From Lachnospiraceae bacterium (lineage in GTDB: Bacteria > Bacillota > Clostridia > Lachnospirales > Lachnospiraceae), in the NCBI GenBank assembly GCA_017624235.1, contig JAGANL010000005.1:1-54641 (forward strand): DNA of 54,641 nt. The letters run 5' to 3'. Each line of letters begins with the position of its first letter. The stretch's first letter is position 1. Of this stretch, positions 1 through 54,641 are shown piece after piece. The position numbers were made by a program, and so were the translations under genes. The notes under the pieces were generated by a model, which was not told where the DNA came from, made no database searches, and worked only from the letters and a program-made list of their open reading frames with translations.

Positions 1-249
1 GCTTTCCCCGGCCTTCTGTGCATTCCTTACCTGATCCTGAAGCTTGTGACTGGCGAGAAAAATGACGGACTGGTTACAGAACGCTCTGCCAGATGGACAA
101 ACTTCCGCGGTACCTTTCATAATCAAAAGCATGGTCGGGGTATCTCGCATGGTGACATGATTGATTTGAAGCGCGAGGACTATCGGGGATTTGATGTCAT
201 GGAAGAATACATAACTATCGTTTCAGAATTAAAGGACAAAGGCTTTTGA
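1..249 (+). CDS. Lipase-like alpha/beta hydrolase, C-terminal part (partial at window edge)
   Basis: The frame is open from base 1 to the TGA at 247-249, so this is the last 82 residues of a longer protein. The visible end contains an NDGLV stretch, a tryptophan-containing segment and GISHGDMIDL, followed by a short helix ending in KDKGF. This resembles the C-terminus of triacylglycerol-lipase-like alpha/beta hydrolases of Clostridia, where the Asp of NDG and the His of SHGD are the expected acid and histidine of the catalytic triad. The nucleophile serine would lie outside the window. The family call is from memory of related proteins and is moderate; that the frame is coding is well supported by the terminator sitting on its stop codon. 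Confidence 0.6.
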   Translation, partial: AFPGLLCIPYLILKLVTGEKNDGLVTERSARWTNFRGTFHNQKHGRGISHGDMIDLKREDYRGFDVMEEYITIVSELKDKGF

Positions 250-267
250 TTTCCTTTGTCCCTTTTT
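232..267 (+). terminator. Rho-independent terminator of the lipase-like gene
   Basis: A perfect 9-base inverted repeat, GGACAAAGG at 234-242 and CCTTTGTCC at 253-261, with a 10-base loop, is followed by CTTTTTG. The left arm includes the last codons, and the stop codon lies in the loop, so gene end and terminator are fused. Confidence 0.8.
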
Positions 268-644
268 GCTTTCAGAAATGCAGGATTATGAATGGTATTC
301 CTGCATTTTATTATTGTCAAAATGCCAATTTCAGTGTTCTTTTCGATATCACTCGATATATAATTTCTATATTTTCCCTTTTTATTGCCTTGTTCGGGAA
401 TTTATTTATAAAAAGCATATCAAAAGTGCTGTATTTAAAACATTTTCTCCATTTTTTATTATCTTTTTCATTTGTCTGAATCTTCTTTCTTTTTATAAAA
501 TTTACACTCTATTGCAAGATATGGTTCATTCACTTTTTTACGGTAATTTCGATGTAATTGTTTCAAAATTTCGTTACCACTACATTTTTTATTGCGTACT
601 ATGTGCTATTTTTTTGCAAACAGTCTATTTCCTTCTATAAAGAA
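268..644. other. AT-rich stretch without a supported gene
   Basis: No frame here has a recognisable protein, a Shine-Dalgarno site or typical codon use. The longest open frames are rich in Phe, Tyr, Ile and Leu, as expected from translating AT-rich non-coding DNA. I see no structured RNA either. Confidence 0.6.
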
Positions 645-686
645 AACGAATGATTTGTTATGTTTTATTTTAACAAATCATTCGTT
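645..686 (-). terminator. Long AT-rich inverted repeat, probable terminator of the ybaK operon
   Basis: AACGAATGATTTGTTA at 645-660 is exactly inverted at 671-686, a 16-base stem with a 10-base loop. On the minus strand the stem is followed by TTTCTTTATAG, which gives a U-rich tail downstream of ybaK. The stem has few G:C pairs for a terminator, so another role is possible. Confidence 0.6.
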
Positions 687-748
687 CATCCAATACAAGA
701 TATAAAATGCAAGTCATAAATAAACATTTTATCGTTACACATCTTTCA

Positions 749-1240
749 TTATGCTTCTTTTACAATAATCTGAGCAAATTCTGCTTTGGCTGCCTTCTGG
801 AAATCAAGTGGTGTCAATTCAATCTGAGAACCTAATTTACCACCGCTGACAATCATTTTCTCCTGCTCCAGTGCCGATTCATCAATCCTTGTGACATACT
901 GCTTTTTCATCCCAATCGCTGTACAACCACCACGGATATAGCCTGTAACCGCATTGATTTCCTTTACAGGAATCATCGCTACCGATTTTTCTCCTACTGA
1001 TTTGGCAGCCTTTTTCATATCCAGTTCCTCTGCAATCGGAATGACAAACACAAAATAATTTTTACTGTGTCCTACCGTAACCAATGTCTTATACATCTTT
1101 TCATATGGTTGTCCGAGCTTATCAGCAATCTGAATCGCATCAATAAACTCTTCACATTCATAGGTATAATGCTCATATGAAATTTTCAGACTGTCTAAAA
1201 TCCGCATTGCATTCGTTTTTACTTCTTTTTGTTTGCCCAT
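749..1240 (-). CDS. ybaK: Cys-tRNA(Pro)/Cys-tRNA(Cys) deacylase, YbaK family
   Basis: The 163-residue product matches the single-domain YbaK/EbsC editing proteins in length (about 155-165 residues) and pattern. It has an N-terminal helix with NAMRILDSLKISYE, a central VFVIPIAEELDMKKAAK strand-helix, the family GYIRGGC motif near residue 104, and a C-terminal VSGGKLGSQIELTP segment. YbaK proteins act in trans in the cytoplasm to hydrolyse cysteine mischarged on tRNA(Pro). The ATG follows GGGAGA with good spacing. It lies 18 bases after the coiled-coil gene and is probably co-transcribed with it; the inverted repeat at 645-686 would end the transcript. The family assignment is firm, the exact substrate is inferred. 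Confidence 0.92.
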   Translation of the reverse strand: MGKQKEVKTNAMRILDSLKISYEHYTYECEEFIDAIQIADKLGQPYEKMYKTLVTVGHSKNYFVFVIPIAEELDMKKAAKSVGEKSVAMIPVKEINAVTGYIRGGCTAIGMKKQYVTRIDESALEQEKMIVSGGKLGSQIELTPLDFQKAAKAEFAQIIVKEA

Positions 1241-1258
1241 GCTATTTCTCCCAGCACA

Positions 1259-1642
1259 CTATTCCTGCTCTGTATCCTTTCCCTCTATCAGAGTGATTTC
1301 CCTTTTTCCTTTCTCTGCTTGTCCTGTTTGCTCTAATGGCTGTGTGTTTCCTGCTGTTCTTCTCATTCGTCTGACAGTTCTTCTATGGCCTCTTTCCAGA
1401 GTCTCTACTCTGCCTTCCAATAAGCGGAAATGGGTCTCATGCTCCTGAATCGCCCCATAATTATCAAGGGATAACTCATAGACTTCATCCAACTTCCTCT
1501 CCATTTGTGCTAAACGCTGATCCACACCATCCATACGTTCATTCAGTTGATTTACTATACCTCCCTGATGCTCCTGCATCCGTTTGATATCTTTGACCTC
1601 TGATAGTACCATCAATAAAATTTCATGATCTGTCTGGTTCAT
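1259..1642 (-). CDS. Small coiled-coil protein of unknown function
   Basis: I do not recognise this 127-residue protein. Residues about 5-85 form an uninterrupted heptad-like helix rich in Glu, Gln, Leu and Met (for example NQLNERMDGVDQRLAQMERK), strongly suggesting a coiled coil. The tail after residue 85 is basic (RRTVRRMRR) and then disordered and charged. There is no signal peptide or membrane segment. The ATG follows GGGAGGG. Similar short coiled-coil proteins in Clostridia are often annotated as hypothetical. The gene heads the ybaK transcript from the promoter at 1711-1739. Coding status is well supported by codon use and the ribosome binding site; function is unknown. Confidence 0.75.
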   Translation of the reverse strand: MNQTDHEILLMVLSEVKDIKRMQEHQGGIVNQLNERMDGVDQRLAQMERKLDEVYELSLDNYGAIQEHETHFRLLEGRVETLERGHRRTVRRMRRTAGNTQPLEQTGQAEKGKREITLIEGKDTEQE

Positions 1643-1710
1643 AATACCCTCCCTTCCCCTTTGATATTTCCCCCTGTCTTTCTCTGCTCTTTTGTTTCTA
1701 CATTATAGAA

Positions 1711-1739
1711 ATTATAGCATTTTGTCCTCTATGTGTCCA
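1711..1739 (-). promoter_or_regulatory. Sigma-A-type promoter for the coiled-coil gene and ybaK
   Basis: On the minus strand TGGACA (1734-1739) and TATAAT (1711-1716) are separated by 17 bases. TGC directly before the -10 gives an extended -10. The start codon is about 70 bases downstream. Confidence 0.7.
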
Positions 1740-1823
1740 CACATTTATATGTAATTTTGTAAATGTTTCGTTCAATATAAACGTTATTTCGTTTTATTAA
1801 AAGGGATAATCCTTATGCAAAGC

Positions 1824-1852
1824 TATACATCATTCTTTTCATTTGATATAAT
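1824..1852 (+). promoter_or_regulatory. Extended -10 promoter for the VOC-family gene
   Basis: TGATATAAT at 1844-1852 is a perfect extended -10. The -35 at 1824-1829 (TATACA) is weak, with 17-base spacing. The transcript would begin near 1860, at the start of a foldable leader (1861-1914). Confidence 0.65.
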
Positions 1853-1938
1853 TGATTTATGTGAGGAACTATCTGATTGTCAACAGATGAGTCCATAGTC
1901 TTCTTATCACTCACGATAAAAATTAGGAGGAATAATAG

Positions 1939-2319
1939 ATGCTGCTTCAAAAAATACACCACATTGCAATCATTGCATCGGATTATCAAAAATCTAAGGA
2001 ATTTTATGTAAATAAGCTCGGCTTTGAAGTCATTCGTGAAAATTACCGTCCTGCACGAGACGACTACAAACTGGATTTACGTCTTGGTGACTGTGAATTA
2101 GAGCTTTTCGGCATCTCAGGAAGTCCGAAACGTCCGAGCTATCCGGAAGCCTGCGGACTTCGCCACCTTGCCTTTGCTGTAGACGATATTGAAACAGCAG
2201 TACAGAATCTACTTGAAATAGGAATTCATTGTGAACCAATTCGCATGGACGAATTTACCGGAAAGCGTATGACTTTCTTCTTTGATCCGGATAACCTCCC
2301 ATTAGAGCTGCATGAATAG
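1939..2319 (+). CDS. VOC-family metalloprotein, YaeR/GloA2-like
   Basis: The 126-residue product is a single vicinal-oxygen-chelate protein built of two beta-alpha-beta-beta-beta modules. The first starts IHHIAIIASDYQKSKEFYVNKLGF and the second GLRHLAFAVDDIETAVQNL. The candidate metal ligands are His7 or His8, Glu near 56 (ELELF), His near 76 (RHLAF) and Glu near 123 (LPLELHE). It resembles E. coli YaeR and the SMU1112c/GloA2 group annotated as glyoxalase-like, but activity on methylglyoxal has not been settled for that group. AGGAGG lies 8 bases before the ATG. It is transcribed alone, convergent with the HEPN gene. Confidence 0.85.
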   Translation: MLLQKIHHIAIIASDYQKSKEFYVNKLGFEVIRENYRPARDDYKLDLRLGDCELELFGISGSPKRPSYPEACGLRHLAFAVDDIETAVQNLLEIGIHCEPIRMDEFTGKRMTFFFDPDNLPLELHE

Positions 2320-2374
2320 TATCCGGATATCTTCAATATTATATCCCTATATCGACGGAAAAAGGAAATCGGTT

Positions 2375-4018
2375 TCATATTCTATTCACGTTCAGGCACT
2401 TTTCTGCATCGGCACAAATACGCTCACAAATTACACTGACTTCCGCAATTTCTTTTTCCGTCAGAAGTTCCTTATTATTATGTGCAAGCGGGTTTCGTGC
2501 TGCCTGCAGCATTCGAAATTCCTTTTCCAATTTCCTGGTGTCCGTTTCGGTAAAATATTTTTTATAATGCTTCCAATCCGCATACATGATTTTCCACAGC
2601 ATTCCAAAATTTACAACCTGTAGCTTACAGCATTCTACCTGCTTCTGCTCATCCTCATCCAATCGCTTATAGCGCTTCATAAAATCATCATAAAAGCGCT
2701 CAATTCTCTTCTTTTCGTCTTCGCGGGGCATAGTCTTGTCAATCTCTCCGTTTACAGCAACTTCCCATAATGAACCATATTTCTTTCTGGCCTCACATTC
2801 AATGATCTTTCGGACCAATCTCTCCGTATGACTAAGCGCCGGCCAGATATTCTCTACCTCCTTGTGCTTTACCTCCGCCAAATAGTCCACAAATTTATCG
2901 CTGACAGTCAGATAAGCCCTGTCGTTCTCCCGACTCATATAGTCCGTATACTCTTCTCCGTCCACACGCTGATCCAGACCCTCCTGACTCATGCAGTATC
3001 CCATCCCGATCAGCCGATCCACATCACTCTTCTGCAAATCATGGACTGGCCCGACAAACATCTGAAGCATGGCATTTAAGGTTTTCTCCTTATCTAACAG
3101 TTCAACAATACAATCAAAGCTGTCATAATAATTTTTGCCTTTCATAGAGAATATCGTTCCTATGTCGTCTGTCGTATGTAATGCACCTTCTAAAATCGCC
3201 TGTCCCATAACAGCCAGATAATAGGGAGAACGCCCGCAATAATAGACGATATCCTCCTTCTGCCTGTTTGTCAGAACAACACCTGCCTGCTCCAGTCTCA
3301 AAAAATATTCTGATATCTCACTATTCTTAAAACCATACAAGCTATAGGTATCAAAAATACCATGCAGCGTAGAGCCGCCAAAAGAATTTGTCTCAATATA
3401 ATAAATACTTCTTCTGGAGAGTGTGACCAGCGAAACACCCTCAGATGCCTGCAGGAGATTACGAAGCCATGCAAAATTTTCCTTCCTTGTGCCAAAAATC
3501 TGTGGTGCACAATCGAACTCATCAAAAATCAATATGATACTTTTCCCTACCTCATGTAAAATCCTGAAGAGCTCCTTGAGGTTAATTTTTCCGGTATCAT
3601 TTTCTACACTATTATCCGCATAGAGTCTCTCCAACACTTCCGGCTTACTGTAATAATCCATGTAGCGTTCGATGTCTTCTCCATAATAGACATCCAGACT
3701 CACAATCTCTTTGATCTGAATCTGCTTGAACAGTGGTCGAATCACCTCGCAGATCATAAAACTCCAAAATCCATCATATCCCTGGAGCGAAGCCTCAATC
3801 AAATAAATATCCGGATGCTGCTTTTTGCGAAATTCCAGACATAGATTCTTCATCAGAGAGGTTTTTCCAATCCGATTCATTCCAGTCAGTGCCACAAGAC
3901 CGCTCTCCCCGGATTCCGCTGCATCAAAAATTTTCTTCTGTATATCAGCAGTCTCCTTCCTTCGTCCAATCAGCAATTCTCCTGTCACTGGTTTTGATAT
4001 ATCAAAAATTTTCTCCAT
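2375..4018 (-). CDS. P-loop ATPase with C-terminal HEPN (Rx4H) domain, candidate RNase effector
   Basis: I start this gene at the ATG at 4018, 2 bases after the stop of the upstream gene and behind AAAGAGG; an earlier codon at 4042 would overlap it. The 547-residue product opens with a GR-type entry (LLIGRRKETADI), Walker A GMNRIGKTS (46-54) and Walker B IILIFDEFD (161-169, acidic pair Asp166-Glu167), as in STAND/AAA ATPases. A middle winged-helix-like region follows (about 240-385). Residues about 395-545 are helical and carry RNPLAH (508-513), an exact Rx4H signature of HEPN ribonucleases, in a setting resembling the Swt1-type HEPN families (my recollection). Such domains cleave RNA in many toxin and antiphage systems. 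No membrane segment is seen. Nuclease function is inferred; the ATPase and Rx4H motifs are directly visible. Confidence 0.8.
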   Translation of the reverse strand: MEKIFDISKPVTGELLIGRRKETADIQKKIFDAAESGESGLVALTGMNRIGKTSLMKNLCLEFRKKQHPDIYLIEASLQGYDGFWSFMICEVIRPLFKQIQIKEIVSLDVYYGEDIERYMDYYSKPEVLERLYADNSVENDTGKINLKELFRILHEVGKSIILIFDEFDCAPQIFGTRKENFAWLRNLLQASEGVSLVTLSRRSIYYIETNSFGGSTLHGIFDTYSLYGFKNSEISEYFLRLEQAGVVLTNRQKEDIVYYCGRSPYYLAVMGQAILEGALHTTDDIGTIFSMKGKNYYDSFDCIVELLDKEKTLNAMLQMFVGPVHDLQKSDVDRLIGMGYCMSQEGLDQRVDGEEYTDYMSRENDRAYLTVSDKFVDYLAEVKHKEVENIWPALSHTERLVRKIIECEARKKYGSLWEVAVNGEIDKTMPREDEKKRIERFYDDFMKRYKRLDEDEQKQVECCKLQVVNFGMLWKIMYADWKHYKKYFTETDTRKLEKEFRMLQAARNPLAHNNKELLTEKEIAEVSVICERICADAEKCLNVNRI

Positions 4019-4020
4019 GG

Positions 4021-7000
4021 TTATCCTCTTTCTTTCAACCATATACGGAAAATTCCTACTTTGATCTTCACCGTAATATGATCAATGTTTTCTGTTGTAA
4101 TATCCTTGCCCAAACGATCCGTAAGCACACCGCGCACAATCAGGGACCGCAGAATTTCCTTCTTTTCTGTCTCGTCCTCCCATATCAGATTCTCCACATT
4201 GCACTCGCCGCTGCTGTTGGACTTATCCGCAATCTGCTTCAGTATTGCATACGTATTTTTCATACGCCGTGAAATACTTGCCGTAATTCCCTCTTCTTCC
4301 GCTTCATTGTCCGAACAGCTAAATTCATTATAGATTGGATCAAAATCCTTTTTCTCAATCGGAATATTTCTTGTGTCAAACGCATAGCCGTTTGCCACCT
4401 CGCGTACAATATCCGTTGTCACTGCCTGCACATGTTTCTCCATCATATAGGCCGTCAAACAGTTGCAGAACTTCATCAAATAGAAAGCACTTCCTCCGGT
4501 CAGCTCATAAATCATACGAACAGCCATTTCTCCAAGCTTTCCACGATATCTGCTGGATCCATTCTGAAATGGAATCGGTTTCTCAATCATTTCTCTGGCA
4601 CTTGCAAAATCCAAATAAGACAACCGCTTACGCCCCATCGTACCAAGACCGTTTACTGCACCACCAAAATTCTGACTGGTAATCTCTTCATCTGATGTAA
4701 ACTGATCCATGAAATCCTGTCCTACAATAATATTGACAAAATGAGCTTCCTGTATCATCACACGCCAACGGTTCAGGAAATCTTCTCCTACCATATGGCT
4801 CTTCATATTGATATATGCCTGCGTAAATTCATCCACCATCAATACAATCGGATACCGATCACCAAAAACAGCACTACGCCAGCTTTCAAAGGATTTGAAA
4901 AAGTCCCAAAATACAGCTTCTCCTCCCTGCGCGATCAGGAGACCGGAATCCGGCACATCAATTCCTTCCTCTCTCATCGCTTTGTAAAGCTCTCTATGCT
5001 TTCCGCGAAGCACAGCCCTTAATTCAGAACAGATCAGTGCCAGCACACAACGATAGTAGAAGCCTTTATCCTTTTCATCACACCCAATGCCCTGTACATT
5101 GATACTCAAAAGCAAAACATCCGGAAAATTCTCTTCAATCTTTTTCCCTAAAAAGTGCATCACCGAAGTCTTACCGCAGCGCTTCTGCCCATAAATGGCA
5201 ACAATGCTTCCCTTATTGAGACGTCCATCCTGATCGACAATCATTTTATACACGTCATCAATATCCTTGTCCCTTCCAAAGAACATTTCAACCGCATGCT
5301 CATTATCTGGTTCCATCACCTTGCCGGAAGCAAAATCCATGTACTTATTATACTGGACATCATCTCTCTCATCCTTATACAAGGGTATCTGAAGCTGGAA
5401 TTTCTTCTCTTCCGCAGGTGCAGTCACATAAGTACCATCCACAGAATCAAATTCCGTATACTGCATATAGGAAAGTGTGATTTCCATTTCAAATTCCTTA
5501 CTTCCTTCCCGCTCCTCAAGCAGCGGAATGCGCACCTCCATAGCTTCACCCTGATTGATATTCCGTCCAAGCCCGGTAATCTTACGGTTTCCCGTATCGT
5601 CGATTTTAAAGCAGTCGGTTTCATAAGGTACCGCTTCAATCCTCACTGAAAAAGCCGGAAGCCTTCCATCTGCATTCGAAATCTCTAAGGTTTCATCCTG
5701 GTGGTCATCACTGATGGCATAATGCTCCACCGTCAGCTTTGGTGCAAAATCTGCATACTGCTTCTCCAGATATTCCTTCATAGACAGTTGAAGATTACTC
5801 AAAAACGGACGAAGAATCTCAAAGGATATCCGGGAGGGATGCTCTTCAATATTCTTCAAAATGGAACGACAGCCCGCAAAGGAACCATGCAGATTCTGCA
5901 CACGGTTTACCGGGCTTTCGTTCTCCACCGCTCCGGCGAGATCACGTAAAAAGGCTCCAACCCGGTTCAGATACTCCATATCGCTCTTTAACAGATATGG
6001 CAGCATCGTTCTCTCAGCCTCTTCAAAAATAGGAACAATTTGTGCAATACTCTCAACGATATCGGTTCCGACAGAAAAGGTATCACTTTTCAAGCTCTCC
6101 TGTCTTCGGATATATTGCCGATATTCCGCTTCAATCATTTCAACACGGTCAGGCTGCTCCTTCTGTTCCATGCCGTTTTCCCGCTGCTTGTTCCGAAGCG
6201 CATCCGCAATTTTCTCTGCCAGCTCACTATTTTCCTTCTTTTCCATTTCATTTAACACACTCTTAAATGTCACTGCCGGAAGATTGAACAGAGTACGAAT
6301 CAACCCATCCCAGTTCGTACACTCGCCCTTCATCAGATTAATGACGCTTCCCATGGAAGTATAACCGCCCTTACGCAATTTCCTCCGAATTTCATCCCTG
6401 TTTGCAAAGTATTCTGCAATACAGCTTGTCAAAACCTTTGACTTGGCACTGAGATCTGGGATGTTGTTCAGTACACTCTCTGCATAGTACATTCTCTCGC
6501 CCTGCAGACCTTCTCCGGAAAGAGAATCATCCTGATTATTCATACGTCCGCCAATGACCAACATCATAGCATAATTATAGAGGCATTGATTGATCTTTTT
6601 CTCATTAAAAAACGCATCCTGCTCCAGTTGATTCTCATCAATGTATTGCTGTGCAATTTTGGCAGCCGCAAGCGGCAGATTCGGCTTTAAAGCATAAGTC
6701 ACCTTATCAAATCGTGTCTCAGACTTTCCGCAGGCATTCAAATCCTCGACAAGCTGCATGGTCTGCTCATAATTTTCTCCTCGATAAACTCCGTCTTCTC
6801 CAATCTGATGCTGTTCCTTACGGGAAAGAATAGCCTGCATCTCACTGAGCCTAAAGTGCTCTAAAACAAATTTTAAGAGCTGTGTAGCCTCTACCTCTCC
6901 TATATTCAAAAACGGCATTTCCAATCCGCCCTCCGACTCTGTCTGCTTCACGATACGGATATTGGTAGCTTTGATAATCTTTCTGGAGGTATCCAAAAAG

Positions 7001-8019
7001 AAGCTGACATCATATTCATAATTTTTCAGGTCTATCAACGCCGCATCAAAATTCTCAATATCTTTCCAGGAATAATTCAGCTTATTTCCCTCGTAAATCA
7101 GATATCCTGCCTTCACCTCGGGATTATAATAGCCAATCTTTCCGTGACACAATGTACCATCCTCATGCTCCTGCAACTGATCTGCACCATCTATTCCGGC
7201 CTTTTGGACTCTGTTCTTCAGCTCGATATTTTTGGCCTTTGGAATTGGATGACTCAAATCCAACTCAAAGAACACATCATAGCTGTATTTCTCACAATTC
7301 AGCGAGAGCACATCCTCTTCCTTCAAATCCTTCCACGAAAAGTTTAACTTTGTCCCCTTCTCATCTATGACATACCCTGATTTTGTATTTGGATTATAAA
7401 ACTCAATACGCCCCGGCAGACGTTCCCCCGATTCATCATTCTCTGCTGCAAGTTCTACTTGCTTCGCCAGCTTTTCCATCTCACCAGTCACGGGAGTTTC
7501 CACAAATAAAGTAACATCCAATGCCGCCGGTACATTTTTCTTTTTCTTGGGACTGTATACCATCGATGGCAAAAAGGTCACCGCAATTCCCTTGCGTATA
7601 CTCTCCTGAAACTGCTCCGCTACGTTGTTCCGAATGAATTGATATTCTTTCAATCCATCAGAAATGACACCAAAGCCCTGAACCGGGTTATACATTTTGA
7701 TGTTTCCGGTAAGATACCCAGCCTTATCCTGCCGCGGTTCCATCACATTCTGCTCATTCGCTTTATCCATGGAAGCCTGTGGTCTGTCCTGTTCCTTTGT
7801 TTCACTTTCCGACTTCTCCCACGCTTTTACATTTACATAAGGAACCGGACGAAACTTTCCATCTTCATCCATAAATTTGAAAAAGATTTCCTGCAGCTCG
7901 GTCACAAAACCATTCAGTCTTTCTCCACTATTTAACGTAATCGTAATGGGCTCAAATTGAGGAAGCTGACTTCTTAAGTCCTCTGCCTCAGTTGCTTCGA
8001 TTCTATTATCCTGTTCCAC
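4021..8019 (-). CDS. Giant Sm-like/cold-shock-repeat STAND ATPase, candidate RNA sensor
   Basis: This 1332-residue protein starts at a GTG behind GGAGGGGAG. Visible parts in order: an Sm/Hfq-like strand set (about 23-68, ITLNSGERLNGFV); three OB/cold-shock-like repeats (about 103-172, 201-268, 290-357), each opening with G(N/R/K)I(K/E/G)xYNP followed by a GFGVI or GY(V/L)I strand, the last two sharing (F/Y)SWKD; a helical region (about 375-760); an all-beta segment (about 760-885); and an ATPase with a GR motif at FFGRDKDI (913-920), Walker A GQKRCGKTS (944-952) and Walker B VLMVDEF (1059-1065). The C-terminus looks like winged helix. Sm and cold-shock folds bind single-stranded nucleic acid and STAND ATPases act as switches, so I infer an RNA-sensing protein that controls the HEPN ATPase encoded 2 bases downstream. 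No named family came to mind for the whole architecture. Confidence 0.8.
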   Translation of the reverse strand: MEQDNRIEATEAEDLRSQLPQFEPITITLNSGERLNGFVTELQEIFFKFMDEDGKFRPVPYVNVKAWEKSESETKEQDRPQASMDKANEQNVMEPRQDKAGYLTGNIKMYNPVQGFGVISDGLKEYQFIRNNVAEQFQESIRKGIAVTFLPSMVYSPKKKKNVPAALDVTLFVETPVTGEMEKLAKQVELAAENDESGERLPGRIEFYNPNTKSGYVIDEKGTKLNFSWKDLKEEDVLSLNCEKYSYDVFFELDLSHPIPKAKNIELKNRVQKAGIDGADQLQEHEDGTLCHGKIGYYNPEVKAGYLIYEGNKLNYSWKDIENFDAALIDLKNYEYDVSFFLDTSRKIIKATNIRIVKQTESEGGLEMPFLNIGEVEATQLLKFVLEHFRLSEMQAILSRKEQHQIGEDGVYRGENYEQTMQLVEDLNACGKSETRFDKVTYALKPNLPLAAAKIAQQYIDENQLEQDAFFNEKKINQCLYNYAMMLVIGGRMNNQDDSLSGEGLQGERMYYAESVLNNIPDLSAKSKVLTSCIAEYFANRDEIRRKLRKGGYTSMGSVINLMKGECTNWDGLIRTLFNLPAVTFKSVLNEMEKKENSELAEKIADALRNKQRENGMEQKEQPDRVEMIEAEYRQYIRRQESLKSDTFSVGTDIVESIAQIVPIFEEAERTMLPYLLKSDMEYLNRVGAFLRDLAGAVENESPVNRVQNLHGSFAGCRSILKNIEEHPSRISFEILRPFLSNLQLSMKEYLEKQYADFAPKLTVEHYAISDDHQDETLEISNADGRLPAFSVRIEAVPYETDCFKIDDTGNRKITGLGRNINQGEAMEVRIPLLEEREGSKEFEMEITLSYMQYTEFDSVDGTYVTAPAEEKKFQLQIPLYKDERDDVQYNKYMDFASGKVMEPDNEHAVEMFFGRDKDIDDVYKMIVDQDGRLNKGSIVAIYGQKRCGKTSVMHFLGKKIEENFPDVLLLSINVQGIGCDEKDKGFYYRCVLALICSELRAVLRGKHRELYKAMREEGIDVPDSGLLIAQGGEAVFWDFFKSFESWRSAVFGDRYPIVLMVDEFTQAYINMKSHMVGEDFLNRWRVMIQEAHFVNIIVGQDFMDQFTSDEEITSQNFGGAVNGLGTMGRKRLSYLDFASAREMIEKPIPFQNGSSRYRGKLGEMAVRMIYELTGGSAFYLMKFCNCLTAYMMEKHVQAVTTDIVREVANGYAFDTRNIPIEKKDFDPIYNEFSCSDNEAEEEGITASISRRMKNTYAILKQIADKSNSSGECNVENLIWEDETEKKEILRSLIVRGVLTDRLGKDITTENIDHITVKIKVGIFRIWLKERG

Positions 8020-8077
8020 AGCTTTCTCCCCTCCATCTTCTCAAGGTAATCATCAATCGGATCAAATTGCTAATCAT

Positions 8078-8106
8078 AGTATACCACATTACATTTCTAC
8101 CGAAAA
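8078..8106 (-). promoter_or_regulatory. Extended -10 promoter of the STAND/HEPN operon
   Basis: On the minus strand TGGTATACT gives an extended -10 (TATACT at 8078-8083). The -35 at 8101-8106 (TTTTCG) is poor, with 17-base spacing. It lies between the etfA terminator and the GTG start, so the operon is insulated from the butyrate genes and has its own, probably weak, promoter. Confidence 0.65.
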
Positions 8107-8122
8107 GCGTTTCCGCTCGGAC

Positions 8123-8155
8123 GCAAAAAACCAGGGTGATTTCCTTCACCCTGGT
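8123..8155 (-). terminator. Terminator of the butyryl-CoA operon after etfA
   Basis: ACCAGGGTGA (8130-8139) and TCACCCTGGT (8146-8155) form a perfect 10-base stem with a 6-base loop. On the minus strand it is followed by TTTTTTGC. Confidence 0.92.
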
Positions 8156-8173
8156 CTTTGTATTTTTCTTTTC

Positions 8174-9217
8174 TTATTTTGCAGCGATTTCAGCCTTTAA
8201 CTTCTCCGTTAATGCCGGAAGGATCTTGTTTAAGTCACCTACAATACCGTAGTCAGCTACATCGAAGATCGGAGCTGTCTCATCCTTGTTGATTGCGATG
8301 ATGATATCAGACTCTTCCATACCTGCAAGGTGCTGGATTGCTCCGGAAATACCGATTGCAAAGTATACGTTCGGACGAACAGTCTTACCGGTCTGACCTA
8401 CCTGTAAATCCTTCGGCTTCCAGCCTGCATCTACAACAGCACGGGAGCAGCTTACGGTTGCTCCGAGAACCTCTGCCAGATCATCTAACAGTTTGAAGTT
8501 CTCTGCGCTTCCAACACCACGTCCGCCAGATACAAGAATCTTAGCGTCCATGATATCTACAGTATCTACTACAGATTTTACAACCTTTAAGATTTCAACA
8601 TATTTGTTGTCCGGTGTGAATCCAGGATTGAACTCTTCGATGACAGCCTTCTTGCTCTCATCCTTCGGAAGCTTCTGCATAACACCAGGACGAACAGTTG
8701 CCATCTGCGGACGGAAGTTCGGGCAGGCGATTGTTGCGATCGTGTTACCGCCGAATGCCGGACGTGTCATAAGCAGCTGATTGTGTAACTGCTCTTTGCC
8801 CGGAACCGGATTAATCGGGAAATCACCGATTTCAAGCTGTGTACAGTCTGCTGTAAGACCTGTATGGATTCTTGCGGAAACTCTCGGACCTAAATCTCTA
8901 CCGATTGCGGTAGCGCCTACTAAGAAGATTTCCGGTTTGTATTTCTCGATTACGGAAGCGAGTGCATGAGCGTACGGCTCTGTTCTGTACTCCTTTAATT
9001 CCGGATCATCTACTACGATAACCTTGTCAGCGCCGTATGCAGCAAGCTCGTCTGCAAGTGCCTTTACGTCTGAACCAACTAAAACTGCTGTTACTTCTGT
9101 TCCTAAATCATTTGCGAGGTCTTTACCTTTACCGATCAGCTCTAAAGCAATTCCGCTTACTTCATTGTCAACCTGCTGTGCAAAGACAAATACTCCTTTA
9201 TATTCTGCTAAATTCAT
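8174..9217 (-). CDS. etfA: Electron transfer flavoprotein alpha subunit
   Basis: The 347-residue product is EtfA, the FAD-carrying subunit that pairs with EtfB and butyryl-CoA dehydrogenase. The N-terminal half is an ETF fold (VFVFAQQVDNEVSGIALEL). The C-terminal half holds the FAD site: SGGRGVGSAENF, a VSCSRAVVDAGW segment, and the GQTGKTVRP and AIGISGAIQHLAGM motifs near residues 255-300. In butyrate-forming Clostridia Bcd-EtfAB bifurcates electrons from NADH to crotonyl-CoA and ferredoxin; that role is inferred from context. It is the last gene of the operon, 30 bases after etfB, and is followed by a strong terminator. Confidence 0.95.
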   Translation of the reverse strand: MNLAEYKGVFVFAQQVDNEVSGIALELIGKGKDLANDLGTEVTAVLVGSDVKALADELAAYGADKVIVVDDPELKEYRTEPYAHALASVIEKYKPEIFLVGATAIGRDLGPRVSARIHTGLTADCTQLEIGDFPINPVPGKEQLHNQLLMTRPAFGGNTIATIACPNFRPQMATVRPGVMQKLPKDESKKAVIEEFNPGFTPDNKYVEILKVVKSVVDTVDIMDAKILVSGGRGVGSAENFKLLDDLAEVLGATVSCSRAVVDAGWKPKDLQVGQTGKTVRPNVYFAIGISGAIQHLAGMEESDIIIAINKDETAPIFDVADYGIVGDLNKILPALTEKLKAEIAAK

Positions 9218-9247
9218 GATTCTTCCATGCTCCTTTCAAAGCCACAT

Positions 9248-10030
9248 TTAGATGACGTGCTTCTCTTTTAATTTACCAATGATGTAATCAACGGATTCTG
9301 TAGGATCCAGAGTAACCTTCTCACCAGCACCCTTTCTTACCTTATCAGAAGCCTTAGCAATCTGTGTCGGTGAACCCTTTAAGCCGAGGTTGGAGTCATC
9401 TACATCTTTTAAGTCTGCTCTGCCCCAAACTGTAATCTCAGCATTGTAAGCATCAAAGATTCCGCCCGGAGTCATGTAACGCGGCTCGTTTAATTCAGCA
9501 AGTGCTGTAACTAAGCAAGGCATTTTTGCTTTTAATACATGATATCTGTCATCATACTGACGCTCAACGATTACGCTGTCGCCTTCTACTTCAATCTTCT
9601 GTGCATAGGAGATTACCGGGATTCCAAGGTGTTCGGAAATCTGCGGTCCAACCTGTGCAGTATCACCATCGATAGCCTGACGGCCTGTGATGATCAAATC
9701 ATACTCTAAGTTACGAATAGCACCAGCCAGTGTCTGGGAGGTTGCCCATGTATCAGCGCCGCCGAGTACTCTGTCTGTTACAAGGATACCCTTGTCAGCA
9801 CCCATAGCCATTGCTTCACGAAGAACTTCTTCAGCCTTCGGAAGACCCATTGTAATAACAGTAACTTCTGCACCGTACTGATCTTTTAATCTCAGTGCTG
9901 CTTCCAGACCTGCTTTGTCATCCGGGTTCATGATAGTAAGCATAGCGCCTCTGTCAAGTGTACCATCGGGATTGAATTTAACGCCACCCTTTGTATCAGG
10001 TACCTGTTTAATACAAACAACGATTTTCAT
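9248..10030 (-). CDS. etfB: Electron transfer flavoprotein beta subunit
   Basis: The 260-residue protein has the EtfB start MKIVVCIKQVPDT, followed by an NPDDKAGLEAALRLKD helix, a GADKGILVTDR segment and the nucleotide-binding DLIITGRQAIDGDTAQVGP signature near 115-135. In bifurcating ETFs this subunit carries the beta-FAD that accepts hydride from NADH. The length equals that of clostridial EtfB. It lies between bcd and etfA with short gaps, and AAGGAG precedes the ATG. Cytoplasmic, acting with EtfA and Bcd. Confidence 0.95.
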   Translation of the reverse strand: MKIVVCIKQVPDTKGGVKFNPDGTLDRGAMLTIMNPDDKAGLEAALRLKDQYGAEVTVITMGLPKAEEVLREAMAMGADKGILVTDRVLGGADTWATSQTLAGAIRNLEYDLIITGRQAIDGDTAQVGPQISEHLGIPVISYAQKIEVEGDSVIVERQYDDRYHVLKAKMPCLVTALAELNEPRYMTPGGIFDAYNAEITVWGRADLKDVDDSNLGLKGSPTQIAKASDKVRKGAGEKVTLDPTESVDYIIGKLKEKHVI

Positions 10031-10087
10031 TGTATTTTCACTCCTTATATTTTCTTTGAATTTTCCTTCTCTTTTGCCTGTTGCGAA

Positions 10088-11239
10088 TTATTTCAGCAGT
10101 GCTCCGGAAATTACCATTCTCTGAACTTCGCTTGTTCCTTCATAGATCTCTGTGATCTTAGCATCACGCATCATACGCTCTACATCGTATTCTCTTGTGT
10201 AGCCGTATCCGCCGTGGAGCTGAACAGCCTTTGTTGTAACTTCCATAGCAACCTCTGCTGCATATAATTTAGCCTTAGCTGCTTCTACGGAGTAAACTTT
10301 CTGTGTTGCCTTAGCCATAGCTGCCTTGTAAACAAGAAGCTGAGCTGCTTCTACCTTAGTAGCCATATCTGCTAACTGGAACTGTGTATTCTGGAAAGCA
10401 CCGATCGGTCTGCCGAACTGTTTTCTTTCCTTTACATAGTTGATGGTTGTCTCTAATGCACCTTCTGCAAGACCAAGTGCCTGGGAAGCGATACCGATAC
10501 GTCCGCCGTCCAGAGTGTGCATAGCAATCTTAAAGCCTTCGCCTAATTTACCTAACAGATTTTCCTTCGGAACACGGCAGTCTGTGAAGATCAGCTCGTA
10601 TGTGGAAGAACCACGGATACCCATCTTCTTCTCCTTTGTACCGAATGTAAATCCAGGTGTTCCCTTTTCTACGATAAATGCAGAAATCTCTTTAATCATT
10701 CTGCCGCGCTTCTCAACGGTTCCTGTTACAGCGAAGATAACGTATACATCAGCTTCTTTACCGTTTGTGATGAAGATCTTGGATCCGTTGATGATATAAT
10801 CATCGCCATCCAGAACAGCCTTTGTCTGCTGTCCCTGAGCATCTGTACCAGCGCCCGGCTCTGTTAAACCAAAAGCACCAATCTTTCTGCCGGTTGCAAG
10901 ATCCGGTAAATATTTCTGCTTCTGCTCTTCTGTACCATAGGTTAAAATCGGGTCACAGCAAAGAGATGTGTGAGCAGATACGATAACGCCTGTAGTACCG
11001 CAAACTTTGGATAACTCTTCTACGCACATAGCGTATGTTAAAATATCACAGCCCTGTCCGCCGTATTCCTTCGGAACCGGGATTCCCATGAAGCCTGCCT
11101 TAGCCATTTTCTCAACGGTAGCTCTCGGGAATACTTCTGTTTCATCTACCTCCTGTGCAAGAGGTTTTACTTCTTTTTCTGCGAATTCTCTGAAGAGACT
11201 TCTCGCCATTTCATGTTGTTTGCTTAACATAAAATCCAT
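10088..11239 (-). CDS. bcd: Butyryl-CoA dehydrogenase
   Basis: The 383-residue protein is a full-length acyl-CoA dehydrogenase. It shows the N-terminal helical domain, the FAD-binding GAFGLTEPGAGTDAQG segment (near 121-136), an IFITNGKEAD beta-domain segment, and the C-terminal GGYGYTREYDVERMMRDAKITEIYEGTSE stretch, which contains the catalytic Glu (IYEGTSE). Placement between hbd and etfB identifies it as the enzyme reducing crotonyl-CoA to butyryl-CoA rather than a catabolic acyl-CoA dehydrogenase. GGAGGAATAAAAATC precedes the ATG. It forms a soluble complex with EtfAB in relatives. Confidence 0.95.
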   Translation of the reverse strand: MDFMLSKQHEMARSLFREFAEKEVKPLAQEVDETEVFPRATVEKMAKAGFMGIPVPKEYGGQGCDILTYAMCVEELSKVCGTTGVIVSAHTSLCCDPILTYGTEEQKQKYLPDLATGRKIGAFGLTEPGAGTDAQGQQTKAVLDGDDYIINGSKIFITNGKEADVYVIFAVTGTVEKRGRMIKEISAFIVEKGTPGFTFGTKEKKMGIRGSSTYELIFTDCRVPKENLLGKLGEGFKIAMHTLDGGRIGIASQALGLAEGALETTINYVKERKQFGRPIGAFQNTQFQLADMATKVEAAQLLVYKAAMAKATQKVYSVEAAKAKLYAAEVAMEVTTKAVQLHGGYGYTREYDVERMMRDAKITEIYEGTSEVQRMVISGALLK

Positions 11240-11274
11240 GATTTTTATTCCTCCATCTATCTTAAAATGTTTAA

Positions 11275-12114
11275 TTATTTGCTGTAATCGTAGAAGCCTT
11301 TTCCTGTCTTCATACCTAACTGGCCGCCACGTACCATTTTCTTAAGAAGCGGATGAGGACGGTATTTGGAATCACCTGTCTCTGCCTGTAATACTTCCAT
11401 GATAGCTAATACGATATCCAGACCTACCAGGTCACCCAGTGCAAGAGGTCCCATCGGATGATTTGCACCCAGCTTCATAGCGGTATCGATACCTTCTACA
11501 GAAGCAACGCCGTCTGCATAGATGCCGATTGCTTCATTGATCATCGGAATCAGGATTCTGTTTACTACGAATCCGGCAGCTTCCTCTACCTGTACCGGGG
11601 TCTTGCCAATTTCTTCAGAGATCGCTTTAATCTTAGCAACTGTCTCTTCCGGTGTGTTCAGACCTGCAATAACCTCAACCAGCTTCATAACCGGAGCCGG
11701 ATTGAAGAAGTGCATACCGATAACCGGTCTGTCCAGACCTGCGCCGATTTCTGTAATAGAAAGGGAAGATGTATTGGTAGCGAAGATACATTCCGGTTTG
11801 CAGATATCCTGTAACTCTTTGAAGGTCTGTTTCTTGATATCCATAACTTCCAGAGCTGCTTCAACCACAAGGTCACAGTCTGTACAGATTGTCTTAACGC
11901 CTGTTGTAATCTTAGCTAAGATCTTGTCAGCGTCTTCCTGTGTCATTTTTCCTTTTGCAATTCTCTTCTCGAAGCCCTTTGCAATTTTGTTCTTGCCGTT
12001 TGCAGCAAACTCTTCATTGATATCGCAAAGGAATACTTCATATCCTTCTGTCTGAGCAAAAGCCTGTGCAATACCAGATCCCATTGTGCCTGCGCCAATA
12101 ATACCTACTTTCAT
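11275..12114 (-). CDS. hbd: 3-hydroxybutyryl-CoA dehydrogenase
   Basis: The 279-residue product starts with the Rossmann motif [19 protein letters not shown], carries [16 protein letters not shown], and has the catalytic histidine region [17 protein letters not shown]. The C-terminal dimerisation domain includes [15 protein letters not shown] and ends [13 protein letters not shown]. It interconverts acetoacetyl-CoA and 3-hydroxybutyryl-CoA with NAD(P)H. AGGAGG precedes the ATG. It is the third gene of the operon, 40 bases after crt. Slightly shorter than the 282-residue clostridial enzymes but complete. Confidence 0.95.
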
Positions 12115-12154
12115 TGTAGTTCCTCCTATATATGTTTAAAATTATTGAATTAAC

Positions 12155-12931
12155 TTATTTATTCAGGAATTTCTCTACTTTTCTCTTCTCTAAGAAAGCA
12201 GCCATGCCTTCCTTCTGATCATAAGACTCGAAGCAGTCGCCGAATAATTTTTCCTCGATTACGATTGCCTGATCCATATCTACATCCAGACCCTCGTTGA
12301 TTGCTTTCTTGCAGTTACGTACTGCAATCGGAGCATTCTTAGCAATGCCTGCTGCCATTTTTTCAGCTGCCGGCATAAGCTCTTCGATCGGATATACTGC
12401 GTTTACAAGGCCGATTCTGTATGCTTCATCTGCTTTGATATTTCTTGCAGTGTAAATCATCTGTTTTGCCATGCCTGCGCCAACCAGACGAGCCAGTCTC
12501 TGTGTGCCGCCGAAGCCCGGAGTAATTCCAAGGCCAACCTCCGGCTGACCGAATACAGCATTCTCAGAGCAGATACGAATATCGCAGCTCATGGAAATCT
12601 CGCAGCCGCCGCCTAATGCGAAACCGTTTACTGCAGCAATAACAGGAATCGGGAAGGTCTCTAATTTACGGAATACATCATTTCCCTTTTTACCGAATGC
12701 TTCACCTTCAGCCTTGGTCAGCGTGCTCATCTCTCCGATGTCTGCGCCTGCTACGAAGGATTTCTGTCCGGCACCTGTTAAAATCAGGCATCTTACTTCT
12801 TCCAGATTCACTGCATCCAGAGTCTCGTCCAACTCATCCAGTACTGTAGAATTCAGAGCATTCAATGCCTTCTCACGATTGATGGTAATGATACCGATTG
12901 CATCTTTCTGTTCATATAAAACAAATTCCAT
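12155..12931 (-). CDS. crt: Short-chain enoyl-CoA hydratase (crotonase)
   Basis: The 258-residue crotonase-fold protein has an oxyanion-hole segment SFVAGADIGEM (near 61), the AAVNGFALGGGCE core and the catalytic glutamates in FGQPEVGLGITPGFGGTQRL (near 128-147). It hydrates crotonyl-CoA reversibly to 3-hydroxybutyryl-CoA. It sits between thl and hbd; AAAGGAG precedes the ATG. The 140 bases between thl and crt are the longest gap within the operon but show no clear terminator. Confidence 0.95.
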   Translation of the reverse strand: MEFVLYEQKDAIGIITINREKALNALNSTVLDELDETLDAVNLEEVRCLILTGAGQKSFVAGADIGEMSTLTKAEGEAFGKKGNDVFRKLETFPIPVIAAVNGFALGGGCEISMSCDIRICSENAVFGQPEVGLGITPGFGGTQRLARLVGAGMAKQMIYTARNIKADEAYRIGLVNAVYPIEELMPAAEKMAAGIAKNAPIAVRNCKKAINEGLDVDMDQAIVIEEKLFGDCFESYDQKEGMAAFLEKRKVEKFLNK

Positions 12932-13071
12932 GATTCGTCTCCTTTAGTTAAATTGGGGTTTACCGCACAATCAGCCCGGAACACTGTCTCTGTATAGGAT
13001 GCACTGCATAGCTTACACTGTATTCCATATCGGAGAAATGCCCCGAGCCTGTTTTGTTCCTTCTTTAAAAA

Positions 13072-14253
13072 TTAGTCCATCTCAACGATAGTAGAGCATC
13101 CCATACCACCGCCGATGCAGAGTGTTGCAAGGCCCTTCTTAGCGCCCTTAGCCTGCATCTCATGAAGCAGTGTAACAAGGATACGGCATCCGGAAGCTCC
13201 TACCGGGTGTCCGAGTGCGATTGCACCGCCGTTCGGATTTAACTGCTTGTCTACATCGATTCCGAGATCTTTTCCTACCGCTACAGACTGTGCTGCAAAT
13301 GCTTCGTTTGCTTCGATAATATCGAAATCTTCAATCTTGTATCCGGCCTTCTCCATAACCTTCTTTGTAGAAGCAACCGGTCCGATACCCATAACTTCCG
13401 GTCTAACACCAGCAAGAGCACCGGCTACGAATCTTGCCATCGGCTTGATTCCAAGTTCTTTTGCTTTTTCTTCGCTCATTACAACAACTGCTGCTGCACC
13501 GTCATTGATACCGGAAGCATTACCTGCAGTAACGAATCCGTCCGGATTGATGGTACGAAGCTTTGCAAGGGCTTCGATTGTAGAACCGTGACGCGGTCCC
13601 TCGTCTACCTTGAACTCAACCATTTCTTTTTTCTTCTTTACCATAACCGGTACGATTTCCTTCTCGAATGCACCGGAATTCTGAGCTGCTTCAGCCTTCT
13701 GCTGGCTCTTTAATGCGAACTCATCGAGTTCTTCACGTGTCAGACCCCATTCTCTACAGATGTTGTCTGCTGTTGTAATCATGTGGTAGTTGTTGAAAGC
13801 ATCCCAAAGGGCATCGTTTACCATGGTATCCACTAATGTACCGTTGTTCATTCTGTATCCGAAACGAGCCTGCGGAACAGCGTAAGGAGCCATGGACATA
13901 TTTTCCATACCGCCTGCAACTACGATGTCTGCATCACCAGCCATAATCATCTGAGCCGCCTGGTTTACACAGTTCAGACCGGAACCACAAACTACGTTCA
14001 TTGTAACAGCCGGAACCTCAATCGGAAGTCCTGCTTTGATAGTTGCCTGACGTGCTACGTTCTGTCCCAGACCTGCCTGGATAACACATCCCATATATAC
14101 CTGATCAACATCCTCAGGTTTTACACCTGCTCTGTTAATTGCTTCTTTGATTACAATTGCGCCAAGCTCAGCTGCCGGAGTTGTGCTTAAAGAGCCACCC
14201 ATTGTTCCGATAGCAGTACGGCATGCACTTGCGATTACTACATTTCTTGCCAT
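13072..14253 (-). CDS. thl: Acetyl-CoA acetyltransferase (thiolase)
   Basis: The 393-residue thiolase has the nucleophile cysteine in [14 protein letters not shown] (near Cys89), the [11 protein letters not shown] loop, the [15 protein letters not shown] motif (His near 349) and the second cysteine in [12 protein letters not shown] (near 379). It condenses two acetyl-CoA to acetoacetyl-CoA, the entry step of the butyrate pathway. It is the first gene of the thl-crt-hbd-bcd-etfB-etfA operon, read from the promoter at 14341-14369. GGAGG lies 9 bases before the ATG. The final butyryl-CoA:acetate CoA-transferase or butyrate kinase is not in this window. Confidence 0.95.
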
Positions 14254-14301
14254 AATTCTTTTCCTCCATTATTAGAATAAAAGTGCCTTTTTTCGGCAAA
14301 T

Positions 14302-14329
14302 ACAATGATTGTTATTTTTTTATCATTGT
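14302..14329 (-). promoter_or_regulatory. Operator-like inverted repeat in the thl leader
   Basis: ACAATGAT (14302-14309) is inverted as ATCATTGT (14322-14329) with a 12-base, T-rich spacer. It begins about 5 bases after the predicted transcription start of the butyrate operon, a usual position for a repressor site. It does not fit the Rex consensus well. No U-run follows, so it is not a terminator. Confidence 0.4.
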
Positions 14330-14340
14330 CCGCTGGTTCT

Positions 14341-14369
14341 ATTTTATCATATGCCCTATCAATTTGCAA
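14341..14369 (-). promoter_or_regulatory. Promoter of the butyryl-CoA operon
   Basis: Minus strand TTGCAA (14364-14369), 17 bases, TAAAAT (14341-14346), with TGA before the -10 forming an extended -10. The leader to the thl ATG is about 80 bases. Confidence 0.7.
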
Positions 14370-14408
14370 TCCTAACTCATGTCGAAAATGTAAAAAATCA
14401 AGCCATGC

Positions 14409-14473
14409 AAAAGGACATACATAAGATGCGCGTGGGAGCTTGCTCACAAAGCGTATCTTACGCATGTCCTTTT
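14409..14473 (-). terminator. Long hairpin between the secreted-protein gene and thl
   Basis: AAAAGGACAT (14409-14418) pairs with ATGTCCTTTT (14464-14473). Inside, AAGATGCGC pairs with GCGTATCTT through one G.U pair, and GAGC-TT-GCTC closes the loop. With A- and T-runs at both ends it can terminate in either direction; the natural user is the minus-strand gene at 14566-15831. Confidence 0.7.
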
Positions 14474-14489
14474 ATACGGCGCGAGCCGT

Positions 14490-14520
14490 CATCGAGCTGA
14501 CACGCAGTGTTAGCTCGATG
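14490..14520 (-). repeat. Second hairpin in the 3' region of the secreted-protein gene
   Basis: CATCGAGCT (14490-14498) and AGCTCGATG (14512-14520) enclose ACAC-GCA-GTGT, giving a strong stem with one mismatch. The sequence CGAGCCGTCATC occurs just left of it and again at the stop codon of the upstream gene, a short direct repeat. No U-run follows. Confidence 0.5.
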
Positions 14521-14565
14521 GCATGGCTGTCCGGCATCCGCTCTCTTTACACACACGAGCCGTCA

Positions 14566-15831
14566 TCACTCCCAGACAATTCTCTGATATCTTACATCCA
14601 CAGCATTGGAATGCTCCGGCAACTCGGTTCCGTCCGCACCCGGATTCAGATTCCGATCCTTGATAAAGAACATGATCCTTGCATCCGAGCGGTCCAGCGC
14701 TACAGCCACACAGGTTTCATTTCCGATATTCACCCACTGATTATAATCCGGAAAGGTGGGATTATCGCTGTAGGTCTGCTTATAAATCTCCTGATAGACA
14801 GCATCCGCATCAGGGGTAATGCGTCGTAAGGCATTGTGCAGAATGTTCCAGTCTAAGGGATCCGGATTGTTCCAGAGCTCCAGGCGATAGTGATAACCAA
14901 ATCGCTCCGGTGCTTCGGCTGCCCGGCACAGATTTATGGTATATCCAGCCGGATCAAACACCCGGTTCATCACCTGTACAGCTTCCTCATTCGCATTCAA
15001 TGTAAATACACCCAGTGACGGGGCAAGACTTCCGTCATAGGACGGAAACACATTGAAGTGTCCCGAAGCACGGTACGCTGTATAAAACCGCATCTTATCC
15101 CTGTACTGATCAAAGGTCTCATCCACCGATATCTCCGGCTGGAAGTGATCGACAAGCGCTACCTGTGGAGGATGGATCACAAAACCTCCCGACCTTGCAG
15201 TTACCCGATAACTGCACCAGTCCTTATTATACTCCAGTTCCTTTGCTGCCCACCACTCCGGGGTATTTGGCTCATAACGATTGGAATACAGCATATTGGC
15301 ATGATAGATATAATTCGCTCCTCCACCGTAATACAGGTCATTTTCACCTATCATACGAAAACCCTGACCGGCAACTTCAGCATCTTCATCCTGAATATAC
15401 AATGTCACTCCATTAGAGGCCGTCCATGTCACATGCTTTTTTCCGGTATGTCCATACAAATCCGGTTCTCCCATTTTTGCTCTTTGCAAAATCGGCGGAA
15501 ATTGCGCCGCAACAGGCATCATCGGCTGTGCCGTAATCTCTCCCACAATCTCGATTCCGCCGCCATCTGACGGAGTCTCCATAGACTGTACTCTTGCAAT
15601 GACATCCTCTATGTCACCGCCCGGCATCGAGTGGGTGAGCGGAGTTTTTGTTCCAGAACCGCTACCGCTGAACCCATAATAGAGCGTCTTTCCTCCTCCC
15701 AGATCAATCTCTCCGACACCTGCCTGCACTGCCAGGCAATTTCCGGCAAATACCACTCCTATCATCACAGCGCTCATGACTGCTGCGACCGCCGGACGAA
15801 GCTTTTTCTTCTGTTTTTCGTAAGATTTCAT
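14566..15831 (-). CDS. Secreted protein of unknown function
   Basis: I do not recognise this 421-residue protein. It has a Sec signal peptide: basic start MKSYEKQKKKLR, hydrophobic AVAAVMSAVMIGVVFAGNCL, likely cut after AVQA near residue 37. The mature part is acidic and rich in aromatic residues, with NDLYYGGGANYIYHANMLY, an EWW segment and a C-terminal domain ending DVRYQRIVWE. A Gly/Ser-rich stretch (GFSGSGSGTK) follows the signal. No sortase, lipobox or anchoring motif is seen, so it is probably released or loosely bound. GAGAGG lies upstream of the ATG. Neighbouring M23 and NlpC/P60 enzymes suggest an envelope context; no enzymatic motif is obvious. Confidence 0.8.
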   Translation of the reverse strand: MKSYEKQKKKLRPAVAAVMSAVMIGVVFAGNCLAVQAGVGEIDLGGGKTLYYGFSGSGSGTKTPLTHSMPGGDIEDVIARVQSMETPSDGGGIEIVGEITAQPMMPVAAQFPPILQRAKMGEPDLYGHTGKKHVTWTASNGVTLYIQDEDAEVAGQGFRMIGENDLYYGGGANYIYHANMLYSNRYEPNTPEWWAAKELEYNKDWCSYRVTARSGGFVIHPPQVALVDHFQPEISVDETFDQYRDKMRFYTAYRASGHFNVFPSYDGSLAPSLGVFTLNANEEAVQVMNRVFDPAGYTINLCRAAEAPERFGYHYRLELWNNPDPLDWNILHNALRRITPDADAVYQEIYKQTYSDNPTFPDYNQWVNIGNETCVAVALDRSDARIMFFIKDRNLNPGADGTELPEHSNAVDVRYQRIVWE

Positions 15832-15987
15832 CTCGTCTACCTCTCATAAGTTTTTAGCATTCTATTTATCTTACAATTTTGAATACATATGAAAAGTATA
15901 TCATATACCCGATCCAGTTTCTACCACATCCTGCTCAAAAAGTACTTAAAAGGATGCCTTTCCTGTCTTTACAGACTGACATCTGTC

Positions 15988-17082
15988 CTACGACTGCTTC
16001 TGCGTGCTCTTACGATACTCCCCCACCACCGGATCCTCCATCCGATAAACTCTTCGCCACTCCTTAGTCTCCTGTTCCTTGACTGTTTCAGAACGGTTCT
16101 GATACAGGAATCTGGTCAGCGGATAACAGTCAATCCAGATTTCATTATTTCCTTCCTTTTGTGACTCATCGAAAATAAGCTGCAATCCCCAGTGGAGATG
16201 GGTCGTTTTGATATTATTCACATTTTCCTTTGTACTGTAGCCAGTATGTCCCATATAACCGATCACATCCCCTGCCGTTACTATGCTGCCTTCCTTCAGG
16301 TCCTTACAATAGGGAAAATTTTGCCGCAGATGTGCATAGTAATAATATCGCTTCTTATCAAAGCTGCGGATACCGAGCCGCCAGCCGCCATACTGGTTCC
16401 AACCGATTGCTTCCACATAGCCGGACTCAATTGCGATCACGGGGGTGCCCACCTGCCCCATCATGTCATGTCCCAGATGCGGTCTGGCATAGCCATAGCT
16501 TCTGCTGGCACCAAAATCATCATAATCATGATACGGAAAGCCCTTTGCGATTGGAGAAAATGCCTTGAGTCCATAGCAGTCCTTCCACACCTTCTCTCCA
16601 TTTTCATCTGCTGTCTCAATACGATATTCGCCAACCATACCGCCAAGCACCGCCGTATAAGCCTCCAGATAGTAATCATAATATTTCAAATCCTTTGTCA
16701 GACTCTTAAAGTCCGTTTCACCGCTTTGAAGCTTTTCCGCAAGCTCTGTCATTTTTCTGACCGTACCGTTCGGAAATTCCCCTCCCTGCCTGGCTGCCAT
16801 ATAGGCCAGCATCGGAATCCATTCAATATGTACCTCTTCTTCATAGGTTGCCTGATCCAACTCATAGGCCTTGCACAGTACCTCATAAGGCACCTTAAAA
16901 TCCACCCATTTAATGAAGCTGTCGCTGTTCACATCCACCGCTTCCTGCTCTGCCCCGGTTTCTATATAATCTGCTTTTCCTTCCGGTTCATCCAATTTTT
17001 GTTCCAATATGACAACAGAGGCTGCCGCAATGCAGAGCAGCTCCAGAGCAATCCCTCTTCTGAGCCATTCTCCCTTTTTCAT
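15988..17082 (-). CDS. Membrane-anchored M23 family metallopeptidase
   Basis: I use the ATG at 17082; a TTG 12 bases earlier is closer to a GGAAGG and cannot be excluded. The 364-residue product has one N-terminal membrane segment (RRGIALELLCIAAASVVIL) and an external domain. The M23 lysostaphin-type peptidase lies in the C-terminal half: LGHDMMG supplies the HxxxD zinc ligands and THLHWGLQ the HxH pair, with GYVEAIGWNQYGGWRLGI and AGDVIGYMGHTGYS typical of the fold. M23 enzymes cut peptidoglycan cross-bridges or stem peptides. The N-terminal 150 residues are helical and unassigned. All zinc ligands are present, so the enzyme should be active. Confidence 0.88.
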   Translation of the reverse strand: MKKGEWLRRGIALELLCIAAASVVILEQKLDEPEGKADYIETGAEQEAVDVNSDSFIKWVDFKVPYEVLCKAYELDQATYEEEVHIEWIPMLAYMAARQGGEFPNGTVRKMTELAEKLQSGETDFKSLTKDLKYYDYYLEAYTAVLGGMVGEYRIETADENGEKVWKDCYGLKAFSPIAKGFPYHDYDDFGASRSYGYARPHLGHDMMGQVGTPVIAIESGYVEAIGWNQYGGWRLGIRSFDKKRYYYYAHLRQNFPYCKDLKEGSIVTAGDVIGYMGHTGYSTKENVNNIKTTHLHWGLQLIFDESQKEGNNEIWIDCYPLTRFLYQNRSETVKEQETKEWRRVYRMEDPVVGEYRKSTQKQS

Positions 17083-17154
17083 ATATGATTGCAAGAGCCT
17101 TCCGGTTTTTCATTTAAACTAATATATGTAAAAATCTCCGGTCTTTATACCATA

Positions 17155-17187
17155 AGAAAAACCGGAAGTGCATCAAAACACTTCCGG
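17155..17187 (-). terminator. Terminator of hpf
   Basis: CCGGAAGTG (17162-17170) and CACTTCCGG (17179-17187) form a 9-base stem with an 8-base loop. On the minus strand it is followed by TTTTTCTTATGG. Confidence 0.9.
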
Positions 17188-17226
17188 CTTTATACTCCGC
17201 TCCTCTGTCTCCGACCGCTTGTCCGT

Positions 17227-17754
17227 TTACATCTCCGGCTCAATCAGTCCATATGTATTTCCTTTTCTCTTGTAAACGACATTCACCTGATCGGTTTCTG
17301 CATTGCAAAATACAAAGAAGTTATGACCTAACAGTTCCATCTGTACGCAGGCATCTTCCGGATACATCGGCTTGATGTCAAATTTCTTACTGCGAATGAT
17401 TCTGACCTCTTCTTCCTCCATGTATTCCTTGTCCAGATATTCCTGCTGGAAAAAGCCTGCCGCCTGTTTCTTATCTACAATCTTATTCTTATACTTTTTG
17501 AGCTGTCTTTCAATGATTTCCTCTACTAAATCAATGGAAACATACATATCATTGCTGACCTGCTCGGATCGGATAATATTTCCCTTTACCGGTATCGTCA
17601 CTTCAATTTTCTGACGATCCTTTTCTACGCTGAGTGTTACATGTACCTCTGTATCCGGTGTAAAATATTTCTCCAATTTTCCGATTTTGTCCTGTACGGC
17701 AGTTCTTAACCCTTCTGTCACATCAATATTCTTTCCACTAATGATAAACTTCAT
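17227..17754 (-). CDS. hpf: Long-form ribosome hibernation promoting factor
   Basis: The ATG at 17754 is preferred because GGAAGG lies about 10 bases upstream, whereas it abuts the ATG at 17763. The 175-residue product has the N-terminal RaiA/HPF beta-alpha-beta-beta-beta-alpha domain (MKFIISGKNIDVTEGLR to about 100), a charged linker, and the long-form C-terminal dimerisation domain (IIRSKKFDIKPMYPEDACVQMELLGHNFFVFCNAET). Long HPF binds the 30S subunit near the A and P sites and joins 70S ribosomes into 100S dimers in stationary phase. It is monocistronic, with an extended -10 promoter and a strong terminator. Confidence 0.95.
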   Translation of the reverse strand: MKFIISGKNIDVTEGLRTAVQDKIGKLEKYFTPDTEVHVTLSVEKDRQKIEVTIPVKGNIIRSEQVSNDMYVSIDLVEEIIERQLKKYKNKIVDKKQAAGFFQQEYLDKEYMEEEEVRIIRSKKFDIKPMYPEDACVQMELLGHNFFVFCNAETDQVNVVYKRKGNTYGLIEPEM

Positions 17755-17790
17755 GCTGACCATCCCTTCCTGTCTGTTTTTAGTAAGGCA

Positions 17791-17820
17791 ATTATAACAT
17801 ATTTAACATACATTTTGCAA
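17791..17820 (-). promoter_or_regulatory. Promoter of hpf
   Basis: Minus strand TTGCAA (17815-17820), 18 bases, TATAAT (17791-17796); TGT before the -10 gives an extended -10. Confidence 0.65.
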
Positions 17821-17971
17821 TGCGCTATTAAATTATCTGTAAATTTTTTCTTTTATCTGTTTTATTTTTTACGTTATACCTCTTCCGGGAATTTCCCGGT
17901 TTATCACATCTTCACAAAACAGACGTTCCTTTTCCACTCGTCAGAAATCCACGGAAATCTACAAAATTCGA

Positions 17972-18042
17972 TGTGGATAATGTGTATAACTCAGTGTATA
18001 ATTCAATTTTCCACATTTTTTGCTCTTAAAATATGTGGAAAA
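17972..18042. promoter_or_regulatory. Cluster of DnaA-box-like sequences
   Basis: Within 71 bases there are five 9-mers fitting or nearly fitting the DnaA box TTWTNCACA. On the minus strand: TTATCCACA (17972-17980, the perfect box), TTATACACA (17981-17989), TTATACACT (17993-18001, one mismatch) and TTTTCCACA (18034-18042). On the plus strand: TTTTCCACA (18007-18015). The surroundings are AT-rich. A separate palindrome CCGGGAA-T-TTCCCGG lies at 17885-17899. dnaA and dnaN are not in the window, so a true oriC is not shown. Confidence 0.6.
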
Positions 18043-18221
18043 CTTTTTTCACCCTTTCAGACGTTTAGGATGATTGACCAAAATATTTGTGCATCTTGCA
18101 TACTTTTGCTTCTGTCAACCATTCACCCTCATCTTTTTATATTCAGACTTTATTGTCGGAATCGTCGGAACTTTAATACGACAAGTACTTCCAGCTCAGC
18201 TTGTATAAAAAACTACTATAT

Positions 18222-18251
18222 AAAACAGACCCACTGTTTCCAGAGGGTCTG
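18222..18251 (-). terminator. Terminator of the NlpC/P60 gene
   Basis: CAGACCC (18226-18232) and GGGTCTG (18245-18251) form a 7-base stem. On the minus strand TTTTATAT follows. Confidence 0.8.
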
Positions 18252-18289
18252 CTACATCTTGCACTTCTTATTTATGTTATATATTCTTC

Positions 18290-19687
18290 TTAGAAAATTC
18301 TTCTTACCGCAAGTACATTTCTGTAATTTGCATTGGAAATGATAATACCTGTCTTTGCAGTACTTGCATGTACAATCTGTCCACCGCCGATGTAGATACC
18401 TACATGACCGGAATAGCAGACGATATCACCAGGCTGCGCATTCGCCAAGCCGCCAACATTGGAACCCTGACTTCTTAATGCCGAAGAGGAATGTGGCAGG
18501 CTGACACCATAATTCGCATAAACGCTCATAACAAATCCGGAACAGTCCGTTCCATTTGTCAGACTGCTTCCTCCGTAAACATACGGATTGCCGACAAACT
18601 GTGTTGCATACTGTGCGACAGAGGTTCCTGCGGCACTTCCGCCGGATACGACAATCGGATCCGCCGCTTCCTCCTGCTCCAGCTTTTTGCCTTCCTTCGC
18701 TGCCTTTTCAGCATCCTTCTTTCTGGCTGCTTCGCTGGCTGCCTTTCTGGCTGCTTTTCTGGCTTCTTCTTCCGCTTTCAATCTGGCTTCTTCTTCTGCC
18801 TTAGACTCTGCCTGAACAAAATCCGTTCTCAGTGTAACAAACTCAGAAGACACATAACCGTCACCTTCCTCGATGTTAACTTTTACCCAGCCATCAACCT
18901 CTTCTAACACGACAAGTTCATCATCAATCGGAATCAGACCAAGCACCGGCGCTTCCATACCCGGTTCCTGTCTAACCTTCAGTGTAGTTGTCGTGACCTT
19001 TGCAATCCTCGTTCCCACCTGCTTTGCAAGCTCTACTGCCGCATCGCCCGTCACACAATACTCTGCCTTTACATATCCGGTACAGTTACCGGAATTGATT
19101 TCATACCATCCGTTCTTTTCAGAAAGAAACGTACCTACAGATTTATCGTACAGCTTACCTACGATTTCTCCTTCTTCACTCGGTATGCTTCTGACATTGA
19201 CATAATCATTAACCTGCGCAATGACCAGGCTCTTGAAGCTTTCCTCTTCGCTCTCCTCTTCTGTCAGTTCTTCGGTTTCAATCTCCTCTGCTTCCTCGGT
19301 TTCGTTTTCCGTTTCTGTCTCCTGATTTTCAGAAGCGATTCGGTCAAAAACAGAGCTTACGGAAGCACCTCCCGTCACATCTTCTATTTCCTTTGTGGTA
19401 GTCAGAGAACCCGCTTCACCAAGCGAATCCGGAAGTTTTAATTCTCCCTTTAATTTTTCTGTAGTATCCTTATCTGAAAGGCTTTCCGAAGAATTACCGG
19501 AAACAGATTTCTCTGCTGCAACTTCCTGAACGGTATCAATGGAAATACCTTCATTCAATATCAGCGCCAGACCTGCTACCGGCAACGCTGCCGATACAGC
19601 AGCCGCATCCGTATAAGAATGTGTTCCTGTAATCACAATCGCGGATGCTAATGCACATGCTGCAATCTTAACCCCTTTGTTTTTCAT
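18290..19687 (-). CDS. Secreted SH3-domain NlpC/P60 peptidoglycan hydrolase
   Basis: The ATG at 19687 follows GGAGG with TTAAC spacing; the TTG at 19699 overlaps that ribosome binding site and is unlikely. The 465-residue product has a signal peptide (KIAACALASAIVITGTHSYTDAAA), an acidic low-complexity region, two bacterial SH3 domains (about 150-215 and 225-290), an Ala/Glu/Lys-rich helical linker (about 295-345), and a C-terminal NlpC/P60 domain. Catalytic residues are visible: Cys in GTDCSGFVM, His in GDIVCYSGHVGIYIG and a later His in IVHAST. This is the architecture of gamma-D-Glu-diamino acid endopeptidases that cut stem peptides. A WalR-type box lies just after the promoter. Confidence 0.93.
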   Translation of the reverse strand: MKNKGVKIAACALASAIVITGTHSYTDAAAVSAALPVAGLALILNEGISIDTVQEVAAEKSVSGNSSESLSDKDTTEKLKGELKLPDSLGEAGSLTTTKEIEDVTGGASVSSVFDRIASENQETETENETEEAEEIETEELTEEESEEESFKSLVIAQVNDYVNVRSIPSEEGEIVGKLYDKSVGTFLSEKNGWYEINSGNCTGYVKAEYCVTGDAAVELAKQVGTRIAKVTTTTLKVRQEPGMEAPVLGLIPIDDELVVLEEVDGWVKVNIEEGDGYVSSEFVTLRTDFVQAESKAEEEARLKAEEEARKAARKAASEAARKKDAEKAAKEGKKLEQEEAADPIVVSGGSAAGTSVAQYATQFVGNPYVYGGSSLTNGTDCSGFVMSVYANYGVSLPHSSSALRSQGSNVGGLANAQPGDIVCYSGHVGIYIGGGQIVHASTAKTGIIISNANYRNVLAVRRIF

Positions 19688-19732
19688 GTTAACCTCCAAC
19701 CTGGATGTTTCCTGTGAACATTTGTTACATTT

Positions 19733-19749
19733 ATTACAAATTTGTTACA
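19733..19749 (-). promoter_or_regulatory. WalR (YycF)-type box
   Basis: On the minus strand TGTAAC-AAATT-TGTAAT is an exact match to the WalR consensus TGTWAH-N5-TGTWAH, and a further TGTAAC follows 3 bases later. It lies immediately downstream of the predicted transcription start (about 19753), a position linked to repression in Bacillus rather than activation. Confidence 0.6.
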
Positions 19750-19759
19750 TCTGAAAAAC

Positions 19760-19788
19760 AATATAGCATGATTGCCAGCCTTTGTCAA
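19760..19788 (-). promoter_or_regulatory. Promoter of the NlpC/P60 gene
   Basis: Minus strand TTGACA (19783-19788), 17 bases, TATATT (19760-19765), with TGC forming an extended -10. Confidence 0.8.
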
Positions 19789-19817
19789 CCGCCCTTCACA
19801 ATTTCTCCATATTTTGG

Positions 19818-20110
19818 CAGCCATTCAGCCGCACCAGCCTCAGCCCTCCCCGGTCCTGGCCCACAGAGAAAAATTGGGGACATACAGAAGGACTGAGCGT
19901 TTTCTTAATGGAGCATTCAAACCTTAGTGGGAAAATCGGCACGGATGCCGATTTTAGGCTTCCTCGTGCATGGAGGCACATGGAAGCCGACCCGAACGGT
20001 TGTCAATGTTTTCCTGCTCCATTTAGAAAACTCCGGTCCGAATGTCGTCCCCAATTTTTCTCTGTGGGCCAGGGCTAGGGAGGGCTGAGGCTGGTGCGGC
20101 TGAATGGCTG
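19818..20110 (+). repeat. Long-armed structured element, copy A
   Basis: A 293-base element closed by 64-base arms (19818-19881 and 20047-20110) that are reverse complements with only 3 differences. Inside, in order: a left core strand GGACTGAGCG...GGAGC (19890-19914) pairing with GCTCC...GGTCC (20016-20039); a perfect hairpin AAAATCGGCA-CGGA-TGCCGATTTT written as two arms (19932-19941, 19946-19955); a second hairpin GGCTTCC/GGAAGCC (19957-19988); then GACCCGAACGG, apparently unpaired. It starts 15 bases after the trxB stop codon. No ORF is conserved among copies and no transposase is present. Orientation is taken from the conserved core. Confidence 0.85.
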
Positions 20111-20124
20111 TTACTTTCAAATCA

Positions 20125-21042
20125 TTACATTTTCAGGGTAACAAGATAATCCTGCACTCCCGTAATGGCATTTGCGCCGTCCGCTACGGCTGTGACGATC
20201 TGGCGCAATCTCTTGGTACGAACATCCCCTGCCGCAAATATGCCCGGGACGCTGGTTGCACAATCCTCTCCCGCGATATAGTATCCCTTCTCATCCTGCC
20301 TGGCTTCTTTACAGATTTCACCGGAATTTGGCAGGATTCCGACTGCCACGAAGACTCCCTGAACAGGAAGCCTCTGCTCTTCTCCGCTCTTTACGTTCGT
20401 TAAAAGCACACCTTCCACCTGCGTGCCGCCTTCAATCTTCTGCACGATGCTGTCCCAGACCACTTCCACATTCGGAAGCTCAAACAGCTTCTGCTGCAGC
20501 GATTTTGCCGCCCTAAGTTCATCCCTTCTATGCACAAGCCACACCTTACGGCTGGTGCGTGCCAGAAAAACAGCATCCTCCACTGCTACATCACCGCCTC
20601 CTATTACTACAACATCCTTATTCTGAAAGAAAGCTCCATCACAGGTCGCACAATAGGAAACTCCCATGCCGGCCAGTTCTTCTTCCCCGGGTACCGACAG
20701 CTTCGCATGGCTGGCCCCCATTGCCAGCACTACACTTCTGGCCTCCAGAGTCTCCTCTCCGGTCACAACCTTCTTGACTGTACCTTCATTCATGACAGAA
20801 AGCACCTCTGCCTCTTTAAATTCGGCACCAAGCCTGTCCGCATGCTCCCTCATCTGCATCCCCAAATCAAAACCGTTAATCCCGGGGAGCGCCGGATAAT
20901 TGTCCACCTCATAAGTGGTCAGCACCTGCCCTCCACTGGCATAATTCTTCTCCAGAACCAGCATATCCAGTCCCGCACGCCTGGCATATATCGCAGCTGC
21001 CAGCCCCGCCGGGCCGGAGCCGATAATAATAACATCTTTCAT
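20125..21042 (-). CDS. trxB: Thioredoxin reductase-like FAD/NAD(P) oxidoreductase
   Basis: The start at 21042 gives MKDVIIIGSGPAGLAAAIYARRAG, the normal TrxB beginning; the frame continues upstream but without a better ribosome binding site. The 305-residue length fits the family. It has the FAD dinucleotide motif GSGPAG, the redox CATC in VSYCATCDGAFF (near 130), the NAD(P) motif VVIGGGDVAVEDAVFLA with a downstream VHRRDELRA that favours NADPH, and the C-terminal FAD contact GIFAAGDVRTKRLRQIVTAVADG. It reduces thioredoxin or a related disulfide protein in the cytosol. Element A begins just after its stop codon and element B lies upstream. No thioredoxin gene is adjacent, so the partner is unknown. 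Confidence 0.9.
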   Translation of the reverse strand: MKDVIIIGSGPAGLAAAIYARRAGLDMLVLEKNYASGGQVLTTYEVDNYPALPGINGFDLGMQMREHADRLGAEFKEAEVLSVMNEGTVKKVVTGEETLEARSVVLAMGASHAKLSVPGEEELAGMGVSYCATCDGAFFQNKDVVVIGGGDVAVEDAVFLARTSRKVWLVHRRDELRAAKSLQQKLFELPNVEVVWDSIVQKIEGGTQVEGVLLTNVKSGEEQRLPVQGVFVAVGILPNSGEICKEARQDEKGYYIAGEDCATSVPGIFAAGDVRTKRLRQIVTAVADGANAITGVQDYLVTLKM

Positions 21043-21137
21043 CTCACACCTGAACCTTTCTCTTTTTCCTTTTCTCTTTATCATAAATCATTTTCAGGGT
21101 TTTGGGAATGCTTCTTTTATTGTATACTGAGAAGAAA

Positions 21138-21456
21138 GAACTCATTCCACCACCAGCCTGCTGTCTCTTCCCAGCCTGCGCTCCCCCGCTGTCGGGCATC
21201 TGTGTCTGTAAGGTCTACAGAAGGACTGAGCGTTTTCTTAATAGAGCTGTCAAAAGCGCAGGGAAAAATCGGCACGGATGCCGATTTTAGGATTCATGTG
21301 CATGGAAGCACATGGAAGCCGACCCGTACGGCTGAGAAAATAAAACTGCTCTATTTAGAAAACTCCAGTCCGCATGTGACCTTACAGACACAGATACCCG
21401 ACAGTGGGGGGAGCGCAGGCTGGGAAGGGACAGCAGGCTGGTGGTGGAATGAGTTC
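21138..21456 (+). repeat. Long-armed structured element, copy B
   Basis: A 319-base copy with arms of about 78 bases (starting GAACTCATTCCACC at 21138, ending GGTGGAATGAGTTC at 21456) that are reverse complements apart from a few transitions and one indel. The arm sequence is largely unlike copy A, but the core is the same: GGACTGAGCG...AGAGC (21223-21247) with GCTCT...AGTCC (21348-21371), hairpin AAAATCGGCA/TGCCGATTTT (21265-21288), second hairpin with CATGTGC/GCACATG, and GACCCGTACGG. The change GGAGC/GCTCC to AGAGC/GCTCT is compensatory. It fills the divergent gap between trxB and the ymfI-like gene. Confidence 0.85.
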
Positions 21457-21490
21457 CTGCATCACAAACCATCAGGAAAGGAATCTCCAA

Positions 21491-22210
21491 ATGAGAAAGA
21501 GTGCTTTAATTACGGGGAGTTCACGGGGAATCGGGCGTGCGACTGCCTTTGCTCTGGCAGAGCAGGGATATCACCTGTATCTGACCTGTCAGAACAGCAT
21601 GGAACAGCTCAAACAGGTGCAGCATGAAATCACCTCCCGTTTTCCGGTCATCTGCCAAATTTATGAATGCGATATGGGAAATCACGAAGCCGTAAAAAAA
21701 TTATTTTCCGAAATCGAACAACTGACCCTATTGGTCAACAATGCCGGCCGTTCTTATATAGGCTTATTGTCAGAGATGGATGTCAATGACTGGGAAAACC
21801 TGATGCACACCAATCTGGACAGCGTTTTTTTTACCTGCAAATATGCCATCCCGCTTTTTCTGCATCAGGGATACGGACGAATCATCAATATTTCATCCGT
21901 CTGGGGCAATGTCGGCGCTTCTATGGAAGCTGCATATTCTGCTTCCAAAGGCGGTGTCAATGCTCTGACCAAAGCTCTGGCCAGGGAACTGGCTCCCAGT
22001 GGTATACCGGTGAATGCTGTAGCTTTCGGCATGATTGACACGGATATGAACCGTTGCTTTTCCGAGGAAGAACGGGCCGCCATCCAGGAAGAGATTCCGG
22101 CAGACCGTATCGCTTCCCCTGAAGAAGCTGCCCAAATGATCTGCAAACTTGCCGAAACGCCATCCTATCTCACCGGACAGATACTGACCTTTGACGGCGG
22201 CTGGACGTAA
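21491..22210 (+). CDS. SDR oxidoreductase, EF-P 5-aminopentanone reductase (YmfI)-like
   Basis: I start at the ATG at 21491 behind AGGAAAGG; the open frame runs back into element B and is not coding there. The 239-residue SDR has the cofactor motif TGSSRGIG, LVNNAG, a catalytic Ser in NISSVWGNVGAS, YSASK (Tyr and Lys) and a C-terminal LTGQILTFDGGWT. The combination SYIGLL, SSVWGNVGAS and EIPADR matches the FabG-like group now annotated as elongation factor P 5-aminopentanone reductase (YmfI of Bacillus), which finishes the EF-P modification. FabG itself cannot be excluded from motifs alone. It is a single plus-strand gene, and a strong terminator follows. Confidence 0.8.
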   Translation: MRKSALITGSSRGIGRATAFALAEQGYHLYLTCQNSMEQLKQVQHEITSRFPVICQIYECDMGNHEAVKKLFSEIEQLTLLVNNAGRSYIGLLSEMDVNDWENLMHTNLDSVFFTCKYAIPLFLHQGYGRIINISSVWGNVGASMEAAYSASKGGVNALTKALARELAPSGIPVNAVAFGMIDTDMNRCFSEEERAAIQEEIPADRIASPEEAAQMICKLAETPSYLTGQILTFDGGWT

Positions 22211-22270
22211 ACAGCATCAGCCAAAATCAATGGCTGTCCGGAAATCATAACCGTACTTTTACGTCACGTA

Positions 22271-22310
22271 AAAACCCCTGCCGGAACCTATATGACCCGG
22301 CAGGGGTTTT
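22271..22310. terminator. Bidirectional terminator between convergent genes
   Basis: AAAACCCCTGCCGG (22271-22284) and CCGGCAGGGGTTTT (22297-22310) form a perfect 14-base stem. T-runs exist on both strands, so it can end both the ymfI-like gene and the DUF5722 gene. Confidence 0.92.
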
Positions 22311-22377
22311 CTCTTCTTATCTTATACGCTTATCGTACTTAGCTTTCACAGCATTCATTGTCTGAACTTTTTTTGAA

Positions 22378-23994
22378 CTATCTTGCCTGAATTACCTGAC
22401 TCCAGCTGGAGATGCCGATCGTGCGTAAGTAAGGTGCTGTAACAGACTCATCGATATCAATGTATTTGTAAACATTGTAAGCAGCCTTCGGAGAACCGTC
22501 TACATTCTTTAATCCCATCGGAAGTCCCTGTGCGATTTCTGCCTGATAATCAATATCTCTTACTGCAATAAAGGCATCGATATGCTGGTTGTGTTTTGCA
22601 TTTAAGTATGCGTAAGACAGCGCTGCCGCCTGTACATCCTGTCCGAGAGAAGACGGGAAGCCTACCTCACTGACAATCAGGGAACGAACCTGTCCCTTGC
22701 TGTCCAGATTCTGCGGCTTGCACATATAATCGGTCACTACGCACATATTCTGCGGTGTAATCATCGGTGTATTCTCGTTCATGCTTACGAGATTCATTGC
22801 TTTGTACTGCGCCGGCATAGCCCAGAATTTAGGCCATGTAAGCGGTACCGGATACGGGTGGAATGCTACACCCCAGTCATAGTTACCCTTTGCAATAGAG
22901 TTTGCACTCAATGCATCGATAATGTCTCTTCCATCGTAGCCTGTACCTGTCGTCAGATTTCTGTTCCAGGTCTGGTCGATTGAAATATATACTCTTGCAT
23001 TTGCATTGACACTCTTGATACCGGTATAGAAAATACGAAGTACTTTTGCATATTCCTCTGCATAAGTAGTTACATCCATCGGTGCGATATAATTCCACTC
23101 GCTTCTGGCTGTAATCTCATTACCGATAATCCAGTTATCTACACGTCCGCAGCCGATTCCGGAATATCTGGTAGCTAAAAAGCTTGCTGCTGCGGAAAGG
23201 TAATCCACACCGGTCTGATCCGCACCATTCATCATGTAATATGGAGAGGTGGTCTTTGTTCTTGCCAGCGGATGTGTGGTCTGCATACATCTTGCATCCA
23301 GTTCATTTAATAAGATAGCAGATACTACAATACCCTTATCAGACAGTGCCTGAATAACACCGTCTACCTGCTTAACATAGTAGCCGTCCAACTGATAGTT
23401 CTTACCATTATATGTATAGTTGATGGTCGGGTACGCACCATTCGTTGTAGGTCCAAACAATCTGTTAACTGCAATATCAAATGTAGAATGCTTGATACCC
23501 AGATCTTCAATCTCGCCTGTGCTCATCAAAGGCGGATAAATCTGAAGTCCCTTTTTGGATACGGTTGCCGGATACTCCATAGAACGCTCTGCAACTGCTT
23601 CCGGGTTTGCAATATATTTTGCTTCTGAAATCTGAACAAAGCTTCCGCCGGATTTTACTGCTACTGCAAATTTGGAATATAATCTGGAATTTGCCTGCTT
23701 GTTATTCAGCGGGGTTGTAAAGGTTGCTGTCGTACCCATCGGTGCTGTCGCAACCGGGCTTCCTGTCAAACCAGCTGCAAAGGTGGGTAATTCAAATAAA
23801 TATAAAGTACCATCATCACTTGCCTGTCCTGCTGGTACTGCTGCTGTCACTACTACATTGCTTCCGTTAATCGCACAGGACTGTACCAGACTGGTGTAGC
23901 CTGCTGCTTTTACACTGCCTCCACTGATTCCAACAAGGCCAAGAGTGAATGCCATGGCAAATGCTGAAACAAGGGAAAGAATCTTTCTTTTCAT
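22378..23994 (-). CDS. Secreted DUF5722 protein, glycoside-hydrolase-like barrel
   Basis: The 538-residue product has a signal peptide (LSLVSAFAMAFTLGLVGISGG, cut near SVKAA). A beta-rich N-terminal domain (about 35-150) is followed by a TIM-barrel-like domain that I recognise as DUF5722. Candidate catalytic acids are in VDNWIIGNEITARSEW (Glu of GNE) and in SLIVSEVGFPSS (Glu of SE), placed as in clan GH-A hydrolases after strands 4 and 7. Substrate is unknown. GGAGGAGA precedes the ATG. It is transcribed alone; element C lies upstream, between it and the MATE gene. Confidence 0.85.
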   Translation of the reverse strand: MKRKILSLVSAFAMAFTLGLVGISGGSVKAAGYTSLVQSCAINGSNVVVTAAVPAGQASDDGTLYLFELPTFAAGLTGSPVATAPMGTTATFTTPLNNKQANSRLYSKFAVAVKSGGSFVQISEAKYIANPEAVAERSMEYPATVSKKGLQIYPPLMSTGEIEDLGIKHSTFDIAVNRLFGPTTNGAYPTINYTYNGKNYQLDGYYVKQVDGVIQALSDKGIVVSAILLNELDARCMQTTHPLARTKTTSPYYMMNGADQTGVDYLSAAASFLATRYSGIGCGRVDNWIIGNEITARSEWNYIAPMDVTTYAEEYAKVLRIFYTGIKSVNANARVYISIDQTWNRNLTTGTGYDGRDIIDALSANSIAKGNYDWGVAFHPYPVPLTWPKFWAMPAQYKAMNLVSMNENTPMITPQNMCVVTDYMCKPQNLDSKGQVRSLIVSEVGFPSSLGQDVQAAALSYAYLNAKHNQHIDAFIAVRDIDYQAEIAQGLPMGLKNVDGSPKAAYNVYKYIDIDESVTAPYLRTIGISSWSQVIQAR

Positions 23995-24108
23995 TCAGTT
24001 ATCTCCTCCTTCATTTTGTTTGCTATGATGAAAAGCCGTCTATGAAACATTATACGGGAACCGGAAATACTTGTCAATGAACGGATTACAAATTCAGAAT
24101 TTACTGAT

Positions 24109-24395
24109 AACAGTTCAGCCACACCAGTCTCAGCCCTCCCGGCCCTGTCACACGAAGAACATTTCGGGACAACATTCGGACTGGAGTTTTCTAAATGGAG
24201 CAAAAAAGCATGGGAAACCGTTCGGGTCAGCGTCAATGTGCATCCATGCACATGACGCTTAAAATCGGCATCCGTGCCGATTTTTCCCTGGATTTTGAAT
24301 GCTCCATCAAGAAAACGCTCAGTCCTGCTGTATGTCTCGAAATGTTCTTCGTGTGGCAGGGCCGGGAGGGCTGAGACTGGTGTGACTGAACGGTT
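24109..24395 (-). repeat. Long-armed structured element, copy C (inverted orientation)
   Basis: A 287-base copy in the opposite orientation to A and B. Its arms of about 62 bases (from AACAGTTCAG at 24109 to TGAACGGTT at 24395) are reverse complements with 4 differences. On the minus strand the core reads GGACTGAGCG...GGAGC (24301-24325) paired with 24178-24201, the AAAATCGGCA/TGCCGATTTT hairpin (24261-24284), a second hairpin with AGCGTCA/TGACGCT (24229-24259) and GACCCGAACGG. The second-hairpin stem differs from A (GGCTTCC/GGAAGCC) but still pairs. It ends 5 bases from the MATE stop codon. Confidence 0.85.
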
Positions 24396-24400
24396 ATCCT

Positions 24401-25768
24401 TTACTGCACCACCTGAAACCGCTTCCACTTTCCGGAATAAAAACGGAGGGTGAAAATCACAGCTCTGACTGTCCAATCGGTGAACATGCCGATCCAGACT
24501 GCCATGGGGCCAAAGCCCTGAACCCGGCAAAGATAGATGCACAGGCTCACGCGGAAAATCCACATGGAAGCCGCCGAAACCAGCATGGAGAACTTCACAT
24601 CTCCCGCTGCCCGCAATCCATAGGCCGGGATAAAGGCCAGTGTCCAGACCAACGGCTTTACGATGGTAATCGCCAGCATCATATCCATACACATCTGCGC
24701 GCTCTCCGGCTCCATACCGCCCAAAATCGTCACTGGTCTGGCAATCACATAGACTACCAGACAGCAGATAATGATTCCAACCTCGCTGACCGCCGTCAGC
24801 TTCTTAATATAGTAGGAAGCCTCATCGGGTCTGCCGGCTCCCATGCACTGTCCCACAATTGTCATCAGACCGATGCCAATGCCCATGACAGCCATGCCGT
24901 TCAGCATTTCCAGTATATTGGTCATGGCCTGCGCGGCTATGGAAATCGTCCCCAGCGTGGATACGGTAGACTGAATCGCCAGCTTGCCGAATTGGAACAT
25001 ACCATTTTCAATGCCGGACGGTATGCCGATGGCCAGAACCCTTCCAATTAGTCCTGCATTGGGACGGATCGTATGATAGGAACGCACCGATATCCGGTTC
25101 TTGGGATTACGCAGAAAATACATCACCGTTACCGCGCAAAATACTCTGGATAACAGCGTCGCCAGAGCCGCTCCTCGTACACCCATGGAAAATCCCCAGA
25201 TAAACAACGCATTTCCTCCGATATTGAGAAAATTGGACACAACGGAAATCGTCATTGGACAACGGCTGTTCTCCTGCGCCCGAAAGATGGAGGCTCCGGT
25301 ATCATACAGGCCGATAAACGGAAAAGAAAGCGCCGTATAAAAAAAGTAGATTCTGGAAGCCTGCATGACATCCGCCTCCACCCTGCCGAACAGAATACGC
25401 AAAAGAGGCTCCTGAAAAATCAGACAGCAAGCCGTCAATAGAGTCGCTATGACTGTTACGATAAAAACCGTCTGTCTGGCCGCCTCCACAGCCCGCTCTT
25501 CTTCCTTCTTTCCCAGAAAATGAGCACAGACAATGGTTCCGCCTGCTGCCAGCGCGGTAAATGCCTGTATCACCAGGACATTCAGGGAATCCACCAGTGA
25601 AACCGCCGACATCGCTGCCGCTCCCACATTGCTTACCATAATCGTGTCAATCATTCCCATCAGACAATTCAAAAGCTGCTCTACCATAAGTGGTATCAAC
25701 AGCTTCCTGAGTTCCAGATTACTGAACATATGCCCGCTCTTCTGCTGTATCTTACTCTGCGTCTTCAT
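24401..25768 (-). CDS. MATE family efflux transporter
   Basis: The ATG at 25768 is chosen for AGGAAAGG 8 bases upstream; the frame also has ATGs at 25774 and 25792. The 455-residue protein has twelve hydrophobic segments in two MATE halves. The first half contains LLIPLMVEQLLNCLMGMIDTIMVSNVG and the second GIPSGIENGMFQFGKLAIQSTVSTLG, the repeat relationship expected of the family. MATE pumps export cationic drugs or metabolites using Na+ or H+; the substrate cannot be predicted. It follows the GTPase-NYN gene by 33 bases and may be co-transcribed. Element C abuts its stop codon. Confidence 0.9.
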   Translation of the reverse strand: MKTQSKIQQKSGHMFSNLELRKLLIPLMVEQLLNCLMGMIDTIMVSNVGAAAMSAVSLVDSLNVLVIQAFTALAAGGTIVCAHFLGKKEEERAVEAARQTVFIVTVIATLLTACCLIFQEPLLRILFGRVEADVMQASRIYFFYTALSFPFIGLYDTGASIFRAQENSRCPMTISVVSNFLNIGGNALFIWGFSMGVRGAALATLLSRVFCAVTVMYFLRNPKNRISVRSYHTIRPNAGLIGRVLAIGIPSGIENGMFQFGKLAIQSTVSTLGTISIAAQAMTNILEMLNGMAVMGIGIGLMTIVGQCMGAGRPDEASYYIKKLTAVSEVGIIICCLVVYVIARPVTILGGMEPESAQMCMDMMLAITIVKPLVWTLAFIPAYGLRAAGDVKFSMLVSAASMWIFRVSLCIYLCRVQGFGPMAVWIGMFTDWTVRAVIFTLRFYSGKWKRFQVVQ

Positions 25769-25801
25769 AACCATGCCCTTTCCTATGTCCATCCTTAAAG
25801 A

Positions 25802-28603
25802 TCAGTCCTGAAACTTCCTTTTTCCCAGCCTTACATCCTCCATCACCTCTGTCAGCTCCTCCGGCAGATGGTCGAACAGATAGGTGCGGTCATGTTCGGG
25901 TTGGTTCAAATGTTCCTTTCGGATTTCCTCCTGCACCTGTTCCACCTCTTCCAGAAGTCCCTGCGCAGAAAGACGCTCCGCTCCCTGTCCCCATATAATA
26001 ATCTGTTCCAGAGCATCCGAGGTAGCAACTCGCACCCGGTATTTCCGTCCGATCTTATGTACCGTCTTCTCAATATATTGATCCGCAGTCTCCGCTTCCT
26101 TTGTATAGACTACATGGATATTGTGGTACTGCATGACACCGCCCGGATTGCCTTCCACACGGTACGCATCAAAGACTAAAATCAGCGTACACTTTTTATA
26201 CCCCTGATAATTGCACAGAATGTCCATCAGCTTCGTCCGCGCACTCTCGATGTTAACTTTGGAAAGTTCTCTGAGCTCCTCCCAGGAAAAAATAATGTTA
26301 TAACCATCCACCAGAAGATATTCCTCATCAGACTTCTTTTTGTCCACACGATAGGTACCAAATCTCTCAGATGGCTCTTCTTTCCGGGTACGACGGTATC
26401 GGCCTCGTTCTTCTCCGCCGGAACGATAGGTTCGTTCAAAAATTTCCTGCAGTTCCTTATCATCCACAATGGAAGCGGAAAACGATTCGGAAGAGCCCTT
26501 TTTAGAGGAAATGACGTTTCCCCGTTTTCCGTCTTCCCTGCATCTTTCAGTTCCTTCCTCTGCTGCTTCCGCAGCATCCCGCGCGAGGCCGCTCTCTACA
26601 TGCATATAATCATAAACCTGATTCCAGCTGACCACATAGCCTGCCCCATGGGCGCAGAAAACCGAACCGGTCGGATTCTCCAAATCTGCCTCCGCATCAT
26701 AGCCACTTGCTTCGATCACTTCCTCTGCATTATGGCATGGCTCATACCCGCTCAGGGTACAGGATATCCTGCCCCGTCCCCCGCTGTAGGCGGCCAGCTC
26801 CATCGGATAGCCCTGCAGCTCAGATACCGGAACAAATCCGTTTAAAATACTCATTTCTCCCTCTGTCTGCGGCGCATCGAATCTGCCGTGCATACGCTGC
26901 AGATCCGTAAGCGCTCTGCCAATCATCTGGGACGGTACCTCCAGACATACCTCATAGACCGGCTCCAGCAAGACACTTTCTGCCATTTTCAGTCCCTGAC
27001 GCACAGCCCGGTAGGTGGCCTGTCTGAAATCACCGCCCTCCGTATGCTTCAGGTGGGCCTTTCCTGCAATCAGCGTAATCCGCATATCCGTAATATCCGA
27101 GCCTGTCAGCACTCCCGGATGCTGCCGCTCTTCCAAATGAGTCAGAATCAGTCTCTGCCAGTTCTTATTCAGCATATCCGTGCTGCAGTTCGTATCAAAC
27201 TGCAGACCGCTTCCTGCCTCTCCCGGCTCTAACAGAAGATGTACCTCCGCATAGTGCCTGAGCGGCTCAAAGTGCCCCACACCTTCCGCACTGGTACGGA
27301 TGGTTTCCTTATAGACGATGCTGCCGCAGCCAAATTCGATTTCTACATGATAGCGCTCCCACACCATGCTCTTTAGGACCTCCATCTGCACCTCGCCCAT
27401 CACCTGTGCATGGATTTCGTTCAGCTTTTCATTCCACACCAGATGCAGCTGCGGCTCCTCCTCCGTAAGCTCCGACAATTGCAGAAACATCCTGTGCACA
27501 TCACATTCCGGCGGCAAAATGACCTGATAGGTCAAAACCGGTTCCAGAATAGGCAGCTCAGAATCCCTCTCGCATCCCAGTCCCTGACCGCAGCAGGTCT
27601 TTGTCAGTCCCGTCACCGCACAGATGCTTCCGGCCTCTGCTTCCGGTATCGTCTGATACTGTGCACCGGAGTAAAGCCGTATCTGATCCACCTTTTCCTC
27701 AAAGTACTGCTCCGTTTCTCCAGTCTCTGCTGTATTTCTTCCGACGGCTCTTCCGCAGACAGACATTCGGGCCTTTAAGCTGCCTCCCGTCACCTTCAGA
27801 TAAGTCAGTCGCTTTCCCTGTTTATCTCTGCCGATTTTAAATACCTTCGCGCCAAACTCAGGACCATATTCCGGCTCCCTTGTATATAGGAAGAAACTGT
27901 CCAAAAAATCCTGCACACCCTCCAATTTGAGGGCCGAGCCAAAGTAACATGGAAACAGCTCCCGATGAACGATTGCCCGGATTAACTGCTCTGTCTCCAG
28001 TCTGCCGGATTCCAGAAATGCCTCTAACAGCACCTCGCTGCACATGGCTGCATTTTCATAAAATACAGCATTCTGTGCCTCATCCACAGCTATTCCGTCC
28101 GCATCAGGCCCTTCCGCATACGTAAAATCCACACACCGCTCATCCAGCCTGCTTCTTACCTCCTGCAGCAATGCCTCCCGGTCGGTTCCCTCCTGGTCCA
28201 TTTTGTTGATGAATAGGAAAACCGGAACCTCATACCGCTTTAACAGCTTCCAGAGCGTCTGTACATGTCCCTGCACCCCATCAGCGCCGTTTATGACCAG
28301 TATGGCATAGTCCAATACCTGTAGAGTCCTCTCCATCTCTGCTGAAAAATCCACATGTCCCGGAGTATCCAGCAGAGTCATGGAATGCTCAGCGCCTCTC
28401 TGATCCGTATAGTGAAGCTGTGCCTGCTTGGAGAAAATGGTAATTCCCCTGGTACGTTCCAGCTCGTAGGTATCCAGGAAAGCATCCTGATGATCTACCC
28501 TGCCCAGCCTGCGTATTTCCCCGCTGACATATAAAATTCCCTCCGCCAGGGTGGTCTTGCCCGCATCCACGTGGGCAAGTATTCCGGTTACTAAATTAGC
28601 CAT
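25802..28603 (-). CDS. TetM/EF-G-like translational GTPase fused to a Rae1/YacP-type NYN nuclease
   Basis: The 933-residue protein begins as a ribosomal-protection GTPase: G1 AHVDAGKTTL (10-19), G2 around RTRGITI, G3 DTPGH (79-83), G4 NKMD (133-136), then EF-G domains II-V to about residue 690. After a charged linker, residues 760-905 form an NYN/PIN-like domain of the YacP family: LLVDGYNIIF (Asp766), LVFDAYRV (Asp812), ETADQYIE (Asp841) and VATSDALEQ (Asp863), all acidic positions kept. In Bacillus, Rae1 (YacP) cleaves mRNA in the ribosomal A site. The fusion therefore suggests a factor that binds the A site with GTP and cuts mRNA there. Classical tetracycline protection is less certain. 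The start overlaps the DUF4432 gene by 13 bases. Confidence 0.9.
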   Translation of the reverse strand: MANLVTGILAHVDAGKTTLAEGILYVSGEIRRLGRVDHQDAFLDTYELERTRGITIFSKQAQLHYTDQRGAEHSMTLLDTPGHVDFSAEMERTLQVLDYAILVINGADGVQGHVQTLWKLLKRYEVPVFLFINKMDQEGTDREALLQEVRSRLDERCVDFTYAEGPDADGIAVDEAQNAVFYENAAMCSEVLLEAFLESGRLETEQLIRAIVHRELFPCYFGSALKLEGVQDFLDSFFLYTREPEYGPEFGAKVFKIGRDKQGKRLTYLKVTGGSLKARMSVCGRAVGRNTAETGETEQYFEEKVDQIRLYSGAQYQTIPEAEAGSICAVTGLTKTCCGQGLGCERDSELPILEPVLTYQVILPPECDVHRMFLQLSELTEEEPQLHLVWNEKLNEIHAQVMGEVQMEVLKSMVWERYHVEIEFGCGSIVYKETIRTSAEGVGHFEPLRHYAEVHLLLEPGEAGSGLQFDTNCSTDMLNKNWQRLILTHLEERQHPGVLTGSDITDMRITLIAGKAHLKHTEGGDFRQATYRAVRQGLKMAESVLLEPVYEVCLEVPSQMIGRALTDLQRMHGRFDAPQTEGEMSILNGFVPVSELQGYPMELAAYSGGRGRISCTLSGYEPCHNAEEVIEASGYDAEADLENPTGSVFCAHGAGYVVSWNQVYDYMHVESGLARDAAEAAEEGTERCREDGKRGNVISSKKGSSESFSASIVDDKELQEIFERTYRSGGEERGRYRRTRKEEPSERFGTYRVDKKKSDEEYLLVDGYNIIFSWEELRELSKVNIESARTKLMDILCNYQGYKKCTLILVFDAYRVEGNPGGVMQYHNIHVVYTKEAETADQYIEKTVHKIGRKYRVRVATSDALEQIIIWGQGAERLSAQGLLEEVEQVQEEIRKEHLNQPEHDRTYLFDHLPEELTEVMEDVRLGKRKFQD

Positions 28604-29574
28604 TCTGCCTCGTCCTCCAGCATGCGGACCTTTACCTGATAGCGTACCTGCTCCCCGGGTGCCAGTATGGTCAGCCTTCCATCCTGACGCATCTTAGCCC
28701 TGCCATCCGGGTGGCAGTTGCCAGGCTCTAAGCCCAGAACATAATCTCTCTGTCCCATCATTTTCCATTCCGTGAAAAACGGCAGATTTTGCGCATCAAA
28801 GGTGATGACAAGGCCCTGTCCGATTTCAGGATTATAGATGGCTGCCCGTCCTTCCTTTTCAAACTGATGATAATAGCACTGCTCTTCAAACTGTGGCTGC
28901 GGTGTCAGTATCTGATCCCAGCTTCCGATTCCCTCTTGGGCACGTTCATTTCTGGCCTCAACCGATACGGAGGGAATATACAGCTTTGCCTTCTCTGACA
29001 GAAGCGGATATCCCATGTTCATATGATATAATATCTCAACCGGATATTCCGAATCCCCTCTGTTCGTAATCACATCTTCAATCGTAAAGCTGTTCTCCCG
29101 CTTGGAACAACGAATGACCCTGTCCAGAATCAGCTTTCTGGAAAAGATTCCTTCATCATTCATTCTGGCATGGATACGGATTTCCTCCTCATCCTGCTCC
29201 CAATAGATGTGCTCTGCCGGCGTATTGGCGATGGTACCATGCAAGGGCAGCTCCTCTCCCGCATCCACACCTGGCTTTCCGACCGAACAAAGTCCGCAGG
29301 TCGTCAGAAAACCGGCTGTAAAGGATTTTAAAAAACCATCTCCCTGCCCGTCATAATAGGCAGGTGCTACATAGCCGCACGGTGAAAAATATCCCATGTT
29401 CATGCCCCGAAAGCTCAGCCTTGCAATATCCGCACACCGATCTGCCGAAACCGTAAACTCCATCCCTTTTCCATTTCGCACCTGTAGCAGACGCATTCCG
29501 TCTCCCTTTCCACCTACCAGACGATGTTCCTCGACACCGCATAACTGACTTTCATGTCCTATATATGGATTCAT
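28591..29574 (-). CDS. DUF4432 aldose-1-epimerase-like protein
   Basis: The ATG at 29574 follows GGAGGAG. The 327-residue product is a galactose-mutarotase-like beta-sandwich protein of the DUF4432 group (MNPYIGHESQLCGV, a VSADRCADIARLSFRGMNMGYFSP segment, PLHGTIANTPAEH, ILYHMNMGYPLL, GLEPGNCHPDGR). The His of LHG and of YHMNMG and the Glu of GLEPGN correspond to the substrate-binding and catalytic residues of aldose 1-epimerases. Some members act on sugar or sugar-acid anomers; the substrate here is unknown. It overlaps the downstream GTPase-NYN gene by 13 bases, so the two are translationally coupled, although no functional link is obvious. Confidence 0.85.
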   Translation of the reverse strand: MNPYIGHESQLCGVEEHRLVGGKGDGMRLLQVRNGKGMEFTVSADRCADIARLSFRGMNMGYFSPCGYVAPAYYDGQGDGFLKSFTAGFLTTCGLCSVGKPGVDAGEELPLHGTIANTPAEHIYWEQDEEEIRIHARMNDEGIFSRKLILDRVIRCSKRENSFTIEDVITNRGDSEYPVEILYHMNMGYPLLSEKAKLYIPSVSVEARNERAQEGIGSWDQILTPQPQFEEQCYYHQFEKEGRAAIYNPEIGQGLVITFDAQNLPFFTEWKMMGQRDYVLGLEPGNCHPDGRAKMRQDGRLTILAPGEQVRYQVKVRMLEDEAEWLI

Positions 29575-29660
29575 AATGCTTCTCCTCCGTTCCATTTTAC
29601 TGTTATGTTCATTTTACACCATACCTCTCTAATTGAAAAACCATAAAATGCAGAAAATGT

Positions 29661-29692
29661 AAAAAGGAGGCTGCCTGACGGCAAGCCTCCCG
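29661..29692 (-). terminator. Terminator of the purO-purH operon
   Basis: GGAGGCTGCC (29666-29675) pairs with GGCAAGCCTCC (29680-29690) with one bulge. The minus strand continues TTTTTACATT. Confidence 0.88.
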
Positions 29693-29706
29693 GACTGCAA
29701 ATATTT

Positions 29707-30885
29707 TTAATGGTGGAACAGGCGGATACCTGTAAAGGCCATCGCCATATCATATTTGTCACAGCATTCGATAACCAGATCGTCACGCACAGAACCACCC
29801 GGCTGTGCAATATATTTTACACCGCTCTTATAAGCTCTTTCAATATTATCGGAGAACGGGAAAAACGCATCGGAGCCAAGCGTGACATCCGTATTGCCGT
29901 CCAGCCATGCTCTCTTTTCCTCTCTGGTAAATACCGGCGGCTTTACCTTGAAGCGTTTTTGCCACTCACCCTCACGCAGTACGTCTTCGTATTCATCCCC
30001 GATATAAACATCTATCGTATTGTCTCTGTCCGCACGGCCTAAGGAATCGACAAACTGAAGTCCCAGTACCTGAGGAGCCTGACGCAGATACCAGTTGTCA
30101 GCCTTCTGTCCTGCCAGTCTGGTACAATGCACTCTGGACTGCTGACCTGCACCGATACCGATGGCCTGTCCGCCCTTTACGTAGCATACGGAATTGGACT
30201 GTGTATACTTTAAGGTAATGAGTGCAATCTTCATATCGATGATGGCAGATTCCGGGATGTCTTTATTTTTGGTTACCACATTGGATAACAGGTCTCCGTT
30301 GATATCCAGTTCGTTTCTTCCCTGTTCAAAGGTAATGCCGAATACCTGCTTTCTTTCCAGCTCTGCGGGAACATAATCCGGATCAATCTGAATGATATTG
30401 TAATTGCCCTTTTTCTTTGCCTTTAACAGCTCCAGCGCTTCCTCTGTATAGCCCGGAGCAATCACGCCATCCGATACCTCTCTTTTGATGAGGCGTGCCG
30501 TATCAGCATCACAGACATCGGACAGGGCAATAAAATCACCAAAGGAAGACATTCTGTCCGCACCTCTTGCTCTTGCATAAGCACAGGCAAGCGGGGAAAG
30601 CTCTCCCAGATCATCCACCCAGTAAATCTTTGCCAGGGTTTCTGTCAGAGGAAGTCCAACTGCTGCACCTGCCGGAGATACATGCTTAAAGGAAGTAGCT
30701 GCCGGAAGTCCGGTGGCTGCCTTTAATTCTTTTACTAACTGCCAGCCGTTAAAGGCATCCAGAAAATTGATATATCCTGGTTTTCCGTTCAATACGGTAA
30801 CAGGCAGGTCGTTTCCATCCTCCATAAAGATACGGGACGGCTTCTGGTTCGGGTTACATCCATATTTTAACTGAATCTCATTCAT
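29707..30885 (-). CDS. purH: AICAR formyltransferase, stand-alone
   Basis: The 392-residue product contains only the transformylase half of PurH: LKYGCNPNQKPSRIF, the catalytic Lys-His in ATSFKHVSPAGAAVG, FIALSDVCD, VCYVKGGQAIGIGAGQQSRV, LGSDAFFPFSDNIERA and a C-terminal IAQPGGSVRDDLVIECC. The N-terminal MGS-like IMP cyclohydrolase domain found in usual PurH (about 520 residues in total) is absent. The enzyme transfers formyl from 10-formyl-THF to AICAR. The missing second step is supplied by the PurO-type cyclohydrolase encoded 47 bases upstream, and the two are controlled by one ZTP riboswitch. GGAGAAAGTGAA precedes the ATG. Confidence 0.93.
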   Translation of the reverse strand: MNEIQLKYGCNPNQKPSRIFMEDGNDLPVTVLNGKPGYINFLDAFNGWQLVKELKAATGLPAATSFKHVSPAGAAVGLPLTETLAKIYWVDDLGELSPLACAYARARGADRMSSFGDFIALSDVCDADTARLIKREVSDGVIAPGYTEEALELLKAKKKGNYNIIQIDPDYVPAELERKQVFGITFEQGRNELDINGDLLSNVVTKNKDIPESAIIDMKIALITLKYTQSNSVCYVKGGQAIGIGAGQQSRVHCTRLAGQKADNWYLRQAPQVLGLQFVDSLGRADRDNTIDVYIGDEYEDVLREGEWQKRFKVKPPVFTREEKRAWLDGNTDVTLGSDAFFPFSDNIERAYKSGVKYIAQPGGSVRDDLVIECCDKYDMAMAFTGIRLFHH

Positions 30886-30932
30886 TTCACTTTCTCCTTG
30901 CTTTTGTACTTGGCATCGTTCAACTATATGCC

Positions 30933-31646
30933 CTACTGGTTTTTATTTACGATTCTCGTCTCATAGGTTCCGTTTTCAATATCAATAAAGCGAACGAACA
31001 GGGAAACCTTATTCTCCTCATTCAGGCTGTTCCATACCAGCTCCGTGAAAGCATCAATGTCATCCGGTATGGATACTAACTTCGGCTCTCCTTCAAAGCT
31101 CGGCAGCGGATTGCCGTCGTGCATATAGGTATGAATGAAATGGCCTTCTCCTGCAATCGGATTTTCATAAGAGAACGTATAACGGTTGCAGGCATCCGGA
31201 TTGCCGTTGTTGCTCTTTAAAATGGACATAGCGTAATCATACTTTCCGCCTTCTACATGCATCACACCGGAAATACGGGGTGTATAGTTTGGTCCGTCCG
31301 GTTCAAATTCGCGGGAGCGCAGGGACTGTTCAAAGGTCAGCTCCTGATCCATTCCCTCATAAATCGTATCGGTCTGATCGCCGTTTGTAACAATGGTGCG
31401 GTTTCCGAGTACACGTACCGGGGCATAGATAATCAGGCTCGGATCTTCTAATTTGGAAGGGTCGAATGCCTGTGTACGGATTCCTTCACCTTCTTTGACA
31501 AAGACACGGTTTCTGCTGTTTACGCTTCTTCCCATAATGAAGTACGCAGTCACTGCCTTCTTACCATCTGCCGATCTGCCAATGACAATTCCCCGTCCCG
31601 GGTAGGCATTTCCCTTTAGTTCCTGTTCCAGTGATAACATGTTCAT
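30933..31646 (-). CDS. purO: PurO-type IMP cyclohydrolase
   Basis: The ATG at 31646 follows GGAGGATAGGAAA; the frame extends into the riboswitch leader, which is not coding. The 237-residue product resembles the archaeal-type IMP cyclohydrolase family (PurO) rather than the MGS-like domain of PurH. It has an N-terminal NAYPGRGIVIGRSADGKKAVTAYFIMGRS segment with Arg and Tyr residues typical of the family, a NRTIVTNGDQTDTIYEG turn and a GPNYTPRISGV motif. It closes the FAICAR ring to IMP, the last step of purine synthesis. It is the first gene of the purO-purH operon. Confidence 0.87.
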   Translation of the reverse strand: MNMLSLEQELKGNAYPGRGIVIGRSADGKKAVTAYFIMGRSVNSRNRVFVKEGEGIRTQAFDPSKLEDPSLIIYAPVRVLGNRTIVTNGDQTDTIYEGMDQELTFEQSLRSREFEPDGPNYTPRISGVMHVEGGKYDYAMSILKSNNGNPDACNRYTFSYENPIAGEGHFIHTYMHDGNPLPSFEGEPKLVSIPDDIDAFTELVWNSLNEENKVSLFVRFIDIENGTYETRIVNKNQ

Positions 31647-31732
31647 TTTCCTATCCTCCGAAATATGTGGTCTTTTGTTGCTCGTGCGGGCAGGCATTTT
31701 CCTATCAGGCAGAAATACTGTAAGCTGTGCAT

Positions 31733-31900
31733 AAAAAAACCACCTGGACGCACTTTTATCATGCTGCCCAGGCGGTCGGCTCTTTCCTTCCATATTTTAT
31801 GACCAGACACTGCTTCTGCCTCGCACAAAATACCCATACACTTCCTGTAGGTTCTCCTACACAGGCAACACCTGCTTCCGCCAGTCGTGTATCTGCTTCT
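31733..31900 (-). promoter_or_regulatory. ZTP (pfl) riboswitch with overlapping terminator
   Basis: On the minus strand the two conserved aptamer halves are visible: ACACGACTGGCGGAAG (GACTGGCGGAAG at 31875-31886) and CCGACCGCCTGGGCA (31765-31779), joined by a variable hairpin. ACCGCCTGG (31768-31776) can alternatively pair with CCAGGTGGT (31739-31747) followed by seven Ts. That terminator competes with the aptamer core. ZTP/ZMP, which accumulates when formyl-folate is short, would therefore favour read-through into purO-purH. Confidence 0.93.
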
Positions 31901-31958
31901 ATCATAAGCGAAACTGGGGAGAATTGCAAGCCTTAAACCTGTTTGAGAAATACTGATC

Positions 31959-33293
31959 TCAATTTCGCTTCGGCATAACGCTCATATATGCCGGACGGAT
32001 AATTTTATCCGCCGTAATCAATTCTTCAATGCGGTGAGCGCTCCAGCCTACAATTCTGGCAATGGAGAAAATCGCCGTATACAATTCCACCGGGATTCCC
32101 AGCATTTCATAGACAAATCCGCTGTAAAAATCCACATTAGGACTCACGCCCTTTTGCATATGACGTTTTTGGGCAATCAGAACAGGTGCAACCTCTTCTA
32201 TCGTATTATACAGCAGCAAGTCCTTCTCCCGGCTCTTTTCCATGGCCAGTTTTTCCACATATCCCTTAAAAATTCTTTCCCTCGGATCAGACAGGGAATA
32301 GACGGCATGACCCATTCCATAGATCAGACCCTTTTGGTCAAATGCCTCTCCCTCCAGTATTTTACCAAGATAAGCTGCTATCTCTTCCTTATCCTCCACA
32401 TCCTGAATGTGTTCCTTAATGTCGCGCATCATCTCCATGACTTTGATGTTGGCTCCACCATGCTTCGGCCCCTTCAAAGAGGACATGGCCGCTGCCATAG
32501 TAGAATAGGTATCGGAACCGGAGGAGGTCACCACTCTGGTGGTAAACGTGGAATTATTGCCACCTCCATGCTCCATATGTAAAATCAATGCCGTATCCAG
32601 AACCTTTGCCTCCACCGGTGTATACTGTTTATCCTGACGAAGCATCATCAACAGATTTTCCGCTGTGGACAGCTCCGGATCGGGATGGTGGATATACAGG
32701 CTGGCACCCTTTTCATAATGATTGTAAGCATTATAGCCATAAACTGCTAAAAGCGGAAATTCACTGATTAGCTGTATACACTGTCTGAGGGAATTGCTGA
32801 CGCTTGTATCCTTGGCATTCTGATCATAGGATGCCAGTGTCAGAATGCTCCTGGTCATGGAATTCATAATGTCTTCCGTAGGCGCCTTCATAATGACGTC
32901 TCTTGTAAAATTGGTCGGCAGCGTACGGCATTCTCCTATCAACCGCGCAAATTCCTGCTGCTCCTCCTGTGATGGCAGTTCTCCCATCAGCAAAAGATAG
33001 GCAATCTTCTCAAATCCAGGTTCTTTCTCTCCAAGCCCATGGATGAGATCCTCGACCCGGTATCCCCGATACCACAATTCTCCATCGCATGGCATCCTCT
33101 TTCCTCCTACATTTTGGAAAGAAACAATCTTTGATATATTGGTCAATCCGGTCAGCACGCCGTTTCCCTTCTCATCACGCAGTCCCTGATTCACTCCGTA
33201 TTCCTCATACAAACGAGGTGCTATATTGTCATTGCTTCTGCATACCTCTTCCTTCTGTTTCGCATATTCATTCACCAGCTTCATCGTATCCAT
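31959..33293 (-). CDS. gltA: Citrate synthase
   Basis: The ATG at 33293 follows GGAGAGGAGG. The 444-residue enzyme has the large and small helical domains with the catalytic histidines in ILHMEHGGGNNSTF and GMGHAVYSLSDPRER, a substrate-binding GPKHGGAN segment, and a C-terminal GIPVELYTAIFSIARIVGWSAHRIEE. Length and motifs fit the Gram-positive type II-like or anaerobe-specific citrate synthases. In a fermentative anaerobe it most likely supplies 2-oxoglutarate for glutamate synthesis. The stop of the MarR-family gene overlaps its start by 26 bases, so the two form one operon. No aconitase or isocitrate dehydrogenase is nearby. Confidence 0.93.
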   Translation of the reverse strand: MDTMKLVNEYAKQKEEVCRSNDNIAPRLYEEYGVNQGLRDEKGNGVLTGLTNISKIVSFQNVGGKRMPCDGELWYRGYRVEDLIHGLGEKEPGFEKIAYLLLMGELPSQEEQQEFARLIGECRTLPTNFTRDVIMKAPTEDIMNSMTRSILTLASYDQNAKDTSVSNSLRQCIQLISEFPLLAVYGYNAYNHYEKGASLYIHHPDPELSTAENLLMMLRQDKQYTPVEAKVLDTALILHMEHGGGNNSTFTTRVVTSSGSDTYSTMAAAMSSLKGPKHGGANIKVMEMMRDIKEHIQDVEDKEEIAAYLGKILEGEAFDQKGLIYGMGHAVYSLSDPRERIFKGYVEKLAMEKSREKDLLLYNTIEEVAPVLIAQKRHMQKGVSPNVDFYSGFVYEMLGIPVELYTAIFSIARIVGWSAHRIEELITADKIIRPAYMSVMPKRN

Positions 33294-33777
33294 CCGTATC
33301 CTCCTCTCCTTCCATCTCACTGCTCATCACGGTCTCCAGCTGCTTCATCAGCTGCAGGAGCAGTATAAGATTCTCCTTACCGTATTTCCGAATGACACGG
33401 CTGTAATAAGCCCTTAAAATACCCTCCTGCTCATTTAACAGCTCCTGTCCCAGCTCCGTAATCGTGACATAAGTTCCTTCGCTCCCATCCCCGTCGTGCG
33501 ACCAGGATACCAGCCCTCTGTCCCGTAATGCGCCTGTCATTTTTGCAGTCTGCCGAATCGTAAGCTGCAGCTTATCCGCCAATTCCTTCAAATACGTCCT
33601 TCCCGAATAGATTTCAGAGACTTCACCTGCTGCCGCTATCATATGAAGTGCAATATATTCCGGCATACCCAGCTTTGCAAACAGCTTTTGTCTTTGATCC
33701 TGATTCATCAGATATCTTCGGTAAATCAGTTCGTGGGCCAGATTGTCAATCTCCCTGACATTTTCCTTTTCCTTCAT
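33268..33777 (-). CDS. MarR-family transcriptional regulator
   Basis: The 169-residue protein has a winged helix-turn-helix of MarR type: LGMPEYIALHMIA, LKELADKLQLTIRQTAKMTGALRDRGLVSWSHD (recognition helix) and a wing GSEGTYVTITELGQELL, followed by a long C-terminal helix for dimerisation. The ligand is unknown. AAGGAG lies just before the ATG. It overlaps citrate synthase and probably controls it or is simply co-expressed. Its leader carries a perfect CIRCE operator and, further up, a terminator-like hairpin, unusual for this family. Confidence 0.88.
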   Translation of the reverse strand: MKEKENVREIDNLAHELIYRRYLMNQDQRQKLFAKLGMPEYIALHMIAAAGEVSEIYSGRTYLKELADKLQLTIRQTAKMTGALRDRGLVSWSHDGDGSEGTYVTITELGQELLNEQEGILRAYYSRVIRKYGKENLILLLQLMKQLETVMSSEMEGEEDTDGYDEAGE

Positions 33778-33813
33778 ATATTTTGCTCCTTTCCTATATA
33801 ATTTCTGTTTTTG

Positions 33814-33840
33814 TTAGCACTCTCTTTTGTTGAGTGCTAA
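33814..33840. promoter_or_regulatory. Perfect CIRCE (HrcA) operator
   Basis: TTAGCACTC (33814-33822), 9 bases, GAGTGCTAA (33832-33840) is an exact CIRCE element. It lies 37 bases upstream of the MarR-family start codon. No chaperone gene is in the window. Confidence 0.9.
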
Positions 33841-33849
33841 TATATGATT

Positions 33850-33876
33850 AAAAAAAATGCTTCACCTACATGAAGC
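33850..33876 (-). terminator. Leader terminator upstream of the MarR gene
   Basis: On the minus strand GCTTCA/TGAAGC (33859-33864, 33871-33876) form a short hairpin followed by eight Ts (33850-33857). It lies about 25 bases after the TTGACA/TAAAAT promoter start and before the CIRCE, so it would attenuate that transcript. Confidence 0.6.
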
Positions 33877-33905
33877 TGAAAGTTTCTGTTTATCTGTTGC
33901 TTATG

Positions 33906-33934
33906 ATTTTATAGCCCGAAAAACGCTTTGTCAA
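33906..33934 (-). promoter_or_regulatory. Promoter upstream of the MarR-citrate synthase operon
   Basis: Minus strand TTGACA (33929-33934), 17 bases, TAAAAT (33906-33911). Predicted start near 33899. Confidence 0.75.
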
Positions 33935-34019
33935 CACACTTTATTCTTTTTTCATATTTTCCGATATAATAGATAGAAAAAAGCGGCTCTGTCCGGGCCG
34001 CAGACGGAGGCCGCCATAC

Positions 34020-34427
34020 ATGAAACGTTTTTCCACCCCTTCCAAACAGACCCTAGAGCGCTATCTCTGCATCCTTCTGATTGCCGTTGTTCTCCTGTTT
34101 TACAAATGTCCGTTCCGCCTCTTCCTCGGCATATCCTGTCCGGGCTGTGGTATGTCCAGAGCCTTTCTTGCTCTGCTCCGGCTGGATTTCCAATCAGCCT
34201 TTTATTATCATCCGCTCTTTCCGCTTGTCATCCTGCTTGCGGTCTGGGGACTTTTGGAATATTTTCATATCCTTCATGTCAAAAAAACAATGCGCAGGAT
34301 TCTTTTGATTCTGACCTGCGCATTGTTCTTGCTTGTTTACCTGATTCGATTATGCTCCGGTTCTGACGTAGTACAGTTCTGCCCGGAGGACAGCCTTCTG
34401 TTCTTTTATCTGCCGCACCGGTTATAG
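34020..34427 (+). CDS. DUF2752 small membrane protein
   Basis: The 135-residue product has three hydrophobic segments (CILLIAVVLLFY, FPLVILLAVWGLLEYF, ILLILTCALFLLVYLI) and the DUF2752 signature CPGCGMSRAFLALLR near residue 40, with two cysteines that may bind metal or form a disulfide. Function is unknown for the family. GGAGG lies 9 bases before the ATG. It is convergent with the DUF4234 gene and their ends overlap by 22 bases, so each transcript carries antisense to the other. Confidence 0.85.
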   Translation: MKRFSTPSKQTLERYLCILLIAVVLLFYKCPFRLFLGISCPGCGMSRAFLALLRLDFQSAFYYHPLFPLVILLAVWGLLEYFHILHVKKTMRRILLILTCALFLLVYLIRLCSGSDVVQFCPEDSLLFFYLPHRL

Positions 34428-34873
34428 CTTTCGTTAATTCCGTTCATCGCTACGCACAGCTTATACAGATAAACGAACGGCCCTACGATAATAAAAGATC
34501 CCAGCACATACCATAACCAGAATGATGCTGCTCCAAAATTGGTATCCACACCACGCAGACGGGCCTCTCTTCCTACACGGTCTGAAAAGTTATGAAACCA
34601 GATCAGCGGGAAAATGCCGCAGGTTAACGGCCCCAAAAGTAAAGTTGCCAGACAGTAATTCATCGTCTTTTTGCCATCCCGCGGAGAAGCGGTCTGATTG
34701 ATTTCACAGCCCATCATGGTAAATACTACGATATAATAAATTCCACAGGTTGCGATTCCAAGCAGAGCCGTGAGAGCCCAGTTTCTGTCTGCCTCCAGCA
34801 GCTTTTTCTGTGTCGGCGGAGTCTGATACGTCCCATTGTTCTGATAATAGTCGTTCTGCATATTGTTGTCCAT
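34406..34873 (-). CDS. DUF4234 membrane protein
   Basis: The ATG at 34873 follows GAGGGGA. The 155-residue product has an Asn/Gln-rich cytosolic head (MDNNMQNDYYQNNGTYQTPP) and then the DUF4234 pattern: NWALTALLGIATCGIYYIVVFTMM, LATLLLGPLTCGIFPLIWFHNFSDRV and FWLWYVLGSFIIVGPFVYLYKLCVAMNGI, three or four membrane segments. Family function is unknown. The stop codon lies inside the convergent DUF2752 gene. Confidence 0.85.
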   Translation of the reverse strand: MDNNMQNDYYQNNGTYQTPPTQKKLLEADRNWALTALLGIATCGIYYIVVFTMMGCEINQTASPRDGKKTMNYCLATLLLGPLTCGIFPLIWFHNFSDRVGREARLRGVDTNFGAASFWLWYVLGSFIIVGPFVYLYKLCVAMNGINESYNRCGR

Positions 34874-34939
34874 GTTCTGTCCCCTCTCATTGGTATTTAA
34901 TACACAAAGAATATAACACAATTTGTATGATTATGCAAT

Positions 34940-37225
34940 CTATTCTGCACCTTTTAATGCTTCTACCATATCGATGTCCTTCACCCGCTTGGATAAAAGG
35001 AAATTGACCAGAACGGACACCAGGAAGGTGCCTGCTACGGCCATGGCATAAGAAGGCAGCGTCACGACCGGAACCATATCCTGTTCCTCCGACAGGGTAT
35101 CGCAAATGGTGATCAGAAAAGCATAGCCCAGAGGCAGTCCGAGAAGAATGCCTGCACTGGTTACCCATACATTCTGTTTCTGTAAAATCATACGGATCTT
35201 GCCCGTCTGAAAGCCCAGCACCTTCAGGGTCGCAATTTCTCTTGTCTTTTCCACATAGGAAAGCACACCGAGATTATGCAGTACTACCACTCCCAGCACG
35301 ACTGCTGCTACGACTAAAATAAGAACCATCTGATTCATCATCTCCATATTACGGTCCATGCCTTCTTTCATTTCATGGATATTCTGAATACCGGCTACTA
35401 TATCATCCTCTGTCATGGCAGCCGGTACGCTTTTATTGGTCAGGACAACCGTTGGCTGAAAATCATACTGCAATGCTTCATAGGTTTCCCGCAGCATGGC
35501 AATACCCTGACCGGAAGGAGTCCGGTAAATCATTCCCACACGGAAGGACTGCCATTTCTGTTCTCCCACCGGCCGCCAGTATACGATGTCGCCCGGCTCT
35601 GCGGACAGAGCTGCTGCCATTTTATGACTGATGGCAGTCTTTCCCGGGAGGATGGGGCTCTCCTTAAGCTCCGAATCCTGATAGTGTACATAGCTTCCCC
35701 GGTCTGCAACGGTCAGGATTCCCGTTTTCTTATTTCCATCCGGTTTCAAAAATTCTACGGAAGTCTCCTGTACCATCTGTCCGCCATACGCTGCAGCATA
35801 TTCGGAAACATCCCGGTAAGACGTTCCCTCTTCAAATAAAATGCGATACCGGCAGGAAATCAGTTCCCCATACATCCATTCTCCCATATCCTTCATGGAA
35901 TCATTGCAGCCAAAAGCACATACCAGAAGCATACAGCAGCCGACCACTCCGACCATTCCCATACATGTTCTGACCCGGTTTCGTGTAATATCCCGCCAGT
36001 TCCAACGTGAGGAAAAGGCCATATGCTTCCAAACAGGACTTCTTTCCAGCCACCCGCTTTTCTGTCTGCCCGGCGGCTTCGGCCGAAGCGTCGCGGCAGG
36101 ACATTCCCGCAGCTCCTTCCTGCAGGCAAAAAAGCTGACAAGCACAGCCGTCAGAACTGCCGCAGCCACAGCAATGTAGCTATTATCTGATACTACCCTG
36201 ACATATTCCGGAATAATATAATATTCCTCCATCATTCCATACATATAATCCGGCAGCCAGGAATAACCCAGCCAAGCCCCTCCCAGACTCCCGACCAGGC
36301 TGATCCAGAAGCCGAAGGACACATAATGCAGGGTAATCCGCCCTTTGGAAAATCCGAGTGCCTTCAGCGTTCCGATTACGGTTCGCTGATTTGCTGTCAT
36401 CCGAGTCATCGTAGTCAGAATCCCCAGCACGGCAATACATAAAAAAACCGTCGGAAACATATAGGCCATCATGCGGTGCTGCTCGTATTCTGCTTCTGCT
36501 GTCACATATCCGATATTCGACTTCCTGTCACCTACAACCGTGCCGTCCTCTCCGAAATACTCTTCCATCCGGCTGCGGACCTGTTGTGCGTCTGCTCCCT
36601 CGCACACAGATATGACCATTTGATTATGCGGTATTTCACCCGGATATGCGGATGCTGACAGAACAGCAAAGCCGTATTTTCCATATTCCGGCAGCAGCGC
36701 CCCTGCATCCTCCAGATAATAGACAAACTCAGGATGCAGAATCAGTCCTCTGATCCGCTCCGTCATTTCCTGCGTACCGAATTGTAAGGTGATGGTATCC
36801 CCTACCTCCAGCTTTCGGTTCTCTGCAAAAACGGCATCCAGCCAGATTCCGTTTTCTCCCGTCTGAAACGGCTCTCCGCTTTCCAGATACGGTATCGATA
36901 CCTGTTCCTCCTCCAAAAACAGAAGCGTCATATTCGGATCGCCGTCCAGCTTCGCTTTTCCTTCGATGGAAAATCTTCGCTCTGCTGCCTCCACACCCTC
37001 TATCGCTTCTATTTTCTTCTCATCCTCTTTCGTAAGCTCCTGACTGTACACAAAAAGCTCTGCCAGCTTCTGCTTTTCATAATATGTTTCAAAGGACGCG
37101 GTCAGACCTGCACTTTCTGCGTCCAGACCGCAAAAGATTAAGAGGCCCAGAAATGCCATCAAAAAGATGGAAAAAAACTGTGTCTTATTCTGTACCAGCT
37201 CCCGGAGCATCTTCCTTGTGAGCAT
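34940..37225 (-). CDS. ABC transporter permease, FtsX/MacB type
   Basis: The 761-residue permease has an N-terminal membrane segment (FFSIFLMAFLGLLIFCGLDA), an extracytoplasmic domain (about 50-250), three membrane segments (about 255-370), a cytosolic loop, a second copy of the same layout with a segment near 425 and three more at the C-terminus (VLILVVAAVVLGVVVLHNLG onward). This duplicated FtsX layout (8-10 segments) is seen in MacB-related exporters of Firmicutes. Its ATG overlaps the stop of the ATPase gene (TAATG). With the ATPase and the HlyD-like adaptor it should form a tripartite-like exporter whose substrate is unknown. Confidence 0.92.
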   Translation of the reverse strand: MLTRKMLRELVQNKTQFFSIFLMAFLGLLIFCGLDAESAGLTASFETYYEKQKLAELFVYSQELTKEDEKKIEAIEGVEAAERRFSIEGKAKLDGDPNMTLLFLEEEQVSIPYLESGEPFQTGENGIWLDAVFAENRKLEVGDTITLQFGTQEMTERIRGLILHPEFVYYLEDAGALLPEYGKYGFAVLSASAYPGEIPHNQMVISVCEGADAQQVRSRMEEYFGEDGTVVGDRKSNIGYVTAEAEYEQHRMMAYMFPTVFLCIAVLGILTTMTRMTANQRTVIGTLKALGFSKGRITLHYVSFGFWISLVGSLGGAWLGYSWLPDYMYGMMEEYYIIPEYVRVVSDNSYIAVAAAVLTAVLVSFFACRKELRECPAATLRPKPPGRQKSGWLERSPVWKHMAFSSRWNWRDITRNRVRTCMGMVGVVGCCMLLVCAFGCNDSMKDMGEWMYGELISCRYRILFEEGTSYRDVSEYAAAYGGQMVQETSVEFLKPDGNKKTGILTVADRGSYVHYQDSELKESPILPGKTAISHKMAAALSAEPGDIVYWRPVGEQKWQSFRVGMIYRTPSGQGIAMLRETYEALQYDFQPTVVLTNKSVPAAMTEDDIVAGIQNIHEMKEGMDRNMEMMNQMVLILVVAAVVLGVVVLHNLGVLSYVEKTREIATLKVLGFQTGKIRMILQKQNVWVTSAGILLGLPLGYAFLITICDTLSEEQDMVPVVTLPSYAMAVAGTFLVSVLVNFLLSKRVKDIDMVEALKGAE

Positions 37226-37938
37226 TACCAGTTCACCTCGCTTGCCTCTTTCGGATTTTCCTGCACCGTCACACTCTCAATCCGGCCGTTGCGCACCCGT
37301 ACAACGCGGTCGGCAATATCTGCAAACAGACTGTTATGTGTAACCATGATAACCGTCTGGCCATTTTTTCTGCTCATATCCTGAAGCAGAATCAACACCT
37401 CTTTCCCGGTATCCGTATCCAGTGCTCCGGTCGGTTCATCACACAACAGCAGCTTTGGACGCTTGGCTATGGCACGGGCAATGGACACTCTCTGCTGTTC
37501 GCCCCCTGACATCTGTGACGGGAACTTATGCCGATGCTTCGTCAGCCCCACTGCTGCAAGAGCCTCCTCCGGGTCCATGATATCCTTCTGGATATCTGCC
37601 ATCAATGCCACATTTTCATACGCAGTCAGGGTCGGTACCAGATTATAGAACTGGAATACCACGCCGACGTTTCTGGCACGATACTCGGTGAGCTGTCTGT
37701 CGTTGAATTCTGTCAGTTCCTTTTCCTCAAACAAGATCTGTCCGCTGTCTGCCCGGTCCATACCGCCGATCAGATTCAAAAGGGTACTCTTTCCTGCACC
37801 GGACGGCCCTAATATCACAATCAGTTCTCCTTCGTAGATGTCCAGATTGGCATGTGACAACGCATCAAAGACATTTTCTCCCTGCCTGTACTGTCTTCCT
37901 ACATCCCGAAAGCTCATGATTTTTCTTCTTTCCATCAT
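37225..37938 (-). CDS. ABC transporter ATPase, MacB/LolD type
   Basis: The 237-residue protein has Walker [12 protein letters not shown] (near 45), a Q-loop in [14 protein letters not shown], the signature [16 protein letters not shown], Walker [13 protein letters not shown] and the H-loop in VIMVTHN. The EPTGALD form is typical of the LolD/MacB/BceA subfamily that works with FtsX-type permeases. Its first ATG overlaps the adaptor stop codon and its stop overlaps the permease start, showing tight translational coupling. Confidence 0.95.
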
Positions 37939-39341
37939 TCTGCACTGCCTTTCGCCCTGCTGCCGATTTTTTCATCCGTTACCGCATCCAGGATGACTTC
38001 GTCCGTTCCTGTGATGCCGCCTGTAATTTCTGTATGTATGCCGTCCGATATACCTGCTGTGACATATTTTTTGCTGATTCTGCCCTCTTCGATGCAGTAG
38101 CAGTATTCTCCTCCATCGTCCGTATAGACCGCCTCCACCGGAAGCACCATCACATCTTCTTTGCTGTCTGTAATGATCTCCACCTCTGCCTCCAGACCCA
38201 GATAGGCCTGCTCATCCGGCTGCCTGATGGTAATTTCCGTCACGATCTTTGCCTTATCGGAGCTGTCCTTTCTGGCAATCTGCCGGATGTCTGTTACCGT
38301 TCCTTCATAGGAATAATCTCCGACCTGAATGCGGGCCTTCTGTCCTTTTCGCACCTTTCCGATATCGTACTTGGACAAAGCGGCCTCCACCTTCTTCTCT
38401 GTCGTATCCTGCACTACAAAAAGCGGGGTTCCCTTCGTCACCAGACTTCCCTCCTCCACAAGCACCTCGGAAACAATTCCGTCCGTTTCCGCTGCAATGC
38501 CCTCCTCCGTCAGAGCCAGAATACGCTGTGCATCCTCTTTCTGAATAGAGGCGCTCTGTTTGGCGGCGCCGACCTTCGCTTCCCCGGATGGTGTCAGCAC
38601 CTCCAGCTTGCTTTCTGCCTTTGCCTCATATTTTTCCTTCTTTGCTTTCCATTCCGCAAGCTTTTCCTCATAGGCCTGCAGATTCTTCTTTAAAGTCACT
38701 TCATCAATTTCCAGATACTCTTCCTTTTTTCCGATGACATCCATGCTCTTATCAAAGGCTCTCTCCCGATATTTCTCCCGGTCGTCCTTATCCTCCATAA
38801 AATTCATCTTATTCTGGTAATCCTGAAGCTCCAGCTCTGCCTTCTGTACCTCTTTTCCTTCCAGCTCATACTCTGCCAGCTGATCCCTTGTATAATCCAC
38901 ATAGGCCTGAAAATAGTCGGTCATAAAGCTGGCCATATCATAATCGGTAAATGCCTGCGTCACATACTCCGTCAACCGTTCATTGCTTTCCAGAATGGCA
39001 TTTCCACTCGTATAGACCTCATTCGCCTGAGTGGCCGCTAACCGGGCGGCCGTTTCCGCATCCTGTGTATCGTACACAACCAACTGCTCTCCTGCCCTGA
39101 CCGAGCTGCCTTCTTCCACATGCAGCTCTTCGATCGGCGCTGTCACCTCTGAAAAATAGCACCGATAATCCCCGCTTACAATATCCCCGTCACCCTCTAC
39201 CAGCTCCTCCATATCCGACTGCTGCAGCCGGATGGTTCGATACTCCTGCGGCCTGACCGAAGCATAAACCACAGTTCCAACCGTTCCCGCTCCCAAAATT
39301 GCAGCAACCCCCGTCTTAATCCATTTCTTTGAAATCTTCAT
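37935..39341 (-). CDS. HlyD/MacA-like membrane fusion adaptor
   Basis: The ATG at 39341 follows GGGGAC. The 468-residue protein has one N-terminal membrane anchor (WIKTGVAAILGAGTVGTVVYAS), a split lipoyl domain (PIEELHVEEGSSVRAGEQLVVYD and, after the coil, ADGIVSEVLVEEGSLVTKGTPLFVVQD), a long helical hairpin between them (about 90-275), and beta-barrel and membrane-proximal domains to the C-terminus. In Gram-positives such adaptors connect ABC exporters to the wall side. It is the first gene of the operon, read from a strong promoter flanked by two TetR-type operators. Confidence 0.92.
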   Translation of the reverse strand: MKISKKWIKTGVAAILGAGTVGTVVYASVRPQEYRTIRLQQSDMEELVEGDGDIVSGDYRCYFSEVTAPIEELHVEEGSSVRAGEQLVVYDTQDAETAARLAATQANEVYTSGNAILESNERLTEYVTQAFTDYDMASFMTDYFQAYVDYTRDQLAEYELEGKEVQKAELELQDYQNKMNFMEDKDDREKYRERAFDKSMDVIGKKEEYLEIDEVTLKKNLQAYEEKLAEWKAKKEKYEAKAESKLEVLTPSGEAKVGAAKQSASIQKEDAQRILALTEEGIAAETDGIVSEVLVEEGSLVTKGTPLFVVQDTTEKKVEAALSKYDIGKVRKGQKARIQVGDYSYEGTVTDIRQIARKDSSDKAKIVTEITIRQPDEQAYLGLEAEVEIITDSKEDVMVLPVEAVYTDDGGEYCYCIEEGRISKKYVTAGISDGIHTEITGGITGTDEVILDAVTDEKIGSRAKGSAE

Positions 39342-39403
39342 GATAGTCCCCATCTCATTTTGCTATTTGCTTTTTCCTTTTTTCACATTCCTTTTGCAAA
39401 ACC

Positions 39404-39417
39404 TGAAATATATTTCA
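39404..39417. promoter_or_regulatory. TetR-type operator, site 1
   Basis: TGAAATATATTTCA is a perfect 14-base palindrome, followed by TGTTTT. It lies just downstream of the predicted start of the adaptor transcript. Confidence 0.75.
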
Positions 39418-39431
39418 TGTTTTGTGTGCTT

Positions 39432-39460
39432 ATTGTATTCCCATCAAATAAATTTGTCAA
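39432..39460 (-). promoter_or_regulatory. Promoter of the adaptor-ABC operon
   Basis: Minus strand TTGACA (39455-39460), 17 bases, TACAAT (39432-39437). The two operators lie on either side of it. Confidence 0.82.
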
Positions 39461-39470
39461 TACAAAAAGC

Positions 39471-39484
39471 TGAAATATATTTCA
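39471..39484. promoter_or_regulatory. TetR-type operator, site 2
   Basis: The same palindrome TGAAATATATTTCA with the same TGTTTT to its right, 67 bases from site 1. It lies just upstream of the -35 of the adaptor promoter and about 10 bases before the -35 of the divergent regulator gene. Confidence 0.75.
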
Positions 39485-39494
39485 TGTTTTCATA

Positions 39495-39523
39495 TTGACA
39501 ATTCTTTTTTTCTTCTGTTAAGT
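39495..39523 (+). promoter_or_regulatory. Promoter of the divergent TetR gene
   Basis: TTGACA (39495-39500), 17 bases, TTAAGT (39518-39523). The start codon follows 7 bases after the -10, so the transcript may be leaderless. No Shine-Dalgarno site is visible. Confidence 0.5.
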
Positions 39524-39530
39524 TATAGTT

Positions 39531-40139
39531 ATGAAAGATTGTAAAATAAAAGAGCCAAAACAGGCTCGTTCCATTGAAAAGAAAAACCGCATAATTGAGA
39601 CAGGCTTCCGCCTCTTCTGTGAAAAGGGCTTTTACCATACCAATACGGCAGAAATTGCAGAGGCGGCCGGAATGTCTACCGGAATTTTGTATCGCTATTT
39701 TCCGAATAAGAAGGCTATTCTGACGGAAGCCGTACAGCGTTTCTCCCAGACGATTCTGGACAATACCCTAAAGGAACTGACGGCGATTTCCAGTCTGTCC
39801 GATCTGGAGCATTATCTGGACCCGCTCATCGATTCCTTTGTAGACATGCACATCCGCTTTGCCAGAGCCCATCAGGAAATGGAAGCCATGTCCGGCGCTG
39901 ATCCTGATATTGCCATGATTCTCATCCGTTTTGAAGCAGACCTGACCGATCATTTTTCCGATGCCTTTCAGGCTATGGACAATGGCATCGCCTACCCCAG
40001 AGAAAAGATTCATCTGATCTTCCATATGATTGAAGACTACTGCCATGAAGTTGCCTTTCATCATCATGAGCATCTGGATTACACTGTTATGAAAAGGCTG
40101 CTGTTAGAAAGCATCCGAAGCCTGATACGGCTCTCATAA
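39531..40139 (+). CDS. TetR/AcrR-family regulator
   Basis: The 202-residue protein has the N-terminal TetR helix-turn-helix (RIIETGFRLFCEKGFYHTNTAEIAEAAGMSTGILYRYFPNKKAILTEAV) and a helical ligand domain with a cluster of histidines near 175 (EVAFHHHEHLDY). It is divergent from the adaptor-ABC operon and very likely binds the two TGAAATATATTTCA sites between them, repressing the exporter and itself. No ribosome binding site precedes the ATG, consistent with leaderless initiation. Its end overlaps the convergent MATE gene by 6 bases. Confidence 0.9.
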   Translation: MKDCKIKEPKQARSIEKKNRIIETGFRLFCEKGFYHTNTAEIAEAAGMSTGILYRYFPNKKAILTEAVQRFSQTILDNTLKELTAISSLSDLEHYLDPLIDSFVDMHIRFARAHQEMEAMSGADPDIAMILIRFEADLTDHFSDAFQAMDNGIAYPREKIHLIFHMIEDYCHEVAFHHHEHLDYTVMKRLLLESIRSLIRLS

Positions 40140-41534
40140 TCCTGTTCCACGCATCTGCTGTATCAGGTTTCTGTCTGCACGTACCATCAGTGCGGCTGCT
40201 GCCGCAAAGGCCACTGCCTCTGCAATCAGAAAAGCAAACCATACGATAAAATCGGCATTCTGGAATTTGGAAAACCACCATGCAAGCGGCAGGACAATGA
40301 CGCATAACCGAAGTACCGATACGACCAGAGAACTGAGTCCACATCCAAGCGCCTGAAACACGCCCTGCAGGGCAATGTTTCCTCCGGCAAAGAAAAAGCC
40401 CAGTGAAATAATCCGTATCGCACGACAGCAAAGGATCGCTGTCTCATCCGATAGGCCAAAGACCGCCACCAGCGGATCTGCAAAAATCTGTAAGCCAACC
40501 AATCCCGCACCCATAATCAGCATGGTGTACAGGATTCCATATCGAATGCCCGACTTCACTCTTTCCCTGTTACCCATTCCATAATTGTAGGAAACAATCG
40601 GTGTAATCGCATCCCTCAGTCCAAATCCGGCAAAGAAGATGAACTGCTGTATTTTGTAGAAAATACCATAGGCGGTAACTGCTGCCGTGGAGATACCTCC
40701 CAATATAATATTGACTCCATAGGTCATAAAGGACATAAGCGCCTGCATAATGATCGCCGGAAGTCCTACTGTATAGATTTCCCGTATGATTTCTCGTTCC
40801 GGCTTTATATAGCAGAGTCCTGACGGCACCTCCTTATTTTTTCCATAATGAAACATGGCAGCCAGCACAAAGGATACCATCTGTCCGATCACCGTTGCCC
40901 ATGCTGCTCCGGCAATACCCATCTGCGGAAAACCGGCATACCCAAAAATCAGTACCGGGTCCAGTACAATGTTGGTTATGGCGCCTGCCACCTGCGCAAT
41001 CGTAGACAGTACCGTTTTTCCGGTAGCCTGCAGCAGCTTTTCATACACAGAAAACATCACGATTCCAAAGCACAGGAAGGTGCAGATACTCAGATAGGTC
41101 TTGCCCATATCCAGAATCACCGCATCCTTTGTCTGACTCTTCAGATGGTCATCGATTCCCACAATACCAAACAAAACAAACACTGCATAAATTACCAGCC
41201 CCAGAAATACACCGTTTCCGGCAGCCCTTCCAACCTTTTCCCATTCCTTCTGCCCCAGACTCTTGGCTAACAGAGCATTCACACCGACTCCGGTTCCGAT
41301 TCCAAATGCTACGATCAGCATCTGAACCGGAAAAGCCAGAGTAAGCGCATTCACCGCATACTCTCCGGCCCCTGTCACCCCCGGCATATCCGGCATTCTG
41401 GCAACGAACATGCCGTCCACAATATTGTAGCATGCCTGCAATACCATGGACAGAATCATCGGGATTCCCATGGACAGCATCAATTTCGGAACCGGAAGCG
41501 TTCCCATTTTATTCATAGTCAATTTTTCTTTCAT
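40134..41534 (-). CDS. MATE family efflux transporter
   Basis: The 466-residue protein begins MGTLPVPKLMLSMGIPMILSMVLQACYNIVDGMFVARM, the usual opening of bacterial DinF/NorM-type MATE pumps, and has twelve hydrophobic segments. GAAWATVIGQMVSFVLA and GLPAIIMQALMSFMTYGVNIILGG mark the repeat halves. GGAGGAAAAAC precedes the ATG. It has no obvious partner gene; its 3' end overlaps the convergent TetR gene. Substrate unknown. Confidence 0.9.
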   Translation of the reverse strand: MKEKLTMNKMGTLPVPKLMLSMGIPMILSMVLQACYNIVDGMFVARMPDMPGVTGAGEYAVNALTLAFPVQMLIVAFGIGTGVGVNALLAKSLGQKEWEKVGRAAGNGVFLGLVIYAVFVLFGIVGIDDHLKSQTKDAVILDMGKTYLSICTFLCFGIVMFSVYEKLLQATGKTVLSTIAQVAGAITNIVLDPVLIFGYAGFPQMGIAGAAWATVIGQMVSFVLAAMFHYGKNKEVPSGLCYIKPEREIIREIYTVGLPAIIMQALMSFMTYGVNIILGGISTAAVTAYGIFYKIQQFIFFAGFGLRDAITPIVSYNYGMGNRERVKSGIRYGILYTMLIMGAGLVGLQIFADPLVAVFGLSDETAILCCRAIRIISLGFFFAGGNIALQGVFQALGCGLSSLVVSVLRLCVIVLPLAWWFSKFQNADFIVWFAFLIAEAVAFAAAAALMVRADRNLIQQMRGTGL

Positions 41535-41576
41535 GTTTTTCCTCCTCTTTCCTCTGAGGCTCCTCCGTCAGAGCAG

Positions 41577-41611
41577 AAAAAAAAGCGCAAACCCATAATC
41601 TGGATTTACGC
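41577..41611 (-). terminator. Terminator of the GNAT gene
   Basis: GCGCAAACCC (41585-41594) pairs with GGATTTACGC (41602-41611) through 10 pairs including two G.U. Eight Ts follow on the minus strand. A second small hairpin CTCTGA/TCAGAG lies at 41552-41573. Confidence 0.72.
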
Positions 41612-41661
41612 ATTTTCTGCCACTCGACAGGAATGATTCTATCACATTTTTTTGGAAAAAG

Positions 41662-42240
41662 TCAAAGTAAAATTTCAGAAAAGCTTCTGACCGCAGGCGG
41701 ATTTTCCGTATGTACCCCAATGTGCTTTTCCATCCACACCATATTGTACCATCGTCCAAATTTATAGCCACACTGCTTAAACTCTCCCACCAGCCGATAC
41801 CCAAGGTGCTCATGGAACCTGACACTGTCCTTCTTCAAATATTCATCCTCTATTTCCGAATACGCAATGCAGGCATTCATATTTAAAATATTCTGCTGCC
41901 GGAGTATCCTTTCCAGCTCTGTATAAAGCATCCTTCCGATGCCCTGTCCTTTCCTGTGCTGACTGACATAGATAGAGGTTTCCACCGCCCAGTCATAGGC
42001 CGGACGTCCCTTAAAGGCACTTACGTAAGCATAGCCTGCTATCCTTCCATCCGATTCCGCCACCAGATACGGATATTTTTTCAGGACATTCCGAATCCGC
42101 TCTGCAAATTCCGGTACGGACGGCACCTCATATTCAAAGGTAATTGCCGTATTCTCCACATACGGTGCATAAATGCTTAATAATTCCTCCGCATCTGTCA
42201 TTTCTGCAATACGGACTGTCACTTCATTGATCTTTTTCAT
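41662..42240 (-). CDS. GNAT acetyltransferase, phosphinothricin/methionine sulfoximine type
   Basis: The ATG at 42240 follows GGGGATTAGT. The 192-residue protein has VTVRIAEMTDAEELLSIYAPYVENTAITFEYEVPS and AFKGRPAYDWAVETSIYVSQHRKGQGIGRMLYTELE (acetyl-CoA loop, HRKGQGIG), the pattern of the PAT/YwnH group that acetylates phosphinothricin or methionine sulfoximine, compounds mimicking glutamate. NACIAYSE and RFHEHLGYRLVGEFKQCGYKFGRWYNMVWMEK complete the fold. It lies 22 bases after a MATE gene and shares its transcript, suggesting a resistance pair. The natural substrate is uncertain. Confidence 0.88.
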   Translation of the reverse strand: MKKINEVTVRIAEMTDAEELLSIYAPYVENTAITFEYEVPSVPEFAERIRNVLKKYPYLVAESDGRIAGYAYVSAFKGRPAYDWAVETSIYVSQHRKGQGIGRMLYTELERILRQQNILNMNACIAYSEIEDEYLKKDSVRFHEHLGYRLVGEFKQCGYKFGRWYNMVWMEKHIGVHTENPPAVRSFSEILL

Positions 42241-42262
42241 ACTAATCCCCATTCTTGCTGAT

Positions 42263-43618
42263 TCATCCGGCAGACTGCTCTGCGGCCTGAAGCTGCTGCA
42301 TCCACCCTTTTTTGCGGAACAGAAAGATAGAAATTCCATATCTCACACATTCCTCCAGAGACAGTATAAAATATACATACGGAATTGGCAACTTCCAGAC
42401 GAATGCGGCTGCCAGCCCCAACGGTACACCGAATATCCACGTTCCGATTAAATCGATCCACATCACATAGGCTGTCTTTCCTCCGCTACGCAGAATACCG
42501 CCTCCCAAAATCATGTTCTGAATCTTAAACGGAGCAATCAGCGCATAGGCTGCCAAAATCTGTGAAGTCAGCATTTTGACCTCAGGCTCCACCTGATAGA
42601 TGTTTACATAAAATGCTTTTGTCAGCAGGAGAATCGCAGAAAGCACCACCGAACCTCCCCATCCGTACAGCATCAGCTTTTTCGCATCCAGATAAGCTTC
42701 CTCTGTCTCATCCTTCCCTAACAGCTTTCCAATGATAATGCCTGCTGCCTGTGACAGACCGCACAGCGCACCAATCATCAGACTCTGAATCGGATTGATC
42801 AGCGTCATGGCTGCACAGGCCTGCGTTCCCATGCGGCCGTAAATACCGGCATAGATGTTTTCCCCAAGGCTCCACATAAATTCACAGGCAAGCACCGGAA
42901 ACAGCATAATCCCGTACTGCTTCCAATGAAACCTGCCCTCTGGCCGCTCCCCGGCAATCTCTCCTTTTACCCCAAAAGCATGGTACAGGACATACAGAAT
43001 CACACAGTTTGCGATTTGCGAGAGAACGGTTGCCACCCCTGCTCCATAGACTCCCATCGGAGTGATACCGAATTTCCCAAAAATCAGGATATAATTCAGT
43101 ATGGTATTGCATACCGCCGCAGCAATCCCCGCATACAAAGGCAGCGAAGCCTTTTCCATACAACGGAACATGGCCGCCAGCATGGTAGAGCCTGCTATTG
43201 GCAGAAAGGTCCAGCCCATAATCCAAAGATACCCTGCCGCCATGCTGCAGGTTGCCGCATCCTTCGTGTAAAGACTCATAATCTGCTCCGGGCAGCACAG
43301 ACATAATGCTGTAAATACAGCCGCAATACCTGCCACAATTGATAAATTGATGAAAAAGCTGCGTCTGACCTCTCCCGAATTCTTTTGCCCCATATACTGG
43401 GAAATCATGATTCCGGCAACGGCAGCGACGGCTGATACAACTACCGAAAATACAGAAGAAAACTTTCCCGCAAGGCCCACCGCGGCAACTCCCGTACTCC
43501 CAAGCTGCCCAATCATAATCTGGTCCACTACGCTGAACGAGGACTGCAGCATAGACTGAAATGCCACCGGAACCGCAATTTTATACACTGTTTTTGAAAA
43601 ATGATTTTGTCGCTCCAT
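42263..43618 (-). CDS. MATE family efflux transporter
   Basis: The 451-residue protein shows the MATE opening FSKTVYKIAVPVAFQSMLQSSFSVVDQIMIGQLG and twelve hydrophobic segments, with VGLAGKFSSVFSVVVSAVAAVAGIMISQYMG in the first half and the second half starting near FHWKQYGIMLFPVLACEFMWSLGENIY. GGGAGG precedes the ATG. It is followed by the GNAT gene in the same transcript. Its promoter is framed by a 9-base inverted repeat. Confidence 0.9.
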   Translation of the reverse strand: MERQNHFSKTVYKIAVPVAFQSMLQSSFSVVDQIMIGQLGSTGVAAVGLAGKFSSVFSVVVSAVAAVAGIMISQYMGQKNSGEVRRSFFINLSIVAGIAAVFTALCLCCPEQIMSLYTKDAATCSMAAGYLWIMGWTFLPIAGSTMLAAMFRCMEKASLPLYAGIAAAVCNTILNYILIFGKFGITPMGVYGAGVATVLSQIANCVILYVLYHAFGVKGEIAGERPEGRFHWKQYGIMLFPVLACEFMWSLGENIYAGIYGRMGTQACAAMTLINPIQSLMIGALCGLSQAAGIIIGKLLGKDETEEAYLDAKKLMLYGWGGSVVLSAILLLTKAFYVNIYQVEPEVKMLTSQILAAYALIAPFKIQNMILGGGILRSGGKTAYVMWIDLIGTWIFGVPLGLAAAFVWKLPIPYVYFILSLEECVRYGISIFLFRKKGWMQQLQAAEQSAG

Positions 43619-43630
43619 CCCATCGACCTC

Positions 43631-43679
43631 CCTTTGATACTAAGCCTATTATACTTCCCGAAGTCCCTCATATCAAAGG
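43631..43679 (-). promoter_or_regulatory. MATE-GNAT promoter framed by an inverted repeat
   Basis: Minus strand TTGATA (43671-43676), 17 bases, TATAAT (43648-43653). CCTTTGATA (43631-43639) and TATCAAAGG (43671-43679) are exact inverted copies; one covers the -35 and the other lies just after the start. Because the -35 copy is not transcribed, the pair is more likely a two-site operator than an RNA hairpin. Confidence 0.6.
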
Positions 43680-43701
43680 TTAAACGCATAACCTGTTACA
43701 A

Positions 43702-43750
43702 AAAAGAGGTTTCTGAATTGTGCATAATAGACAATTCAGAAACCTTTTTT
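43702..43750. terminator. Strong terminator after the LacI-family gene
   Basis: GGTTTCTGAATTGT (43708-43721) and ACAATTCAGAAACC (43731-43744) form a perfect 14-base stem flanked by A-rich and T-rich runs, so it works in both directions. Confidence 0.92.
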
Positions 43751-43765
43751 ACAAATCAGCGCATC

Positions 43766-44842
43766 CTATGACCGGAATATCCCGTTGGATTCCACAGCCG
43801 TGGCATAAGAGGTGCTTTCTCTTTCCACCAGCTGCACCGGAAGAATCAACGTGCTTCCCTGCTCTTCTCCGCTTTTCAGCTGCATCAGCTTTTCCATCGC
43901 CGTTCTGGCACGAAGCTTTCCGTCCTGACGCACGGAGGTAATCGTGGGATAGAACTGGCTGCAGATTGGCATGTCATCGAAGCCCGCAACCGATATATCC
44001 TGCGGTACACGGATACCCTGTTCCATCAGAAAATGAATCAGATCAATGGCATAATAATCCGAAACGGCAAACACCGCCGTATACGCACGGAGTAATTCCA
44101 ATCTTTCCTGATAAAACCGGGCTCTATCCTTCTGCAGCATGGGAATTTCCATAAAATCCGCCCTTTCCTTTCCAAAGCCGCTCCGAAACCCTTTATATCT
44201 CTCATAATCCACACCGATATGGTTATCGGCAATGCACAGCGCTCTTTCGTGTCCCAGTCTTTGAAAAAGCTGCCCTACCTGAAAACCGCCGTCAAAATTA
44301 TCGATGCTCAGATTGCAGAATCTTTCTGTCCCGCCCGGCTCGATGTCGTATGCCACGAAGGGAATCCGCATATGCTGTCTCAGCCACACATAATCCTGTT
44401 GACAGAAGCCGATAAGGACCAGTCCCTCCATATTCCACATGGAAGCAAACTGAATAATCGTTTCCAGCCGTGTAGCCGTCTTCACCATCATAAATTTCCC
44501 TGCCTGCTCAATTTCTGCAGACAGATTGTTCAGCGAGGAAGCAATAAAGGCATCCTCCAGTGCGTGCATTTCATACTTTTCGTGCTGGTTCACTACGACT
44601 CCGATAATCCCGGAATCATTTTGTGCTAACAGGATTCCTGCCATATTTGGAATGTACTGACGTTTTTCCAAAAGCTCCTGCACACGGCGCACGGTTTCAT
44701 CGGATACCTTTTTGGTCTTTCCATGAATCACATTCGATACGGTTGCCGTGCTGAGTCCCAGCTCTTCTGCAATATCCGCTATGGTGATCCGTTTGTTTTC
44801 ATTTTCCGATCTGATCATGTCCTGTACATCCTCCGGCAGCAT
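43766..44842 (-). CDS. LacI-family transcriptional regulator
   Basis: I start at the ATG at 44842, behind AAGAGG; a TTG at 44905 and an ATG at 44818 are alternatives. The 358-residue protein has the LacI headpiece ITIADIAEELGLSTATVSNVIHGKTKKVSDETVRRVQELLEKRQYIPN and a periplasmic-binding-protein-like core (GIIGVVVNQ, VLIGFCQQDYVWLRQH, AVFAVSDYYAIDLIHFLMEQG, ISVAGFDDMPICSQFYPTITSV). The inducer is unknown; no sugar operon adjoins. It follows the ABC ATPase gene with a 75-base gap. Confidence 0.9.
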   Translation of the reverse strand: MLPEDVQDMIRSENENKRITIADIAEELGLSTATVSNVIHGKTKKVSDETVRRVQELLEKRQYIPNMAGILLAQNDSGIIGVVVNQHEKYEMHALEDAFIASSLNNLSAEIEQAGKFMMVKTATRLETIIQFASMWNMEGLVLIGFCQQDYVWLRQHMRIPFVAYDIEPGGTERFCNLSIDNFDGGFQVGQLFQRLGHERALCIADNHIGVDYERYKGFRSGFGKERADFMEIPMLQKDRARFYQERLELLRAYTAVFAVSDYYAIDLIHFLMEQGIRVPQDISVAGFDDMPICSQFYPTITSVRQDGKLRARTAMEKLMQLKSGEEQGSTLILPVQLVERESTSYATAVESNGIFRS

Positions 44843-44917
44843 CCCGTTCCTCTTTTCTAACTGAAATCTATTATCCCGTTTTTCCAAAGAAAAATCAACC
44901 GCCAATGCTCCCGGGTT

Positions 44918-45655
44918 CTAAAAGCCCATTCCCTCCAGCCATGCCTTCAGCTCTTCCTCCCGCTCCTGCCGCATGGACTTTTCATATTTGCCCAGTTCAA
45001 GCTCTGCCTTCTTTCTGCCGTCCTCCAGATAGATGACCCGGTCGGCCCTGGCTGCCACCTTGGCATCATGCGTCACCAGCAACACCGTAGTCCCCTCTCG
45101 GTTAATCCGGTTCAAAATGTCCATAACCTCCCTGGTCGCTGAAGAATTTAAAGCCCCGGTCGGCTCATCTCCAAACAGGACTGCCGGATGATTGATCATA
45201 GCACGGCAGATAGCAGCTCTCTGCAGCTGCCCACCGGAGACGCTGCGAATATCGTGCTTTGCCGTTTCCGCGATTCCCAGCCTCTGCATCAGCGCTTCTG
45301 CCTCCTGTACAATTTCCCTGCGGCCCCTCTCTGCATTCTGAAATGCAGGGAAAACAATATTATCCATAATGGACAGATTTTTTAAGAAATTCGTCTTCTG
45401 GAAAATAAACCCCATCCGTTTCAGCCGCAGGCTTTCCATCTCCCTTTCGGAAAGTCCGGCCAGCTCTTTTCCGTCAAACACCACCTGGCCGGATGTGGGG
45501 CTGTCCATGCCGCTGATGCAGTAAAGCAGCGTGGATTTTCCACAGCCGGACTGCCCCATGACCACAACAAATTCTCCTTTCCCAATCTCCAGATCAATCT
45601 GCTCCAATACCTGGTTTCCTTCATAGGTTTTACTCAATCCTCTTACCTTCAGCAT
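44918..45655 (-). CDS. ABC transporter ATPase, BceA/LolD type
   Basis: The ATG at 45655 (MLKVRGLSKTYEG) follows GGAAGG and matches the usual family start; a GTG at 45709 and an ATG at 45697 are in frame. The 245-residue protein has Walker A GQSGCGKSTLL, Q-loop FIFQKTNFL, signature VSGGQLQRAAICRAMI, Walker B VLFGDEPTGALN and H-loop VLLVTHD. The C-terminal 35 residues are charged and helical. It pairs with the FtsX-type permease encoded directly upstream. Confidence 0.93.
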   Translation of the reverse strand: MLKVRGLSKTYEGNQVLEQIDLEIGKGEFVVVMGQSGCGKSTLLYCISGMDSPTSGQVVFDGKELAGLSEREMESLRLKRMGFIFQKTNFLKNLSIMDNIVFPAFQNAERGRREIVQEAEALMQRLGIAETAKHDIRSVSGGQLQRAAICRAMINHPAVLFGDEPTGALNSSATREVMDILNRINREGTTVLLVTHDAKVAARADRVIYLEDGRKKAELELGKYEKSMRQEREEELKAWLEGMGF

Positions 45656-45742
45656 CCGCTTTTCCTTCCTTTCCTGTTCCGCTGTCCTCTTCTCCATCTC
45701 GCCGCCCACTGCTCTGCTGTCCTCGTACTCTTTTGCCCCACA

Positions 45743-48082
45743 TCACTCATTCAGATAATCGGTTACATCCATTCCCCTGATCTGCCTGCATGAAATCCAT
45801 ACCACTCCGGTCAAAAGAAGCAGTAAACTTGCAGGTATAACTGCCCATACCACAAATGGCTGCACTGCAAATTCCAGCCTTTCTATTCCCAGTCCCAGAC
45901 CGGCAAACACCAGTCCGGCCGCCTGATCTCCGACGGTCACTGCGAACAGGATGCCTGAAAAGCTCCCAAACGCGCCATGGATCAGAACCGGATAAAGCTC
46001 CTGCCTGTAAATATCCCTCCAGCCAATGCCAAGGGCACGTTTTATGGCAAACATTCCTCCCTCTCTCGCAATCCGAAGCTGCTGGAACAGTCCTGCTACC
46101 AAAAGAATTAAAAGGCTACCTATTCCATAGGCCATCCAGGATGCCTGTTTTAGCTGGGCTGTGACTCCGCCCAGCGTCTGTTCCAGAAAGGTTTCCATCT
46201 CTTCCACGCTGTACCCGTTTCCAAGCACTGCCCGGAAGCGCTCCGTCACTTCCTCCTTATCCTGCCCACCGGTTAAATCAATGATATAGGTGTACTGCTC
46301 GGCCTCCGTTTCTCCGAATTCATGACATGCCTTTGCCGTTCTTCCCCCGCTGGTCACATCCTGATAGACTCCGCTCACCTTGAACTCCTCCCCTGCTCCA
46401 TTCTGCAGTATCGTGACAGAATCCCCCGTCTCTTTCCCGAGCTCATCAGCCATCAGGGCAGACAGTGCCAGTTCCCTTTCTCCGCCTGGTGCACATCCAA
46501 CCAAATATTGCAGTCCCACTCCTGACCTCTCTCCGGTGTCCACGTGGATTCCGCATACTTCCCCTTTTGCATTCAAAGCCTGCAGCCGGACTCTGCGGCT
46601 AACCAGGTAGTCTGCCTCCTCCATATCCAAAAGCTGTTTTGCCTTCTCTCTTCGCTGCTCCAGTCCCTCGCCCGGCTCCACCTCCAGCATCACGTCACAA
46701 ACCACACTTCCCATATAGGTGACAAACTGTTCATCCTCCATCGTATGCACCATCAGGCAGGGAATAACCATCAACAGGGAAACCAGAAATAACAGTCCGA
46801 AAATAATCCCATAGCCTCTGCGCGCCTCCCGCAGACTAAACAGAAGATTGACCGGAAGCTTCTCTGCCCTGTGCATACCGTCCCGTACGCTCCATTCCCT
46901 GCCAAAGCCTCTCTCCCGTACCAGGGAATCTACTACCGTTACCTTTCGTATCCGGTTCAGCAGCTGCCCTGCCAACCACTGTATCCACCCAAAGACCACC
47001 GCACAGACAAGAGCCGCAGCAGCCATACGCGGTACCGACAGAGGCTGTCTGCCAAAGGTATGCTCCATATGACGGAAAAAGATTCCGGAAACCGGCCATG
47101 CCAGTCCGTATCCTGCCAGACAGCTTAGGATCAGCAAAATACGAAACCGGCTAAGATATTGCCGCCGTATTCCTGAAAATGGAATACCCATGGCTTTCAT
47201 CGTACCGATTTCTCTGGTATCCTCTTCCAGCGATGCCAGTATGATAAACCGGAGACATAGCATTGCAACAGCTAACAGCAGGATTCCCACTAAAACGAGC
47301 ACCATCGCCATCATCAGATCCGTCATGGCACTTAACAGAAAAATCATCGTATAAGTAACTGCCTGCCCGTTCTTCGGAAGTTCCGTTCTGTTTTGCTCAT
47401 AAGCAGTCTGATACGCTGCTGCCATCGCAGAGTCTTCAAAATATGCCTCAATCAGATATTCCGTCTCTCCGATTCTGCCAAACAGCTCTTCAAAATCCTC
47501 ATCACTGATCAAAAAACGGGTAGAGGAACAGAGCGTGGAGTTCATCTGACTGTCATACACATAAGCGGCTACGGTAAAGCATCTTTTGATTTCTCCGCTT
47601 TCCAGCCAAATCCTGTCTCCCAGCTCAATAGGATACTGCTCCAGCAGGATAACCGGTACTCCAATCTCTCCCTGCTTCATGTGCAGCACCTTTCTGTCCG
47701 CATCCAGTAAAAGATCATATTCTTCATTCTGCCGGACCAGACTGATATCCAGTCTGCATTCCGAAAGAGAACCCTCCATGCTTCCTTCTATGGTAAGCTC
47801 ATCTCCATAGACATCCAACATAGGAACCGTCTGCCAGTATTTCATTCCTGCATAGGAACGATTGAAGGCATCTATATCCTCCTGTCTGAGTTCTCCCTTA
47901 TGCATCTGTAAAAAATGAGGCGGCTTTGCCGTTTCATATAGGTCAGACAGTGAAGTGTACAGCTGAACCAGAATAAAGCACACCAGAACCGAAAGCATCA
48001 TCGACAGAGTCATCATTCCAAACAGAATCAGATGCTTCCACGGATTTCTCTTCAGATCATTGATAAACGATTTCCATCCCAT
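45743..48082 (-). CDS. ABC transporter permease, FtsX type
   Basis: The 779-residue permease has an N-terminal membrane segment (HLILFGMMTLSMMLSVLVCFILVQLY), an extracytoplasmic domain (about 50-240), segments near 250-280, 310 and 350, a further one near 435, a second external domain (about 460-640) and three C-terminal segments ending VVWAVIPASLLLLLTGVVWISC. GGGAGAAGGCT precedes the ATG. Size and layout fit the BceB/MacB-like exporters of Firmicutes linked to peptide antibiotics. It follows the MFS gene by 36 bases, so TetR, MFS, permease and ATPase are probably one regulated unit. Confidence 0.92.
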   Translation of the reverse strand: MGWKSFINDLKRNPWKHLILFGMMTLSMMLSVLVCFILVQLYTSLSDLYETAKPPHFLQMHKGELRQEDIDAFNRSYAGMKYWQTVPMLDVYGDELTIEGSMEGSLSECRLDISLVRQNEEYDLLLDADRKVLHMKQGEIGVPVILLEQYPIELGDRIWLESGEIKRCFTVAAYVYDSQMNSTLCSSTRFLISDEDFEELFGRIGETEYLIEAYFEDSAMAAAYQTAYEQNRTELPKNGQAVTYTMIFLLSAMTDLMMAMVLVLVGILLLAVAMLCLRFIILASLEEDTREIGTMKAMGIPFSGIRRQYLSRFRILLILSCLAGYGLAWPVSGIFFRHMEHTFGRQPLSVPRMAAAALVCAVVFGWIQWLAGQLLNRIRKVTVVDSLVRERGFGREWSVRDGMHRAEKLPVNLLFSLREARRGYGIIFGLLFLVSLLMVIPCLMVHTMEDEQFVTYMGSVVCDVMLEVEPGEGLEQRREKAKQLLDMEEADYLVSRRVRLQALNAKGEVCGIHVDTGERSGVGLQYLVGCAPGGERELALSALMADELGKETGDSVTILQNGAGEEFKVSGVYQDVTSGGRTAKACHEFGETEAEQYTYIIDLTGGQDKEEVTERFRAVLGNGYSVEEMETFLEQTLGGVTAQLKQASWMAYGIGSLLILLVAGLFQQLRIAREGGMFAIKRALGIGWRDIYRQELYPVLIHGAFGSFSGILFAVTVGDQAAGLVFAGLGLGIERLEFAVQPFVVWAVIPASLLLLLTGVVWISCRQIRGMDVTDYLNE

Positions 48083-48118
48083 AGCCTTCTCCCTCTATCC
48101 ATTTGATATCCTTACCTT

Positions 48119-49378
48119 TCAACCTTTTCTTTCATCGCCTTGAAAGTGCCGGCTTTTGCAGACACATCCGGTTACTGCTGCCATTCCGATTCCTGCCAGA
48201 ATGATCATAAATCCGATGCCTCTTCCTTCTCCGGTTCCGATCAGCTTTCCGATGCTGTGAAAAAGCAGGCCGTTTTCCTGAAACATCGGCTCAAATATAT
48301 AATCTGCCAGCACACCGCAGCTTACGTAAGCCAAGGCCGTTCCTGCCTGCGTCAGCAGACTGATCATTCCCCATGCCCTTCCCTGCAGTTCATTCGGTAT
48401 GCCGGTACGCACCAGCACATCCGCACAGGTATTCATAAACGGCAGGCAGAGGAAAAACAGAAAAATACCGGCTCCCGTCCATATCAGACTGGTACCTGCA
48501 CCCGCAAGCGCCATAAAAATACCGCACAGAATACCAGCCGCACACAGTACCTTCACCGGCTTTCCCTGGATTCCTTTGATTCCAATCCAGATGCTTCCCA
48601 CGACCATACCGACCGCGCAGGCAGATTCCAGAAATCCAACCGTCTTTGCATCACTGACCGCCAGCACCATCGGCCCGGTCAGTGTCTGCACAAAGCCGAT
48701 GAAAAAGCAGATGCCTGCCATCAAAATAACCACCGATAAAACTGTTTTCTGTCCGGTAATGACCTCCAGACCGGCCCGCAGCTCCTGACCCATACCCTGA
48801 TGCTCCTTCGGAACCGGCTTTTGAATGGTCTTACGCACAACCGCTACCGTACTGACCGTCACAAGAAACGTCCCGATATCGATCAGCAGAATCAAACGGA
48901 TATCCGTCCAAGCCAGCAGCATACCTGCCAGAGCCGGAGAAATCAGGTATCTGGCATTACCTGCAAGCTGCACCATACCGCTTGCCTGTGCATACTCCTC
49001 CTCTGTCAAAAGATCCGTAATCGTGGCACGGTAAGAGGGCTCCAGCAGGGCCACAAAAACTGCGCTGATCGTCACGCCTGCAAGAATCGGCCACACCGAC
49101 TCATTTCCCATCTGAAGCTGCCAGAGGATCAGCAGTACTCCCAGCCCAGAACAAAAATCACCAAGAATCATCAACATCCTTCTGTCATAGCGATCCGCCA
49201 GTATACCGCCAAACGGACTAAGCAGAATCGTCGGCATATAAGCAAGCAGCGTAATCAGCGATACAAAGCTTACACTTCCCGTCTTCTCATACACATACAG
49301 AGACAGTGCAAAGGCCGTCATGCCGCTCCCAATACTGGATATCAATTCTCCTGCCCAGATCATCAAAAATTTTTTCAT
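48119..49378 (-). CDS. MFS efflux transporter, MefA/EntS-like
   Basis: The ATG at 49378 follows GGAGGAAGAGAAA; the upstream part of the frame crosses an operator and is not coding. The 419-residue protein has twelve hydrophobic segments with the MFS motif A-like GGILADRYDRRMLMILGD after segment 2 and LLEPSYRATITDLLTEEEYAQASGMVQLAGNARYLISPALAG, as in macrolide-efflux (Mef) and enterobactin-exporter relatives. The substrate is unknown. It is preceded by the same palindromic operator as the TetR gene. Confidence 0.9.
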   Translation of the reverse strand: MKKFLMIWAGELISSIGSGMTAFALSLYVYEKTGSVSFVSLITLLAYMPTILLSPFGGILADRYDRRMLMILGDFCSGLGVLLILWQLQMGNESVWPILAGVTISAVFVALLEPSYRATITDLLTEEEYAQASGMVQLAGNARYLISPALAGMLLAWTDIRLILLIDIGTFLVTVSTVAVVRKTIQKPVPKEHQGMGQELRAGLEVITGQKTVLSVVILMAGICFFIGFVQTLTGPMVLAVSDAKTVGFLESACAVGMVVGSIWIGIKGIQGKPVKVLCAAGILCGIFMALAGAGTSLIWTGAGIFLFFLCLPFMNTCADVLVRTGIPNELQGRAWGMISLLTQAGTALAYVSCGVLADYIFEPMFQENGLLFHSIGKLIGTGEGRGIGFMIILAGIGMAAVTGCVCKSRHFQGDERKG

Positions 49379-49400
49379 TTTCTCTTCCTCCCATATTGTG

Positions 49401-49423
49401 TACAGACCGACCGTCGGTCTGTA
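49401..49423. promoter_or_regulatory. Palindromic TetR-type operator before the MFS gene
   Basis: A perfect 23-base palindrome with core AGACCGAC-C-GTCGGTCT. It lies 22 bases before the MFS start codon. Confidence 0.85.
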
Positions 49424-49481
49424 TAGATGTAAAAAGAAAAAGCATACACATGCCTTTCTTTTTTGCAGCAAATATCTCTCG

Positions 49482-50135
49482 CTAAAAATTCCAATATTTT
49501 TCTGCCCGGCTCAACACGCTTCCCTTTTCCACACCGAGCATCTTCTCCAGGACCGATAACAGCGCCAGAAACATCTCCTGCATTTTCTCCGGTTCCACTT
49601 CAAAGATTCCATCATCCAGCAGCGTTGCCGCCGATGCCAGAAAAATCCGCATATACTGCTCTGAATATTCCGTATGAAAGACTCCCTGCTCCACTCCCTC
49701 GTCCACGACCCTGGTTAGAAGCGGTGCCAGCCTTGTCACAAGCAACACCAAAGACTTCTGGTGCATCAGTGCATTTTCCGGCCGATGCATCTCTTCCAGC
49801 AGGCCTTCTTCCATCTGATCCTCAATTCGCATGGAAAGAAAGATGTGCAGCAGCTTATCCTCCGGAGACAGTGCCGTGTTGTGAAGTACTTCCCCGACCC
49901 GTTCCATAATGATGTCCAGAGAATGTCCAATGACTGCATCCAATACTTCTTCCTTGGATTTAAAATAGTGATAAAAGGTTCCCTTGGCAATCCCGATTGC
50001 ATTCAGAATATCATTGACACTGCACTGTCCGTACCCCTTCTGTGCAAACAGCCGGGCCGCCGTATCGACAATTTCTCTTCTTCGTTCCTCATGTTCTTTT
50101 ACAATTCTCTGCTTCTTTTCCTGCTCTTCCATCAT
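49482..50135 (-). CDS. TetR/AcrR-family regulator
   Basis: I start at the first of two adjacent ATGs (50135); a TTG at 50192 lies at the edge of the operator and is less likely. The 217-residue protein has REIVDTAARLFAQKGYGQCSVNDILNAIGIAKGTFYHYFKSKEEVLDAVI, the TetR DNA-binding domain, and a helical ligand domain. A 25-base palindrome lies between its TATACT -10 and the start codon, and the same core precedes the MFS gene, so autoregulation and repression of the exporter genes are likely. The ribosome binding site (GAAGTGAAG) is weak. Confidence 0.9.
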   Translation of the reverse strand: MMEEQEKKQRIVKEHEERRREIVDTAARLFAQKGYGQCSVNDILNAIGIAKGTFYHYFKSKEEVLDAVIGHSLDIIMERVGEVLHNTALSPEDKLLHIFLSMRIEDQMEEGLLEEMHRPENALMHQKSLVLLVTRLAPLLTRVVDEGVEQGVFHTEYSEQYMRIFLASAATLLDDGIFEVEPEKMQEMFLALLSVLEKMLGVEKGSVLSRAEKYWNF

Positions 50136-50191
50136 CTTCACTTCTTTTTTGATTCTGCTTCCTTTTCGATTCGACTGCTTTTTCAGCCCCA

Positions 50192-50216
50192 ATACAGACC
50201 GACCGTCGGTCTATAT
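50192..50216. promoter_or_regulatory. Palindromic operator before the TetR gene
   Basis: The same AGACCGAC-C-GTCGGTCT core as at 49404-49420, with outer ATA/TAT arms and one mismatched pair. It starts 5 bases after the -10 of the TetR promoter. Confidence 0.85.
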
Positions 50217-50220
50217 TGTT

Positions 50221-50249
50221 AGTATAAAAATTTATTCTTCTCGTGTCAA
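50221..50249 (-). promoter_or_regulatory. Promoter of the TetR gene
   Basis: Minus strand TTGACA (50244-50249), 17 bases, TATACT (50221-50226). Confidence 0.85.
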
Positions 50250-50274
50250 GTCCTTTTTGAAAAAAATATATCCA

Positions 50275-50310
50275 GACAAAAATCCCCTGAAACAATTTCT
50301 GTTCCAGGGG
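50275..50310 (-). terminator. Terminator of the SDR gene
   Basis: CCCCTGAAACA (50284-50294) pairs with TGTTCCAGGGG (50300-50310) with one mismatch that is a G.U pair on the minus strand. ATTTTTG follows. Confidence 0.85.
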
Positions 50311-50336
50311 TTTCTTTATACCATACACTCTTCCTT

Positions 50337-51140
50337 TTACCACGTACGGGAATTCAAGTCTCTAAATTGGGCCACGGTAGAAACGTGAGAATTGAGGCCG
50401 CCGTCCACATTGATAATCTGTCCGCTGACATAGCTGCTTTCATCCGAAGCCAGATAAACGCACATATGACCGATATCCTCCGGGCAGCCGTAACGGTTGA
50501 CCATGATGTTGCTTAAGAAAATGTCCTTTAATGCCTGCGGTACATGCGCCTCATTCTGCGGAGTCACGATTAGTCCGGGACGTACACAGTTACAACGGAT
50601 ATTCTGCTTGCCATACTGTAACGCTGTAGATTTTGTCAGCATATCCACGCCAGCCTTTGCACAGGCATAAGCGGTAGATCCTAAATCTCCGCCGCAGGAA
50701 GCCATGGAACCGATGTTGACAATGGAGCCGCCCGTTTCGTTTTTCTGCATATACGGCAGCACGCATTTTGTTGTATAGAAGGTACCGCGCATATCACTCT
50801 GGAATACACCGTCCCACATCTCCAGTGTCAGCTCATCCACACGTCCATCCTTCAGTCCAACGTTGGCAGCATTGTTGACCAGCACATCGATTTTTCCATA
50901 TTTCTCAGCCGTATCTGACATCAGCTTTTCAATGCTCTCAGGAACAGTAATATCCATAAAATGATAGTACGCTTCTCCGCCATCCTTTTCGATACTGTCC
51001 ACAACCGCCTGGCCTTTTTCCTCCCTGCGTCCACAGATGACTACCTTCGCACCTTCTGCCGCAAACAATCTGGCAATCCCAATTCCTATTCCACTGGTCG
51101 AACCTGTAACCACTGCGACCTTGCCTTTTAATCTGTCCAT
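50337..51140 (-). CDS. Short-chain dehydrogenase/reductase, possibly hydroxysteroid-type
   Basis: The 267-residue SDR has the cofactor motif VTGSTSGIGIGIA, an Arg after the second strand (ICGRREEKG) that favours NADP(H), LVNNAA, the catalytic Ser in VNIGSMASCGG, YACAK (Tyr and Lys), and GQIINVDGGLN. The extended C-terminus (SHVSTVAQFRDLNSRTW) is longer than in FabG. Gut Lachnospiraceae use similar enzymes as hydroxysteroid dehydrogenases, but motifs do not settle the substrate. GGAGGG precedes the ATG. It is transcribed on its own. Confidence 0.87.
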   Translation of the reverse strand: MDRLKGKVAVVTGSTSGIGIGIARLFAAEGAKVVICGRREEKGQAVVDSIEKDGGEAYYHFMDITVPESIEKLMSDTAEKYGKIDVLVNNAANVGLKDGRVDELTLEMWDGVFQSDMRGTFYTTKCVLPYMQKNETGGSIVNIGSMASCGGDLGSTAYACAKAGVDMLTKSTALQYGKQNIRCNCVRPGLIVTPQNEAHVPQALKDIFLSNIMVNRYGCPEDIGHMCVYLASDESSYVSGQIINVDGGLNSHVSTVAQFRDLNSRTW

Positions 51141-51202
51141 AATATTTTCCCTCCTTAAAATCAGTCCTGTGCACCCCGATATAAGAAAAAACCTGTTTTT
51201 GA

Positions 51203-51865
51203 TTAATAATTCTCAGCATGAACCTCAAAGTAGCTCTGCGGATGATTGCAGACCGGGCAGACCTCCGGGGCCTTCGTTCCGACCACAATATGTCCGCAAT
51301 TTCTGCATTCCCATACCTTCACTTCACTCTTGGAAAATACTGCAGCCGTTTCCACATTCTTTAACAGCGCTCTGTATCTCTCTTCATGATGCTTTTCAAT
51401 CTCACCTACCATACGGAATTTGGCAGCCAGCTCCGGGAAGCCTTCTGCCTCTGCCGTTTTGGCAAAGCCTTCATACATATCCGTCCACTCGTAATTCTCT
51501 CCGTCTGCTGCAGCTCCCAGATTGTATGCGGTATCTCCAATACCATCAAGCTCCTTAAACCAGAGCTTTGCATGCTCCTTTTCATTCTCTGCGGTTTTCA
51601 AGAACAGGGACGCAATCTGCTCATAGCCCTCTTTTTTGGCTACCGATGCAAAATAAGTGTACTTATTTCTGGCCTCGGATTCCCCCGCAAAAGCAGCCTC
51701 CAGATTCTTTTCCGTCTGTGTTCCGGCATATTTGCTTCCTGTTTTCGGCTCTTCCAGCTTTTCAAAAGCCGATGCCGGCTGTTTACATACCGGACAGGCA
51801 AAATCTGCCGGAAGCTCCTCTCCTTCATGAACATAACCACATACCTTACATTTCCACTGTGCCAT
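51203..51865 (-). other. Possible internally started rubrerythrin within the hydrogenase fusion
   Basis: The ATG at 51865, in frame with the hydrogenase, is preceded by AAAGGAGAG and a run of As, a stronger ribosome binding site than that of the full gene. It would give a 220-residue rubredoxin-rubrerythrin-rubredoxin beginning [15 protein letters not shown], a normal free-standing start for this family. Confidence 0.6.
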
Positions 51866-53239
51866 TTTTTTCTCTCCTTTCGATTGAATGGTCATACTTT
51901 TATCGTCATAAATGGTGTGCAGCATTTTTTCTGCAAGCTCACTCAATGGCTTTCCATAAAATTCCTCGTAAATCTTCTGAATGTCCGGATTTTCATGACT
52001 TTTACGAAGCGTCATTTCCGCATCCCTCTGGTACAGGCTGGCAATCCTTGCTTTACGTACCTCGTCAGCATCTTTCATAACGTCTTTGGGCTGTCCTCCT
52101 CCGCCGATACAACCGCCCGGACAGGTCATCACTTCAATAAAATGATATTCCTTCTGCCCCTGACGGATGCGCTCGATCATCTTACGGGCATTTGCCGTTC
52201 CATAAACTACGGCAACATTGATATCCATATCCCGAATCGTTAAGGAAGCCTCTTTGATTCCCTCATAGCCTCGTACCGGCTGTAGATCAAATAACAGCTC
52301 AGGAGCCTCTTCTCCCGTAATATATTCATATGCTGTTCTTAAAGCAGCCTCCATCACACCACCTGTATTGCCAAAGATGACACCGGCTCCTGATGCACGA
52401 CCCATGATATCGTCATAAGCAGAATCCTCCAGCGCTGCAAAATCCAGCTTTTCTTCCTTTGCCCACAAAGCCAGTTCTCTTGTCGTCATGACGAAATCCA
52501 TATCCCTCATTTTTGTGCCGCCATAGTAGCCGGAAGCATCCTGCATCTCTTCCCGTCGGATTTCATATTTCTTGGCAGTACATGGGGTCAGCGCTACATT
52601 GACGATCTTCTGCGGATCCAGTCCCATTTTCTTTGCAAAATAGGTCTTGATCGTTGCTCCCTGCATCCCAATCGGACTTTTGGCAGTAGACAGATTCGGT
52701 AAAAGCTCCGGATAATAAATCTCAGCAAACTTGACCCACGCAGGACAACAGCTGGTAAACTGCGGCAGCGGCTTTTCCCTTCCGGTAATCCTTTCCACCA
52801 ATTCACTGGCCTCTTCTACAATGGTAAGATCTGCGGCAAAATTCGTGTCCAGCACATAGTCAGCCCCCAGCTTCCGTAAAAGGGCTACCATCTTCCCCTC
52901 CACGAATGCTCCGGCATCCATCCCAAATTCCTCTCCCAAAGCGACTCTGACAGACGGTGATGTACTTACAATCACTATTTTTTCCGGGTCCTTTATCGCT
53001 GCTTTCACATCCTCATACTCATACTTTTCGGTAATACTGCCCACCGGACAGACATTGGCACATTGTCCGCAATGAATACAGACTGCTGTCCCGCCTGTCT
53101 GTTCCAATGTGTAAGTGCCATGCACACCGATATCCTGTGTACAGACATTCTTACACATACCACACGTAATACATTTGTCTTCATCTCTTACGATACTCGG
53201 ATTGTCCGTTTCAATCGGTACCCGAATATCCAACGGCAT
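51203..53239 (-). CDS. [FeFe] hydrogenase fused to rubredoxin-rubrerythrin-rubredoxin
   Basis: The ATG at 53239 follows AGGAG. Residues 1-70 of 678 bind two [4Fe-4S] clusters ([22 protein letters not shown]). The H-cluster domain has TSCCPAW (162-168), TPCTAKKYE (218-226) and [13 protein letters not shown] (372-384), all ligand cysteines kept. From residue 459 comes a rubredoxin (CKVC, CPVC at 464-485), a diiron rubrerythrin domain ([28 protein letters not shown]) and a second rubredoxin (CRNC, CPVC at 645-664). Rubrerythrins reduce peroxide, so the protein may link H2 oxidation to peroxide detoxification. An AGGAGAG lies 8 bases before Met459, so a separate rubrerythrin may also be made. It follows a PerR-like gene by 5 bases. 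Confidence 0.9.
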
Positions 53240-53244
53240 ATGAT

Positions 53245-53637
53245 TCACTCCTGCTTTCCTCCTTTGTTCCTTGCCTGCTCTTTCCACAGACATTCTTCAC
53301 AAATATAATGAATCCTCAGATCATACGAAAGAATCGGATGCCCGACTTCCTCTTGCAGCCTTCCGGTAAAATCCTTCAGCTCAATGTCCGACAGTCTTCC
53401 ACAGCGTTTGCACACCAGATGATCATGCCTCTTCATTTTATCATATCGATCCGGAAAGCCCTCTACGGAAACCTTTCTGATCAGATTCTGCTCATACAAA
53501 GACGCAAGATTATTATAGACTGTGGCAAGTACCACTTTGGAATTCTTCTCTTTCAGACGCAGATAAATCTGTTCTGCCGTTAAATGATCTGTAGAATCAT
53601 TTATAATCTCTAAAATATACTTTCCATTCTTTGTCAT
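53245..53637 (-). CDS. Fur-family regulator, PerR-like
   Basis: The ATG at 53637 gives 130 residues; a TTG at 53685 is in frame but lacks a ribosome binding site. It has the Fur winged helix ([38 protein letters not shown]), a metal-site segment ([17 protein letters not shown]) and the structural-zinc cysteines CKRC and CEEC. The regulator is co-transcribed with the hydrogenase-rubrerythrin fusion and its promoter carries a Per-type box, so PerR-like peroxide sensing is the best reading. Fur or Zur function is not fully excluded. The N-terminus is slightly shorter than typical. Confidence 0.85.
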
Positions 53638-53731
53638 TTTAATCTCGATTCTTACTGCAACCCCAAAATTGGGGTGTATGCACAAATTTCTATGCGAAAA
53701 ATTCAGTTTCTACACTATAATCCACAAAAAT

Positions 53732-53748
53732 ATTAGAATTATTCTAAT
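53732..53748. promoter_or_regulatory. Per-type box
   Basis: ATTAGAATTATTCTAAT is a perfect palindrome; its 15-base core differs from the PerR consensus TTATAATNATTATAA at only two symmetric positions. It touches the -10 of the perR-like promoter. Confidence 0.72.
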
Positions 53749-53774
53749 TATAAGACTTCTACAGAATTTGTCAA
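53747..53774 (-). promoter_or_regulatory. Promoter of the perR-like/hydrogenase-rubrerythrin operon
   Basis: Minus strand TTGACA (53769-53774), 16 bases, TATAAT (53747-53752). Both hexamers are perfect consensus. The leader also contains a short CCCCAA/TTGGGG repeat near 53661-53674. Confidence 0.88.
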
Positions 53775-53781
53775 GACAATT

Positions 53782-54186
53782 TTAATTCAAATAGCAATCA
53801 ATTCTATCCTGAACATTCTGCTCCGGTGTGACATCCATAACCTTCAGTGTTCCTCTTTCCGTATCCAGATATGCTCCACACAGATTTGGTGTCTCTTCTA
53901 CGATACTTCCACTGTAATCAGTAAAGCATGCACCCAGAAAATTATCCAGATTTTTCTGATCCTTCAAATCCATATTGTATTCCTCACCGCCTGTCGCAGT
54001 CGGAGCAACGAAAAATACATCTACCTCATTTTCATATACCTGCGGCCTGTAAGCCCAAAGTGACTCACTGCTATAGTCCAGCCCGCTGCCATGTGTCATC
54101 GTATTTTCTGTAACACCTTTTCCTACAAACAACAGCAGGATCAATCCTGCAGCAACCACTATAACACTGCCAACCCTCTTTTTCAT
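53782..54186 (-). pseudogene. Internally deleted DUF3089 (lipase-like) gene
   Basis: The open frame encodes 134 residues: a membrane anchor or signal (VGSVIVVAAGLILLLFVGKGV), then the start of a DUF3089 protein (LDYSSESLWAYRPQ, VDVFFVAPTATGG, a DNFLGAC segment), and directly after it a sequence like the end of the same family (GAYLDTERGTLKVMDVTPE, then QNVQDRIDCYLN). As I remember the family, members are about 300-380 residues with the alpha/beta hydrolase core between these parts, including the catalytic serine. Here that core and a further piece near the C-terminus are gone, while the frame stays open. Either a decaying remnant or a short secreted derivative. Confidence 0.6.
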
Positions 54187-54330
54187 ATGTACCTCCTTTG
54201 GATACCAAAATATTGTATAATTATATCAACATGTATCTTTTGTAACAATCTTTACTACATTTTTGTTTCTTATTCTGTCAAAGCAGAGAGCACGCCTGCG
54301 ACTCTTCGCAGGCTTCGCATAACCATATAA

Positions 54331-54365
54331 AGAAAACCCTTGAAAACACTGGTTTTCAAGGGTTT
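54331..54365 (-). terminator. Terminator of the gene at the right edge
   Basis: AAACCCTTGAAAAC (54334-54347) and GTTTTCAAGGGTTT (54352-54365) form a perfect 14-base stem with a 4-base loop. TTCTTTATATGG follows on the minus strand. A small hairpin GCCTGCGA/TTCGCAGGC also lies at 54294-54314. Confidence 0.85.
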
Positions 54366-54505
54366 CAATAATTCTCTTATGTTTAGTTTTATTATCTCTT
54401 TGTGAACTTAGAACCTCGATTTTCAGGCATCTACAGCACCGTTGTCGGCTACTTGTTAGTTACCTATATAGTTCTATACATACCTACACCTTCCTGACCA
54501 AAAAA

Positions 54506-54641
54506 CTAAGCTATTTTCTCTTTCACGTTAGGTAATTCATACAATGTATCCGGATCAATATCCAAACAGGTTGTATTATCTCTGTTTTTACAAATATCCC
54601 ATGCCAGAGTATCATTCAGTACCGTACAGGTATCCATAAAA
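54506..54641 (-). CDS. C-terminal end of an unidentified protein (partial at window edge)
   Basis: On the minus strand a frame is open from the window edge to the TAG at 54506-54508. The last 44 residues include DTLAWDICKNRDNTTCLDIDP and end LPNVKEKIA. The composition looks like real coding sequence, and a strong terminator follows about 140 bases downstream. An ATG lies near the edge, so it could even be a very short gene, but a longer gene continuing beyond the window is more likely. I do not recognise it. Confidence 0.6.
   Translation of the reverse strand, partial: FMDTCTVLNDTLAWDICKNRDNTTCLDIDPDTLYELPNVKEKIA

Follow-up and report, generated by a model that had tools for sequence, protein, structure and literature searches.

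Dispersed TwoAYGGAY repeats with twin hexaloops in a Lachnospiraceae genome: candidate ligands of CsrA

What do three long-armed, nearly self-complementary elements represent that lie close to each other in one stretch of Lachnospiraceae DNA (54,641 nt, here called the window; Table 1)? An earlier note had proposed a structured RNA family or a mobile hairpin DNA and had recognized no described family behind them.

Three copies of TwoAYGGAY

The cores of elements A, B and C match the covariance model of Rfam RF01731, TwoAYGGAY, for which the gathering cut-off is 43 bits. Judged by these matches, the three elements are almost certainly copies of TwoAYGGAY. The earlier note had itself named an Rfam match as evidence against its proposal, hence the family is not an undescribed one. 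TwoAYGGAY (Weinberg et al. 2010, PMC2864571) has carried a name since 2010, without an assigned function, and a role involving CsrA was put forward in 2014 on the basis of motif matches (PMC4333381). The elements share with the Rfam family two AYGGAY-type hairpins within a covarying closing stem, and all three copies reach the gathering score; however, the Rfam model stops where the long arms of the present elements start.

The positions first given for the three elements proved good, and so did the inverted orientation of C, the dissimilarity between the arms of B and those of A and C, and the presence of a closing stem, two hairpins and a conserved unpaired stretch. The suspected covariation of the stems was borne out by 54 aligned cores, in which 89.4% of the cells are paired and 24 of 26 pairs show two-sided change. 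The covariation score of 0.752 compares with 0.199 for shuffled and at most 0.203 for slid alignments and exceeds all 500 shuffles. By covariation, the element is a structured family. Core identity is 81% when the loci are turned to a common strand.

Table 1. Location of the three elements, their parts and neighbouring genes within the window
Feature	Position	Strand	Remark
Element A, whole (arms and core)	19818..20110	+	site empty in same-genus genome G001
A arms	19818-19881 with 20047-20110		95% complementary
A core	19883..20046	+	TwoAYGGAY RF01731, 73.4 bits
A loop 1, ACGGAT, closed by C-G (CsrA-type ANGGAN)	19941..19946	+	read from sequence and pattern count
A loop 2, ATGGAG, closed by C-G	19970..19975	+	read from sequence and pattern count
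Element B, whole	21138..21456	+	site empty in same-genus genome G001
B arms	21138-21215 with 21379-21456		92-94% complementary (two blocks found)
B core	21216..21378	+	RF01731, 84.5 bits
B loop 1, ACGGAT, closed by C-G	21274..21279	+	read from sequence and pattern count
B loop 2, ATGGAA, closed by C-G	21302..21307	+	25 nt separate the two GGA of B
Element C, whole	24106..24398	-	G001 site: single flank matched only
C arms	24106-24171 with 24333-24398		94% complementary
C core	24171..24332	-	RF01731, 82.3 bits
C loop 1, ACGGAT	24270..24275	-	read from sequence and pattern count
C loop 2, ATGGAT	24242..24247	-	read from sequence and pattern count
Pyridine nucleotide-disulphide oxidoreductase gene	20125..21084	-	presumably trxB-like; stop codon 14 bp from A
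Short-chain dehydrogenase gene	21491..22210	+	ATG 21491 (start chosen by us) 34 bp past B
MatE transporter gene	24401..25792	-	stop codon 2 bp from C

A dispersed repeat with long self-complementary arms

The elements are not restricted to the three copies first counted: 36 copies in the own genome (G000) score over the RF01731 cut-off, and two further genomes hold 50 (G160) and 47 (G059) matches. Their occurrence is patchy, with 6 of 41 relatives and 35 of 200 genomes of the family carrying them; within the phylum it is 45 of 299 genomes, 30 of them with copies over the cut-off. In some genomes close pairs of elements stand in inverted orientation.

Arms of 49–87 bp are found in all 35 G000 copies with intact flanks. 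They match themselves far better (median 96%) than the arms of other copies (70%), and local scores reach at least 40.5 in the 35 measured copies versus at most 11 in 70 controls, for which the same measurement was made at positions shifted by 800 bp.

Comparison with G001, a genome of the same genus, yielded sites without the element. Of 35 loci tried, both flanks were matched at six, A and B included, within 711,587 bases of G001, and all six are empty. Therefore, the copies were gained by insertion in G000 or lost in G001; the comparison is compatible with both. The target duplication that the note had proposed to look for at such sites is absent from L028, the empty site resolved to a single base. 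Flanking 7–8-mers occur at 6 of 35 copies (about two expected), none of them at L028, and the outer arm ends, inspected by eye, are unshared in G000. In G059, an end resembling GGTGTCAAAAC is seen repeatedly. Thus, this is a dispersed repeat with long self-complementary arms, gained by insertion (or lost in G001) without clear target duplication. Because of the empty sites and the arms, the elements behave like non-autonomous mobile insertions, and mobile-type dispersal is highly probable. Each half of the original either-or thus holds in part, the RNA family through covariation and the mobile DNA through empty sites and high, patchy copy number; the novelty does not.

A mobilizing enzyme was not found: the loci examined contain no autonomous element, and clustering of their ORFs gave no recurrent neighbour or helper gene. 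The clusters that did appear were G000 frames reading through the element itself, orthologues at loci that had been included for the synteny comparison or as FMN control, and common families such as ABC transporters; a divergent csrA together with flagellin came from regions included for csrA. A phage or plasmid origin was rejected, as B matches none of 72,556 plasmid records and none of 50,697 phage records; viral contigs, searched with one element pattern, gave none either.

Twin hexaloops and the occurrence of csrA

Among the 36 G000 copies, 35 carry two C-[ANGGAN]-G hexaloops with a spacing of about 26 nt. Both hairpins contain the exact motif CANGGANG in these 35 of 36 and, over all genomes, in 109 of 174 copies (3 of 174 reverse-complement cores, 1–2% of shuffled windows), while at the places searched it is missing from one or both hairpins in the other 65. 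The two GGAs are separated by 24–28 nt in 108 of the 109 two-motif copies, which hence carry, as expected of a sequestering sRNA, at least two ANGGAN hexaloops at dimer spacing. G000 arms hold 95 mismatches in 2,319 positions, which when halved gives a decay of 2.05% per site. At this rate 8.9 changes would be expected in the loop and closing positions (n=432), but a single one was seen (P=0.0014; P=0.07 at an assumed 1% per site). The AAAATCGGCA hairpin, formerly called invariant, is so within the own genome; across genera its stem varies freely and the loop is retained. Thus, the twin C-[ANGGAN]-G hexaloops stay almost constant as stems and arms diverge.

By its sequence, the hexaloop form equals the published high-affinity site of CsrA/RsmE (PMC4005645, PMC7652899, PMC4894983), free and fixed loop positions follow the CsrA pattern, and the gap falls within the 10–63 nt that one CsrA dimer can span (PMC7652899). 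The stems of TwoAYGGAY are long, unlike those of SELEX-selected CsrA sites, which are mostly short (PMC7652899).

The distribution of the elements also relates to csrA, which was detected in 34 of 35 element-bearing versus 76 of 165 other genomes of the family draw (n=200) and in 43 of 45 versus 170 of 254 in the phylum draw (n=299). FlhA is present in all 35 element-bearing genomes of the first draw and in 44 of the 45 in the second, so that csrA and flagella are almost inseparable, and csrA alone was dismissed as the explanation for the distribution within the own family. Among FlhA-positive genomes, elements occur in 42 of 207 csrA-positive and 2 of 39 csrA-negative ones (p=0.022, with genomes that are not independent points). 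The own genome has only a divergent CsrA (58.7 bits), and G397 shows nine element matches, all that were scored, and no csrA match.

Possible roles and related systems

Our best reading, which we hold to be slightly on the probable side, is that these are dispersed TwoAYGGAY repeats whose RNA would be a ligand of CsrA. Once the element is copied into RNA, the long helix would hold out the two loops for one CsrA dimer, so that the copies may jointly serve as ligand or sponge for CsrA. If so, many genomes of the phylum would hold dozens of CsrA traps not counted as such by annotation. Mobility would be supplied in trans by a putative enzyme, and the arms would be near-perfect from insertion or be kept so by correction at the DNA level. 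Like the earlier motif matches, loop constraint, loop spacing and the co-occurrence with csrA among flagellated genomes favour CsrA, and dispersal as a repeat family fits the absence of a gene association for TwoAYGGAY. Against this reading, the strand is random relative to genes, so that the sense read needed could, for many copies, come only from a putative promoter of the element itself. The near-inseparability of csrA and flagella, G397, the copies short of the exact motif, the divergent CsrA of the own genome, the long stems and a weak wobble bias (see below) count against it as well. In the parts of the TwoAYGGAY literature available to us, 36–50 copies per genome, empty sites and a csrA association were not found.

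A wider version is more tentative: a mobile repeat may spread a putative CsrA-binding RNA through Bacillota-type genomes, and if the folded RNA traps CsrA at two sites, copy number would set a genome-wide CsrA buffer. If true, this would be an equivalent of CsrB/RsmZ that a transposon has produced beyond the Gammaproteobacteria, and CsrA might be part of the life cycle of the element. In Bacillus, CsrA is held by the protein FliW (PMC7652899).

The strongest alternative, although rather unlikely, is a selfish, MITE-like palindromic DNA repeat, in which a putative transposase would recognize the folded single strand, and the ANGGAN loops would owe their conservation to being read by this enzyme instead of CsrA. 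Empty sites without clear target duplication and the random strand agree with it, as do the few one-sided pair changes (23 versus 456 two-sided; 21 versus 58 in the FMN riboswitch control) and a T.T mismatch that persists in the closing stem, counted 165 times across 174 copies. G.U mismatches do not exceed A.C in the core on MAFFT alignments (34 versus 42 and 38 versus 46), and hairpin stems gave 3 versus 0 and 5 versus 7. However, strict counts of isolated arm mismatches show some excess of G.U, with 105 versus 71 in the enlarged copy set (closing stem 12 versus 5) and 61 versus 46 in the smaller one (closing stem 8 versus 3); strand-corrected G000 arms gave 40 versus 30, and looser counts 16 versus 30 in G059 and 33 versus 31 in the remaining genomes. 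This mild excess lies between neutral inverted repeats (235 versus 266) and terminator-like hairpins (27 versus 9), and such counts neither establish nor contradict the suggested homogenization of the arms by template switching. The CsrA-like pattern of the loop positions, a distribution tracking csrA within flagellated genomes and the lack of a recurrent gene adjoining copies in the loci examined also argue against a purely selfish repeat.

Bidirectional terminators or stabilizers of mRNA 3' ends, kept for their place just past stop codons, appear improbable. They would work in either orientation, and of the 27 stop codons next to G000 copies, 18 are no more than 18 bp away from an arm, but beyond this genome only 35 of 142 neighbouring stop codons come within 25 bp. 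No consistent T-run follows the arms, the same-genus genome lacks the element at six sites, and loops and csrA association would stay unexplained. A cis-regulatory mRNA leader is very improbable: Rfam gives the type as Cis-reg and B is directly upstream of the dehydrogenase gene, but no constant sense placement relative to a gene under control was found (51 same versus 49 opposite strand in tandem contexts, 165 contexts in all), and this random strand speaks against such a role, as does the 'n' for cis-reg in the table of Weinberg et al. (PMC2864571). Least probable is a REP/REPIN-type repeat mobilized by a RAYT (Y1) transposase, despite the palindromes, the nearness to stop codons and the inverted pairs, as Y1_Tnp (PF01797) was not found in the own genome, where this mover is rejected except for whatever the assembly, rated 80% complete, lacks, and occurs in 17 of 35 element-bearing versus 98 of 165 other genomes (members counted by eye).

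ERIC, REPIN and RUP/BOX are likewise small palindromic intergenic repeats that depend on a trans-acting or uncharacterized mover, and REPIN/RAYT systems have a GTAG or CGTC tag at the hairpin foot. The present elements differ from them in their much longer, copy-variable arms, the conserved double-loop core and in that no RAYT was found in the own genome. With the sRNAs CsrB, CsrC and RsmXYZ they share GGA in C-G-closed ANGGAN hexaloops, at least two per RNA. Those sRNAs have many sites, whereas the putative TwoAYGGAY RNA would combine two sites on one long helix, with dozens of genomic copies.

Family, arms and literature

A covariance-model scan assigned the cores of A, B and C, the three long-armed elements of the window, to TwoAYGGAY (Rfam RF01731), all above the gathering cut-off of 43 bits (Table). 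The coordinates which an earlier note had given for them were borne out in the sequence; that note had not recognised a described family. TwoAYGGAY is a known family, for which we did not find dispersal described: as far as its text was available, the literature naming it made no mention of dispersal, of arms this long or of co-occurrence with csrA. A search mostly without subscription papers found none on intergenic palindromes of Lachnospiraceae, and literature on CsrA sponges in Clostridia did not name TwoAYGGAY among the matches listed (titles and beginnings of abstracts).

Table. Positions of elements and other features in the window and in locus L155 of the same genome
Feature	Position	Strand	Score or remark
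Element A	19818-20110	+	
A core, RF01731	19883-20046	+	73.4 bits
Element B	21138-21456	+	
B core, RF01731	21216-21378	+	84.5 bits
Element C	24106-24398	-	
C core, RF01731	24171-24332	-	82.3 bits
ZTP riboswitch match	31759-31898	-	39 bits, exactly at gathering score
Diverged CsrA-like protein, 124 aa	L155 6526-6900		beside flagellin

The genome of the window (G000) holds 37 RF01731 matches at E<=0.001, 36 of them above cut-off. Arms, which fall beyond the ends of the model, were measured in 35 of these 36 copies (L026, at a contig end, was omitted). All 35 possess them, with lengths of 49–87 bp outside the core, 85–100% complementarity and arm scores of at least 40.5, versus at most 11 in controls shifted by 800 bp (n=70). 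The left and right arm of one copy show a median agreement of 96% (minimum 88%). Between copies the median is 70% for left arms and 81% for cores; the arm alignments have free ends, and short overlaps may inflate single between-copy values.

Conservation of the core and pairing of the arms

The covarying stems which the earlier note had proposed were confirmed. In 54 aligned cores, part of the roughly 100 available at that stage, support for the structure is good, with 89.4% of the cells paired, two-sided changes at 24 of 26 pairs and a covariation score of 0.752 versus 0.199 in shuffles. While stem sequences vary freely, the two GGA-bearing loops do not, except at their second and last positions. 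Site 1 forms a hexaloop hairpin in 141 of 174 copies; 134 read ANGGAN, all closed by C-G, and the other seven, all from one genome (G139), appear one base out of register. At site 2 there are 123 hexaloop hairpins, 105 with ANGGAN, of which 104 are closed by C-G. The exact motif CANGGANG occurs in both hairpins of 109/174 copies across all genomes (35/36 in G000), with a GGA-to-GGA gap of 24–28 nt in 108 of these 109, versus motif occurrence in 3/174 reverse-complement control cores. Loop and closing positions in G000 show one change in 432, versus 8.9 expected at arm decay (P=0.0014 at this rate; P=0.07 at 1% per site). Judged from these counts, the loops were therefore probably kept in place after insertion.

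If pairing were kept at the RNA level, G.U mismatches should outnumber A.C. Under a strict rule, which accepted a mismatch only when it was isolated and flanked by three pairs on either side, we counted 105 G.U versus 71 A.C in the arms and 12 versus 5 in 3,394 closing-stem pairs. A like rule gave 235 versus 266 in comparison inverted repeats without a T-run, 63 versus 50 in a middle class and 27 versus 9 in terminator-like hairpins. Counted on alignments instead, 30 of 42 FMN riboswitch matches yielded 24 versus 0 and TwoAYGGAY, in an alignment containing misaligned cells, 38 versus 46. One-sided versus two-sided changes were 23 to 456 for TwoAYGGAY and 21 to 58 for the riboswitch. Given these wobble and pair-change counts, the arms show a little sign of possible RNA-level constraint and much that would fit their being young or DNA-corrected.

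Most copies retain a T.T mismatch in their closing stem, with 165 instances counted over the 174 copies, even though template switching would erase such a mismatch. Arms of two copies (L039, L045) in the same-genus genome G001 are more decayed than the 35 measured in G000 (82% and 75% complementary), so that arm quality may serve as an age clock.

Insertion sites, placement and distribution

All 35 flank pairs of G000 were compared with 711,587 bases, about a quarter of G001. Both flanks matched one G001 piece at six loci (L003, B, L017, L028, L029 and A), and the element was absent from G001 at all six; the A and B sites are empty in C22:42572-49900, which is syntenic with the window. Two further loci, including C, matched on a single flank, and the remaining pairs had no partner in these bases. 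At L028, resolved to the base, the flanks meet without gain or loss and therefore without target duplication; L003, L017 and L029 have diverged flanks and an inexact junction. A weak signal came from 7-8-mer direct repeats at the ends of 6/35 copies, versus about 2 expected from swapped flanks. A Y1/RAYT enzyme as mover was rejected for G000, where none was found; such enzymes occur in 17/35 element-bearing and 98/165 other genomes of the family.

By a simple ORF caller, which at A and B chose a chance ORF instead of the true neighbour, all 35 copies lie between their two nearest genes. Six (L002, B, L013, L017, L020, L029) are spanned by open frames of 124–365 aa, which we take, without proof, to be chance frames; that of B runs against an oxidoreductase gene. 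Neighbouring stop codons lie within 18 bp of an arm in 18 of 27 cases in G000. When contexts were pooled over all genomes (165, after exclusion of copies flanked by <300 bases), strand was random to the neighbours, with 51 same-strand and 49 opposite in tandem contexts; a cis-regulatory role is thus improbable. Of the copies lying <=25 bp from a stop codon, 34 run antisense and 19 sense to the gene (p=0.053); outside G000 the split is 27 antisense to 8 sense, as if these copies were convergent with the gene. Elsewhere in the window, the ZTP riboswitch match precedes IMP cyclohydrolase-like and AICARFT/IMPCHase genes and so fits its class.

Under filters stricter than that used for G000, TwoAYGGAY matches were present in 6/41 relatives (G001 has two), 35/200 genomes of the family and 45/299 of the phylum (30 above cut-off), the latter 45 spanning 22 families counted by hand; per-genome counts are lower bounds, since at most 13 (family) or 9 (phylum) candidates were scored. 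Full searches gave 47 matches in G059 and 50 in G160, where many copies sit at contig ends, as with similar repeats. Element B had no similarity match in plasmid or phage collections. Neighbouring copies separated by <600 bp stand back to back in most cases, with the minus-strand copy first (8/9 pairs among the matches listed: G009:C47, G009:C33, G160:C92, G160:C125, twice G103:C1, G054:C123, G059:C50); a further such pair lies in L236 (G183:C36). In L127 and L118 of G160 two subfamilies adjoin inside larger repeats that extend over several hundred bases.

Co-occurrence with csrA and likeness to CsrA sites

In the family, csrA was found in 34/35 element-bearing versus 76/165 other genomes (Fisher 2e-9), the exception being G185. 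The flagellar gene product FlhA, found in 35/35 versus 76/165, lets flagella account equally well for this pattern. In the phylum the figures were 43/45 versus 170/254 for csrA and 44/45 versus 202/254 for FlhA. Among FlhA-positive genomes of the phylum, elements occur in 42/207 with csrA versus 2/39 without (p=0.022); among the FlhA-negative ones they occur in 1/6 with csrA and in 0/47 with neither gene. These statistics treat genomes as independent, which they are not, and include matches under the Rfam cut-off. No csrA was found in G397, with at least 9 element matches, or in G450 (75% complete), with one match at E=0.001. In G000, an assembly rated 80% complete, the search for CsrA yielded only a divergent CsrA-like gene adjoining flagellin; the same holds for G160 (L156), while G059, G054, G009 and G077 have such a protein plus a canonical CsrA.

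The loops resemble published sites. A high-affinity RsmE site consists of an ANGGAX hexaloop that sits immediately on a stem, with C-G closure in RsmZ (PMC4005645); the CsrA site is written as CANGGANG (PMC4894983), and a SELEX consensus is accompanied by an intersite range of 10–63 nt, best >18 (PMC7652899). CsrA binding has already been proposed for TwoAYGGAY itself from motif matches (PMC4333381).
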